This document shows, one piece after another, positions 1 through 34,757 of a stretch of DNA of 34,757 bases. Each line of letters opens with the position of its first letter. The first letter of the stretch is position 1. The DNA comes from a virus. The notes beneath the pieces were generated by a model, which saw only the letters and a list, made by a program, of their open reading frames with translations, had not been told where the DNA came from and did no database searches. The position numbers and the translations under genes are program-made. The DNA is taken from the IMG/VR virus record IMGVR_UViG_3300043570_000093, positions 1 through 34,757 of that record. One strand, given 5' to 3'.

Positions 1-1375
1 TACCCGTACCTAGGTCAATCTCGTTTAGACCATCAGCATCAATAAAGACGCCATCCGGAACTGTACGAGCAATAACTTGTTGTAATTTTAAATGTGTGAT
101 TTGAATCAAATCAGCAAATGGTATCATCCTTCTACATAACGACTCAATAACTCCCTTGTACATACGTGGAGCACAAGCTACATAGTTTGGTAGTGCGTGC
201 TGAGATGCTGACTTAGGGCGAACCATATTCTCAGAAAGTTTCCACTGCAATAAGATATTGGTACCCATTACCATAATACCTTCATACCAAACGTCAATAG
301 TCTTCTCTATCTTCTCAAAATTACCTTCCTCCATCATTTCGGTAGGAGGATTAAAAGTTTCATCTTTCTCAATAATACGAGAACCGCCACCCTCTAAAGT
401 TTTCTTTTTGTAAACTACTTTTTTAGTGGTCTTATAATTAAAATATAATAAAGTACAAGTATCACGATTAAACATACTGTTTTCGGAAAACTGTGATACG
501 TTATAATAATCATACCACGCTTGGCTGTATTGTGTAATTTCTTGTAAATCTTCTCTAGTTAAAGATTGGTCAATCTTCATTAACTCACCTATTGGAAGTG
601 TTTTAATCTCACCCCAATAAAAACAATCTTTAAAGAATGGGTCTTCAGTATAACTATAAACAATATTAGCAGGGTCAACATATGAAATCTGAACGCCTGT
701 ACCTTGTAAAAATTCGTGTTTTGCAACCTCAATACCAATTACTGTTGCATCATAGTCAAGTCTTTTTCTTAAATCATCATAATGATTCTCGTCAAAAATA
801 GTATTGATTGCTTCCTCTTCTGCAATCTCAATAGCAGGCTTAAACTTAAGCTGCATATACAACGACAACTCTTCATCTGTTTCAGGAAGTTGCTCAGGGT
901 CCATCATAAATGTATCAACACCTGTCTTCTCTTTTATCGTTGTTAAAATATCTTTTGATACCATCTGAGACTCAACCATATCCTGATACTTACTTCTTTT
1001 AGCTTGAGACATTGCATCTTGTGCATACGCCTTAACTTTAAAAAGCCTATCAGACATTCCATTAACAACAATGTCAACAAACTTTGGAATAATAGGAACA
1101 GGAGTCCAATCTAAATTTAAATAAGACAAATCGCCATCAACAGCTAACTCATTTTTATATTTACCAATAGGCTGTTCACCTCTTGCATATAGCCTTAACC
1201 TACGGAAATCTCTCCATTGGCTATAGTACCTACAAGAGTTACCATCTTTACGGAACCACTCAAACTGTATACTTTGAGCAACTTGTAATCCAAATTCATC
1301 AGACGCCCTCTCAGCATCTGTAGCCATTTGACTCGGAAACGAGGTTGCATTTATTTGTACTGTTACATTCTTCAT
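1..1375 (-). CDS. Phage portal protein, 3' end cut by window edge
   Basis: The frame is open from an ATG at 1375 down to the window edge, giving 458 codons without a stop. The product begins MKNVTVQINATSFPSQ and contains a region near residues 75-110 with LDWTPVPIIPKFVDIVVNG, followed by SDRLFKVKAYAQDA, the style of N-terminal portal segments in Bacteroidota phages. The portal forms the dodecameric ring at the capsid vertex through which DNA is packed. Position supports the call: it is the next phage gene after the large terminase, separated only by an endonuclease gene whose stop lies 3 bases upstream of this start. The call rests on overall character and synteny, because portals have few invariant residues. 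The C-terminal part is outside the window. Confidence 0.72.
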   Translation of the reverse strand, partial: MKNVTVQINATSFPSQMATDAERASDEFGLQVAQSIQFEWFRKDGNSCRYYSQWRDFRRLRLYARGEQPIGKYKNELAVDGDLSYLNLDWTPVPIIPKFVDIVVNGMSDRLFKVKAYAQDAMSQAKRSKYQDMVESQMVSKDILTTIKEKTGVDTFMMDPEQLPETDEELSLYMQLKFKPAIEIAEEEAINTIFDENHYDDLRKRLDYDATVIGIEVAKHEFLQGTGVQISYVDPANIVYSYTEDPFFKDCFYWGEIKTLPIGELMKIDQSLTREDLQEITQYSQAWYDYYNVSQFSENSMFNRDTCTLLYFNYKTTKKVVYKKKTLEGGGSRIIEKDETFNPPTEMMEEGNFEKIEKTIDVWYEGIMVMGTNILLQWKLSENMVRPKSASQHALPNYVACAPRMYKGVIESLCRRMIPFADLIQITHLKLQQVIARTVPDGVFIDADGLNEIDLGTG

Positions 1376-1378
1376 ACT

Positions 1379-2041
1379 CTATATGTGTTTCCAAGTTTTT
1401 TTATGAATAATAGATAATATGCAACTTTTTTGCACATTAAACATTTTTGCTAATTTACGTGAACTAATTTCTTTTTTATATAAATCTCTTATTTCTAATA
1501 CATTTGATTCTGTTAATTTTGAAAGTTTGCTATCTTCTCCTTTTTTAGCAGAAATACTCATTTTTTGTTTTGTCTCTTCAGATGCTTTAATTCCATACAT
1601 ATGGTTTTTTTGTCCTAACGCACTTTCAGACATCTTTTTCTTTGTTTTTTCAGGAGTTGGTTTTCCTTTCCAAAACTCTGATATTCTTTTTTTATGCCAT
1701 TCAGAAATAGTTTTTCCTTTGTTAGGAGCACCCATTTTTTCTCTTGCTTCTTCACTGTGAACTATACCTAAAACACCATCCCCACCTAAAGTCAAATTAC
1801 ACAATATTCCGCCATCTTTTCTTCTTTTATATAATGCAATAAATTCTTTTTCTTTAATTTTTGCATATTCATAATCTATTTCATCAAATAAAACCTCTAC
1901 TTCATAGTCTGTTTTACCAACTATTGACTTCCAATAGGCATTTCTATGTGTCTTAGAATACGCCCTTTTTGTATCTAATCCAATGCCAATATAAAATGGC
2001 ATTTGAATGTCTTTTCTTATATGTCTATATAAACACGCCAT
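1379..2041 (-). CDS. GIY-YIG homing endonuclease with NUMOD3 repeats
   Basis: This 220-residue protein starts with a GIY-YIG-type nuclease core: YRHIRKDIQMPFYIGIG at residues 5-21, an R/W segment at 33-44, a likely catalytic Glu in EKEFIALYKRR near residue 66, and NLTLGGDG near 82-89. Residues about 96-165 contain several NUMOD3-like DNA-binding units of the type SEEAREKM..KGK and SEETKQKMS. The C-terminus (about 175-218) is a helix-turn-helix of the type ISSRKLAKMFNVQKSCILSIIHKKTW. Such proteins cut DNA at a specific site and spread their own gene by recombination. It is a free-standing gene placed exactly between the terminase stop (2042) and the portal start (1375), with no space on either side, which suggests insertion at the gene junction. 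Family assignment is secure; the target site is unknown. Confidence 0.9.
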   Translation of the reverse strand: MACLYRHIRKDIQMPFYIGIGLDTKRAYSKTHRNAYWKSIVGKTDYEVEVLFDEIDYEYAKIKEKEFIALYKRRKDGGILCNLTLGGDGVLGIVHSEEAREKMGAPNKGKTISEWHKKRISEFWKGKPTPEKTKKKMSESALGQKNHMYGIKASEETKQKMSISAKKGEDSKLSKLTESNVLEIRDLYKKEISSRKLAKMFNVQKSCILSIIHKKTWKHI

Positions 2042-4291
2042 CTATCTAACTAATTGACTTGTTGTTCCATCGTTTTTGTACTTAGCAAAGTTAATAATTA
2101 AATTTGATTCTTTTTTCTCCGGCATATATAAGTGCTTTTGATTTGCCATTATACATAATCCCGAACTAATAGACGCATCAAATTTTGTTCTGTCGTTTAT
2201 ATCAAACCTCGCCCAATCCTCAAGTGTTCTTGTAAATGGCATTGTGCCCATCTCCTCAGGGTCTCTATATTTTGCTTCTAAATCTAATCCTACAAATTTC
2301 TCAATGTAAGACTCGATTGCAGAAGCGTGTGCTTGTTTTACATCTTCTGATGAGTTTGGAATACCTCCTAACTCACGCTCAGTCTTTGTTAACTTAGCCA
2401 TTTGCTTATCCGGTCTATTAACAGAGAAACCTCGGTATCCTCTATTTTTTATATGGTATAAAAGTCTTGGTTTGTTATTCTCCACTAAGATAGGCATTCC
2501 GTAGAATATGCAAGCCATTAACACTTCTTCAAAAAATATTTCTGCTGTTTGTGGACGAGCAATATATTCTAAAAAAAATTGATTAACAGGAGCGTCATCC
2601 ATATGAAACTTAGTCATACCGTGCAATGCACCATTAGAACCACGTCCACCAACTACGGCTGAGATGTCATAGGAGTCACAACCAAATGAACCAAGATGCT
2701 CGTTACCGGGATATTTAATTCCATTGCGTATGTGAATATTATTCTGCATATGCTTAGGCGGTGCCCAAGCAATATTAAATCTACCACGAGTATCAGGCGT
2801 CCATATTACCTGAGTATCTTTTATACCATCTTTCCACGAGAATAACCCACGAGTAAGGTATTGTCCCTTAATCATTGAGTCGTTATAGTCAATCTGTTGA
2901 TATAATTTGGTTAAATTAAATAAAGCCTGCTTGCTCTCATCTCTGAAAGCGTGAGACTCTGTGCGTGGGAACTGACGATAAAATTCGTTCAATGCATCAG
3001 CATCACTCTTTAACGAGTCTACCTCCGCTTCCCAATAATCAATGGCTCCATTTATAATCCAATTGTTATCCACACCCATTACAGCCTCAACAGGCTTGCG
3101 AAATACAGGATGACCATATCTATCAATGAATCCTTCCATATTCCACTCCATAGGTACAAATAGGGCATATAAGCCACTTTTAGTCTGTCCGTTGGCGTTA
3201 CGAACCTTTACATTTGAATCTTCGTAAATATCTTTGTAGTTCTGTCCCCCTTTTGATAATGCGTTTGAGGTTGAACCCATCATACACTTACCAATAATTT
3301 TACTACCTAACCTAAGACACGTTTTAGTTACACGCCAATTCTCTTTAATGTTTACAGGCTTAGTCCACTTGGCTGACTCATCGTGAGCCAAGAAGAGTAG
3401 CTTCTCTCCATCATAGGAGTTGTCTTCCGTATTCTTCCAATCTATTGATGTATCTAATCCGTCAATCTCATTGTCGTTGGCTTCGTACATATTCTTTTTA
3501 GTAATCTTAGATGCAGGAACCCTAAATGCCAACTCAGTCTTTGGCTTGTCCATACCATCCATTATTGGCTTAAAAAAGAAAGGAAGTCGACTATTAATGG
3601 GGACAACCTTATCTGTGAACATCTTTTTAGCATCGGCACCCGTCTTAGATAAGATACCTATACGTGCGTCACGTGCGAGCGTACCTATGTTAACGCACTC
3701 TGAAGATGACATAAATGAGAATCCCGAACGTCTAATCTTTAGGTATATCATACCAAATGACCTCGGGTCTGCACGGCAGGCTTCCCAAAATATCCAATAT
3801 ATTCTATTCGCTTCCCGAAAATCAGGATAGCCTATGTCAATACTTGACCACTGCAGGTACATATAATGAGAACCGGTTATGTAGGTTTTGACACCATTGT
3901 TCATAAACCAATATCCCTGTTCCCTGTAGTCAAATTCTTTTTCAATATAATCAACCCAACGGTCTTTAAATTCTTTTGGCTTTTCGTTCCATTGAAATAT
4001 GGATTGAATTTTAGCTAACTCACGGGGAAGGTCGTGACGCTCCCAATACTGTTCAGCTTTAGTGGAGTGTCTTTGAAGACACTTATCGGGTATAGCAGGA
4101 AGAGCAATAAATAATCCCTCTATCTCTACTACCTGCCCTATCTGTCCGGTCTTTGAGATAACAATAACATCGTACTGAGGATTATAACCATACAACCACG
4201 ACCTCACTCTATTTTTATTAGAGATGACGGAAGCCGGTATATGACTTTCAACTATACGGCATAAACTATTGCTTTGACCTTCTTTCTGCAA
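2042..4291 (-). CDS. terL: Terminase large subunit (packaging ATPase-nuclease)
   Basis: The 749-residue protein has the layout of a large terminase subunit. A P-loop-like segment KIRRSGFSFMSSS lies at residues 185-197, a Walker B strand LLFLAHDES at 298-306 ending in Asp-Glu, and a coupling motif MMGSTSNA at 337-344. A second, nuclease-like part has FGCDSYD at 536-542, whose aspartates could bind metal. The usual Walker A Lys in GK(S/T) is absent; an RRSGFSF variant is found instead, and I believe similar deviations occur in other phage terminases. The protein would translocate DNA into the prohead through the portal and cut concatemers. It overlaps the upstream 95-residue gene by 26 bases, which suggests coupled translation. 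A copy of the dispersed palindrome GTGTCTTTGAAGACAC lies in its coding sequence at 4067-4082. Confidence 0.88.
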   Translation of the reverse strand: MQKEGQSNSLCRIVESHIPASVISNKNRVRSWLYGYNPQYDVIVISKTGQIGQVVEIEGLFIALPAIPDKCLQRHSTKAEQYWERHDLPRELAKIQSIFQWNEKPKEFKDRWVDYIEKEFDYREQGYWFMNNGVKTYITGSHYMYLQWSSIDIGYPDFREANRIYWIFWEACRADPRSFGMIYLKIRRSGFSFMSSSECVNIGTLARDARIGILSKTGADAKKMFTDKVVPINSRLPFFFKPIMDGMDKPKTELAFRVPASKITKKNMYEANDNEIDGLDTSIDWKNTEDNSYDGEKLLFLAHDESAKWTKPVNIKENWRVTKTCLRLGSKIIGKCMMGSTSNALSKGGQNYKDIYEDSNVKVRNANGQTKSGLYALFVPMEWNMEGFIDRYGHPVFRKPVEAVMGVDNNWIINGAIDYWEAEVDSLKSDADALNEFYRQFPRTESHAFRDESKQALFNLTKLYQQIDYNDSMIKGQYLTRGLFSWKDGIKDTQVIWTPDTRGRFNIAWAPPKHMQNNIHIRNGIKYPGNEHLGSFGCDSYDISAVVGGRGSNGALHGMTKFHMDDAPVNQFFLEYIARPQTAEIFFEEVLMACIFYGMPILVENNKPRLLYHIKNRGYRGFSVNRPDKQMAKLTKTERELGGIPNSSEDVKQAHASAIESYIEKFVGLDLEAKYRDPEEMGTMPFTRTLEDWARFDINDRTKFDASISSGLCIMANQKHLYMPEKKESNLIINFAKYKNDGTTSQLVR

Positions 4292-4553
4292 ATCCTTGTT
4301 TTGTATCTGTTTTACTTATTCCTCTGTCTGCGGAATCCAAATTTTCTTTCTCTGTTTCTATTCTACTTAATATCTCAAACGCATCAAATATGGCTAATTT
4401 CTTAGCTGCCGCTGCGTTCTTCATCTTATCTGCAGACACATCTGTATCTGACTCAGTATTAATAATATCTTCCTCAGCTACCTTTATAAGATGACTAACA
4501 GCTTTATACCCCGCTTCAATAATGCGTAATTTTATTTCTTTAGTGTCTCTCAT
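4266..4553 (-). CDS. Putative terminase small subunit
   Basis: This 95-residue protein is mostly helical, with an acidic middle (AEEDIINTESDTDVSADK), a helix KMKNAAAAKKLAIFDAFEILSRIE, and a basic tail ending RRSKQ. It lies directly upstream of the large terminase and overlaps it by 26 bases, the usual place for the small subunit, which selects phage DNA. It lacks an obvious N-terminal helix-turn-helix, so the call depends on position, size and general character. Its start at 4553 touches the stop of the oxygenase gene upstream. Confidence 0.5.
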   Translation of the reverse strand: MRDTKEIKLRIIEAGYKAVSHLIKVAEEDIINTESDTDVSADKMKNAAAAKKLAIFDAFEILSRIETEKENLDSADRGISKTDTKQGFAERRSKQ

Positions 4554-5026
4554 TACTTAGCTTTTAAGAAAATTATCTGTACCAACCTTGCAGTTTCTGC
4601 TTCTCCAAAGTTATCAAAAATATTGCGTGAATGTGGAGCCTCTGCATTAAAGGCTATCATACGATTAAACTTAGAGTACATTGTAAGTAATGGCTTCTTG
4701 TCCTCATCGTAGATAGTAGTCCCGTCATCCTCGGGTGCCTGCTCGTTTAAATACAAAAGACAGGTAATATCACCCATCATCTCATCTGTATGTACAAAAT
4801 TTGGCTCTTCTTGATGGAGTGGTGACTTACGAATAAAGTTTAAGTCTACCTTGTAACCAAGAAATAAATTAGTGACGTATAAGGCAAACTCATCGTTACT
4901 ATCCCTTGGCTGAATGTTTCTGAAAGTGTGCTCCCCGTCTGCCACGTCTTGAAATTCGTGCAAGTGTATATCTGATACATAAGATAAAGGGTCTTTAATA
5001 ATGTTGTCGAATGTGATTAGATTCAT
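4553..5026 (-). CDS. 2-oxoglutarate/Fe(II)-dependent oxygenase-like protein
   Basis: The 157-residue protein has the marks of a 2OG-Fe(II) oxygenase of the prolyl-hydroxylase-like jelly-roll type. A candidate iron triad is His79 and Asp81 (FVHTDEMMGD) with distal His132 (EAPHSRN), and Arg147 (ETARLVQIIF) fits the 2-oxoglutarate contact. LYLNEQAPEDDGTTIY between them is the typical strand and loop. Such enzymes hydroxylate proteins, nucleic acids or small molecules; the substrate cannot be read from sequence. It sits in an unbroken run of overlapping genes just before the terminase genes, overlapping the 187-residue gene by 4 bases, so it is probably made late with virion genes. Modification of a capsid or packaging component is an inference. 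Confidence 0.72.
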   Translation of the reverse strand: MNLITFDNIIKDPLSYVSDIHLHEFQDVADGEHTFRNIQPRDSNDEFALYVTNLFLGYKVDLNFIRKSPLHQEEPNFVHTDEMMGDITCLLYLNEQAPEDDGTTIYDEDKKPLLTMYSKFNRMIAFNAEAPHSRNIFDNFGEAETARLVQIIFLKAK

Positions 5027-5586
5027 AATTTGATTGTTATTTGGTGGTCGTACATCCTATATAACTTCTCTTCATCTACTGTAAACTCGTATTCGCTATC
5101 AGGGGAAAAGCATACCATATCTCCTGCTTTTATACCACGCTCAAGTAAGTACTCGTTAGGGTACTTCATTATTCCCATTAAGGGTTCTTCTGAGAATGGC
5201 TTCTTAATATAGCTTTCAGTTGCAGGTACGGGTTTGATAAAGCAGTATCTGTCGTAAGCGTTCCACGTGGAGTCGTGCTTATACATATAGAACTGTTCGG
5301 TCTCGATAAAAAATAGGTCGTCTTTAAAGAATGACTTACCGCTTTTTTGCCTACCTCGCATATCATTATAAAACTTGAATACGTTATGGTGCACAAGTAA
5401 GGTGTCACCTGCCCTGATGGGACCTTTGTAACCCAATGGAAGTTCAACGACCTCTGCAAATCGATTAGAAAACTTATGGTCTTCCTCGGAGGTGCTGACA
5501 ATAAAGTCAACGCCTCCTATCTCTTTTGTATTGTCATACCTTCTTCCATTCACAGGTTTAGCTATGAAGTAGAATGGAGACTGCAT
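5023..5586 (-). CDS. Unknown protein with possible GroES-like barrel
   Basis: This 187-residue protein has a beta-rich segment, VVELPLGYKGPIRAGDTLLV, near residues 46-65, that recalls the chaperonin-10 pattern of a hydrophobic strand followed by V..GD.V. It ends in DEEKLYRMYDHQITIKL, and a second GIKAGDMVCFSP segment lies near 150-161. It is longer than a normal co-chaperonin and a real GroES is encoded at 21974..22231, so this may be a diverged, tandem or unrelated barrel. A virion role is suggested only by its place among packaging genes. The fold claim is tentative. Confidence 0.4.
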   Translation of the reverse strand: MQSPFYFIAKPVNGRRYDNTKEIGGVDFIVSTSEEDHKFSNRFAEVVELPLGYKGPIRAGDTLLVHHNVFKFYNDMRGRQKSGKSFFKDDLFFIETEQFYMYKHDSTWNAYDRYCFIKPVPATESYIKKPFSEEPLMGIMKYPNEYLLERGIKAGDMVCFSPDSEYEFTVDEEKLYRMYDHQITIKL

Positions 5587-5813
5587 TAGATATTGATGTT
5601 ATATTCAATGGATATGGGAATGGTGGAGGTGAACTCTTTCCAAAGCACCACCTCCGCCTTCTCATTTATAATAAAGATTTGGATAGATTCTTTCTCAGGG
5701 TTAAGCCTGATAAGATGAATTTCGTTAGTATCGCCAAGGATTTTCTGACCTACAATATAGTGCATAGCACCGCCTTTGTAATCAGGTCCTATTGATATTT
5801 TACGAATATCCAT
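5586..5813 (-). CDS. Small beta-rich hypothetical protein
   Basis: The 75-residue product has alternating hydrophobic strands (GGAMHYIVGQKI, EIHLIRLNPEKESIQIFIINEKAEVVLWKEF). No family is recognised. Its stop abuts the 187-residue gene and its start abuts the stop of the 128-residue gene, so it belongs to the same tightly packed late operon. The compact fit supports it as a real gene. Confidence 0.6.
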   Translation of the reverse strand: MDIRKISIGPDYKGGAMHYIVGQKILGDTNEIHLIRLNPEKESIQIFIINEKAEVVLWKEFTSTIPISIEYNINI

Positions 5814-6199
5814 TATAGTTCCTCCTCTTCTTCTTCAATAAACTCAATACCTGTAGTCCAATCTTTTAAGAATGTGAACTTTTCTAATCCGTTGGTGTTA
5901 ATAACTTCAATAGGCTTAAACTCAAATTCTTTTTCATTTAAAGCCTCAACGTCTTTGGTTAACTTCTTAACACCTTCTTTGTTGAACTTATACTCTCCTT
6001 TTTCATCTGTTAAAAGGACATTTTTATCGTCAGTTGCAGCATTATCCAAGCGTAGTTCATCACGTTGCTTGTTATACTCTTCGTGAAAAGGCTTTACCTT
6101 CTCATACAACTTAAATAACTTTTTTTGAATTTTGGTCTCTTGACCACCAATAACGGCATTAATTGACGCCACTAGAATGTTTAGGTCTTTGTACTTCAT
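5813..6199 (-). CDS. Helical, acidic-tailed hypothetical protein (DUF1617-like?)
   Basis: The 128-residue protein starts LNILVASINAVIGGQETKIQ, then has a long charged helical part (KLFKLYEKVKPFHEEYNKQR) and an acidic tail EEEEEEL. The layout recalls small phage proteins of the DUF1617 type, but I cannot confirm membership. It is the first gene of the run leading to terminase, and its start is preceded by two ATCAA repeats (6200-6213), a motif shared by many starts here. An inverted repeat at 6219-6242 lies in its leader. Confidence 0.6.
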   Translation of the reverse strand: MKYKDLNILVASINAVIGGQETKIQKKLFKLYEKVKPFHEEYNKQRDELRLDNAATDDKNVLLTDEKGEYKFNKEGVKKLTKDVEALNEKEFEFKPIEVINTNGLEKFTFLKDWTTGIEFIEEEEEEL

Positions 6200-6218
6200 T
6201 TGATTTGATTTAGTTAAT

Positions 6219-6242
6219 ATAACTATGCTTATACATAGTTAT
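6219..6242. repeat. Perfect 9-bp inverted repeat in leader of packaging operon
   Basis: ATAACTATG and CATAGTTAT are separated by 6 bases. It lies in the 68-base gap between the 102-residue gene and the 128-residue gene. It has no T-run on either strand, so it is more likely an operator or leader hairpin than a terminator. Confidence 0.55.
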
Positions 6243-6267
6243 GTAAAAGTAATGAATATTTATTGAA

Positions 6268-6576
6268 CTATGCAATAGTTTCATCAGGAATAATTACAAG
6301 TTTTAATTGCGTTGCAGCCCAAGTATATGCCCATTCGTTTGCATCTGTAGCAGCATCCCAATCCAAGTAATCTTGTCCTGATATGGTTAATGAACCATTC
6401 ACCAAAGTATTATACACAGGATAGGTAGGAGCAGGGTTTGGTAAAGGCTCGTTTAGCTGATACTGAAAATTTGCAGTTGTAGATAAGTTATCGTATGATG
6501 ACGTTAATACAAATACTGTTGCTTGCTTTTCTTCTCCATTTTGCCAAGAAGAAATTGGTTCAATTGTTTTTGCCAT
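6268..6576 (-). CDS. Small tail-associated protein, paralogue A
   Basis: This 102-residue protein is related to its neighbour at 6595..6882. Shared features are an N-terminal I.P...W.NG segment, a middle beta region, and a C-terminal ISGQDYLDWDA..EWAYTWAATQLKLVII pattern, matched in the neighbour by MTGEAYTQWTV..YAWDWIAEQLNLTIIG. The pair sits directly after the fibre genes in transcription order, so a role as fibre accessory, chaperone or small tail protein is likely but not shown. No named family is recognised. Confidence 0.65.
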   Translation of the reverse strand: MAKTIEPISSWQNGEEKQATVFVLTSSYDNLSTTANFQYQLNEPLPNPAPTYPVYNTLVNGSLTISGQDYLDWDAATDANEWAYTWAATQLKLVIIPDETIA

Positions 6577-6594
6577 TTTATTTTATTTTATTAT

Positions 6595-6882
6595 TTAAAT
6601 ACTACTTGATTTTACCTCCTCAATAACAGGTGGAACATAGTCGCCTATAATTGTAAGGTTTAATTGTTCGGCTATCCAATCCCAAGCGTATTGGTCAACA
6701 GTCCATTGAGTATATGCTTCGCCTGTCATAATCAACTCTCCCTCTACTAATCTTTCTTGACTAGCATTTAGGATATTATAACTAAATACTGCACTTATGT
6801 TCAGGGTTACATTGGTGCCCCAAGCATTTAAGTAGATTCCTTCTACCCCATTCCACATTGTTACGGGTTGAATTTCTTTCAT
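6595..6882 (-). CDS. Small tail-associated protein, paralogue B
   Basis: The 95-residue protein is a paralogue of the product of 6268..6576, with the same I.PV..W.G start and the same Y..W....W.W.A.QLNLTII ending. It begins 2 bases after the stop of the 1523-residue fibre gene, which makes co-expression with the fibre likely. The repeated aromatic residues suggest a compact domain. Function unknown. Confidence 0.65.
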   Translation of the reverse strand: MKEIQPVTMWNGVEGIYLNAWGTNVTLNISAVFSYNILNASQERLVEGELIMTGEAYTQWTVDQYAWDWIAEQLNLTIIGDYVPPVIEEVKSSSI

Positions 6883-6883
6883 T

Positions 6884-9800
6884 TTATTTATTTTTTAAAG
6901 TTTCTATTTCTAATTTAAGTTCTTGAATTGCTTTGATTAATACAGGCACTAATTCCGTATATCTTACCCCTAACATTCCTTCATTATTTTTATCAATTAG
7001 TTCAGGGAATATCTTTTCTACTTCTTGTGCTATTAAACCAAGGTTTTGTTTTTTAAACTTGTCATTTTTGTATGAGAAATTAATAGTCTGCAAGGTAGAT
7101 AATTTTTCAACTGCGTTATCAATATGACTATTTATATTTTTAAGTCTAATATCCGAGTTAGCAGTCCAAGATGTTGCACCACTTGTTAAGTAAACACCTC
7201 CGCTATAATTTACAACAAATAATTTATATCCACTAGCCGAATTATACATTACAAAATCACCTGCTGCCGTTCCTGTAAAAAAGTTATTAGTTTGAGTTGC
7301 TAATCCTACTAAACCTACATAGGTTGCAGGGTCAGTTAATGTATTTGTAAAATAAACAGTAGGTGCTGTCCCCGTAATTCTAACTTGACCTGCTGCAGTG
7401 GAACTATTTACCGTTAATCTATGATTGGTATCAGTAGAAGTACCTATTGATACATTACCACCATCTCTTTGTATATAAAGATTTCTAGTTACTCCGGCAG
7501 GTGTATATGCTTGTATTACTGCTCCTGTACCTGTTTGACCACCTATTCTTAATTGACCTGTTGAACCTCCTACTGCCATGTGCCATACATCTGTATCAGT
7601 ATATACATTAAATTTATAAGTTGCAGTAGTTGCATTACCTATTGACATAAAACCATTATCTCTTATAAATAATGCATAAGTACTATCTGTTCTTTGATAA
7701 ACACCAAATCCATCAGTTTGTGCCCCTATTGACCATAATTTTCCTGTTGTTTGTATGTTCATCCAAACACCTGCACCTGAACCTTTTAAAAATATCCCTT
7801 CATTAGCACTAGTGTTTACATGTAATTGATAAGAAGGGTCTGTTTGATTAATACCTACATATCCATTACTTTTTTTAAGATAAAATGCAGCACCTGTAGA
7901 ACCTACTTGTATATTATGATTAAAATAAAGACTGCCGTTATTTGTTGCAGCACCTTCAGTACCTACTTCAAATTTTGTAACTCCGTTTTGTGCAAAGTTT
8001 AAATAAGCGTATTGCGAAGTAGCACCATTTGAATTTATAGTTATAGCACCATTACCTCCTGCACCATCAATTAAAAATGATTGTACTGTGCCACCATAAG
8101 AACCTGCCTCTTTAGAAATAGTTTTTGCACCTGTAATTGTTTGAGCAGTAGCCAATGTTACATATCCTGTTAACGAAGGAATATCACTCGTTAAGGCTAA
8201 TGTTCCTGTTGCACCCGGTAAAGTATAAGTATAAGTACCATTACTAATAGTTGAGGTCAATACAAGTTGTCCTGACGCTTCTATTCGCATTTTTATAACA
8301 TTCCCTATTCCAAATAATATTGGATAACCTGAATAGTTTTGAACCACCATATCACCTGCAGCAGTGCCTGCCATAAAATTATTAGCTGCCGTTACTATAC
8401 CTACATAACCTGAATAGCTGTTTGTATTGGTATCAGTATTTGTAAACAAAATTGCAGGAGCAGCACCCGCTGCTCTAATCTGAGCAGTTTCAGTTGCTGA
8501 ATAAACAGTTAGTCTATGTCCTGTTGATGTGTTAGTAGTTCCTATAATTACATTTCCTCCACTTGTAATAAGCATTCTCAAATTAGTAGTAGTATAAAAT
8601 CCAACCTCCCCTGCACCTGTAGAACCTGCTATAAATTTCATCATTGCATCACCACCTGCAACTGCAGAAGCTAAATCAATTCTATAATTATTAGCATTGT
8701 TATTAAATAATATTTTTTGTGCTAAAGAATCTGCAAAAGTTAATGCTGCTGATTGAGTTGGTGCAACTCCTATACCAACCAACCCCCCACTTGTAATTGT
8801 TAAATGAGCAGTACTTGAACCTCCTGCTCCTAATAAAATTGCACCTGTTGCAAAGTCATTAATTATTGCTAAATTTCCTGAACCACCATTATATATATAA
8901 CTACTACTTGCAGAAATAAATTTATAGGCAGTTGTTGTTGTGCTATACTTTCCTATTGAAGCATTACCTGCTGCATCAGTAGTATATGATGTTTCAACAT
9001 AAGAACTTGCTCCTGCTGTTGTGTTTACAATATTAATTCTAGTTAGTCCATTGTAATTATTTCTTATTTGTACATTACCTTTTACTTGAAACAAATCTCC
9101 TGAATCAGATACAGTACTACTGCCTCCTATAATTACATTACCCCCATCTCTTTGTAAAACTAATAACGTACCTGTGTTTCCTGAATTATTTATGTATGCA
9201 CCAAGAGTAGAATATTTAGTAGCACCGCTTGATGCATTACCACCAATTCTTAACATTTGTCCTGTAGTAGTTACATCACCAAATGCAGCGTGCCAAACAT
9301 CTGCTGCTTGGTTAACATTAAATAAATATGTTGGAGTATTTGTATTAACTCCTACTGCACTTCCATTGTCAAATATTATACTGTTACCTATTGTGCTTGT
9401 ACCTGTAAATTTAGATATATAATTAGTAGTTCCTGTACCTGTTACAGGATTAGTCAATGCTGCCTGCTTATTATTAAATGTGGTCCAATCTGCAGCACTC
9501 AATGCACCTCTATTTGTAGCTGATGCCGTTGGAACATTTAAAGTAATAACAGGAGTTGTAGTGCTATTAGCAACTGTGCTTGATAAGTCTGTACCTGTTG
9601 TTCCAATAGTTAAAGCCGCAACTGAAGTTACCGTGCCTCCCGTTAATTGACTTGTTAAAGCTAATGTTCCTGTTGCTCCCGGAAGAGTATATGTATAAGT
9701 ACCATTAGTAATAGTTGAACCCAAAGTAAGTTGACCTGATGCTTTAAGAGTTCCTGTAATATCAACTTTAAATGCTGATGCTGTAGTTGAACCAATTAAA

Positions 9801-11455
9801 ATCTGACCTGCAGTTGGTTGTAATCTTAATGCTCCTGAAGCTACTGATGCACCATAATATGTTTGAAGCTGTGCCCAATTAGCAGTAAAAATTCCACCAA
9901 CAGAATGAACAATAAATGCATTATCCCCTCCTGTTGCGGGATTACCATTAATTAAAACAAGTTGTGCAGGAACTCCTGATGCATTCTTTATAAGTAAACC
10001 TCCATTTATGTCTAACTTAAATTGAGTTGAGTCATATGGAGCATTGGTATTTACTCCAATGCTACTTCCTCCATCATACAATAAACTATTTGTTAAAGTA
10101 TATGTGCCATTAATTTTAGGAATATAGTTTGAAGTCCAACTACCACTTGCAAGAACCGGATTAGTTAATGCTGCTTGCTTGTTGTTAAATGTATTCCAAT
10201 CAGTACTGCTTAAATACCCATTGCTTGCAGTTCCTGCCTGAGTAATACTAATAGCACCTGTCGTATTGCTATACACAATAGGAGCCGTTCCACTTAATGA
10301 AGCTAACGTAATAAAGTTAGCACCATTGGTTAACTGACTTGTATTAGTTGGTATAGTGATAACACCTGTAGTGCTATTATAAGCACCACTACCTGCTGCA
10401 AATGACAATGCCGCACGTGCACGTGTATCTGTATAATATAAATTTGTGACTCCTTCCGAAATATTGTCAGTAGTCAAACTAACAGCACCTGTCTGTCCGT
10501 TTACACTTACTACAGCGTCAGTATTATCTACCTGCTGCCATACACCACCATTAAATATTGCCCAATCACCCACAAACCAATCTGTTATTCCATTAAGATT
10601 TGTAGTACCCGCCACTGAAACAATGTAGTAATACCCTTGTGTTCCAACTGAACTTGTTAATGTAGGCGTGTTAGTAGCTGCGTTCCACGTTCCTTGATAT
10701 ATTGACCCACCAATAAGTCCGTTTACTTGGTTTTGCAACTTACCAAATCCTGTAAGAATACTATCAGTTGAAAGAATTGTTCCGCCTGTAATATTAACAC
10801 CGGTAAGAACCTTTCCTGTTACTGATGCATTGTTCAAAGTCACTGCCGCAGCACCGGGACCTGTTGCCGTAGCCTCACCCGTTAAACTTGTAATATAGTT
10901 ACCCGCTGCTTGTTTATTATTAAAAGTAGTCCAATCAGTTGAACTTAAATATCCTGCCTGACTACCACTTGACTGTTGAATTGTAAGATTTGGCGTAGAC
11001 CCTCCACTTGAAAATAAAGGGGTTGTCGCTGTTACACCACCTACCTTAGTATTAAATGTTGACCAATCAGCAGCACTCAATGCACCACGATTAGCAGCAC
11101 TTGCTGTTGGAACGTTCAATGTAATTACAGGAGTTGTTGTTCCTGTTGCTACAGTTGAACTTAAATCAGTCCCTGTCGTTCCTAATGTCAATGCAGCTAC
11201 CGATGTAACTGTACCAACACTCCAAGTTCTATCTGCACTTAAATCATATGCAGTTCCATTTATAGATAACTGCCTTGATGTAGGAACATAGCCGGTTAAT
11301 GCACTCCCGTAATTAGGAATATTTAAGGTATTTGATATTAATGTAGAAGCACCACTTGTCCCGGTAGTTGTTAAAGTAATAGTTGGCTGTAAAGAACTTG
11401 TAGCTACCCCACTATCCGTTAAAATGTTGTTCGATATGTTTGCTATATTCGGCAT
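6884..11455 (-). CDS. Tail fibre with C-terminal endosialidase-type chaperone
   Basis: This 1523-residue protein is rich in Gly, Thr, Ser, Asn and Ala, with many short beta repeats (TSVAALTLGTTGTDLSSTV occurs twice, GTYTYTLPGATGTLALTS twice, LSAADWSTFN-type units many times). The last roughly 100 residues are an intramolecular chaperone of the Peptidase S74 type: SDIRLKNI with the Ser-Asp pair at the self-cleavage site, then INFSYKND, LGLIAQEVEKIFPELI, and a terminal coiled coil LIKAIQELKLEIETLKN. In this family the chaperone trimerises the fibre and then cleaves itself off before the Ser. The long body would form the host-recognising fibre. It shares a block of about 200 residues with the 1852-residue fibre. 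The start at 11455 follows that gene's stop by 23 bases. Confidence 0.88.
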   Translation of the reverse strand: MPNIANISNNILTDSGVATSSLQPTITLTTTGTSGASTLISNTLNIPNYGSALTGYVPTSRQLSINGTAYDLSADRTWSVGTVTSVAALTLGTTGTDLSSTVATGTTTPVITLNVPTASAANRGALSAADWSTFNTKVGGVTATTPLFSSGGSTPNLTIQQSSGSQAGYLSSTDWTTFNNKQAAGNYITSLTGEATATGPGAAAVTLNNASVTGKVLTGVNITGGTILSTDSILTGFGKLQNQVNGLIGGSIYQGTWNAATNTPTLTSSVGTQGYYYIVSVAGTTNLNGITDWFVGDWAIFNGGVWQQVDNTDAVVSVNGQTGAVSLTTDNISEGVTNLYYTDTRARAALSFAAGSGAYNSTTGVITIPTNTSQLTNGANFITLASLSGTAPIVYSNTTGAISITQAGTASNGYLSSTDWNTFNNKQAALTNPVLASGSWTSNYIPKINGTYTLTNSLLYDGGSSIGVNTNAPYDSTQFKLDINGGLLIKNASGVPAQLVLINGNPATGGDNAFIVHSVGGIFTANWAQLQTYYGASVASGALRLQPTAGQILIGSTTASAFKVDITGTLKASGQLTLGSTITNGTYTYTLPGATGTLALTSQLTGGTVTSVAALTIGTTGTDLSSTVANSTTTPVITLNVPTASATNRGALSAADWTTFNNKQAALTNPVTGTGTTNYISKFTGTSTIGNSIIFDNGSAVGVNTNTPTYLFNVNQAADVWHAAFGDVTTTGQMLRIGGNASSGATKYSTLGAYINNSGNTGTLLVLQRDGGNVIIGGSSTVSDSGDLFQVKGNVQIRNNYNGLTRINIVNTTAGASSYVETSYTTDAAGNASIGKYSTTTTAYKFISASSSYIYNGGSGNLAIINDFATGAILLGAGGSSTAHLTITSGGLVGIGVAPTQSAALTFADSLAQKILFNNNANNYRIDLASAVAGGDAMMKFIAGSTGAGEVGFYTTTNLRMLITSGGNVIIGTTNTSTGHRLTVYSATETAQIRAAGAAPAILFTNTDTNTNSYSGYVGIVTAANNFMAGTAAGDMVVQNYSGYPILFGIGNVIKMRIEASGQLVLTSTISNGTYTYTLPGATGTLALTSDIPSLTGYVTLATAQTITGAKTISKEAGSYGGTVQSFLIDGAGGNGAITINSNGATSQYAYLNFAQNGVTKFEVGTEGAATNNGSLYFNHNIQVGSTGAAFYLKKSNGYVGINQTDPSYQLHVNTSANEGIFLKGSGAGVWMNIQTTGKLWSIGAQTDGFGVYQRTDSTYALFIRDNGFMSIGNATTATYKFNVYTDTDVWHMAVGGSTGQLRIGGQTGTGAVIQAYTPAGVTRNLYIQRDGGNVSIGTSTDTNHRLTVNSSTAAGQVRITGTAPTVYFTNTLTDPATYVGLVGLATQTNNFFTGTAAGDFVMYNSASGYKLFVVNYSGGVYLTSGATSWTANSDIRLKNINSHIDNAVEKLSTLQTINFSYKNDKFKKQNLGLIAQEVEKIFPELIDKNNEGMLGVRYTELVPVLIKAIQELKLEIETLKNK

Positions 11456-11478
11456 ACTCCAAAGTTAATTATTTTATT

Positions 11479-14400
11479 TTAAACAACTGTCAACTCTCTC
11501 CATCCTGTGCTTGTATTCAACCATAATCCTTCAACTCCATCTGTTTGATAAACAATCAATCCTGTTGCAGGTGTCGCTATTGCTGTTCTTTGTGTTGTGG
11601 TCATTCTTGGTGGTAGGAAGCCTTGAGTAGTAGATGTTACTTGTAAAGCGGCACTTGCATTTAAAGTTGTTGAACCAATTGCAACTTGTCCTGCCATATA
11701 ATTGGCAGCAGTACCTTGCATATATAAGTTCCAACGATTTGAAGCAGCAGATAACCCACTATTAAATGCTTTTATAGTAGCACCTGTTTCACTTACTATT
11801 GTTGGGAAAAAATAAAATCCGTTCATATCAATAGTGCCTGCGGTAATATTTATATTTCCGAAAGCACCATAATAAGTATTTCCTTCAGTGACAGATGATG
11901 AATTACCATTGTATCTAGTTATATAACCATTACCTTGTAGATTTATTTCATTAGTAAATCCACGCGAATTTGAATTAGTTATAGAAATTGCTCCTGTATT
12001 TTGGAAAAACCCTGAAATAGAAATAGCAGTAGTATTTGTACTTGCAGTCCCTAATGTTAAAGTACCACCACTTACGCTACCTGTAATTACCCCCTGCACC
12101 CTTGCAGTACCATTAACATCTAAAGTATATCCTGATAAAGTTGTTGTACCTATGTTTAGTACCCCTGCCATATAATTTGCAGCAGTTCCTGCCATATATA
12201 AGTTCCACCTGTTAGTACCACTTGGAATAGAACCAAAAAAGCCATAGTTGTTAGTTGCACCTGTAAGATTAGATTCTGCTACATATCCATATTGATTTGT
12301 AACTACTGAACCTGCACCAATCGTTCCTTGTTCTGCATAATAATGAAATAAACTTGTTAAAGTAAATGAAGCAGCAGCAGTAGAAGCAGCAGAATTAAAA
12401 TATCTTGCTTGTGATGTAACATTTGATTGAATTGTACCACTTGATAAAATACCTCTACTAACAGTACTACCTGTCATTTTACCAACAACTAAAGAAGTTC
12501 CAACAATAGTTGTTTGCGTTCCAATTAATAATCCATTAATATCAATTCTTGCTATTTCATTAGATGTTGCAGCAGCACCATTAGAAGATGGTATTTTAAA
12601 AGAAAGTGTTTCAACAACACTACTTGCACTTGACAAAGCCTCAATACCTGCATAGTTATAATTAGCACCATCAGGTGAAGATGCAAATCTTAAAGCACCT
12701 ACAACATTTCCTGCACCTACTGAGTGTGATTTGATAACAATAGAACCATTTGCAGCATTACCATTATCAACAAAAATTATTGGATTGATTGCACTCATTG
12801 CGGTAGAACCTGTACCAACAGTTGCAGCATTATTAACTTGTAATTTAGCACCAAAACTTGTACTACCTATCCCCAATGAACCTGCTAAATAGTTGTTAGC
12901 CGTTCCTGCCATATACAAATTCCATCTGTTAGTACCACTTGGGATATTGCCAAAAAAGCCATAGTTGTTAGTTGCACCTGTTAAGTTTGATTCTGCATAA
13001 AAACCATATTGATTTGTAACTGTTGAACCTGCCCCAAAAGTTACTTGTTCAGTATAATAATGTACTAAACTTGAAAGCGTAAATGATGCTGCAACTGTGT
13101 TTGCAACTGAGTTAAATAATCTTACAGAGCTTGTTGCGTCTGATTGTATTTGTCCGTTAGATATTATTCCATAAGATGTTACTGCTCCTGTAATGTTTTT
13201 TGTAACAGATAAACTTCTACCTACTAAACTTGTTGCACCGATACCTAATGAACCTGCCATAAAGTTGTTAGCAGTTCCACCCATATAAAGATTCCAACGA
13301 TTTGTAGCAGCAGATATATTACCAAAGAATCCGTAGTTATTTGTAGCACCTGTTAAATCTCCAACAATTATACCAAATTGGGATGTTACTGTACTACCTG
13401 CTCCGAATGTACCTTGTGTTAAACTAATATGTCTAATTTGTGTAGTAAATGTAGCAGCTTCTGTATTAGCACTAGTTACTATATAATTTGCGGATGCATT
13501 TGTAGAAGATACTTGGCTATCTAAAAATATTGATGTAGCAAGGGTAGATGTAAAAGCCCTTGATATTCTAAGCATAGTAGTATCAACACTTGTTGTACCT
13601 ATTCCCAATGAACCTGCAAAGTAGTTGTTAGCAGTACCACCCATATAAAGATTCCAAACATTTGTTGCAGCAGCTAATTCACTTCTAAATGCAAAGTTAT
13701 TTGTAGCACCTGTTAATGATGACGCTACCCTAAATCCTACTTGAGTATTAATCGCACTTGCAGCACCAATAGTTGCTTGATTTGCTTGATAATAATAAAG
13801 GTTATTTATCGTAAATGCAGCAGCTTGTGTTGATGGGAATGCATTATAAATAATAGCAGTTCCTGTTACATCCGATTGTATTGTAGGTTGGGCAAATACT
13901 TGTGTACTTGCAGTTGCACCTGTTAAGTTCTTTGCAATGTTTAAAGTTATTCCTGCTAAACTTGTTGTACCTATCCCCAATGAACCTGCAAAGTAAGAGT
14001 TATTGCCTGATTGAGCATAAATATCCCAAGTTCCATTAACAGATGTACCCGCAGAGTTGTTAAATAATATACCAACATTTGCAGCACTTCCTGTTGTTAA
14101 GTTATTTATTCTTATACCAATTTGTCTTGTTACTGCACCACTACCACTTGTAAAAACATTTTCAAAGTTATAACCAATAAATAATGTTGCTGCACCTGTT
14201 CCTATTACTGCACTATTTACGGAATAACCAATTGCAGCGGTTGTAGTTCCTGCCGAAATGTTTAAAGCCCCTTGTACTGAAGTAGCTTGAACCAATGATG
14301 CTCCAATTGCATTTCTTGAATTAATACCTATGTAACTACTTGATGAATTTATTGTTGTAATGGTACTATTATTATCTATACCATATAATAATGCTGATAC

Positions 14401-17037
14401 GCTATTATTTGTTGTAGATTGTACCAACAAAGCTGCAGAACCATTTACCGCAGGTGCAGCATTTATTGTTGTGAAACTTTGTACTCTTGCAGTACCATTA
14501 ACGTCAAGACGGAAACCTGCATCTGTGGTTGTCCCAATTAGTACATTACCTGATTGCCTAAATGTTACCGCATTAGCCGCAGAAAATGGAGAGAATACAA
14601 TTCCTACTGAACCGCTATTAGCTATAGTTTGATAACCACCTAAACTAATAGAGTTATTATCTATTATTGTGCCATTATTATTATTGTTTCCTGTACCTAC
14701 TGATATTGAGCCATTAGCTCTAACTCTAAAAACATCAGTTCCATCATTATTAGCAGTACTTAATAATAATCTAATTGCTGATTTATCACCACCTCCAATT
14801 ATACGAATACCATTGCCATATACAGCATTAGTATTTTCAAATATTGCAACATAATCATTTGTATTTAATTGATTTGTATTTGCTCTTACTCTTAAACCAT
14901 ATTGCAAATATCCTGTAAATGCTCCAACATTAAAAGTTGGATTAATATCTAATCCTACAAGAACATCACCATTAGCAGCAGCCGTTAATGTAGGAGTAAG
15001 GTTAGTACCTCTTGCTATTGCAGATGCAGCCGTTACACTATTATTAACTAATAGTTGTGATGTAGGAGTAAAAGCAAATGTTGCAGAACTTGTTAAACTT
15101 GATGTACCATTAAAGTAAGCTACCTGTCCACTTGTACCTGTTCCTGTTATTGGGTTAGTTAAGACTGACTGATATTGAGGAATGTTTAAGGTATTACTAA
15201 CAAATGTAGCCGCTCCACTCGTACCCGTAGTAGTTAAAGTTATTGTAGCCTGCTTGTTATTGAACGTGTTCCAATCTATTGAACTCAAGTAACCGTCAGT
15301 TGAAGTAGTAGATTGAGATATGCTAAATACACCCGTTGTATTGATATAACTTAATGGAGATACTGCACTTAGCGATGCTAAGGTTATGTAATTAGACCCA
15401 TTAGTAATTTGATTATTGTTTGTAGGTATTGTAATTACCCCTGTTGTATTATTATACGCTCCGCTACCCGCTACAAATGAAAGTGCCGTTCTTGCTCTTG
15501 TATTTGTATAATATAGATTTGTGCTTCCCTCAGGGATGTTGTCTGTTGTAAGGTTTACCGCTCCTGTAAATCCATTAACTGAACTAACAGCGTCAGTATT
15601 ATCAACTTTATCCCAAACTGTACCATTAAATATAGCCCAATCACCTACCTGCCAATCAGTAATACCATTTAAGTTGGTATTACCTGCCACACTTACAATA
15701 TAATAATTTCCCTGTACACCTACACTACTTACTAAAGTAGGTGTATTTGTACTTGCATTCCAAGTTCCTTTAAAAATAACGCCACCTACTAATGCTGAAA
15801 TTTGATTTTGGGTTTTACCAAAAGCAATTAAAATACTATCTGTTGCAGATATAGTTCCGCCTGCCGCTAAGTTTAATCCTGTAAGTAGTTTGCCTGTAAC
15901 GGCTGTTGTACTAAGCGTAACCGCTGTTGCTCCCGGTCCTGCCCCTGTTGCCTCACCTGTTAATGAGGTAATGTAATTACCTGCCGGTTGTTTGCTATTA
16001 AATGTCAACCAATCAGCACTTGATAGATAACCATCTAAAGCACTATCAGCTTTTTGTATTGATATGTCAGGATTAACGCCTCCTGTTGAAAACAAAGGAG
16101 TTGTCGCTGATACAGATGAAACACCTGTAGCAAGCGTCCACGTCCTGTCTGCTGATAAATTGTAAGTAACACCGTTAATTGTAAGCGTTCTTGTTTGCGG
16201 AACCCCACCAAGTCCTGATAATGTGTAGTTAGGAACATTGATTGTAGACCCAACAAGAGTTGATGCTCCACTATTTCCTGTTGTTGTTAAACTTATGGCA
16301 GTTTGCTTGCCATCAAATGTTATCCAATCTGCAGAAGATAAGTATCCATTCTGAGAAGCATTTGCTTGTTGAATGCTAAATACGCCTGTACCTGAATTGT
16401 ATAATAAAGGTGACGTAGCACTATAAACAGGTAAATTTATCCATCTAACTCCTGTTACATTTGAAGATAATACTTGATTATTCGTTCCAACTGAACTTAG
16501 TCCATCTTTTACTGTCCCAAGCAAAGTAAGGCTTGTAGAAATAGTAGATGTTAATAACGCTGCGTTGTTAGCACTTAAGTTACCTGTTAATATTATATTA
16601 TTTACAGCCGTATTGCCCGATGTCAACACTTGTTGTAAGTCAGGTATAACCGTTGGAATAGTGTACCACTCTACTTGAGTTCCTGTACTTGTTAACACCT
16701 GCCCTGCAGTTCCAATAGAGTTTAACCTATCATATAAACCGCCTGTAATTTTTGTTTGACCCGTTAAATTGCTGTTTAATATATTAGCGGTACTACCTAC
16801 GTTTAAAGTAGTGGTAGTAATAATTCCTGTAAGATTAATGTTTTGAGTTGCAGTATTGCCAAAGTCCAATACCCCTTGTAAAGTATTACCCGGAATATTA
16901 GGGATGAACAAATTCAATAACTCACTTAACGTAAAGTTATACGTTATATCCTCGGGGTCTCCGCCAACACTTGTACCTACTAACTTGTCGGCAAGTTTAG
17001 GTACAGGGACAACTTCGTATATACTAATCTTTGACAT
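11479..17037 (-). CDS. Giant repetitive tail fibre protein
   Basis: The 1852-residue protein begins with an anchor-like domain, SIYEVVPVPKLADKLVGTSV..ITYNFTLSELLNLF, which is repeated as the N-terminus of the 89-residue gene just upstream. The body is made of beta-rich repeats, including tandem units of about 119 residues containing LTGATNNYGFFGN, RWNLYM and SLGIG. A block near residues 300-600 closely matches the other fibre. The C-terminus, FLPPRMTTTQRTAIATPATG then GLIVYQTDGVEGLWLNT, is an ending I associate with Bacteroidota surface and phage fibres, and there is no S74 chaperone. Likely role: a long tail fibre or fibre-proximal rod. The strong repetition makes it prone to recombination and to assembly error. 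Confidence 0.85.
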   Translation of the reverse strand: MSKISIYEVVPVPKLADKLVGTSVGGDPEDITYNFTLSELLNLFIPNIPGNTLQGVLDFGNTATQNINLTGIITTTTLNVGSTANILNSNLTGQTKITGGLYDRLNSIGTAGQVLTSTGTQVEWYTIPTVIPDLQQVLTSGNTAVNNIILTGNLSANNAALLTSTISTSLTLLGTVKDGLSSVGTNNQVLSSNVTGVRWINLPVYSATSPLLYNSGTGVFSIQQANASQNGYLSSADWITFDGKQTAISLTTTGNSGASTLVGSTINVPNYTLSGLGGVPQTRTLTINGVTYNLSADRTWTLATGVSSVSATTPLFSTGGVNPDISIQKADSALDGYLSSADWLTFNSKQPAGNYITSLTGEATGAGPGATAVTLSTTAVTGKLLTGLNLAAGGTISATDSILIAFGKTQNQISALVGGVIFKGTWNASTNTPTLVSSVGVQGNYYIVSVAGNTNLNGITDWQVGDWAIFNGTVWDKVDNTDAVSSVNGFTGAVNLTTDNIPEGSTNLYYTNTRARTALSFVAGSGAYNNTTGVITIPTNNNQITNGSNYITLASLSAVSPLSYINTTGVFSISQSTTSTDGYLSSIDWNTFNNKQATITLTTTGTSGAATFVSNTLNIPQYQSVLTNPITGTGTSGQVAYFNGTSSLTSSATFAFTPTSQLLVNNSVTAASAIARGTNLTPTLTAAANGDVLVGLDINPTFNVGAFTGYLQYGLRVRANTNQLNTNDYVAIFENTNAVYGNGIRIIGGGDKSAIRLLLSTANNDGTDVFRVRANGSISVGTGNNNNNGTIIDNNSISLGGYQTIANSGSVGIVFSPFSAANAVTFRQSGNVLIGTTTDAGFRLDVNGTARVQSFTTINAAPAVNGSAALLVQSTTNNSVSALLYGIDNNSTITTINSSSSYIGINSRNAIGASLVQATSVQGALNISAGTTTAAIGYSVNSAVIGTGAATLFIGYNFENVFTSGSGAVTRQIGIRINNLTTGSAANVGILFNNSAGTSVNGTWDIYAQSGNNSYFAGSLGIGTTSLAGITLNIAKNLTGATASTQVFAQPTIQSDVTGTAIIYNAFPSTQAAAFTINNLYYYQANQATIGAASAINTQVGFRVASSLTGATNNFAFRSELAAATNVWNLYMGGTANNYFAGSLGIGTTSVDTTMLRISRAFTSTLATSIFLDSQVSSTNASANYIVTSANTEAATFTTQIRHISLTQGTFGAGSTVTSQFGIIVGDLTGATNNYGFFGNISAATNRWNLYMGGTANNFMAGSLGIGATSLVGRSLSVTKNITGAVTSYGIISNGQIQSDATSSVRLFNSVANTVAASFTLSSLVHYYTEQVTFGAGSTVTNQYGFYAESNLTGATNNYGFFGNIPSGTNRWNLYMAGTANNYLAGSLGIGSTSFGAKLQVNNAATVGTGSTAMSAINPIIFVDNGNAANGSIVIKSHSVGAGNVVGALRFASSPDGANYNYAGIEALSSASSVVETLSFKIPSSNGAAATSNEIARIDINGLLIGTQTTIVGTSLVVGKMTGSTVSRGILSSGTIQSNVTSQARYFNSAASTAAASFTLTSLFHYYAEQGTIGAGSVVTNQYGYVAESNLTGATNNYGFFGSIPSGTNRWNLYMAGTAANYMAGVLNIGTTTLSGYTLDVNGTARVQGVITGSVSGGTLTLGTASTNTTAISISGFFQNTGAISITNSNSRGFTNEINLQGNGYITRYNGNSSSVTEGNTYYGAFGNINITAGTIDMNGFYFFPTIVSETGATIKAFNSGLSAASNRWNLYMQGTAANYMAGQVAIGSTTLNASAALQVTSTTQGFLPPRMTTTQRTAIATPATGLIVYQTDGVEGLWLNTSTGWRELTVV
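12150..13990 (-). repeat. Tandem ~119-residue repeats inside the 1852-residue fibre
   Basis: Segments starting near 13985, 13605, 13245 and 12880 each encode a SLGIG-type start, a variable strand region, a S.VTNQYGF-type strand, LTGATNNYGFFG and RWNLYM..TANN. A fifth, separated unit covers about 12520-12150. The period is about 360 bases. The units differ at many bases, so they are old or under diversifying change and are not a recent duplication. Confidence 0.75.
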
Positions 17038-17050
17038 CCGCTATAAAATT

Positions 17051-17320
17051 TTAAACGTGAACTATCTTCAGAGCATCTCCTGTTCTATAAATTTTTCCTA
17101 TTGCCAAACCTCCGGCAACAGCAGCAGCATTATCTGCATAAATTGGGACACTTCCTATTACAATAGTTGAGGCACTAAAATTTGCGGAAAATAAATTTAA
17201 TAGCTGTTGTAACGTAAAATTATAAGTGACATCCGCAGGAACACCATCAATGCTTGTTCCTACAAGTTTGTCTGTTAACTTTGGTAACGCAACAACACTA
17301 TATGAATTAATTTTACTCAT
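17051..17320 (-). CDS. Stand-alone copy of the fibre N-terminal anchor domain
   Basis: The 89-residue product starts MSKINSYSVVALPKLTDKLV and continues with VTYNFTLQQLLNLF, nearly the same as the first 50 residues of the 1852-residue fibre that begins 13 bases downstream. It ends differently, with IYADNAAAVAGGLAIGKIYR and GDALKIVHV, an ending of a type I associate with short proteins next to Bacteroidota phage fibres. It may be an adaptor between tail and fibre, or a short fibre competing for the same site. It overlaps the stop of the 80-residue gene by 8 bases. Confidence 0.75.
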   Translation of the reverse strand: MSKINSYSVVALPKLTDKLVGTSIDGVPADVTYNFTLQQLLNLFSANFSASTIVIGSVPIYADNAAAVAGGLAIGKIYRTGDALKIVHV

Positions 17321-17555
17321 TTTTTTCTTGTTCTTTTTGGGTTACTTCGCCCGTTTGCATATTAATTACTGAATCAGCACCATACTTCTCAATAAGAATC
17401 TTCTCATTGTTGGTAAAGGCTTCAACAATACTATGTGCTTGTTTGATTAACCCTTGTTTTTGCAATTCAAGTTCACCAAGACCTATTTTAATCTTAGTGT
17501 ACTCTGCTGAACCTGTCTTAATAAAGTCTAATTCTTCTGCTGTTAAATTTGCCAT
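17313..17555 (-). CDS. Small coiled-coil hypothetical protein
   Basis: The 80-residue protein is charged and helical (TAEELDFIKTGSAEYTKIKI, then LELQKQGLIKQAHSIVEAF), with an acidic Lys/Glu tail EKNE. It is the first gene after a TATATTFG-like position: a TATATTTG element lies 24 bases upstream, and two ATCAA repeats precede the ATG. It therefore probably opens the fibre operon. Small helical proteins in this place are often tail chaperones or connectors; this one is not assigned to a family. Confidence 0.65.
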   Translation of the reverse strand: MANLTAEELDFIKTGSAEYTKIKIGLGELELQKQGLIKQAHSIVEAFTNNEKILIEKYGADSVINMQTGEVTQKEQEKNE

Positions 17556-17578
17556 TTGATTTGATTTATTTATTTATA

Positions 17579-17586
17579 CAAATATA
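17579..17586 (-). promoter_or_regulatory. TATATTTG -7 element before fibre operon
   Basis: Read on the minus strand the bases are TATATTTG, an exact match to the Bacteroidota TAnnTTTG element, 24 bases upstream of the 80-residue gene. A clear -33 TTTG is not seen at the right distance, so strength is uncertain. Confidence 0.55.
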
Positions 17587-17597
17587 GTAAATAAAAA

Positions 17598-18056
17598 TTA
17601 CCATTTTACTATGAACCTTTTCCATATCCACCATCCAATTGGAATTAATAGTAACCATAAGTAAACAAAGTAGTTTGCTTTCTTGTCGACCTTCTTCTCA
17701 AAACCTTTAGCTTTAATGTCTTTCTTGACCGAAACCGTACTCTCAGACGACTTAGATACAGTAGATTTTGAGGAATCTACTATGTGTCTTCGTGTTTTTT
17801 TGAGCCTAACTGTAGCATTAAAGTACTGCTTACCATCAATTACTAATGGCTTAGCTGTATCAATGGGGACTATCTCAATCTCGTCAATGTCCTCTTTAAT
17901 AGAAATAGCGTTCTGCTGTACAGAAACGCTATCCTTCTTTTCGACAACCGTGCTGTCAATATGGGTTTCTACTTGTGTCTTGGTAACCGCTACCTTCCTT
18001 GAGGCACAAGAGAATAGTAAGAAACTAAGTAATATTAGTATAAGATGTTTTACCAT
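17598..18056 (-). CDS. One-piece spanin (u-spanin) candidate
   Basis: The 152-residue protein has a lipoprotein signal (MVKHLILILLSFLLFSC, lipobox Cys17) at one end and a transmembrane helix YFVYLWLLLIPIGWWIWKRF close to the other, with a Ser/Thr/Lys/Val-rich periplasmic stretch between. This layout, outer-membrane lipid anchor plus C-terminal inner-membrane helix, is that of unimolecular spanins, which fuse the two membranes in the last step of lysis. It overlaps the M15 peptidase gene by 32 bases and comes last in the lysis gene order. No sequence family is claimed; the call is from topology and context. Confidence 0.75.
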   Translation of the reverse strand: MVKHLILILLSFLLFSCASRKVAVTKTQVETHIDSTVVEKKDSVSVQQNAISIKEDIDEIEIVPIDTAKPLVIDGKQYFNATVRLKKTRRHIVDSSKSTVSKSSESTVSVKKDIKAKGFEKKVDKKANYFVYLWLLLIPIGWWIWKRFIVKW

Positions 18057-18489
18057 TTGATTTAATTGCTTTTAAAATTTGACCCCTGTTTTTACCTTCA
18101 CTATAAGAAACGTGAACCCAATCAGGGTTCTCTTCACTACCAAACTCCCAAATTAATTGGTCAAACTCCAAGTTATTTTTGATATATTCAAAGACCATCT
18201 TGTTAGTTACTCCATTTGGAGTGCCATCCATATCAATGTCAATTGCTTGACCTTTGCAGTGCTGAGATGTAGCTGACCCACCAATACACTTATTAAGTTC
18301 AGTAGACCTGTATCCACTTGAAATGTGAATTGGGCATCTAAAATTTGCTCTAATAGGCTCGAAAACCTTCTCTGCTAATTCCTTAAAATTTGCAATATGC
18401 TCATCTGTAGGCATATTACTAATACCATTACGTTTTGCTGATTCGCTTCTGATTAACTCAGACAAATCTAAATGTTCGCTGATTTTCAT
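18025..18489 (-). CDS. Endolysin, M15-family peptidase
   Basis: The 154-residue protein matches the M15 peptidase domain. SSGYRSTELN at 57-66 is the conserved strand-loop, and the zinc ligands are His77 and Asp84 in SQHCKGQAIDID and His126 in WVHVSY. Such enzymes cut peptide cross-bridges or terminal D-Ala in peptidoglycan. There is no signal peptide, so export depends on the holin encoded just upstream (18489..18755), whose stop overlaps this start by one base. It is a single domain of normal length without a separate wall-binding domain, as is common in phages of Gram-negative hosts. Confidence 0.92.
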   Translation of the reverse strand: MKISEHLDLSELIRSESAKRNGISNMPTDEHIANFKELAEKVFEPIRANFRCPIHISSGYRSTELNKCIGGSATSQHCKGQAIDIDMDGTPNGVTNKMVFEYIKNNLEFDQLIWEFGSEENPDWVHVSYSEGKNRGQILKAIKSNGKTSYTNIT

Positions 18490-18755
18490 TATTCTTCTTT
18501 TTTAGTATCTGTTCCTTTAAATCCTTTTACAAGGGTTGTTACTGACTCAATGGTTGTAAGACCTAACGCAACGGCACTAAGTGCAAACGTTGCCCATACA
18601 AGTGAATCTGCCGGAGCAAAATTACCTGTAGTCTTTGAGTTATCATACAAAGTATAAAATAGCACAAACGCACCAATTATACCTACTAATCTCTTGCTTG
18701 ATGTTCCGCTTTCTGAGGAAAAAAATCCTGAAAGCCATACAAAAATCTTTTTCAT
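18489..18755 (-). CDS. Holin-like membrane protein
   Basis: The 88-residue protein has two hydrophobic segments, LVGIIGAFVLFYTLY at about 23-37 and LVWATFALSAVALGLTTI at about 52-69, and a charged tail KGFKGTDTKKEE. The size, two-helix topology and basic-acidic tail fit a class II-type holin. It sits directly upstream of the endolysin with a one-base overlap. Holins time lysis by forming pores or lesions in the inner membrane. The family cannot be named from sequence alone. Confidence 0.75.
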   Translation of the reverse strand: MKKIFVWLSGFFSSESGTSSKRLVGIIGAFVLFYTLYDNSKTTGNFAPADSLVWATFALSAVALGLTTIESVTTLVKGFKGTDTKKEE

Positions 18756-19112
18756 TTATTCGTTATTTGTAGTGTCAACTTTAGTCTTACCCCAAAAACT
18801 CTTCTTCTCTTTAATCTGAATGGTGTCGTGTATATACACCGTATCTATCCTAATTTTTATCCCATTAATCTCACTAATCTCATTTTTAAGGTCTTTAACT
18901 TCTTCCTTTAAGGTTACAATTTTATTAATTGTTTGAGAAACAATTCTTTTTTCTTTAGCCTCAGCTTTGGAATGTACTTTTTTAAAAGTGCTTTGATTTT
19001 GTTTTGCATTATCAATTAGTTTATTAAACTCAGCATCTTTCTGCTGCTCAGCATTTTGTTGTTGAGCGGTTAAAGTACAACCTGTTAAAAAAAGAAAGAT
19101 TAAGTATCTCAT
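18756..19112 (-). CDS. Small lipoprotein with coiled coil, lysis region
   Basis: The 118-residue protein begins MRYLIFLFLTGCTLTAQQQ, with a lipobox LTGC (Cys12), followed by Gln-rich and Lys/Glu coiled-coil segments (TINKIVTLKEEVKDLKNEI). It ends with a strand-rich VYIHDTIQIKEK and a polar tail. It would be tethered to a membrane and exposed in the periplasm. It lies between a single-helix coiled-coil protein and the holin. It could be an outer-membrane spanin subunit, or a phage lipoprotein that blocks superinfection. Start and stop abut both neighbours. Confidence 0.65.
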   Translation of the reverse strand: MRYLIFLFLTGCTLTAQQQNAEQQKDAEFNKLIDNAKQNQSTFKKVHSKAEAKEKRIVSQTINKIVTLKEEVKDLKNEISEINGIKIRIDTVYIHDTIQIKEKKSFWGKTKVDTTNNE

Positions 19113-19405
19113 TACTTAATGTTTTGAATTTTACCTAATTGCTCTAACGTGCTCAATTTTGACGTAGCTGCTGCTAATGACGAGTCAGTCCTTCTAAGTG
19201 TAATTTGCATTATCTCAACCTTACCCTCTAACTTCTCTACCTTTACATTTTGAGATACTATCTGCTCTTTAAACGTAGACTTAACGTCTATGTATAGGTA
19301 TGATATTGCTATCAATACCAAGAATAACGTAGCTACAATTGGATTCTTCGCAAATGTCTTGAAGTCCATTATACTCGTTACGGGATTTAGGTTTTTAACT
19401 GCCAT
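19112..19405 (-). CDS. Membrane protein with one helix and coiled coil
   Basis: The 97-residue protein has a short cytoplasmic N-terminus, one transmembrane helix PIVATLFLVLIAISYLYI at about 22-39, and a C-terminal coiled coil (VEKLEGKVEIMQITLRRTD). This is the topology of an inner-membrane spanin subunit or an accessory holin. With the adjacent lipoprotein it could form a two-part spanin. The stop overlaps the lipoprotein start by one base. No family recognised. Confidence 0.6.
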   Translation of the reverse strand: MAVKNLNPVTSIMDFKTFAKNPIVATLFLVLIAISYLYIDVKSTFKEQIVSQNVKVEKLEGKVEIMQITLRRTDSSLAAATSKLSTLEQLGKIQNIK

Positions 19406-19416
19406 AGTTGTATTAT

Positions 19417-19548
19417 TTATCGTCCTTGACCTCTATATTGTTTCTTATAAAGTTTGCTTGTCTTGGTCTTGCTTGTTTGTGTCTTTGCCGCAAGCCCTCT
19501 TTTCTTTGGCTTGCTAATATAAGCATTGCCACTTGTTGCTTTTGCCAT
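19417..19548 (-). CDS. Small basic peptide, 43 residues
   Basis: Read on the minus strand, the frame gives MAKATSGNAYISKPKKRGLA followed by AKTQTSKTKTSKLYKKQYRG and QGR, then a stop at 19417. It is strongly basic (Lys, Arg) and the pattern KPKKRG..AKT.TSK...YKK.YRGQGR resembles short peptides I recall from Bacteroidota phages. The start overlaps the stop of the 97-residue gene upstream by one base, supporting translation. It may bind nucleic acid or be packaged in the virion; neither is shown. Confidence 0.75.
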   Translation of the reverse strand: MAKATSGNAYISKPKKRGLAAKTQTSKTKTSKLYKKQYRGQGR

Positions 19549-19841
19549 TATTTTTTAACTATAAATTCAGTAATAACTTTTAATGCTCCGAGTCCAACCA
19601 ATGTCACCAATGCATAGAAGTAAGACTTATATCTTTTCAGTTCTGTTTTTACATCAGATAACTGCTTCTTTACTTCTTTAAACTCACTTATTAAACCATT
19701 TGAATCTTTATCAATTGGGTTGCCGGCTAAAAGAGTATATACATCTTTAAGCATAGCTTTCATCTCAGCCATATTGCCCTTAATGGACTCTAATTCGTCT
19801 GCCATAATATCAAGTCTGCTATTTTCTTGGTTGCTCATCAT
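19548..19841 (-). CDS. Coiled-coil protein with C-terminal membrane helix
   Basis: The 97-residue protein has an N-terminal coiled coil (ADELESIKGNMAEMKAMLKD), a linker with DKDSNGLISEFKEVKK, and a C-terminal hydrophobic helix YFYALVTLVGLGALKVITEF. This layout resembles XhlA-type cell-surface proteins that assist holins. Its stop overlaps the start of the 43-residue gene. A lysis or membrane role is inferred from topology and place. Confidence 0.65.
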   Translation of the reverse strand: MMSNQENSRLDIMADELESIKGNMAEMKAMLKDVYTLLAGNPIDKDSNGLISEFKEVKKQLSDVKTELKRYKSYFYALVTLVGLGALKVITEFIVKK

Positions 19842-19851
19842 AGTAGTTGAA

Positions 19852-20337
19852 TTACCAAAGTGCGTTAATAAGAGTTGCTGTTGTACCTGTTGCTTTAACT
19901 TTTAAAACTTGTACAGGTAAAACTGTTCCAATTGGAGTAGCGTTAAATGTAACATCATCACCACCAATAGTAGTAACTGCAACATTACCTGCACCACCAA
20001 TAAATAAGAAAGCACCCGTATTACCAAGACCTGTTTGAGGTGATTGTTGGTAAATTCTAAATGATTGACCTCCTGTTGGAAAAATGTTTGCATTCAAGGT
20101 AATCTGTGTTTGACTATCAACAGTTACTACCGTTGCTGCTGTTGATGCAGAAATATTGTAAACAACATCACCTGTTTTTACATTGTCAGTAACAAAATCA
20201 CCTGTAACGGTAATTAATTTATTTGTTACAACACTTGTATTGGCACCTGTATGTATAAGATACGGAGAAGGTACTACTGCGTTATCCGAAGGGATAACCG
20301 CCAATGCTCTTGAAAAAGTTGTTTTAAAAACTGACAT
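19852..20337 (-). CDS. Putative virion surface or decoration protein
   Basis: The 161-residue protein is beta-rich and free of Cys, with FKTTFSRALAVIPSDNAVVP at the start, a strand-turn pattern in the middle (ITVTGDFVTDNVKTGDVVYN), and the ending GTVLPVQVLKVKATGTTATL. The C-terminal LPVQV.KV.ATGTTAT pattern is of a kind I associate with small head or tail surface proteins of marine and freshwater phages. It lies 10 bases upstream of a coiled-coil membrane gene and after several small basic proteins. Its exact position in the virion is unknown. Confidence 0.6.
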   Translation of the reverse strand: MSVFKTTFSRALAVIPSDNAVVPSPYLIHTGANTSVVTNKLITVTGDFVTDNVKTGDVVYNISASTAATVVTVDSQTQITLNANIFPTGGQSFRIYQQSPQTGLGNTGAFLFIGGAGNVAVTTIGGDDVTFNATPIGTVLPVQVLKVKATGTTATLINALW

Positions 20338-20342
20338 ATTTT

Positions 20343-20516
20343 TTATTTTTTATCTTGATAAGGAAATGCTCTATTTAATGCGTCTTTGCGTGCCTTGCAG
20401 CCACAATCTTTACCTGTTGCTTTCGCTACGGTTTCTACTACCTTCTTAATGCCGGTAGCAGTTGTGATTTTCTCAATGGTATCGCCAAGACCTTTACTTT
20501 TATTTTGTTGTTCCAT
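20343..20516 (-). CDS. Small conserved phage protein, 57 residues, CGC motif
   Basis: The minus-strand frame from ATG at 20516 gives MEQQNKSKGLGDTIEKITTA, then TGIKKVVETVAKATGKDCGC, then KARKDALNRAFPYQDKK. The DCGC.ARKDALN..FPY ending is a pattern I recall in Bacteroidota phages near structural genes; its role is not known. The Cys pair may bind a metal or an iron-sulfur cluster. It starts 10 bases after the stop of the 96-residue gene. Confidence 0.75.
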   Translation of the reverse strand: MEQQNKSKGLGDTIEKITTATGIKKVVETVAKATGKDCGCKARKDALNRAFPYQDKK

Positions 20517-20526
20517 TTAATTAGAT

Positions 20527-20817
20527 TTAATATTTTCCTTTACGACCCTTAGGATTACTTGTTGTTGAACCACCCGGACCTGCCCATAAGTTTTTGCAAG
20601 CCCAATACCTTGGTGTTAATTTATCTTTAGCCGTATCGCAACTATGTCTTGCTTTAAAACTTTTGCGAGCAGCGTCAGAATAATTATTCCCATATCCCTT
20701 TGCTCCAAAGTGGAGGAGTTTCTCCTCTCCATTGGAACAGGCTTTAACCATCTTCTTCTTCCCCGGTCTATCCGAGGCAGTAGGACGGTTGCATTGCATT
20801 TTTGACTTATCAGCCAT
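20527..20817 (-). CDS. Basic cysteine-containing virion-region protein (DUF6321-like)
   Basis: The 96-residue protein is basic with spaced cysteines (MQCNRPTASD, KACSNGEEKLLHFGAKGYGN, RHSCDTAKDKLTPRYWACKN) and ends GGSTTSNPKGRKGKY. The AARKSFKARH.CD.AKDKLTPRYWACK segment resembles a small domain found in several marine phages, which I believe is DUF6321. It may bind DNA or a metal inside the head. The family name is from memory and should be checked. Confidence 0.65.
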   Translation of the reverse strand: MADKSKMQCNRPTASDRPGKKKMVKACSNGEEKLLHFGAKGYGNNYSDAARKSFKARHSCDTAKDKLTPRYWACKNLWAGPGGSTTSNPKGRKGKY

Positions 20818-20858
20818 ATCTTAACAGTTTCTGATTCTGTATGCTACGCACACAGAAA

Positions 20859-21041
20859 TTAGTTTCTAAAGTCTCTTCTTGAATGTCCCGGGTCTTGACG
20901 TTTGTCTTTTTCTTTTATCTCAGGAATAACATATTCATCCTTTGGGGCTTTCGCCTTAGGAATTTCTGCTAATACCTCTTCAGAAATTTCAAGGTTGTCT
21001 TGAATAATTTCATCTTTTGATTTTTTTAATCCGTTTGCCAT
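20859..21041 (-). CDS. Small charged hypothetical protein, 60 residues
   Basis: The product is highly charged, with a Glu/Lys-rich body (EISEEVLAEIPKAKAPKDEY) and a tail KDKRQDPGHSRRDFRN. It probably lacks a stable fold. It lies in the run of small genes between the 58- and 96-residue genes. No family recognised; spacing and direction support it as a gene. Confidence 0.55.
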   Translation of the reverse strand: MANGLKKSKDEIIQDNLEISEEVLAEIPKAKAPKDEYVIPEIKEKDKRQDPGHSRRDFRN

Positions 21042-21062
21042 AACTTTTTTTTTAAAAATTAA

Positions 21063-21239
21063 TTACATTGCTTTCTTAGTAGCACCTTTGCCTGCACCTT
21101 TGATAGGTCCTTTAGAAGGAACACCACCTGTCATAGCTAATGGTTTTGCTTTTAATGCATTTTTAATTGAAGGAGCCACCGGTCCTGAAGGCATTTTCAT
21201 TCTTGAAGATGCCGGTAAGTTTGGAGTTGACTTTGCCAT
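21063..21239 (-). CDS. Small Ala/Pro/Lys-rich protein, 58 residues
   Basis: The minus-strand frame from ATG at 21239 gives MAKSTPNLPASSRMKMPSGP, VAPSIKNALKAKPLAMTGGV and PSKGPIKGAGKGATKKAM. It is basic and low in complexity, like histone-like tails. Small proteins of this kind are common in virion gene runs and may bind packaged DNA. It starts 20 bases after the stop of the 67-residue gene. Confidence 0.65.
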   Translation of the reverse strand: MAKSTPNLPASSRMKMPSGPVAPSIKNALKAKPLAMTGGVPSKGPIKGAGKGATKKAM

Positions 21240-21259
21240 TTTTTTGTTTTTTATTTTTT

Positions 21260-21463
21260 TTATAATGATTGTAAACCTTGTAATCCTTGTAAGCCTTTAA
21301 TACGAGTAAAGCTACTTTGTTTTGTATTTTTGTTTCTGCCTATTCTGTCTTTTAACTTTTCTTTACCTTCTTGAATAGCTTTAATTTTTCTTGCTTGCTC
21401 ATTCTTAAATGTAATAGCATCTAGTGTTTCTTGCAGGGTCTCTGCTTTTTTACCTTGTACCAT
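21260..21463 (-). CDS. Small basic helical protein with LQG repeat tail
   Basis: The 67-residue protein is a charged helix (TLDAITFKNEQARKIKAIQE), followed by a basic part GKEKLKDRIGRNKNTKQSSF and a tail of the repeat GLQ (IKGLQGLQGLQSL). It is the first gene of the virion run; a TACATTTG element lies 27 bases upstream. The repeated tail may be slippage of a 9-base unit in the DNA (21268-21294). Confidence 0.6.
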   Translation of the reverse strand: MVQGKKAETLQETLDAITFKNEQARKIKAIQEGKEKLKDRIGRNKNTKQSSFTRIKGLQGLQGLQSL

Positions 21464-21484
21464 AAATTAAAATTATTAACTTTA
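21455..21484 (+). promoter_or_regulatory. Candidate promoter of the winged-helix gene
   Basis: On the plus strand TTG at 21455-21457 and TAACTTTA at 21477-21484 are separated by 19 bases, the spacing of Bacteroidota promoters. The -7 box lacks the final G. It would start RNA about 20 bases before the ATG at 21513. It overlaps the start of the leftward 67-residue gene. Confidence 0.4.
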
Positions 21485-21489
21485 CAGTA

Positions 21490-21497
21490 CAAATGTA
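21490..21497 (-). promoter_or_regulatory. TACATTTG -7 element for leftward virion genes
   Basis: Read on the minus strand the bases are TACATTTG, an exact TAnnTTTG match, 27 bases upstream of the 67-residue gene. It overlaps the leader of the divergent winged-helix gene, so a regulator made there could act on both promoters. Confidence 0.5.
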
Positions 21498-21512
21498 ATA
21501 AAATTTAATGAA

Positions 21513-21977
21513 ATGAAATCACCTCCTAGCGACTACCTAAAATTTTGGCGGGTCATCCGTTATTATATGAAAGCAAAACACGGCTTAGGTCAAGCTGACT
21601 TAGACATTATCCTGTTCCTTTACTCAGAAAGCTACTTCGGAAGAAAAGACTTTGACAGATTTGCTGAACTTGTAAGTTGGGAAGTAAATAGATTTGTTAG
21701 ACTACACCAAGAAGGGTGGATTGAAACGTTCAGAAAAGGGCGTGGACCTAGGAGCAGAGCCCTATACCAACTATCATTCAAGGCTACCCGTGTCGTACTC
21801 GACATTTATAGAAAACTAAATGGGGATGAAATCCCCACTAGCTTATCATCTAACCCTATGTTTTTAAAAAATGTCTCCTACAACGATAAAGTCTATCGTA
21901 ATATGATTTTGGAAATGAATAAGTACCAAAAAGCAAAAAGGACAATAGCACGAACAGCTACAAAAGATGATGATTAA
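21513..21977 (+). CDS. MarR-like winged-helix DNA-binding protein
   Basis: The 154-residue protein fits a winged helix of the MarR/PadR kind: HGLGQADLDIILFLYSESYF as first helices, FDRFAELVSWEVNRFVRLHQ as the helix-turn-helix, and GWIETFRKGRGPRSRALYQL as the basic wing, ending with a dimerisation-like helix. The tail KAKRTIARTATKDDD is charged. It is the only clear plus-strand gene in the leftward late block, divergent from the virion genes and converging on groES, with which it shares its stop bases (TTAA). This suggests it controls late transcription. The site it binds is unknown. Confidence 0.75.
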   Translation: MKSPPSDYLKFWRVIRYYMKAKHGLGQADLDIILFLYSESYFGRKDFDRFAELVSWEVNRFVRLHQEGWIETFRKGRGPRSRALYQLSFKATRVVLDIYRKLNGDEIPTSLSSNPMFLKNVSYNDKVYRNMILEMNKYQKAKRTIARTATKDDD

Positions 21978-22231
21978 ATAACAACTACCACATCCCTCTC
22001 GGATATAATGGTATATTGAGCGTCATCAATCAGCATTGTAAAGCTGTGTGCTTTGTCATAGTACAACTCATCCCCTTCGTGAATAACACTTACGTCAGTG
22101 CCGGGGGCTATTACCACACCACGCTTGTAGCGTAGCTGATTGGTATCCTCACCTGACAAAATCAATCCTGACTCAGTCTTAATGTTTTCTTGAACGTCTT
22201 TAACAATCAAGTATTTGCCTATTGGTTTCAT
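21974..22231 (-). CDS. groES: Co-chaperonin GroES
   Basis: The 85-residue protein is a slightly short co-chaperonin. KPIGKYLIVKDVQE is the first strand, the mobile loop is IKTESGLILSGED at about 17-29 with the hydrophobic triplet LIL that docks on GroEL, and RGVVIAPG then HEGDELYYDKAHSF follow. The end TIISERDVVVVI matches the usual final strand. GroES caps the GroEL ring so that substrates fold inside. Its start overlaps the stop of a 47-residue ORF, which in turn follows groEL, so expression probably depends on the groEL transcript. Order groEL then groES is the reverse of bacterial operons. Confidence 0.93.
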   Translation of the reverse strand: MKPIGKYLIVKDVQENIKTESGLILSGEDTNQLRYKRGVVIAPGTDVSVIHEGDELYYDKAHSFTMLIDDAQYTIISERDVVVVI

Positions 22232-22371
22232 TTATTTTGAATTAATATATTCCAAATATTATTTGATAATTCTAAATTTAATCCAAAGTCATTTATTATT
22301 TTAACCCCAAAGTCATTTTTGGTAATTTGGGGGTTTCCTAATATTACTAACCCATTATTAAATTTTATCAT
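22228..22371 (-). CDS. Small ORF filling the groEL-groES gap, 47 residues
   Basis: The frame starts 3 bases after the groEL stop and ends in a TGA that overlaps the groES ATG. It gives MIKFNNGLVILGNPQITKND, FGVKIINDFGLNLELSNNIW and NILIQNK. The tight fit at both ends suggests coupled translation through the gap. It also contains an inverted CCCCAAA/TTTGGGG pair (22304-22335) that could attenuate groES. No homologue recognised; it could be a chance open frame, but the junctions argue for a real gene. Confidence 0.55.
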   Translation of the reverse strand: MIKFNNGLVILGNPQITKNDFGVKIINDFGLNLELSNNIWNILIQNK

Positions 22372-22374
22372 AAT

Positions 22375-23991
22375 TTATTGTTGTTGCTCGTATGTACGAG
22401 CCATTGTAATGATTGCATTAGTGCTTAAAATAGTTACCGCTACACTGACAGCATTTTGTAATGCTGACCTTGTAACTTTTAATGGGTCAATAACACCCAT
22501 CTCAATTAGGTCACCCATCTGACCGGTCTTAAGGTTGTACCCGTAACCAACCGGAGTGCTGTCCTTGTACACATCACTTGGTTTAAGACCTGCGTTAGCC
22601 AATATCTGTTGGAATGGAGACATCAATGCATTGCGAACAATAGCAACTGCTGCATCATACTCAGGACTTTGACTTGGTCCTCCAATCTCAGCACTCTCAT
22701 CAAGTAATGCCTTGCCCGCACCCGGTAGTATCCCTTCCTCTAAAGCAGACCTTACTGCACACACAGCGTCATCAACCCTGTCATACAACTCTTTCTGCTC
22801 AAGGTCAGTTTGACCACCAACAAATATTACACCTATGCCACCCGTAAGTGAAGCTATTCTCTCCAACAAAAAGTCTTTGTCACCTTTCTTGGTCGCTTCT
22901 TTATGTGCGTCCCATAACTGCTTAACCCTTTCGTCAACCATTTTCTCATCAGCTTTAGCTGTACTTCTAATAATAACAGTTTTGTCTTTGCCAACAATCA
23001 CCTTACTTGCGTGCCCTAAGTCACCATAGTTGATATGGCTTAAGTCATCACCCGTTTTCTCACTATAGTAAGTTGCACCTACACTAATCGCTATGTCTTG
23101 CATCAACTCGTGCTGCTTGTAGCCAAAGTTAGGCGGAGGCACAGCCACCACTTTCAAATTCCCCTTTACTGAGTTTGCTGCAAGCGTATTTACCACGTTA
23201 GTGTTGCACGGAGAAATGATGAGTAGTTTCTTTCCTTCTGAAATGATTGGTTTCAACACGTTCTCAATCTGAAGTATATTAGCTATCTCAATGTCACATA
23301 CCAAAACCATAGTGTCTTCAAAGACACACTCGTCTTTCTTTTGGTCGTTGATAAACATTGAACTCAAATACCCTCTGTCAAACTTCAAACCCTTAGTTGT
23401 CTCTGCATATGTCTCATTAGTCTGACTTCTCTCTACTGTTACAATACCCGTCTTACCCACATCCTTATAAACCTCTGCAATAATGCGTCCTATCTCTCTG
23501 TCATTGTTAGCTGATAATGCCGCCACGTCCAATAGCATTGCACTACTAACTTTCTTTGCCTTACGTCTTAACTTCTCCACCACCTTGTTGCTTATATCCA
23601 CCATATGTCTCAGCACCTCCGTTCTGTTCATATCATCTTTGATATGCTCAAGACCACCAAGTACTAATCCCTCTGTCAAAACAATAGCCGTTGTCGTGCC
23701 ATCACCTGCAGCGGTAGCTGTCTTGTCTGCCGCCTCTTTCATCATCTTAACCGCAAGGTTCTCAGATGGGTCAATCAAGTCAATTGACTTAGCAACTGTT
23801 ACACCATCCTTAGTAACTGTGATGCCGTGTGTGTGATGTGGACTCTCAATGAGCACCGTGTTACCACTTGGTCCAAGAGTTGACTTAACAGCCTTTGACA
23901 TCTTGATGACACCACTGATAAGTTTCTTTCTTCCTTCACTTCCGAACTGCAAATCCTTGGGTGAGTACCCAATTCCTGATGTTTCTACCAT
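22375..23991 (-). CDS. groEL: Chaperonin GroEL
   Basis: The 538-residue protein is a full group I chaperonin subunit. STLGPSGNTVLI at 37-48, VTKDGVTVAKSI at 59-70 and AGDGTTTAIVLTEG at 95-108 form the ATP site, with the catalytic Asp in RVDDAVCAVRSALEEG matching the RVDDA motif. It makes the folding cage with GroES. It differs from bacterial GroEL in the end: it stops at ARTYEQQQ with no Gly-Gly-Met tail. The apical part is diverged, as in other phage chaperonins. It is preceded by a TATATTTG promoter element (24040-24047) and one ATCAA unit before the ATG. A copy of the dispersed palindrome lies in its coding sequence at 23312-23327. Confidence 0.95.
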   Translation of the reverse strand: MVETSGIGYSPKDLQFGSEGRKKLISGVIKMSKAVKSTLGPSGNTVLIESPHHTHGITVTKDGVTVAKSIDLIDPSENLAVKMMKEAADKTATAAGDGTTTAIVLTEGLVLGGLEHIKDDMNRTEVLRHMVDISNKVVEKLRRKAKKVSSAMLLDVAALSANNDREIGRIIAEVYKDVGKTGIVTVERSQTNETYAETTKGLKFDRGYLSSMFINDQKKDECVFEDTMVLVCDIEIANILQIENVLKPIISEGKKLLIISPCNTNVVNTLAANSVKGNLKVVAVPPPNFGYKQHELMQDIAISVGATYYSEKTGDDLSHINYGDLGHASKVIVGKDKTVIIRSTAKADEKMVDERVKQLWDAHKEATKKGDKDFLLERIASLTGGIGVIFVGGQTDLEQKELYDRVDDAVCAVRSALEEGILPGAGKALLDESAEIGGPSQSPEYDAAVAIVRNALMSPFQQILANAGLKPSDVYKDSTPVGYGYNLKTGQMGDLIEMGVIDPLKVTRSALQNAVSVAVTILSTNAIITMARTYEQQQ

Positions 23992-24039
23992 TTGATTGAA
24001 TTTATTTTAAATAAATACCACGCTATGCGTGCTATTGTA

Positions 24040-24047
24040 CAAATATA
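24040..24047 (-). promoter_or_regulatory. TATATTTG -7 element before groEL
   Basis: The minus strand reads TATATTTG 49 bases upstream of the groEL ATG, an exact Bacteroidota -7 match. A CACGC-tat-GCGTG hairpin (24020-24032) follows in the leader. No clear -33 TTTG is seen. Confidence 0.55.
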
Positions 24048-24170
24048 GTCAACCTATGGTATATTAGCCACTATTTTAGAAAAATATTTTAATATTAGGC
24101 GAAGACTAATATTCCAAGATAGAGAATTACCCGTTAGGGTCAGATGGATATTCTATGTTATGCCGGTGTC

Positions 24171-24487
24171 TATGTCGGTTTTTAACATAGAAATGTCGAT
24201 TTATGACGATTTTATGTCGGTTTAAAAAAAAACGACATTGACTTAAGTTAATTAGTACCAATGAGTTACACAGTTATCAGCATCTAAATGCCGATAATGC
24301 GGATTTTTTTCCTATACTTCTCTCTATATATTACTACTCTTTCTTATTATTTTTATTATTCTATAATCTCTTTAAAATCGACATTTTCGACATTAAAAGA
24401 ATAAAGTATTAATAATCAATAAGTTAAAAAAATAAAATCGACATAAAATCGACATAAAAACTATACTAAAATGTCGATATTGACATT
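24171..24487. repeat. Cluster of TCGACAT repeats, gap between groEL and 76-residue gene
   Basis: The 565-base gap from 23992 to 24556 has no convincing gene. It carries about ten copies, in both orientations, of a short element of the form AA(A/C)(T/C)CGACATAA: for example at 24171, 24193, 24213, 24232, 24377, 24387, 24436, 24446 and 24471. Two copies at 24434-24457 are an exact tandem repeat. The DNA around them is very AT-rich. A second cluster lies at 33645-33798. They may be iterons of a replication origin or operators for a phage DNA-binding protein; the sequence does not decide. Confidence 0.7.
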
Positions 24488-24493
24488 TATAGG

Positions 24494-24524
24494 CAAAAAG
24501 AAACCCAACACGTTAATGTTGGGT
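24494..24524 (-). terminator. Rho-independent terminator after the 76-residue gene
   Basis: On the minus strand an 8-bp stem (ACCCAACA with TGTTGGGT, 6-base loop) is followed by TTCTTTTTG. It lies about 30 bases past the stop of the leftward 76-residue gene. A second small hairpin (AGGAT-act-ATCCT) lies just before it. Confidence 0.8.
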
Positions 24525-24556
24525 CTGTCAAAGGATACTATCCTAAGAGGAGTTCT

Positions 24557-24787
24557 TTAGTCCATCTCAGGACCTTCCATCATCTCAGAACGAATGTTAC
24601 CCAAGTAAACAGCCTCAGCCATACGACTTACCTTCTCGGCATTATGCATAGCCTTTTTAACCTGTGCTGCCTTTTGGATTCCTGTCATACTGTTAGGACG
24701 ATTGTTAATCAACATACCATCCTCAATAACTAAACCGGGACCGGCTTTCTTTTGCTGATAGATACTGTCTTGTAATCTAAGTTTCAT
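24557..24787 (-). CDS. Small hypothetical protein, 76 residues
   Basis: The protein is helical and basic in the middle (MTGIQKAAQVKKAMHNAEKV) with an acidic end EMMEGPEMD. It begins MKLRLQDSIYQQKKAGPGLV. No family is recognised. It is a single-gene unit: a terminator follows it, and its upstream side faces the rightward early promoter across about 490 non-coding bases. Its place at the divergence point would suit a regulatory or early role. Confidence 0.65.
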   Translation of the reverse strand: MKLRLQDSIYQQKKAGPGLVIEDGMLINNRPNSMTGIQKAAQVKKAMHNAEKVSRMAEAVYLGNIRSEMMEGPEMD

Positions 24788-24868
24788 AATAATTTTTTTT
24801 GAAGTTTGAAATATTTCAAGGTAAAGATAAGAAATTTATTAGATGGTTTTAGTGTTTGGGCTATATAG

Positions 24869-24895
24869 CGGTTTGGCGGAGCGAGCCGTCAACCG
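24869..24895. repeat. Strong GC-rich hairpin upstream of early genes
   Basis: CGGTT and GGCGG pair with CCGTC and AACCG around the loop AGCGAG, with one bulged T. It is one of the few GC-rich spots in the region and lies in the non-coding gap 24788-25276. No T-run follows. It could be an origin structure, a protein-binding site or part of an RNA. Confidence 0.5.
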
Positions 24896-24975
24896 GAAGT
24901 GACATTTTTTTTAGGGGGTGGGGGTCTGCTTTCAAAATTTCCGTCCGATATTTTTGGCGTTTTGCTTAGCCACTA

Positions 24976-25051
24976 CCTGCCTGCCTGCCTGCCTTACATT
25001 ACCTGCCTGCATCCTGCCTGCCTGCATCCCCTTTGCCATTGCCTGCATCCC
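24976..25051. repeat. CCTG tandem repeat tract
   Basis: The plus strand carries repeated CCTG and CCTGCAT units, including four CCTG copies in a row from 24976 and two CCTGCATCCCCTT units (about 25021 and 25042). It lies in the non-coding gap before the early promoter. It is not spaced like CRISPR repeats. Confidence 0.8.
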
Positions 25052-25059
25052 CTTCGTTA

Positions 25060-25098
25060 GTGTCTTTGAAGACACAAAGCCCTAAGAAAGAAGGCTTT
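25060..25098 (+). repeat. GTGTCTTTGAAGACAC palindrome followed by a second hairpin
   Basis: The 16-base palindrome at 25060-25075 is followed at once by AAAGCC and GGCTTT (25076-25098). There is no ribozyme core next to it. The site is upstream of the early promoter. It is one of seven near-identical copies in the window. Confidence 0.7.
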
Positions 25099-25207
25099 AT
25101 CCCCCTCCTATTAATATTAAACTTAAACATAGTACGGGATTATCGAAGCCTCAAGCCCTTTATTCATAGGGGTTTGCGTATAAACAATAAAAAAAAGCAA
25201 ATATTTA

Positions 25208-25238
25208 TTTGGTGGAATAAAGTAATAAACTATATTTG
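25208..25238 (+). promoter_or_regulatory. Early promoter, TTTG-N19-TATATTTG
   Basis: TTTG at 25208-25211 and TATATTTG at 25231-25238 are 19 bases apart, an exact match to the Bacteroidota pattern. RNA should start near 25246, about 30 bases before the ATG at 25277. This is the clearest promoter in the window and would drive the rightward early operon. Confidence 0.8.
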
Positions 25239-25276
25239 TGAAAGAATTAATCAATTAATCATCAAAATTTAAACAA

Positions 25277-25915
25277 ATGAGTCAATTACTATCAATCGAA
25301 ACGGCTTTCCTAAGCCTCCCACAAGTCAAGCAGGGCTTGAATTTGAGCGAAATTAGGAGCGTGCAAAGGACTATCACCAATGCCAAAAAGAAAAAGTTTG
25401 AGCAAACGCTTGCCTTGAGTAAGTTAGTTACTACGGCTGTAGATTGGTTTCAGTCGGAGGAAGGGCAAAGAGTTTGCACCGATGAGGGTATTGCTTGGAG
25501 CAATGAGGAGATTGGGCAAAAAGTTTTTGGATGGCAAAAAAGTTTTTTCTACAAAGTAGTGAAAGCCGGACGCCTACAGCCCGAGGTTATCGAGTCGTTC
25601 AATGTCAAGTGCAATGAGGTTGAGGCACAAGGTGAGGAACCAAATAGAAGCCTTGAGGGTTTATTAAAGTTTGCAAAGCAGGTGGAGTCAGGCACCAATG
25701 CAGGTGGACAAGGTGAGAACGATGAAAGCGGAGAAAGTGAAAGTGAGCCACAAGTTGAAACACGTATTGAAACCATTTTAACTTTCACGTACAAAAGCGA
25801 AGGCGGTAATGTTTCAGTAAGAATCGATGCAAATGGCTTAGTGAAAACCACAAATAGCGATGAGCAAATCAGGGAGGCAATCGCTGTATTGAATTTCAGT
25901 TTACAAAATAGATAA
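25277..25915 (+). CDS. Early protein with possible helix-turn-helix
   Basis: The 212-residue protein is the first gene after the early promoter. The N-terminal half is helical and basic. Residues about 72-106 (WSNEEIGQKVFGWQKSFFYK, then AGRLQPEVIESFN) look like a DNA-binding helix pair. Residues 135-160 are a low-complexity Gly/Glu/Ser linker (GGQGENDESGESESEPQ). The end is a beta-rich domain (TRIETILTFTYKSEGGNVSV). First-expressed phage genes of this kind often take over host or phage transcription; that is inferred. No family recognised. Confidence 0.7.
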   Translation: MSQLLSIETAFLSLPQVKQGLNLSEIRSVQRTITNAKKKKFEQTLALSKLVTTAVDWFQSEEGQRVCTDEGIAWSNEEIGQKVFGWQKSFFYKVVKAGRLQPEVIESFNVKCNEVEAQGEEPNRSLEGLLKFAKQVESGTNAGGQGENDESGESESEPQVETRIETILTFTYKSEGGNVSVRIDANGLVKTTNSDEQIREAIAVLNFSLQNR

Positions 25916-25934
25916 CCACTTAAAATTTACCACT

Positions 25935-26813
25935 ATGAACGGAATCATTTATTCAACAACAGGAGAAAGTCGCAGGGGTCAAGTGGCAAGTTACCACTCA
26001 AAGCCTTCGCCATTGTTTCTAAACAAAAGCAAACACGCTGTAGACATTGCAGGGCTTAAGCCGGCTCAACAGCGTAGTGCAATCAAGTTTGAGAGCGGTG
26101 AGTATGCCTCTAAATTTACAATTGGGTTTGAGGTTGAGAAAAACCAATTGAGCCGTAATGCGGTGAGAGAGTATGAATTATTTTGTGGGTTTGAGCGTGA
26201 TGGGTCGTGCGGTTACGAAGCCGTTACCCACGTGCTCCCTTTGTTACCTGCAGGGGGGTGGCGTACAAAGGTTTACGATATGATGCACAAAGCCGAAAAG
26301 ATTATCGATGATAGGTTTAGCCCTTCTGATAGGAGGTGCGGAGGTCATATCACTATAGCGTGTGAGGGGATGAGTGGTGATGCCTTGAGGGATGCCATTC
26401 GTAAAAATTGCGGTATTATCCTTGCTCTATTCAAAAAGCGTGTTACTAACAGCTATTGCAGTTACAATAGCAGGATGCAAAATTCAACCGAGTCCACCAA
26501 TTGGCACCACAAGTACCAATTAGCCCTTGTAAAGGGTGGATGCCTTGAGTTTAGGGTTCCGTCTCGCTTTCAGTCAGTTAAGCAAATGATGAGGAGATAT
26601 GAACTAATGTACGAGATTGTGAACTACAGCATAGCAACGCCAAATGGCTCCCACGATGGATTGCTTAAGAAAATCAAGCCTATCATTGTCTCAATGTATA
26701 ACGGCAACGAGGATGACGCCAACGAGGTGTTGAGGTTATCAAAGTTATTCAGGGCGTACATTCTGAAAGGTGAGGTGCATCAAGATATTGCACCATACGT
26801 GAGAAACTATTAA
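25935..26813 (+). CDS. Putative amidoligase (COOH-NH2 ligase, GS-like fold)
   Basis: The 292-residue protein matches the amidoligase pattern of a glutamine-synthetase-like fold. It has GFEVEKN at 64-70 (metal-binding Glu66 and Glu68), ERDGSCGYEAVTHVLPL at 87-103, RCGGHITI at 134-141 with His138, and LEFRVPSRF at 204-212 with Glu205 and Arg207. Enzymes of this group use ATP to join a carboxyl and an amino group, in peptide tags or small molecules. Published surveys of the family report neighbourhoods with class II glutamine amidotransferases and cyclotransferases; here such a fusion protein is encoded 1.6 kb downstream. Hammerhead ribozyme 1 follows the stop by 32 bases. Substrate unknown. Confidence 0.72.
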   Translation: MNGIIYSTTGESRRGQVASYHSKPSPLFLNKSKHAVDIAGLKPAQQRSAIKFESGEYASKFTIGFEVEKNQLSRNAVREYELFCGFERDGSCGYEAVTHVLPLLPAGGWRTKVYDMMHKAEKIIDDRFSPSDRRCGGHITIACEGMSGDALRDAIRKNCGIILALFKKRVTNSYCSYNSRMQNSTESTNWHHKYQLALVKGGCLEFRVPSRFQSVKQMMRRYELMYEIVNYSIATPNGSHDGLLKKIKPIIVSMYNGNEDDANEVLRLSKLFRAYILKGEVHQDIAPYVRNY

Positions 26814-26821
26814 TCACGAGA

Positions 26822-26896
26822 GGGAGTGTCTTCAAAGACACTTCCGCTGTCGGGGGATGATTATCCTCCCTGATGAGTTCTAAAGAACGAAACAGC
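26822..26896 (+). ncRNA. Hammerhead ribozyme 1 with upstream hairpin
   Basis: An 11-bp hairpin (26822-26845, containing GTGTCTTCAAAGACAC) abuts a complete hammerhead ribozyme (26846-26896). Stem III is GCUGU with ACAGC; the cleavage triplet is GUC at 26849-26851; stem I is a 7-bp hairpin (26852-26869); the core CUGAUGA is at 26870-26876; stem II is GUUC-UAAA-GAAC; the core GAAA is at 26889-26892. All conserved bases are present. Stem III is open, so this is a type III form. Cleavage would fall after C26851, between the amidoligase gene and the 42-residue gene. Confidence 0.93.
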
Positions 26897-26916
26897 AACC
26901 ACAAAAATGTAATCAA

Positions 26917-27045
26917 ATGGAATCAGTAATCTACAACGGGATAACATTTCCCAACGAGCAAGCCCTTCACGAGTGGCGTCTTATTTTTGAGTTCGACTAC
27001 TTTATGGAGCAAGCGGAACAAAATTTATTAATCAATCAAATCTAA
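26917..27045 (+). CDS. Small protein, 42 residues
   Basis: The frame gives MESVIYNGITFPNEQALHEW, RLIFEFDYFMEQAEQNLLIN and QI. It starts 20 bases after ribozyme 1 and its ATG follows ATCAA. It is acidic, with aromatic residues, and has no membrane helix. No family recognised. The 34-residue gene follows 4 bases later. Confidence 0.65.
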   Translation: MESVIYNGITFPNEQALHEWRLIFEFDYFMEQAEQNLLINQI

Positions 27046-27049
27046 TCAA

Positions 27050-27154
27050 ATGGGACAAACAATTACAATCCTAGAGGCTGTAGCTATTAGCGTGATAACC
27101 ATAGTGTTATACGCCTTACTTAAATCTTTAATTGAACACTTTAAATCTAATTAA
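27050..27154 (+). CDS. Single-helix membrane peptide, 34 residues
   Basis: The frame gives MGQTITILEAVAISVITIVL then YALLKSLIEHFKSN: one hydrophobic helix and a basic tail. It starts 4 bases after the 42-residue gene, with ATCAA before its ATG, and ends 2 bases before the next ATG. Small early membrane peptides of phages often disturb or guard the host membrane; no function is shown here. Confidence 0.6.
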   Translation: MGQTITILEAVAISVITIVLYALLKSLIEHFKSN

Positions 27155-27156
27155 CT

Positions 27157-27726
27157 ATGAGACAGATAACACGAGACATTGTGAACGCTTTTCAGAATAG
27201 CCGTTCACTACGAATTGACAACAGCAGGACGGATGGTGAGAGTTTATGGCTATTCAACAATAAGATAGCAGAAATTAGGAGGGATGGCTTATGGATAACT
27301 AATGCAGGATGGAAGAGTAGAACAACAAAGGAAAGATTGAACGGGCTTTCAGGTGTTCATATTCAGAGTGTCAGGGGCAATTGGTTCCTCAATGGCAGGG
27401 CTTGGGATGGTGGATGGGTGCAGATGGATGCGTGGAATGGTGGTGCTGAGTCAGTCCCTGAGGAGAATGTGCAGGAGCCTGAGTTCGATGTGACAAGTGA
27501 ATGGATGCCGGAGGGTTACAGCAAGCCGGTGTATGCGGTGTATCATACGTTATTGGAAGCAGGGCTTAGGGCGGTTGAGATATTGCTAAACGATATTAAT
27601 ATACCAACAAGAAGGGCGGAGTCAGATACTGATGGTGTGTACCGACCTAACTATTTTATAGTTGTACGTCCTGAGGATGTAGACAAGGCGGTTGAAAAGT
27701 TATCTGAGTATTATTGTCTTTCATAG
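27157..27726 (+). CDS. Early hypothetical protein, 189 residues
   Basis: The N-terminal half (about 1-90) is a pattern I recall in several phages: ..SLRIDNSRTDGESLWLFNNK, ..WITNAGWKSRTTKERLNGL, SGVHI..VRGNWFLNGRAWDG. The C-terminal half (about 110-189) is a separate mixed domain ending in FIVVRPEDVDKAVEKLSEYY. A function for the N-terminal module is not known to me. Ribozyme 2 with its hairpin lies 20 bases after the stop. Confidence 0.7.
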   Translation: MRQITRDIVNAFQNSRSLRIDNSRTDGESLWLFNNKIAEIRRDGLWITNAGWKSRTTKERLNGLSGVHIQSVRGNWFLNGRAWDGGWVQMDAWNGGAESVPEENVQEPEFDVTSEWMPEGYSKPVYAVYHTLLEAGLRAVEILLNDINIPTRRAESDTDGVYRPNYFIVVRPEDVDKAVEKLSEYYCLS

Positions 27727-27745
27727 GTTCGGTAAATATACGTAT

Positions 27746-27820
27746 GGCGGTGTCTTTAAAGACACTGCCTCCGTCCCTAAGTGTATGCTTAGGCTGATGA
27801 GTCCCAAAGGACGAAACGGA
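27746..27820 (+). ncRNA. Hammerhead ribozyme 2 with upstream hairpin
   Basis: The hairpin at 27746-27769 (11 bp, containing GTGTCTTTAAAGACAC) abuts the ribozyme at 27770-27820. Stem III is UCCGU with ACGGA; the cleavage triplet GUC is at 27773-27775; stem I pairs CCUAAG with CUUAGG; CUGAUGA is at 27794-27800; stem II is GUCC-CAAA-GGAC; GAAA is at 27813-27816. Loop and stem sequences differ from ribozyme 1 while pairing is kept, so there is covariation within this single genome. Confidence 0.93.
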
Positions 27821-27863
27821 ATTTTAAACCGAAGGTTTTAAACCCTTCACTAAATCAAATCAA

Positions 27864-28043
27864 ATGGACACACAAGAACGGATGGAGTATTTGCAAGACG
27901 TAATCGATAGATTATTGTACTTGAAAGGTGAGAAATTAACCGAGTACCAACACTACTTGGACGTATTGAAAGACGTTTATCCTATTGACGTAACAATGGA
28001 GAATGGTATCAGAGTTTATCACACTAAAACCGAAAGCAAATGA
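27864..28043 (+). CDS. Small acidic helical protein, 59 residues
   Basis: The frame gives MDTQERMEYLQDVIDRLLYL, KGEKLTEYQHYLDVLKDVYP and IDVTMENGIRVYHTKTESK. It starts after two ATCAA repeats (27852-27863) and 44 bases after ribozyme 2. Its TGA overlaps the ATG of the zinc-binding gene (ATGA), so translation is coupled. No family recognised. Confidence 0.7.
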   Translation: MDTQERMEYLQDVIDRLLYLKGEKLTEYQHYLDVLKDVYPIDVTMENGIRVYHTKTESK

Positions 28044-28330
28044 CAAGACCAAATGATGTGTGGGAGTGTTCAAGTTGTTCACGCCTACAAGGACGCCACG
28101 ATATGTGGTTCGAAGACAATCTATGTGAAAGATGCCACGAGAATCTTCCAAGGTGCAGAGAGTGTGGCACTAAGGACACAAAGCAAATAGTTGAGAGTAG
28201 ATGTGATGCCTACGGGTATGGAACAGGGGATTGGTGTGACAGGTGTTATGACAGCGACAAGTATCCATATCGTAAAGATAGATACTTCGACCCATCGTAT
28301 GCGGGGGAAAGATTGGAAGATGATTATTAA
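28040..28330 (+). CDS. Small zinc-binding protein with CxxC pairs
   Basis: The 96-residue protein has four CxxC pairs: Cys10/13, Cys29/32, Cys39/42 and Cys66/69, with a further Cys55. They would bind at least two zinc ions in ribbon folds. The end is acidic (YAGERLEDDY). It may bind RNA, DNA or protein. Related CxxC pairs occur at the C-terminus of the 372-residue protein encoded next. No family is assigned. Confidence 0.72.
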   Translation: MTRPNDVWECSSCSRLQGRHDMWFEDNLCERCHENLPRCRECGTKDTKQIVESRCDAYGYGTGDWCDRCYDSDKYPYRKDRYFDPSYAGERLEDDY

Positions 28331-28332
28331 AA

Positions 28333-28368
28333 TAAATTTGGCAATGTCGAATTTATGTCGTATCTTCG
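28333..28368 (+). promoter_or_regulatory. Internal promoter region with TGTCG repeats
   Basis: The 105-base gap before the amidotransferase gene has TAAATTTG at 28333-28340, and TTTG (28337-28340) spaced 20 bases from TATCTTCG (28361-28368). Two ATGTCG elements (28344, 28354) lie within the spacer, the same element as in the 24.2 and 33.7 kb clusters. Either box could act as the -7 element. A bound repressor at ATGTCG would block it. Confidence 0.45.
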
Positions 28369-28390
28369 TTCAATATCAGTTCAATAACAA

Positions 28391-28418
28391 GGGTTCTGTG
28401 TCTTCAAGGACACTGCCC
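28391..28418 (+). repeat. GTGTCTTCAAGGACAC hairpin in 5' leader
   Basis: A 6-bp GTGTCT/GGACAC stem extended by GGG/CCC lies 18 bases before the start of the 372-residue gene. It is a variant of the palindrome that precedes ribozymes 1 and 2, but here no ribozyme core follows. Confidence 0.65.
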
Positions 28419-28435
28419 ACAAACAAATTTAGCGT

Positions 28436-29554
28436 ATGTGTGTAATCATTATCAAGCAGAAGGGCAAGAGAATCCCTCGAGAGGTTGCAAAGACTTCATC
28501 AGAAATCAATCCCCACGGATTGGGAATTATTTGGTTGGACACGTTCGAGGTGAGTTATCATAAGTCTACTGCGTATAGCTTATTGGACACTGAGCGACCC
28601 TTTATTGCTCATTTCAGGTACGCCACCATTGGTGCTATCAATAGAGAGAATACGCATCCATTTAGATGCGGTAGCAACAAACAAGAGTGGCTGATGATGA
28701 ACGGAACGATTAAGAATCTTGGTGACTTCAAGAAGAGTGACTCAAGAGTATTGGCAGAGAACTTGGGCGAGATACCACGCCATAAGTGGAAGCAAGAGTT
28801 GGAAGGGTATGAGTGTAGGTTCGTATCGGTTAACACGCACAGCAGAACGTATCAGATTTATAACAAAGAGTTATGGGTTCAAAGGGATGGCGTATGGTAC
28901 AGCAAGGACAATGTCCTTGAGGACAATTTAATTGCTGTTTACGGGACTTTAAAGAAAGGGTATAGTAATTACCACAGCTACCTGAGTACGTCCAAATTTG
29001 TGGCTAATGGTGAGACCAAGGACAAGTATCCTTTAGTTGTCAGTGGACTGCCTTACCTGATTGAGGAGAGTGGAGTGGGTCACAATGTGGAGGTGGACGT
29101 GTTCAAGGTGAGCAATTCAAAACTTAAACAGCTTGACATATTGGAGAGTCATCCGACTTGGTACAAGAGAAAGCAGATAGACATCAAGACTAAAGGTGGT
29201 GTGCTTAAGTGTTGGGTGTACTTCAATATCAGGGAGACATCAGGAGGCAAGGTGCATCACAAGAGTTATTCGCAGAAGGCAAAGCCTTATAGTTTTTGGG
29301 AGAAGGAGGACGTGAGGGAGAGTAAAAAGCAAGAGAGCATATTCAGTAACTACGGGTACGAGGAGCCGAAGAGTGTGTTCTTAACAAGTATATTGGATGA
29401 GGAGTGTGATGATTGTGAGTTTGACATAGAGAATGAGAAGCCTATATGTGTCAATTGCTTTCACGATTTAGAGCACGATATGTTCGCAAATTATCATTGT
29501 AGTGGTTGCGATGAGTGGTTCACTGAGTCTGAGGTTTTACGATTCCGACCTTAG
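28436..29554 (+). CDS. Class II glutamine amidotransferase-cyclotransferase-zinc fusion
   Basis: Three parts are seen in 372 residues. Residues 1-160 are an Ntn-type class II glutamine amidotransferase: nucleophile Cys2 (MCVIII), GLGIIWLD at 28-35, FIAHFRYAT at 56-64, ENTHPF at 71-76, MMNGTIKN at 87-94. Residues about 165-265 are a gamma-glutamylcyclotransferase/AIG2-like fold: VYGTLKKG at 168-175, LPYLIEE, candidate Glu219 (HNVEVDVFKV), LDILESHP at 233-240. Residues 324-358 hold CxxC pairs 324/327, 338/341 and 355/358, a zinc cluster. The first domain would release ammonia from glutamine or act as a hydrolase, the second cleave gamma-glutamyl amines. With the amidoligase upstream, it suggests a pathway that makes and trims amide-linked products. 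An upstream promoter and ribozyme 3 after the stop bracket the gene. Confidence 0.8.
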   Translation: MCVIIIKQKGKRIPREVAKTSSEINPHGLGIIWLDTFEVSYHKSTAYSLLDTERPFIAHFRYATIGAINRENTHPFRCGSNKQEWLMMNGTIKNLGDFKKSDSRVLAENLGEIPRHKWKQELEGYECRFVSVNTHSRTYQIYNKELWVQRDGVWYSKDNVLEDNLIAVYGTLKKGYSNYHSYLSTSKFVANGETKDKYPLVVSGLPYLIEESGVGHNVEVDVFKVSNSKLKQLDILESHPTWYKRKQIDIKTKGGVLKCWVYFNIRETSGGKVHHKSYSQKAKPYSFWEKEDVRESKKQESIFSNYGYEEPKSVFLTSILDEECDDCEFDIENEKPICVNCFHDLEHDMFANYHCSGCDEWFTESEVLRFRP

Positions 29555-29564
29555 ACTTGGCTCA

Positions 29565-29639
29565 GGGTGGTGCTTATGGCACTGCCCTCCGTATCGGGAT
29601 GAGTTGTCCCGACTGATGATTCTGAAAAGATGAAACGGA
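29565..29639 (+). ncRNA. Hammerhead ribozyme 3 with variant upstream hairpin
   Basis: The hairpin at 29565-29587 (9 bp, different sequence) abuts the ribozyme at 29588-29639. Stem III is UCCGU with ACGGA; the cleavage triplet is GUA at 29591-29593; stem I is UCGGGA with UCCCGA; CUGAUGA is at 29613-29619; stem II is UCU-GAAA-AGA with a U-U mismatch at its base; GAAA is at 29632-29635. The cleavage site is A rather than C, and stem II is short, so activity may be lower than in copies 1 and 2. Confidence 0.88.
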
Positions 29640-29677
29640 AAATTTCTTAAATTTAACAAACATTAAAACCACTAAAA

Positions 29678-29902
29678 ATGCAAGTATTTAAAATCAACAC
29701 GAGTGCGTGGGGGGAAGAGGACTTCTACCTAATGACAACCTTAAATGAGGAGCAAATCAAAAAAATCATTCAGCCAATGGTATCCTATGAAAGGGAGAAT
29801 GACATTCTTTATGACAACGATGACTATATCTTCGAGTTGCAAAATGCTTATCCCAAGGCGACCATTGAGATGTATCAGGACTTCGATGTTATTTCATTTT
29901 AA
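29678..29902 (+). CDS. Small acidic hypothetical protein, 74 residues
   Basis: The product is acidic with a mixed pattern (MQVFKINTSAWGEEDFYLMT, then EEQIKKIIQPMVSYERENDI). It follows ribozyme 3 by 38 bases. No family recognised. The next small membrane gene starts 10 bases after its stop. Confidence 0.65.
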   Translation: MQVFKINTSAWGEEDFYLMTTLNEEQIKKIIQPMVSYERENDILYDNDDYIFELQNAYPKATIEMYQDFDVISF

Positions 29903-29912
29903 ACCAAGAAAG

Positions 29913-30080
29913 ATGAGAAATAATATAAAAGTTTTTACGGGACTTATCTACTTTATAGGGTCGATGCTATATTTTTTTATAGTATCGGTACCGGTAGCTG
30001 TATTGGTGTACTTAGCTGTACTTATAATTTATTTAATTAATCAAATCAAATCAATATGTCAAAAAATCACTACGAGATGA
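29913..30080 (+). CDS. Two-helix membrane peptide, 55 residues
   Basis: From ATG at 29913 the product is MRNNIKVFTGLIYFIGSMLY, FFIVSVPVAVLVYLAVLIIY and LINQIKSICQKITTR: two hydrophobic segments with a basic tail. An earlier in-frame start at 29745 lies inside the 74-residue gene and is unlikely. It overlaps the 104-residue gene by 25 bases. It could be an early membrane-acting protein; function unknown. Confidence 0.6.
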   Translation: MRNNIKVFTGLIYFIGSMLYFFIVSVPVAVLVYLAVLIIYLINQIKSICQKITTR

Positions 30081-30370
30081 CACAGAGTGCTACGGCACAA
30101 ATCGAAATCGACTTTCTTCGGGATGAGGTAAAGCGATTAAGGATACAATCGAAAGATGTTTCAGTGGCAAGGGAATTGCTCAAGCGTAATGGCTATTATG
30201 TTAATAACCTATGGACTACGGGAGATGTCACTCAGAACTACAATTGTAGCGATGAGGTGGCGTATGAGGTGCTTGATAGGGCTATGCACAATGACGCCAC
30301 TATGCAACAAATATTTTTAGCCATTGACGATGTGTGTGACGATTTAGAAATCAAAAAAATAGTAAACTAA
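30056..30370 (+). CDS. Conserved phage early protein, 104 residues
   Basis: The sequence has a pattern I recall in Bacteroidota phages: VARELLKRNGYYVNNLWTTG, DVTQNYNCSDEVAYEVLDRA, LAIDDVCDDLEIKKI. It starts after three ATCAA units (30039-30052). Its stop overlaps the next start by one base. Role unknown. Confidence 0.72.
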   Translation: MSKNHYEMTQSATAQIEIDFLRDEVKRLRIQSKDVSVARELLKRNGYYVNNLWTTGDVTQNYNCSDEVAYEVLDRAMHNDATMQQIFLAIDDVCDDLEIKKIVN

Positions 30371-30591
30371 TGGAAAATGTAATTAATGGCACGCCAAAAG
30401 CCACGTTCTACCTGAACGAATTGGCATCAGAACTAACAGCACTTGTAATTGACAAGAAGTATGAGAATACCGGAGTTATAACTATGGTAGAAAGAAGGGG
30501 GGTAATGGTTTACAATGGCGTCATTCAGTATGAGTATGACGAAATCTATGATGAAGTATTTCAATATCTAATTAACAATCAAATCAAATAA
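30370..30591 (+). CDS. Small hypothetical protein, 73 residues
   Basis: The product is mixed alpha/beta (KATFYLNELASELTALVIDK, GVITMVERRGVMVYNGVIQY) with an acidic end. It overlaps the 104-residue gene by one base. Three ATCAA units span its stop and the start of the next gene (30577-30595). No family recognised. Confidence 0.65.
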   Translation: MENVINGTPKATFYLNELASELTALVIDKKYENTGVITMVERRGVMVYNGVIQYEYDEIYDEVFQYLINNQIK

Positions 30592-30595
30592 TCAA

Positions 30596-30991
30596 ATGGA
30601 AATCAAAATCATTCAAGGAGTAAAGCGAGAAGTCTTAGAAGATATTTTCGTAACAGCATTAGAGGGAGGCAGTAACTATTGGTACTTTCTACCTGAGGAG
30701 TCAATCAAAGCAATCCGCAAAGCGGTTCCTAAAGAGGAAGACCCGTACTTAAGCACAGCCATTTTAAAGGCTATTTTAGACCACGATGTAAAGGTGGCTA
30801 TCAATGATGCTGAAGAGGAAGATGAGGTCATAGGCGTCATTACACGTGGCACTATGCAAGCAAGATTGCAGTTGCTTGCAGATAGCGAAAATAGATGGGC
30901 ATTAGAAAGGCACATAAAGGAAGAGGGTGATGGCGATTCAGCAGATGTGGTGTTCCAATACCTAACTATGGGTGAGGTGGTGTATGGGTAA
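30596..30991 (+). CDS. Conserved phage early protein, 131 residues
   Basis: The product includes YWYFLPEESIKAIRKAVPKE and an ending (GDSADVVFQYLTMGEVVYG) of a kind I recall as common among phage early proteins of unknown role. It is acidic with a helical middle. It starts 4 bases after the previous stop, at ATG following ATCAA. Confidence 0.7.
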   Translation: MEIKIIQGVKREVLEDIFVTALEGGSNYWYFLPEESIKAIRKAVPKEEDPYLSTAILKAILDHDVKVAINDAEEEDEVIGVITRGTMQARLQLLADSENRWALERHIKEEGDGDSADVVFQYLTMGEVVYG

Positions 30992-31018
30992 TTTATTAAA
31001 AATTTAAATTTAAAAAAG

Positions 31019-31240
31019 ATGGAGAAGTTTATTGAGAGTGGAAGGTTTATACCAAGAGTGGTGTTCCTTGAAAAGAATCCAAATGAGCAGTTGCTTGACG
31101 ATTGCACTGATGTGGTTCAGTATAGTGGAGGTGCATACATACAAGTTTTAAAGTCAGGTGTATTTTATTTAGATGAGAGTTTCAGCAGTCGCTCGCTTGA
31201 TGAAGTCGAGGTAAAATTGTTGGAAAAAATTAACAAATAA
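31019..31240 (+). CDS. Small hypothetical protein, 73 residues
   Basis: The protein is mixed (FIESGRFIPRVVFLEKNPNE, VVQYSGGAYIQVLKSGVFYL) with a helical end (SLDEVEVKLLEKINK). No family recognised. It lies 27 bases after the 131-residue gene, in the same direction. Confidence 0.6.
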   Translation: MEKFIESGRFIPRVVFLEKNPNEQLLDDCTDVVQYSGGAYIQVLKSGVFYLDESFSSRSLDEVEVKLLEKINK

Positions 31241-31266
31241 ATGAACGATATCTGAACATATTGTCG

Positions 31267-31274
31267 TATGTTTG
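31267..31274 (+). promoter_or_regulatory. TATGTTTG -7 element with TGTCG overlap
   Basis: TATGTTTG is an exact TAnnTTTG match 22 bases before the ATG at 31297. The flanking TGTCGTATGTTTGTT closely matches TGTCGTATCTTCGTT at 28356-28370, so both promoters may share one regulator. A -33 element is not obvious. Confidence 0.5.
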
Positions 31275-31296
31275 TTGTCTTAAATTAAATTATATT

Positions 31297-31599
31297 ATGA
31301 AGCACGATGTTTTCAATCAGTACGTAGAAAGGGTGTCAGACTTGTTTGGAATAAGCAAGGATGAAATCTTTTCTAAGTCGAAGAAGAGGGAGTTGGTAGA
31401 TGCGAGGCATCTTGTGTACTACCTATGTTCAAAGAGACCTATGCAAGTTACCTATATCCAAAAGTATATGAACGAAGCGGGGTATGACATTAAACACTCA
31501 TCCATTATCCACGGAATCTCTGCGGTTGAGCAGAAGATTGCAGAAGACAAGGACTATGTCTCAGTGGTGAAGGAGGTGGAGAGGGCGGTTTTTATCTAA
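31297..31599 (+). CDS. DnaA domain IV-like DNA-binding protein
   Basis: The 100-residue protein matches the C-terminal DNA-binding domain of DnaA: SDLFGISKDEIFSKSKKREL, VDARHLVYYLCSKR at about 38-51, and DIKHSSIIHGISAVEQKI at about 72-89, the helix that in DnaA reads the DnaA box. There is no AAA+ domain. I chose ATG 31297 over one at 31261, because a promoter element lies between them. It could bind the TCGACAT repeats or DnaA boxes; that is inference. Confidence 0.75.
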   Translation: MKHDVFNQYVERVSDLFGISKDEIFSKSKKRELVDARHLVYYLCSKRPMQVTYIQKYMNEAGYDIKHSSIIHGISAVEQKIAEDKDYVSVVKEVERAVFI

Positions 31600-31610
31600 T
31601 CAAATACTTG

Positions 31611-31624
31611 CAGACTTTAGTCTG
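31611..31624 (+). repeat. Small hairpin before the annealing gene
   Basis: CAGACT and AGTCTG form a 6-bp stem with a 2-base loop, 29 bases before the next start. No T-run follows, so it is not a clear terminator. Confidence 0.4.
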
Positions 31625-31653
31625 AAAGAACTTAATCAATCAAATCAAATCAA

Positions 31654-32298
31654 ATGGAAAAAAAACTTCCGGTTTTTGAAAGGCTATCCGCCATCAACGT
31701 AAACGACCACGTTGAAAAGAAAAGCAATCTAACTTATTTATCTTGGGCTTGGGCTTGGTCAAAAACAAAGACCGAGTGTCCTGATGCCACGTACAAAATC
31801 TTAGAGACTGAGTATGACGATGCTCTTGGGTTTATGTGCCACACTAATGTAACCATCGAAGGCGAGACGCTTGAGATGTGGTTACCGGTGATGGATGGTG
31901 CGAACAAGTCAATGAAGAAGACAGCGTATAGTTATAGTTCACGCTATGGCGACAAGCAAGTTGATTCTGCGACTACGTTCGACATTAACAAAACCATTAT
32001 GCGTTGCTTGGTTAAGAACTTGGCGATGTTTGGGTTGGGGATTTATATCTATGCCGGTGAGGATTTACCTGAGGGCGAGACACACTATAAGGCTGAGGCT
32101 CCTAAGAAGACAGCAGTTGCAACAGCAGATGGGTTGACTGATTTAAAGAAGGGTACTGACAATTGGGATGCGGTAATCAAGTACGTAACAGCCAACAAGT
32201 CTTTAGGTATTGAGAAGATTGGTGCACAAATTACTCGCAAGTACAAGGTAAGCCCTACATTAAAGAAAGAAATTGCTAACCTAATAACAGCATCGTAA
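31654..32298 (+). CDS. DUF1071 (Sak3-type) ssDNA annealing protein
   Basis: The 214-residue protein begins FERLSAINVNDHVEKKSNLT, then YLSWAWAWSKTKTECPDATY, and contains MDGANKSMKKTAYSYSSRYG and FDINKTIMRCLVKNLAMFGL, all typical of DUF1071/Sak3. The family anneals complementary strands in phage recombination and repair. The C-terminal part (about 145-214) is a separate helical tail. The start follows several ATCAA repeats (31634-31653). It is paired with a PD-(D/E)XK nuclease whose start overlaps this stop by one base, the usual exonuclease-annealase pair. Confidence 0.88.
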   Translation: MEKKLPVFERLSAINVNDHVEKKSNLTYLSWAWAWSKTKTECPDATYKILETEYDDALGFMCHTNVTIEGETLEMWLPVMDGANKSMKKTAYSYSSRYGDKQVDSATTFDINKTIMRCLVKNLAMFGLGIYIYAGEDLPEGETHYKAEAPKKTAVATADGLTDLKKGTDNWDAVIKYVTANKSLGIEKIGAQITRKYKVSPTLKKEIANLITAS

Positions 32299-33044
32299 TG
32301 GAAAATCAAGTATCAGAAATTATAACGTTGCTCAGAGATGACAACGAGTATTACAATGGGTATGGCAAGAACTATTTATCTAATTCAGATATAGGCGTGT
32401 TGCTTAGCAATCCTCAGGACTTCGGTAAGGAGCGAGAAGATAACAAAGCATTTATGGATGGCAGATACTTTCATCAGCTAATATTAGAGCCTGAGAAGGC
32501 AAAGTGGATGCCATCAGTAGACGTAAGTACACGTACTACCAAAGAGTATAAGGCATTCTGCGAAACCAATAACTTACCATTTTGTATGTTAAAGAAGGAG
32601 CAAGATGAGATTCAAAACCTTGTTAGTATTATCAACGGGAACATTGCGTTCTATGATGAGATTTACAAAGCAGGTAATCAGTACGAGACTCCGGCTATTG
32701 CAGAGATTCAGGGGATGATGTGGAAGGGGAAGGCTGACATTGTCACTGACAATGCTGTGATTGACCTCAAAACTACGAGTGACATTCATAAGTTTAAGTA
32801 CACAGCGAAGCAGTATAACTACGATTCTCAGTGCTACATTTATCAGGAGTTGTTTGGTAAGCCATTGGTGTTCTATGTAATTGACAAAGGCACGGGAGTT
32901 CTTGGTATCTTTAGACCAACGGAAGACTTTGTAAAAGGTGGCGAAATCAAAGTAGGCAAAGCAATTGAGGTGTATAATAAATACTTTAGTTCTAAGCCAA
33001 CGGATGATATAGTTAACTACTACATTGACGAGTACTTGTTATAA
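32298..33044 (+). CDS. PD-(D/E)XK exonuclease, recombination partner
   Basis: The 248-residue protein has a PD-(D/E)XK nuclease core: FHQLILEPE at 58-66, then KGKADIVTDNAVIDLKTT at 143-160 with Asp147 and the Asp156-x-Lys158 pair, and QCYIYQELF after it. It fits the RecE-like/DUF3799 class that degrades duplex ends for the annealing protein. It overlaps the DUF1071 gene by one base. The palindrome hairpin at 33065 and the tRNA-like element follow. Confidence 0.85.
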   Translation: MENQVSEIITLLRDDNEYYNGYGKNYLSNSDIGVLLSNPQDFGKEREDNKAFMDGRYFHQLILEPEKAKWMPSVDVSTRTTKEYKAFCETNNLPFCMLKKEQDEIQNLVSIINGNIAFYDEIYKAGNQYETPAIAEIQGMMWKGKADIVTDNAVIDLKTTSDIHKFKYTAKQYNYDSQCYIYQELFGKPLVFYVIDKGTGVLGIFRPTEDFVKGGEIKVGKAIEVYNKYFSSKPTDDIVNYYIDEYLL

Positions 33045-33064
33045 TATTGCATCCCCCGAAGCAA

Positions 33065-33080
33065 GTGTCCTTAAAGACAC
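33065..33080 (+). repeat. GTGTCCTTAAAGACAC hairpin before the tRNA-like element
   Basis: Another copy of the palindrome, with one mismatch inside the stem, ends 5 bases before the acceptor stem of the tRNA-like element. It could form the end of the recombination mRNA or help 5' processing of the tRNA. Confidence 0.65.
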
Positions 33081-33085
33081 AAGGG

Positions 33086-33194
33086 AGTCAGGTGGCGGAG
33101 TGGTAGACGCAACCGTTAACGGATAAGTTCGTGCAGACGTGCACCTACGGTGTTATATCCCAAACAAACGCAGGTTCGATTCCTGTCCTGACTA
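33086..33194 (+). tRNA. tRNA-Leu-like element with abnormal anticodon region
   Basis: The acceptor stem is a perfect 7 bp (AGTCAGG with CCTGACT), the D-arm is GCG-GAGTGGTAGA-CGC as in leucine tRNAs, and the T-arm is GCAGG-TTCGATT-CCTGT. The 59 bases between D- and T-arms do not give a normal 5-bp, 7-base anticodon arm. ACCGT (33112-33116) can pair with ACGGT (33146-33150) only across a 29-base loop, which itself carries a 5-bp hairpin GTGCA-GACG-TGCAC. An inserted sequence, an intron-like piece or a decayed tRNA are possible. No CCA is encoded at the end. Confidence 0.6.
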
Positions 33195-33270
33195 CAACCA
33201 ATTATAGGCTTAGCCTCAGAGGTCTTTGATTGGTATAAATAGACTGAGGCAAACAATAAATTTAAACACT

Positions 33271-33570
33271 ATGGCACAAGATGAAAAAATCTTTGCAGAC
33301 GGATTCTCATTCAAGAGAAACGAAAAAGCCCCTGACTTTGTAGTTGGGCGATTATCAATCAAGGCAGAAGATGGAGTAGCCTTCATCAGACAGCACGAGA
33401 AAGGTGGATGGGTTAACCTCAACATTAAGACTGCACGCAGTGGCAATCATTACGTTGAGTTGGATACCTACGAGCCAACACAAAGTGGGGCGAAGCCTCA
33501 GTCAGAACCTAAACCAAAGGCTGAGCCTAAGGTAGAGGATGCCGAAGATGGCGATGAACTTCCATTTTAG
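33271..33570 (+). CDS. Single-stranded DNA-binding-like protein
   Basis: The 99-residue protein has a beta-rich first part (FSFKRNEKAPDFVVGRLSIK, GGWVNLNIKTARSGNHYVEL), a Pro/Lys/Glu linker, and an acidic tail ending GDELPF, of the kind used by phage SSBs to recruit partners. I prefer ATG 33271 to 33226, since the earlier start would overlap the region just after the tRNA-like element. A terminator follows 28 bases later. Confidence 0.7.
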   Translation: MAQDEKIFADGFSFKRNEKAPDFVVGRLSIKAEDGVAFIRQHEKGGWVNLNIKTARSGNHYVELDTYEPTQSGAKPQSEPKPKAEPKVEDAEDGDELPF

Positions 33571-33598
33571 AATTGACACCCATTTAGAAACAAGGATT

Positions 33599-33625
33599 GG
33601 GGGAGTGAAAACTTCCCCTTTTTTT
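33599..33625 (+). terminator. Rho-independent terminator after SSB-like gene
   Basis: An 8-bp stem (GGGGGAGT with ACTTCCCC, GAAA loop, one G-T pair) is followed by seven T. It ends the recombination and SSB transcription unit. Confidence 0.88.
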
Positions 33626-33644
33626 GCCCCTAATCCGTGACGAA

Positions 33645-33798
33645 AATGTCGATGTGCTTTCCCTATATTCTGTATAGGGGTTTTTATATTCTTTATTATT
33701 TTTTTAAATTAATAATTGAACTTAAAATCGACATAATCGACATAAGTATTAGAAATCAGATAGTTAGATAGTTTAAAACGACATAAAACCGACATAAG
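33645..33798. repeat. Second TCGACAT repeat cluster, before the primase-like gene
   Basis: Five copies of the element found at 24171-24487 lie between the terminator and the primase-like gene, at 33646, 33727, 33736, 33778 and 33788. The last copy ends right before the ATG at 33799. The stretch is AT-rich. These may be operators that let a replication protein control its own gene, or part of an origin. Confidence 0.7.
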
Positions 33799-34757
33799 AT
33801 GGTACATAATGTGACGATATTCCAAAATATTAGAGACACTGACACTCCATTCTTCCGAGACGTACACGTTATACTCGAGAGAATAAAGGAGGGAGCCGGT
33901 GCTACTAAGGACTTGGTGAAAAGAATAAGGTTGGAGAAGAGTAAACCTGAGAGACAAGAATTAAAGAAAGGACTTCCGGCAATATGTTTCAGTGGTACAT
34001 TTAATAAAAGAACAGACGTATCCATAATACAGCATTCAGGATTGATATGTTTGGACTTCGATGGCTATACCAAGCAGAAAGAGTTATTGCACGACAAGGA
34101 GAACTTATCAAAGAACAAGTATGTGTTCTCAGTATTCATTTCCCCTTCGGGCAATGGTTTAAAAGTGTTGGTCAAGATTCCGGCAGATGCAGAGAATCAC
34201 ACGATGTACTTCAATTCGTTAGAAAAGTACTTTAATTCGGCTTATTTCGACAAGACGAGCAAGAACCTCAGCCGAGTGTGTTACGAGTCGTATGACCCTC
34301 TAATTGCGATTAATGAGAACAGCAGTATTTGGGATGTCATCGAGGAGCCTGAGTACACCGAGGTGAGTAGAACAAGAGACAAGGCAACCATACCCATCAC
34401 GGATGAGAATAAGATTGTGGAGATACTTGTAAAGTGGTGGGAGAAAAAATATCCTATGCACGAGGGACAACGTAATCAGAATACGTATGTGCTTGCGATG
34501 GCATTTAATGACTTCGGTATAAACAAGAGCCTTGCATCTTACGTTATTAATCAGTTTGCTACGGAGGACTTTACGCTAAGAGAGATTGGTGTAACCATTG
34601 ACTCTGCATATAGGCATACAACAAACTTTGGTACTAAGTACTACGAGGATGAGGAGCGTATTAATACCATTAAAGCAAAGCTGAGGAGAGGTGTATCAAA
34701 AAAAGAAATTCGCATCCAATTGCAAGACTCCAACTTGGAGAGCGAGACTATTGAATC
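33799..34757 (+). CDS. BT4734-like primase/helicase N-terminal part, truncated
   Basis: From ATG 33799 the frame is open to the window end, about 319 codons. It contains ICLDFDGYTKQKELL and VFSVFISPSGNGLKVLVKI, the marks of the BT4734-like/VirE N-terminal domain of Bacteroidota phage and mobile element primases. A later helical part (EGQRNQNTYVLAMAFNDFGI, then ATEDFTLREIGVTIDSAYRH) fits a primase C-terminal linker. The ATPase part would be past the end. It is likely the replication primase-helicase. Confidence 0.8.
   Translation, partial: MVHNVTIFQNIRDTDTPFFRDVHVILERIKEGAGATKDLVKRIRLEKSKPERQELKKGLPAICFSGTFNKRTDVSIIQHSGLICLDFDGYTKQKELLHDKENLSKNKYVFSVFISPSGNGLKVLVKIPADAENHTMYFNSLEKYFNSAYFDKTSKNLSRVCYESYDPLIAINENSSIWDVIEEPEYTEVSRTRDKATIPITDENKIVEILVKWWEKKYPMHEGQRNQNTYVLAMAFNDFGINKSLASYVINQFATEDFTLREIGVTIDSAYRHTTNFGTKYYEDEERINTIKAKLRRGVSKKEIRIQLQDSNLESETIE

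Follow-up and report, generated by a model that had tools for sequence, protein, structure and literature searches.

Hairpins abutting phage hammerhead ribozymes may cap messenger 3' ends within an early operon

INTRODUCTION

Why do phages place self-cleaving ribozymes between the genes of an operon? The role of prokaryotic hammerheads was listed as an open question in a 2017 review (PMC6155905). As reported by Perreault et al. 2011 (PMC3088659), clusters of hammerheads flank blocks of prophage genes and cleave in vitro, and one triple array also cleaved in E. coli; an earlier note on the DNA analysed here, which took serial phage hammerheads to be undescribed, had missed this precedent.

Here we analyse IMG/VR record IMGVR_UViG_3300043570_000093, an uncultivated phage sequence of 34,757 nt, referred to below as the window. 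Three clustered hammerheads, all in the same direction, flank genes of its early operon (Table 1). The host probably belongs to the Bacteroidota, as judged solely from promoter-like sites, and the only well-matching records, MW202828 and OQ984151, are both from uncultivated or unplaced phage.

RESULTS

Three type III hammerheads in the early operon

Sequence inspection identified the NUH site, stem I, CUGAUGA, stem II, GAAA and stem III at all three sites, in good agreement with the earlier note's claim of three complete ribozymes between genes. Each site has the catalytic core C3 U4 G5 A6 N7 G8 A9, G12 A13 A14, A15.1-U16.1 and H17. The 10.1-11.1 pair at the base of stem II is G-C in units 1 and 2; unit 3 has the U.U variant there, which is active according to PMC3088659. 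An exact search of the window for CTGATGA-N12-GAAAC returned three matches, all on the + strand; the remaining matches carry two mismatches. The minimum-energy folds consist of exactly the hairpin and the hammerhead at each site (z = -4.5, -5.5 and -3.2 for sites 1-3, with 0, 0 and 2 of 200 shuffles equally stable). Shuffle and reversed-sequence controls rule out a chance origin, and the folds, along with covariation in the three stems, conform to the type III layout of three helices round a core that is open at stem III.

In the Rfam comparison proposed in the earlier note, cmscan placed RF00008 at 26844-26898 (45.9 bits, E 7.9e-8; hammerhead 1) and at 29586-29641 (35.6 bits, E 6.5e-5; hammerhead 3), and gave hammerhead 2 a weak RF00163 match (24.7 bits, E 0.014). 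Because all of these scores fall below the gathering scores, standard annotation overlooks the window hammerheads. Gathering thresholds pass none of these ribozymes in the window or in the five relatives scanned, and the module is therefore probably under-annotated.

Table 1. Features of the early operon and associated elements in the window
Feature	Position	Strand	Details
Promoter-like site	25208..25238	+	Bacteroidota-type, TTTG-N19-TATATTTG; upstream of early operon; regular-expression match only
First early gene	25277..25915	+	212 aa; putative helix-turn-helix protein; conserved in 79 fetched loci
Gene preceding unit 1	25935..26813	+	292 aa
5' hairpin, unit 1	26822..26845	+	GGGAGUGUCU-UCAA-AGACACUUCC; begins 8 nt past stop codon at 26813
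Hammerhead 1, type III	26846..26896	+	stem III GCUG/CAGC; site GUC, predicted cut after 26851; stem I 26852-26869; core 26870-26876; stem II 26877-26888; GAAA 26889-26892
Gene preceding unit 2	27157..27726	+	189 aa; Kyanoviridae Gp96-like N-terminus
5' hairpin, unit 2	27746..27769	+	GGCGGUGUCU-UUAA-AGACACUGCC
Hammerhead 2, type III	27770..27820	+	stem III UCCG/CGGA; site GUC, predicted cut after 27775; stem I 27776-27793; core 27794-27800
Promoter-like site	28337-28368		upstream of 28398 palindrome
Palindrome without hammerhead	28398..28413	+	23 nt before amidotransferase start codon
Gene preceding unit 3	28436..29554	+	372 aa; glutamine-amidotransferase-like + GGACT
5' hairpin, unit 3	29565..29587	+	GGGUGGUGCUUAUGGCACUGCCC; without GTGTC palindrome
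Hammerhead 3, type III	29588..29639	+	stem III UCCG/CGGA; site GUA, predicted cut after 29593; stem I 29594-29612; core 29613-29619; U.U at 10.1-11.1
Palindrome/hairpin	33065..33080	+	5 nt before tRNA-like element
tRNA-like element	33086..33194	+	RF00005 40.7 bits; acceptor and T arms intact, middle abnormal

Two of the flanking genes had been named in the earlier note. The GATase and GGACT assignment of the amidotransferase is supported; the label 'amidoligase' for the gene preceding unit 1 is without Pfam or PHROG support and we reject it. Family and structure searches with the first early gene product returned no family match and no fold match; a fold-based name for this putative regulator was dropped, as its model has a pLDDT of 85, yet no PDB match better than E 0.5.

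A hairpin directly against stem III

At all three sites a strong hairpin stands against stem III with zero intervening bases, and a 6-nt tail (GCUGUC, UCCGUC and UCCGUA) separates it from the predicted cut, just as had been noticed earlier. We rejected the window hairpins as intrinsic terminators, since no U-tract follows any of them. In E. coli, segments of an operon are shielded by a stable hairpin that lacks a U-tract and lies immediately ahead of their processed 3' end (PMC5927463); the three window sites likewise combine a stable hairpin a few nucleotides from the predicted processed 3' end with the lack of a U-tract.

The hairpin-ribozyme order recurs in relatives. A scan of 80 IMG/VR relatives gave 169 matches on the + strand, a very few of them weak or overlapping coding sequence, none on the - strand and 4 in the reversed control; all of the matches lie on the coding strand. 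Among 132 type III hammerheads in this set, 106 have a zero-gap hairpin (controls about 1-2%), and hairpin energy averages -13.9 kcal/mol, compared with -2.0 in random windows and -1.4 downstream. Note that the relatives are mutually dependent, so that these hammerhead and hairpin counts overstate the number of events. Most of 205 units that bear a hairpin have a tail of 5-7 nt, and the hairpin mostly starts 5-13 nt past a stop codon. In the 20 records examined, hammerheads with proper stems sit in the early-operon cluster.

Loss of the core in close relatives, which would have spoken against the unit, was looked for: the core is kept, its columns showing little or no variation across 76 aligned units. 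For covariation we picked 118 unique motifs by core, U16.1/H17 and stem lengths, with pairing not required. Positions 1-6 of stem I, 2-4 of stem II and 1-2 of stem III are paired in 117-118 of the 118, with shuffled pairing means of 48-92 at most of those positions, and RNAalifold reports double changes in 12 of 15 pairs. The hairpin is often swapped for one of unrelated sequence (relatives L027, L020, L019 and L050).

The hairpin might simply be a folding aid, stacking coaxially on a short (3-5 bp) stem III and speeding folding or cleavage, and doing nothing once the RNA is cut. In most cases not a single base separates hairpin and stem III, and type I hammerheads of the same phages use the same clade hairpin as stem III itself, as this explanation would have it. 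Mean stem III length is 4.05 bp where a hairpin is present and 4.52 bp where it is absent, a difference in the expected direction that is not significant (p 0.11), and we rejected this weak dependence on stem III length. Hairpin-less hammerheads with a 3-bp stem III are common, however, and the hairpin persists where there is no hammerhead: before U-tracts, alone, or 1-5 nt before tRNA-like elements. We therefore regard a purely structural helper as unlikely.

Exchange of 3'-end makers at homologous junctions

At homologous junctions of relatives, the hairpin is followed by a hammerhead, by an RNase-P-type tRNA-like element (L022, L023, L042 and L004) or by a U-tract terminator (L044, L047, L051 and L052). 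Each of these arrangements would leave the upstream mRNA ending in the hairpin and a tail of about 0-7 nt, and this exchange among 3'-end makers is the best clue to what the unit may do. Because relatives place the hairpin before other RNA cut sites or a terminator, early messengers probably get a protected end. Some junctions of relatives have the hairpin alone, or nothing, an observation that we count against capped ends.

The window has a junction of the tRNA-like kind at 33086-33194, an element that ARAGORN did not call. Predicted RNase P cleavage there would leave the upstream mRNA with a hairpin and a short tail. The order resembles that of MALAT1/mascRNA, in which RNase P cuts before a tRNA-like element to produce a structured, stable 3' end; MALAT1 is eukaryotic, however, and has a triple helix, not a hairpin.

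A clade-specific palindrome at the hairpin apex

The hairpin apex is a clade-specific palindrome, GTGTCTTCAAAGACAC in the window, and 31 of the 35 records searched contain 7-16 copies each; a reversed control gave none in 34 records and one in the remaining record. In 8 of 8 examined genomes it is the most over-represented palindrome, with 7-15 copies, in the clade forms GTGTC, GTCCG, GTCTG and GAGGG. Window copies without a hammerhead lie at 4067, 23312, 25060, 28398 and 33065. Since the palindrome is repeated across the genome, even within the terminase gene, it probably has a second role at the DNA level. This genome-wide sequence, which makes up part of the hairpin and apparently acts at the DNA level, is also counted against capped ends.

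Such many near-identical sites across a phage genome are what dispersed operators look like, mycobacteriophage L5 stoperators and KorB operators being comparable. The unit could thus be a regulator site, its apex bound as DNA or as an RNA hairpin by a phage regulator, perhaps the 25277-25915 product, to mark controlled junctions. Besides its over-representation, the palindrome occurs inside genes without orientation bias (50:49) and without stem extension, its site in the terminase gene is invariant in nine GTGTC phages and absent from other clades, and the presumed recognition helix of the 25277 product varies between clades. At hammerheads, in contrast, the loop has a fixed orientation (TTCAAA 60, TTTGAA 0), and RNA pairing continues through the outer stem, G-U pairs included, over 4.2 bp as against 0.66 inside genes. 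The palindrome is, moreover, missing from many hammerhead hairpins, including that of window unit 3, and the 25277 model matches no known fold. Regulator binding as the explanation of the unit appears to us improbable.

Hammerhead cleavage chemistry gives 5'-OH and cyclic-phosphate ends, as circularisation or re-ligation of the segments between hammerheads would use. Although units 2 and 3 have common stem III strands (UCCG/CGGA), we consider such RNA highly improbable and rejected ligation by phage enzymes, given that unit 1 differs (GCUG/CAGC), that searches for RtcB and RNA_ligase family genes were empty in 32 related records (many may be incomplete), and that a search for spliced or circular products by Perreault et al. 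was negative (PMC3088659).

DISCUSSION

We favour, with some confidence, the reading in which every unit provides an mRNA 3' end that a ribozyme makes and a hairpin caps. The type III hammerhead would cut nascent early-operon RNA a few nucleotides past the hairpin, during transcription, and the upstream message would then end in a stable hairpin followed by 5-7 nt with a terminal 2',3'-cyclic phosphate, the short tail being a poor starting point for 3'-to-5' exonucleases. The downstream message would still be transcribed and would start with a 5'-OH beside stem I. Given such a terminator-like 3' end without a transcription stop, segments of one transcript could differ in lifetime. The earlier idea that hairpin and ribozyme form a repeated unit for setting mRNA ends is well supported by the conserved core, the covariation, the fixed gap and the exchange; sequence comparison also shows the ribozyme architecture and the position of the hairpin past the stop codon. 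From the exchange we infer that hammerheads here would yield 3' ends that resist exonucleases while transcription goes on; cutting within infected cells, that resistance, and a possible influence on gene dosage all belong to this inference.

In the open-access literature we found no description of a 5' hairpin abutting hammerheads, or of its spread. The clusters of Perreault et al. are alike in that several hammerheads of one direction flank genes or short blocks, with processing of long transcripts proposed; they differ in that the accessible text describes neither a hairpin beside stem III nor any swapping with terminators or tRNA-like elements (PMC3088659). The malE-type 3' hairpins (Dar and Sorek 2018, PMC5927463) similarly give differing lifetimes along one transcript, although there host endonucleases, RNase E among them, make the cut and here, as we propose, the adjacent ribozyme does. 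In the engineered insulator RiboJ (PMC8794103), a hammerhead fused with a hairpin also sets mRNA ends, but that hairpin lies downstream and shields the following gene, whereas the phage hairpin is upstream and natural. Theta ribozymes of gut phages (PMC10879173) are likewise small self-cleaving RNAs of Bacteroidota and Bacillota phages with a proposed role in RNA processing; unlike hammerheads, they belong to an HDV-like class and are proposed to act on tRNA 3' trailers, not mRNA segments.

Outside this phage group, zero-gap hairpins of unrelated sequence also precede type III hammerheads: 44% of those in unrelated viral contigs have one and 24% of those in bacterial contigs, compared with 1-2% of random windows and about 0 on the downstream side. 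In bacterial contigs, type III hammerheads often stand without a neighbouring hairpin, and around half lack any hairpin; the cap is therefore not universal. We see the arguments as evenly balanced on whether hairpin and hammerhead form a general phage and bacterial 3'-end module, in which the cutter (hammerhead, RNase P minihelix or terminator) is swapped and the cap kept, and many prokaryotic type III hammerheads would create hairpin-capped mRNA 3' ends inside operons.

The fixed-gap hairpin, its wider spread and its exchange with RNase P substrates and terminators make for a concrete, testable hypothesis. The module may also point to a natural, compact part that could set lifetimes inside an operon, and capped ends offer a testable answer to why phages retain hammerhead ribozymes.

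Results

Hairpin-hammerhead units in the window and in relatives

Taken from a virus record, the window is a linear fragment, and its promoter-like sites suggest a Bacteroidota host. Direct reading of the sequence reveals a full hammerhead core in all three units; stem III opens to the flanks, which makes the motifs type III. CTGATGA-N12-GAAAC occurs exactly only at these three places, each time on the + strand, and every other match carries two mismatches. Hairpin plus hammerhead is exactly the minimum-energy fold of each unit (z-scores -4.5, -5.5 and -3.2), no base separates the hairpin from stem III, and a 6-nt tail (GCUGUC, UCCGUC and UCCGUA) leads from hairpin to predicted cut, which bears out the claim of the earlier note that three complete cores are each abutted by a hairpin and that cutting would leave a 6-base tail. 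In the Rfam comparison, units 1 and 3 match RF00008 (E 7.9e-8 and 6.5e-5), unit 2 matches RF00163 weakly (E 0.014), and since all three score below the gathering scores, a standard scan reports none.

The hairpin-ribozyme order recurs in relatives, taken as 80 IMG/VR loci retrieved with the amidotransferase/GGACT protein. A descriptor scan gave 169 matches on the transcribed strand (very few of them weak or spanning coding sequence), none on the opposite strand and four in reversed control sequence. When related sequences, which are not independent events, are counted, a strong hairpin precedes 106 of the 132 type III hammerheads at a gap of exactly 0; mean hairpin energy is -13.9 kcal/mol versus -2.0 in random windows and -1.4 downstream. 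For covariation we used 118 unique motifs selected on their core, on U16.1/H17 and on fixed lengths of the stems, pairing not being a criterion. Stem I positions 1-6, stem II 2-4 and stem III 1-2 are paired in 117-118 of them; with shuffled partners the count is 48-92 for most of these positions. RNAalifold agrees. Examination of 20 records placed hammerheads with proper stems in the early-operon cluster only. Within the 118 (loci L004-L083 from relatives, plus the window), the base at H17 follows the 10.1-11.1 pair: C17 goes with G-C (62/63), A17 with U.U (28) or G-C (16), and U17 mostly with A.A (3/4).

Exchange of the predicted cutting element at gene junctions

The hairpin usually starts 5-13 nt past a stop codon (genes in relatives were called with a simple ORF finder). 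A hammerhead follows homologues of the 292-aa gene upstream of unit 1 (25935-26813) at about 54 of 67 distinct junctions, and the amidotransferase gene at 32 of 76. Where it is missing, some relatives (L044, L047, L051, L052) have the clade hairpin, whose apex is a clade-specific palindrome, and then a U-tract; others (L022, L023, L042, L004) have a hairpin and then a tRNA-like minihelix of acceptor and T arm, at junctions occupied by hammerheads or a bare hairpin in further relatives; still others have the hairpin alone, or nothing. After the amidotransferase gene in the U-tract group, the clade hairpin is extended and forms a palindrome-based intrinsic terminator. In the window's clade the hairpin also lies 3-5 nt 5' of a tRNA-like element (33065/33086), which is perhaps an RNase P signal and not a decoding tRNA. 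Type I hammerheads also occur in these phages, and their stem III is the clade hairpin itself.

Features of the window and of loci from relatives
Feature	Location	Remarks
Units 1, 2, 3	26822-26896, 27746-27820, 29565-29639	+ strand
First early gene	25277-25915	putative helix-turn-helix
Amidotransferase gene	28436-29554	upstream of unit 3
GroEL-like chaperonin gene	22375-23991	- strand
Promoter-like site, then palindrome hairpin	28337-28413	23 nt before amidotransferase start codon
Palindrome GTGTC-N6-GACAC (16 bp)	4067, 23312, 25060, 26826, 27750, 28398, 33065	dispersed
Palindrome copy in terminase gene	4067-4082	- strand
tRNA-like element	33086-33194; also L005, L007, L008, L010, L015, L016, L018, L020, L080	acceptor and T arms kept, middle variable/abnormal
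tRNA-like minihelices	L042:7620-7710, L022:6429-6553, L023:11105-11229, L004:7719-7818	very small; after stop codon and hairpin

The palindrome as a second layer

The apex palindrome, GTGTC-TTYRAA-GACAC, occurs in 7-16 copies per genome, and in 8/8 genomes examined no other palindrome comes close to its over-representation; other clades have GTCCG, GTCTG or GAGGG palindromes. Its orientation is fully biased at hammerheads (60:0, with 4.2 extra pairs), biased at intergenic sites lacking one (93:12) and unbiased within genes (50:49), where stem extension is 0.66 bp, i.e. none. Nine terminase genes share an invariant 16-bp copy, encoding CLQRH, as flanking codons drift; terminases of other-clade phages have different residues there and no palindrome. 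Because in-gene copies lack orientation bias and stem extension and the terminase site is invariant, the palindrome probably also serves a DNA-binding factor. The first early gene, whose presumed recognition helix varies with palindrome family and clade, encodes a candidate for this factor; its confident AlphaFold model found no PDB fold match. The phage-encoded chaperonin gene also contains the palindrome, which is not kept in all relatives. The palindrome hairpin upstream of the amidotransferase start codon keeps its distance from that codon in relatives, at about 22-24 nt.

Occurrence beyond the phage group

Other viral contigs were found by scanning for one common hammerhead stem II, and the figures for them are among the matches listed. 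Viral contigs that encode no relative of six window proteins gave 59 distinct type III hammerheads, of which 44% have a hairpin at gap 0 and 53% at gap <=2 (random windows, 1.7% and 2.9%; downstream, 0). The amidotransferase was present in one of 34 such records checked, most of those listed with an adjacent hairpin; this contig, that of L164, was counted with the phage group in the gap tally. For 68 type III hammerheads on bacterial contigs, many from Patescibacteria MAGs, the values are 24% and 40%. The hairpins of both sets are unrelated in sequence, e.g. GGGGGCTTCGGCCCCC and GGGAGGAGCAATCCTCCC. Many type III hammerheads lie on Patescibacteria (CPR) MAG contigs (L239-L299), often with an adjacent hairpin.

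Discussion

The earlier note had taken a serial hairpin-ribozyme operon to be undescribed. For serial phage hammerheads as such this does not hold: a 2011 study already reports or proposes clustered phage hammerheads, their cleavage and the processing of long phage transcripts, and it lists the U.U that unit 3 has at 10.1-11.1 as an active variant (PMC3088659). In the open-access literature we found no description of a 5' hairpin that abuts the hammerhead, or of terminators and tRNA-like elements being exchanged with it.

Every arrangement would give an upstream RNA ending in a hairpin and a very short tail. It is chiefly this convergence that favours a function at the 3' end over a role in folding alone. 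The phage units resemble the protective hairpins that lie just before processed 3' ends in E. coli operons (PMC5927463). As read from sequence, the units would cleave, and may confer exonuclease resistance and affect dosage.
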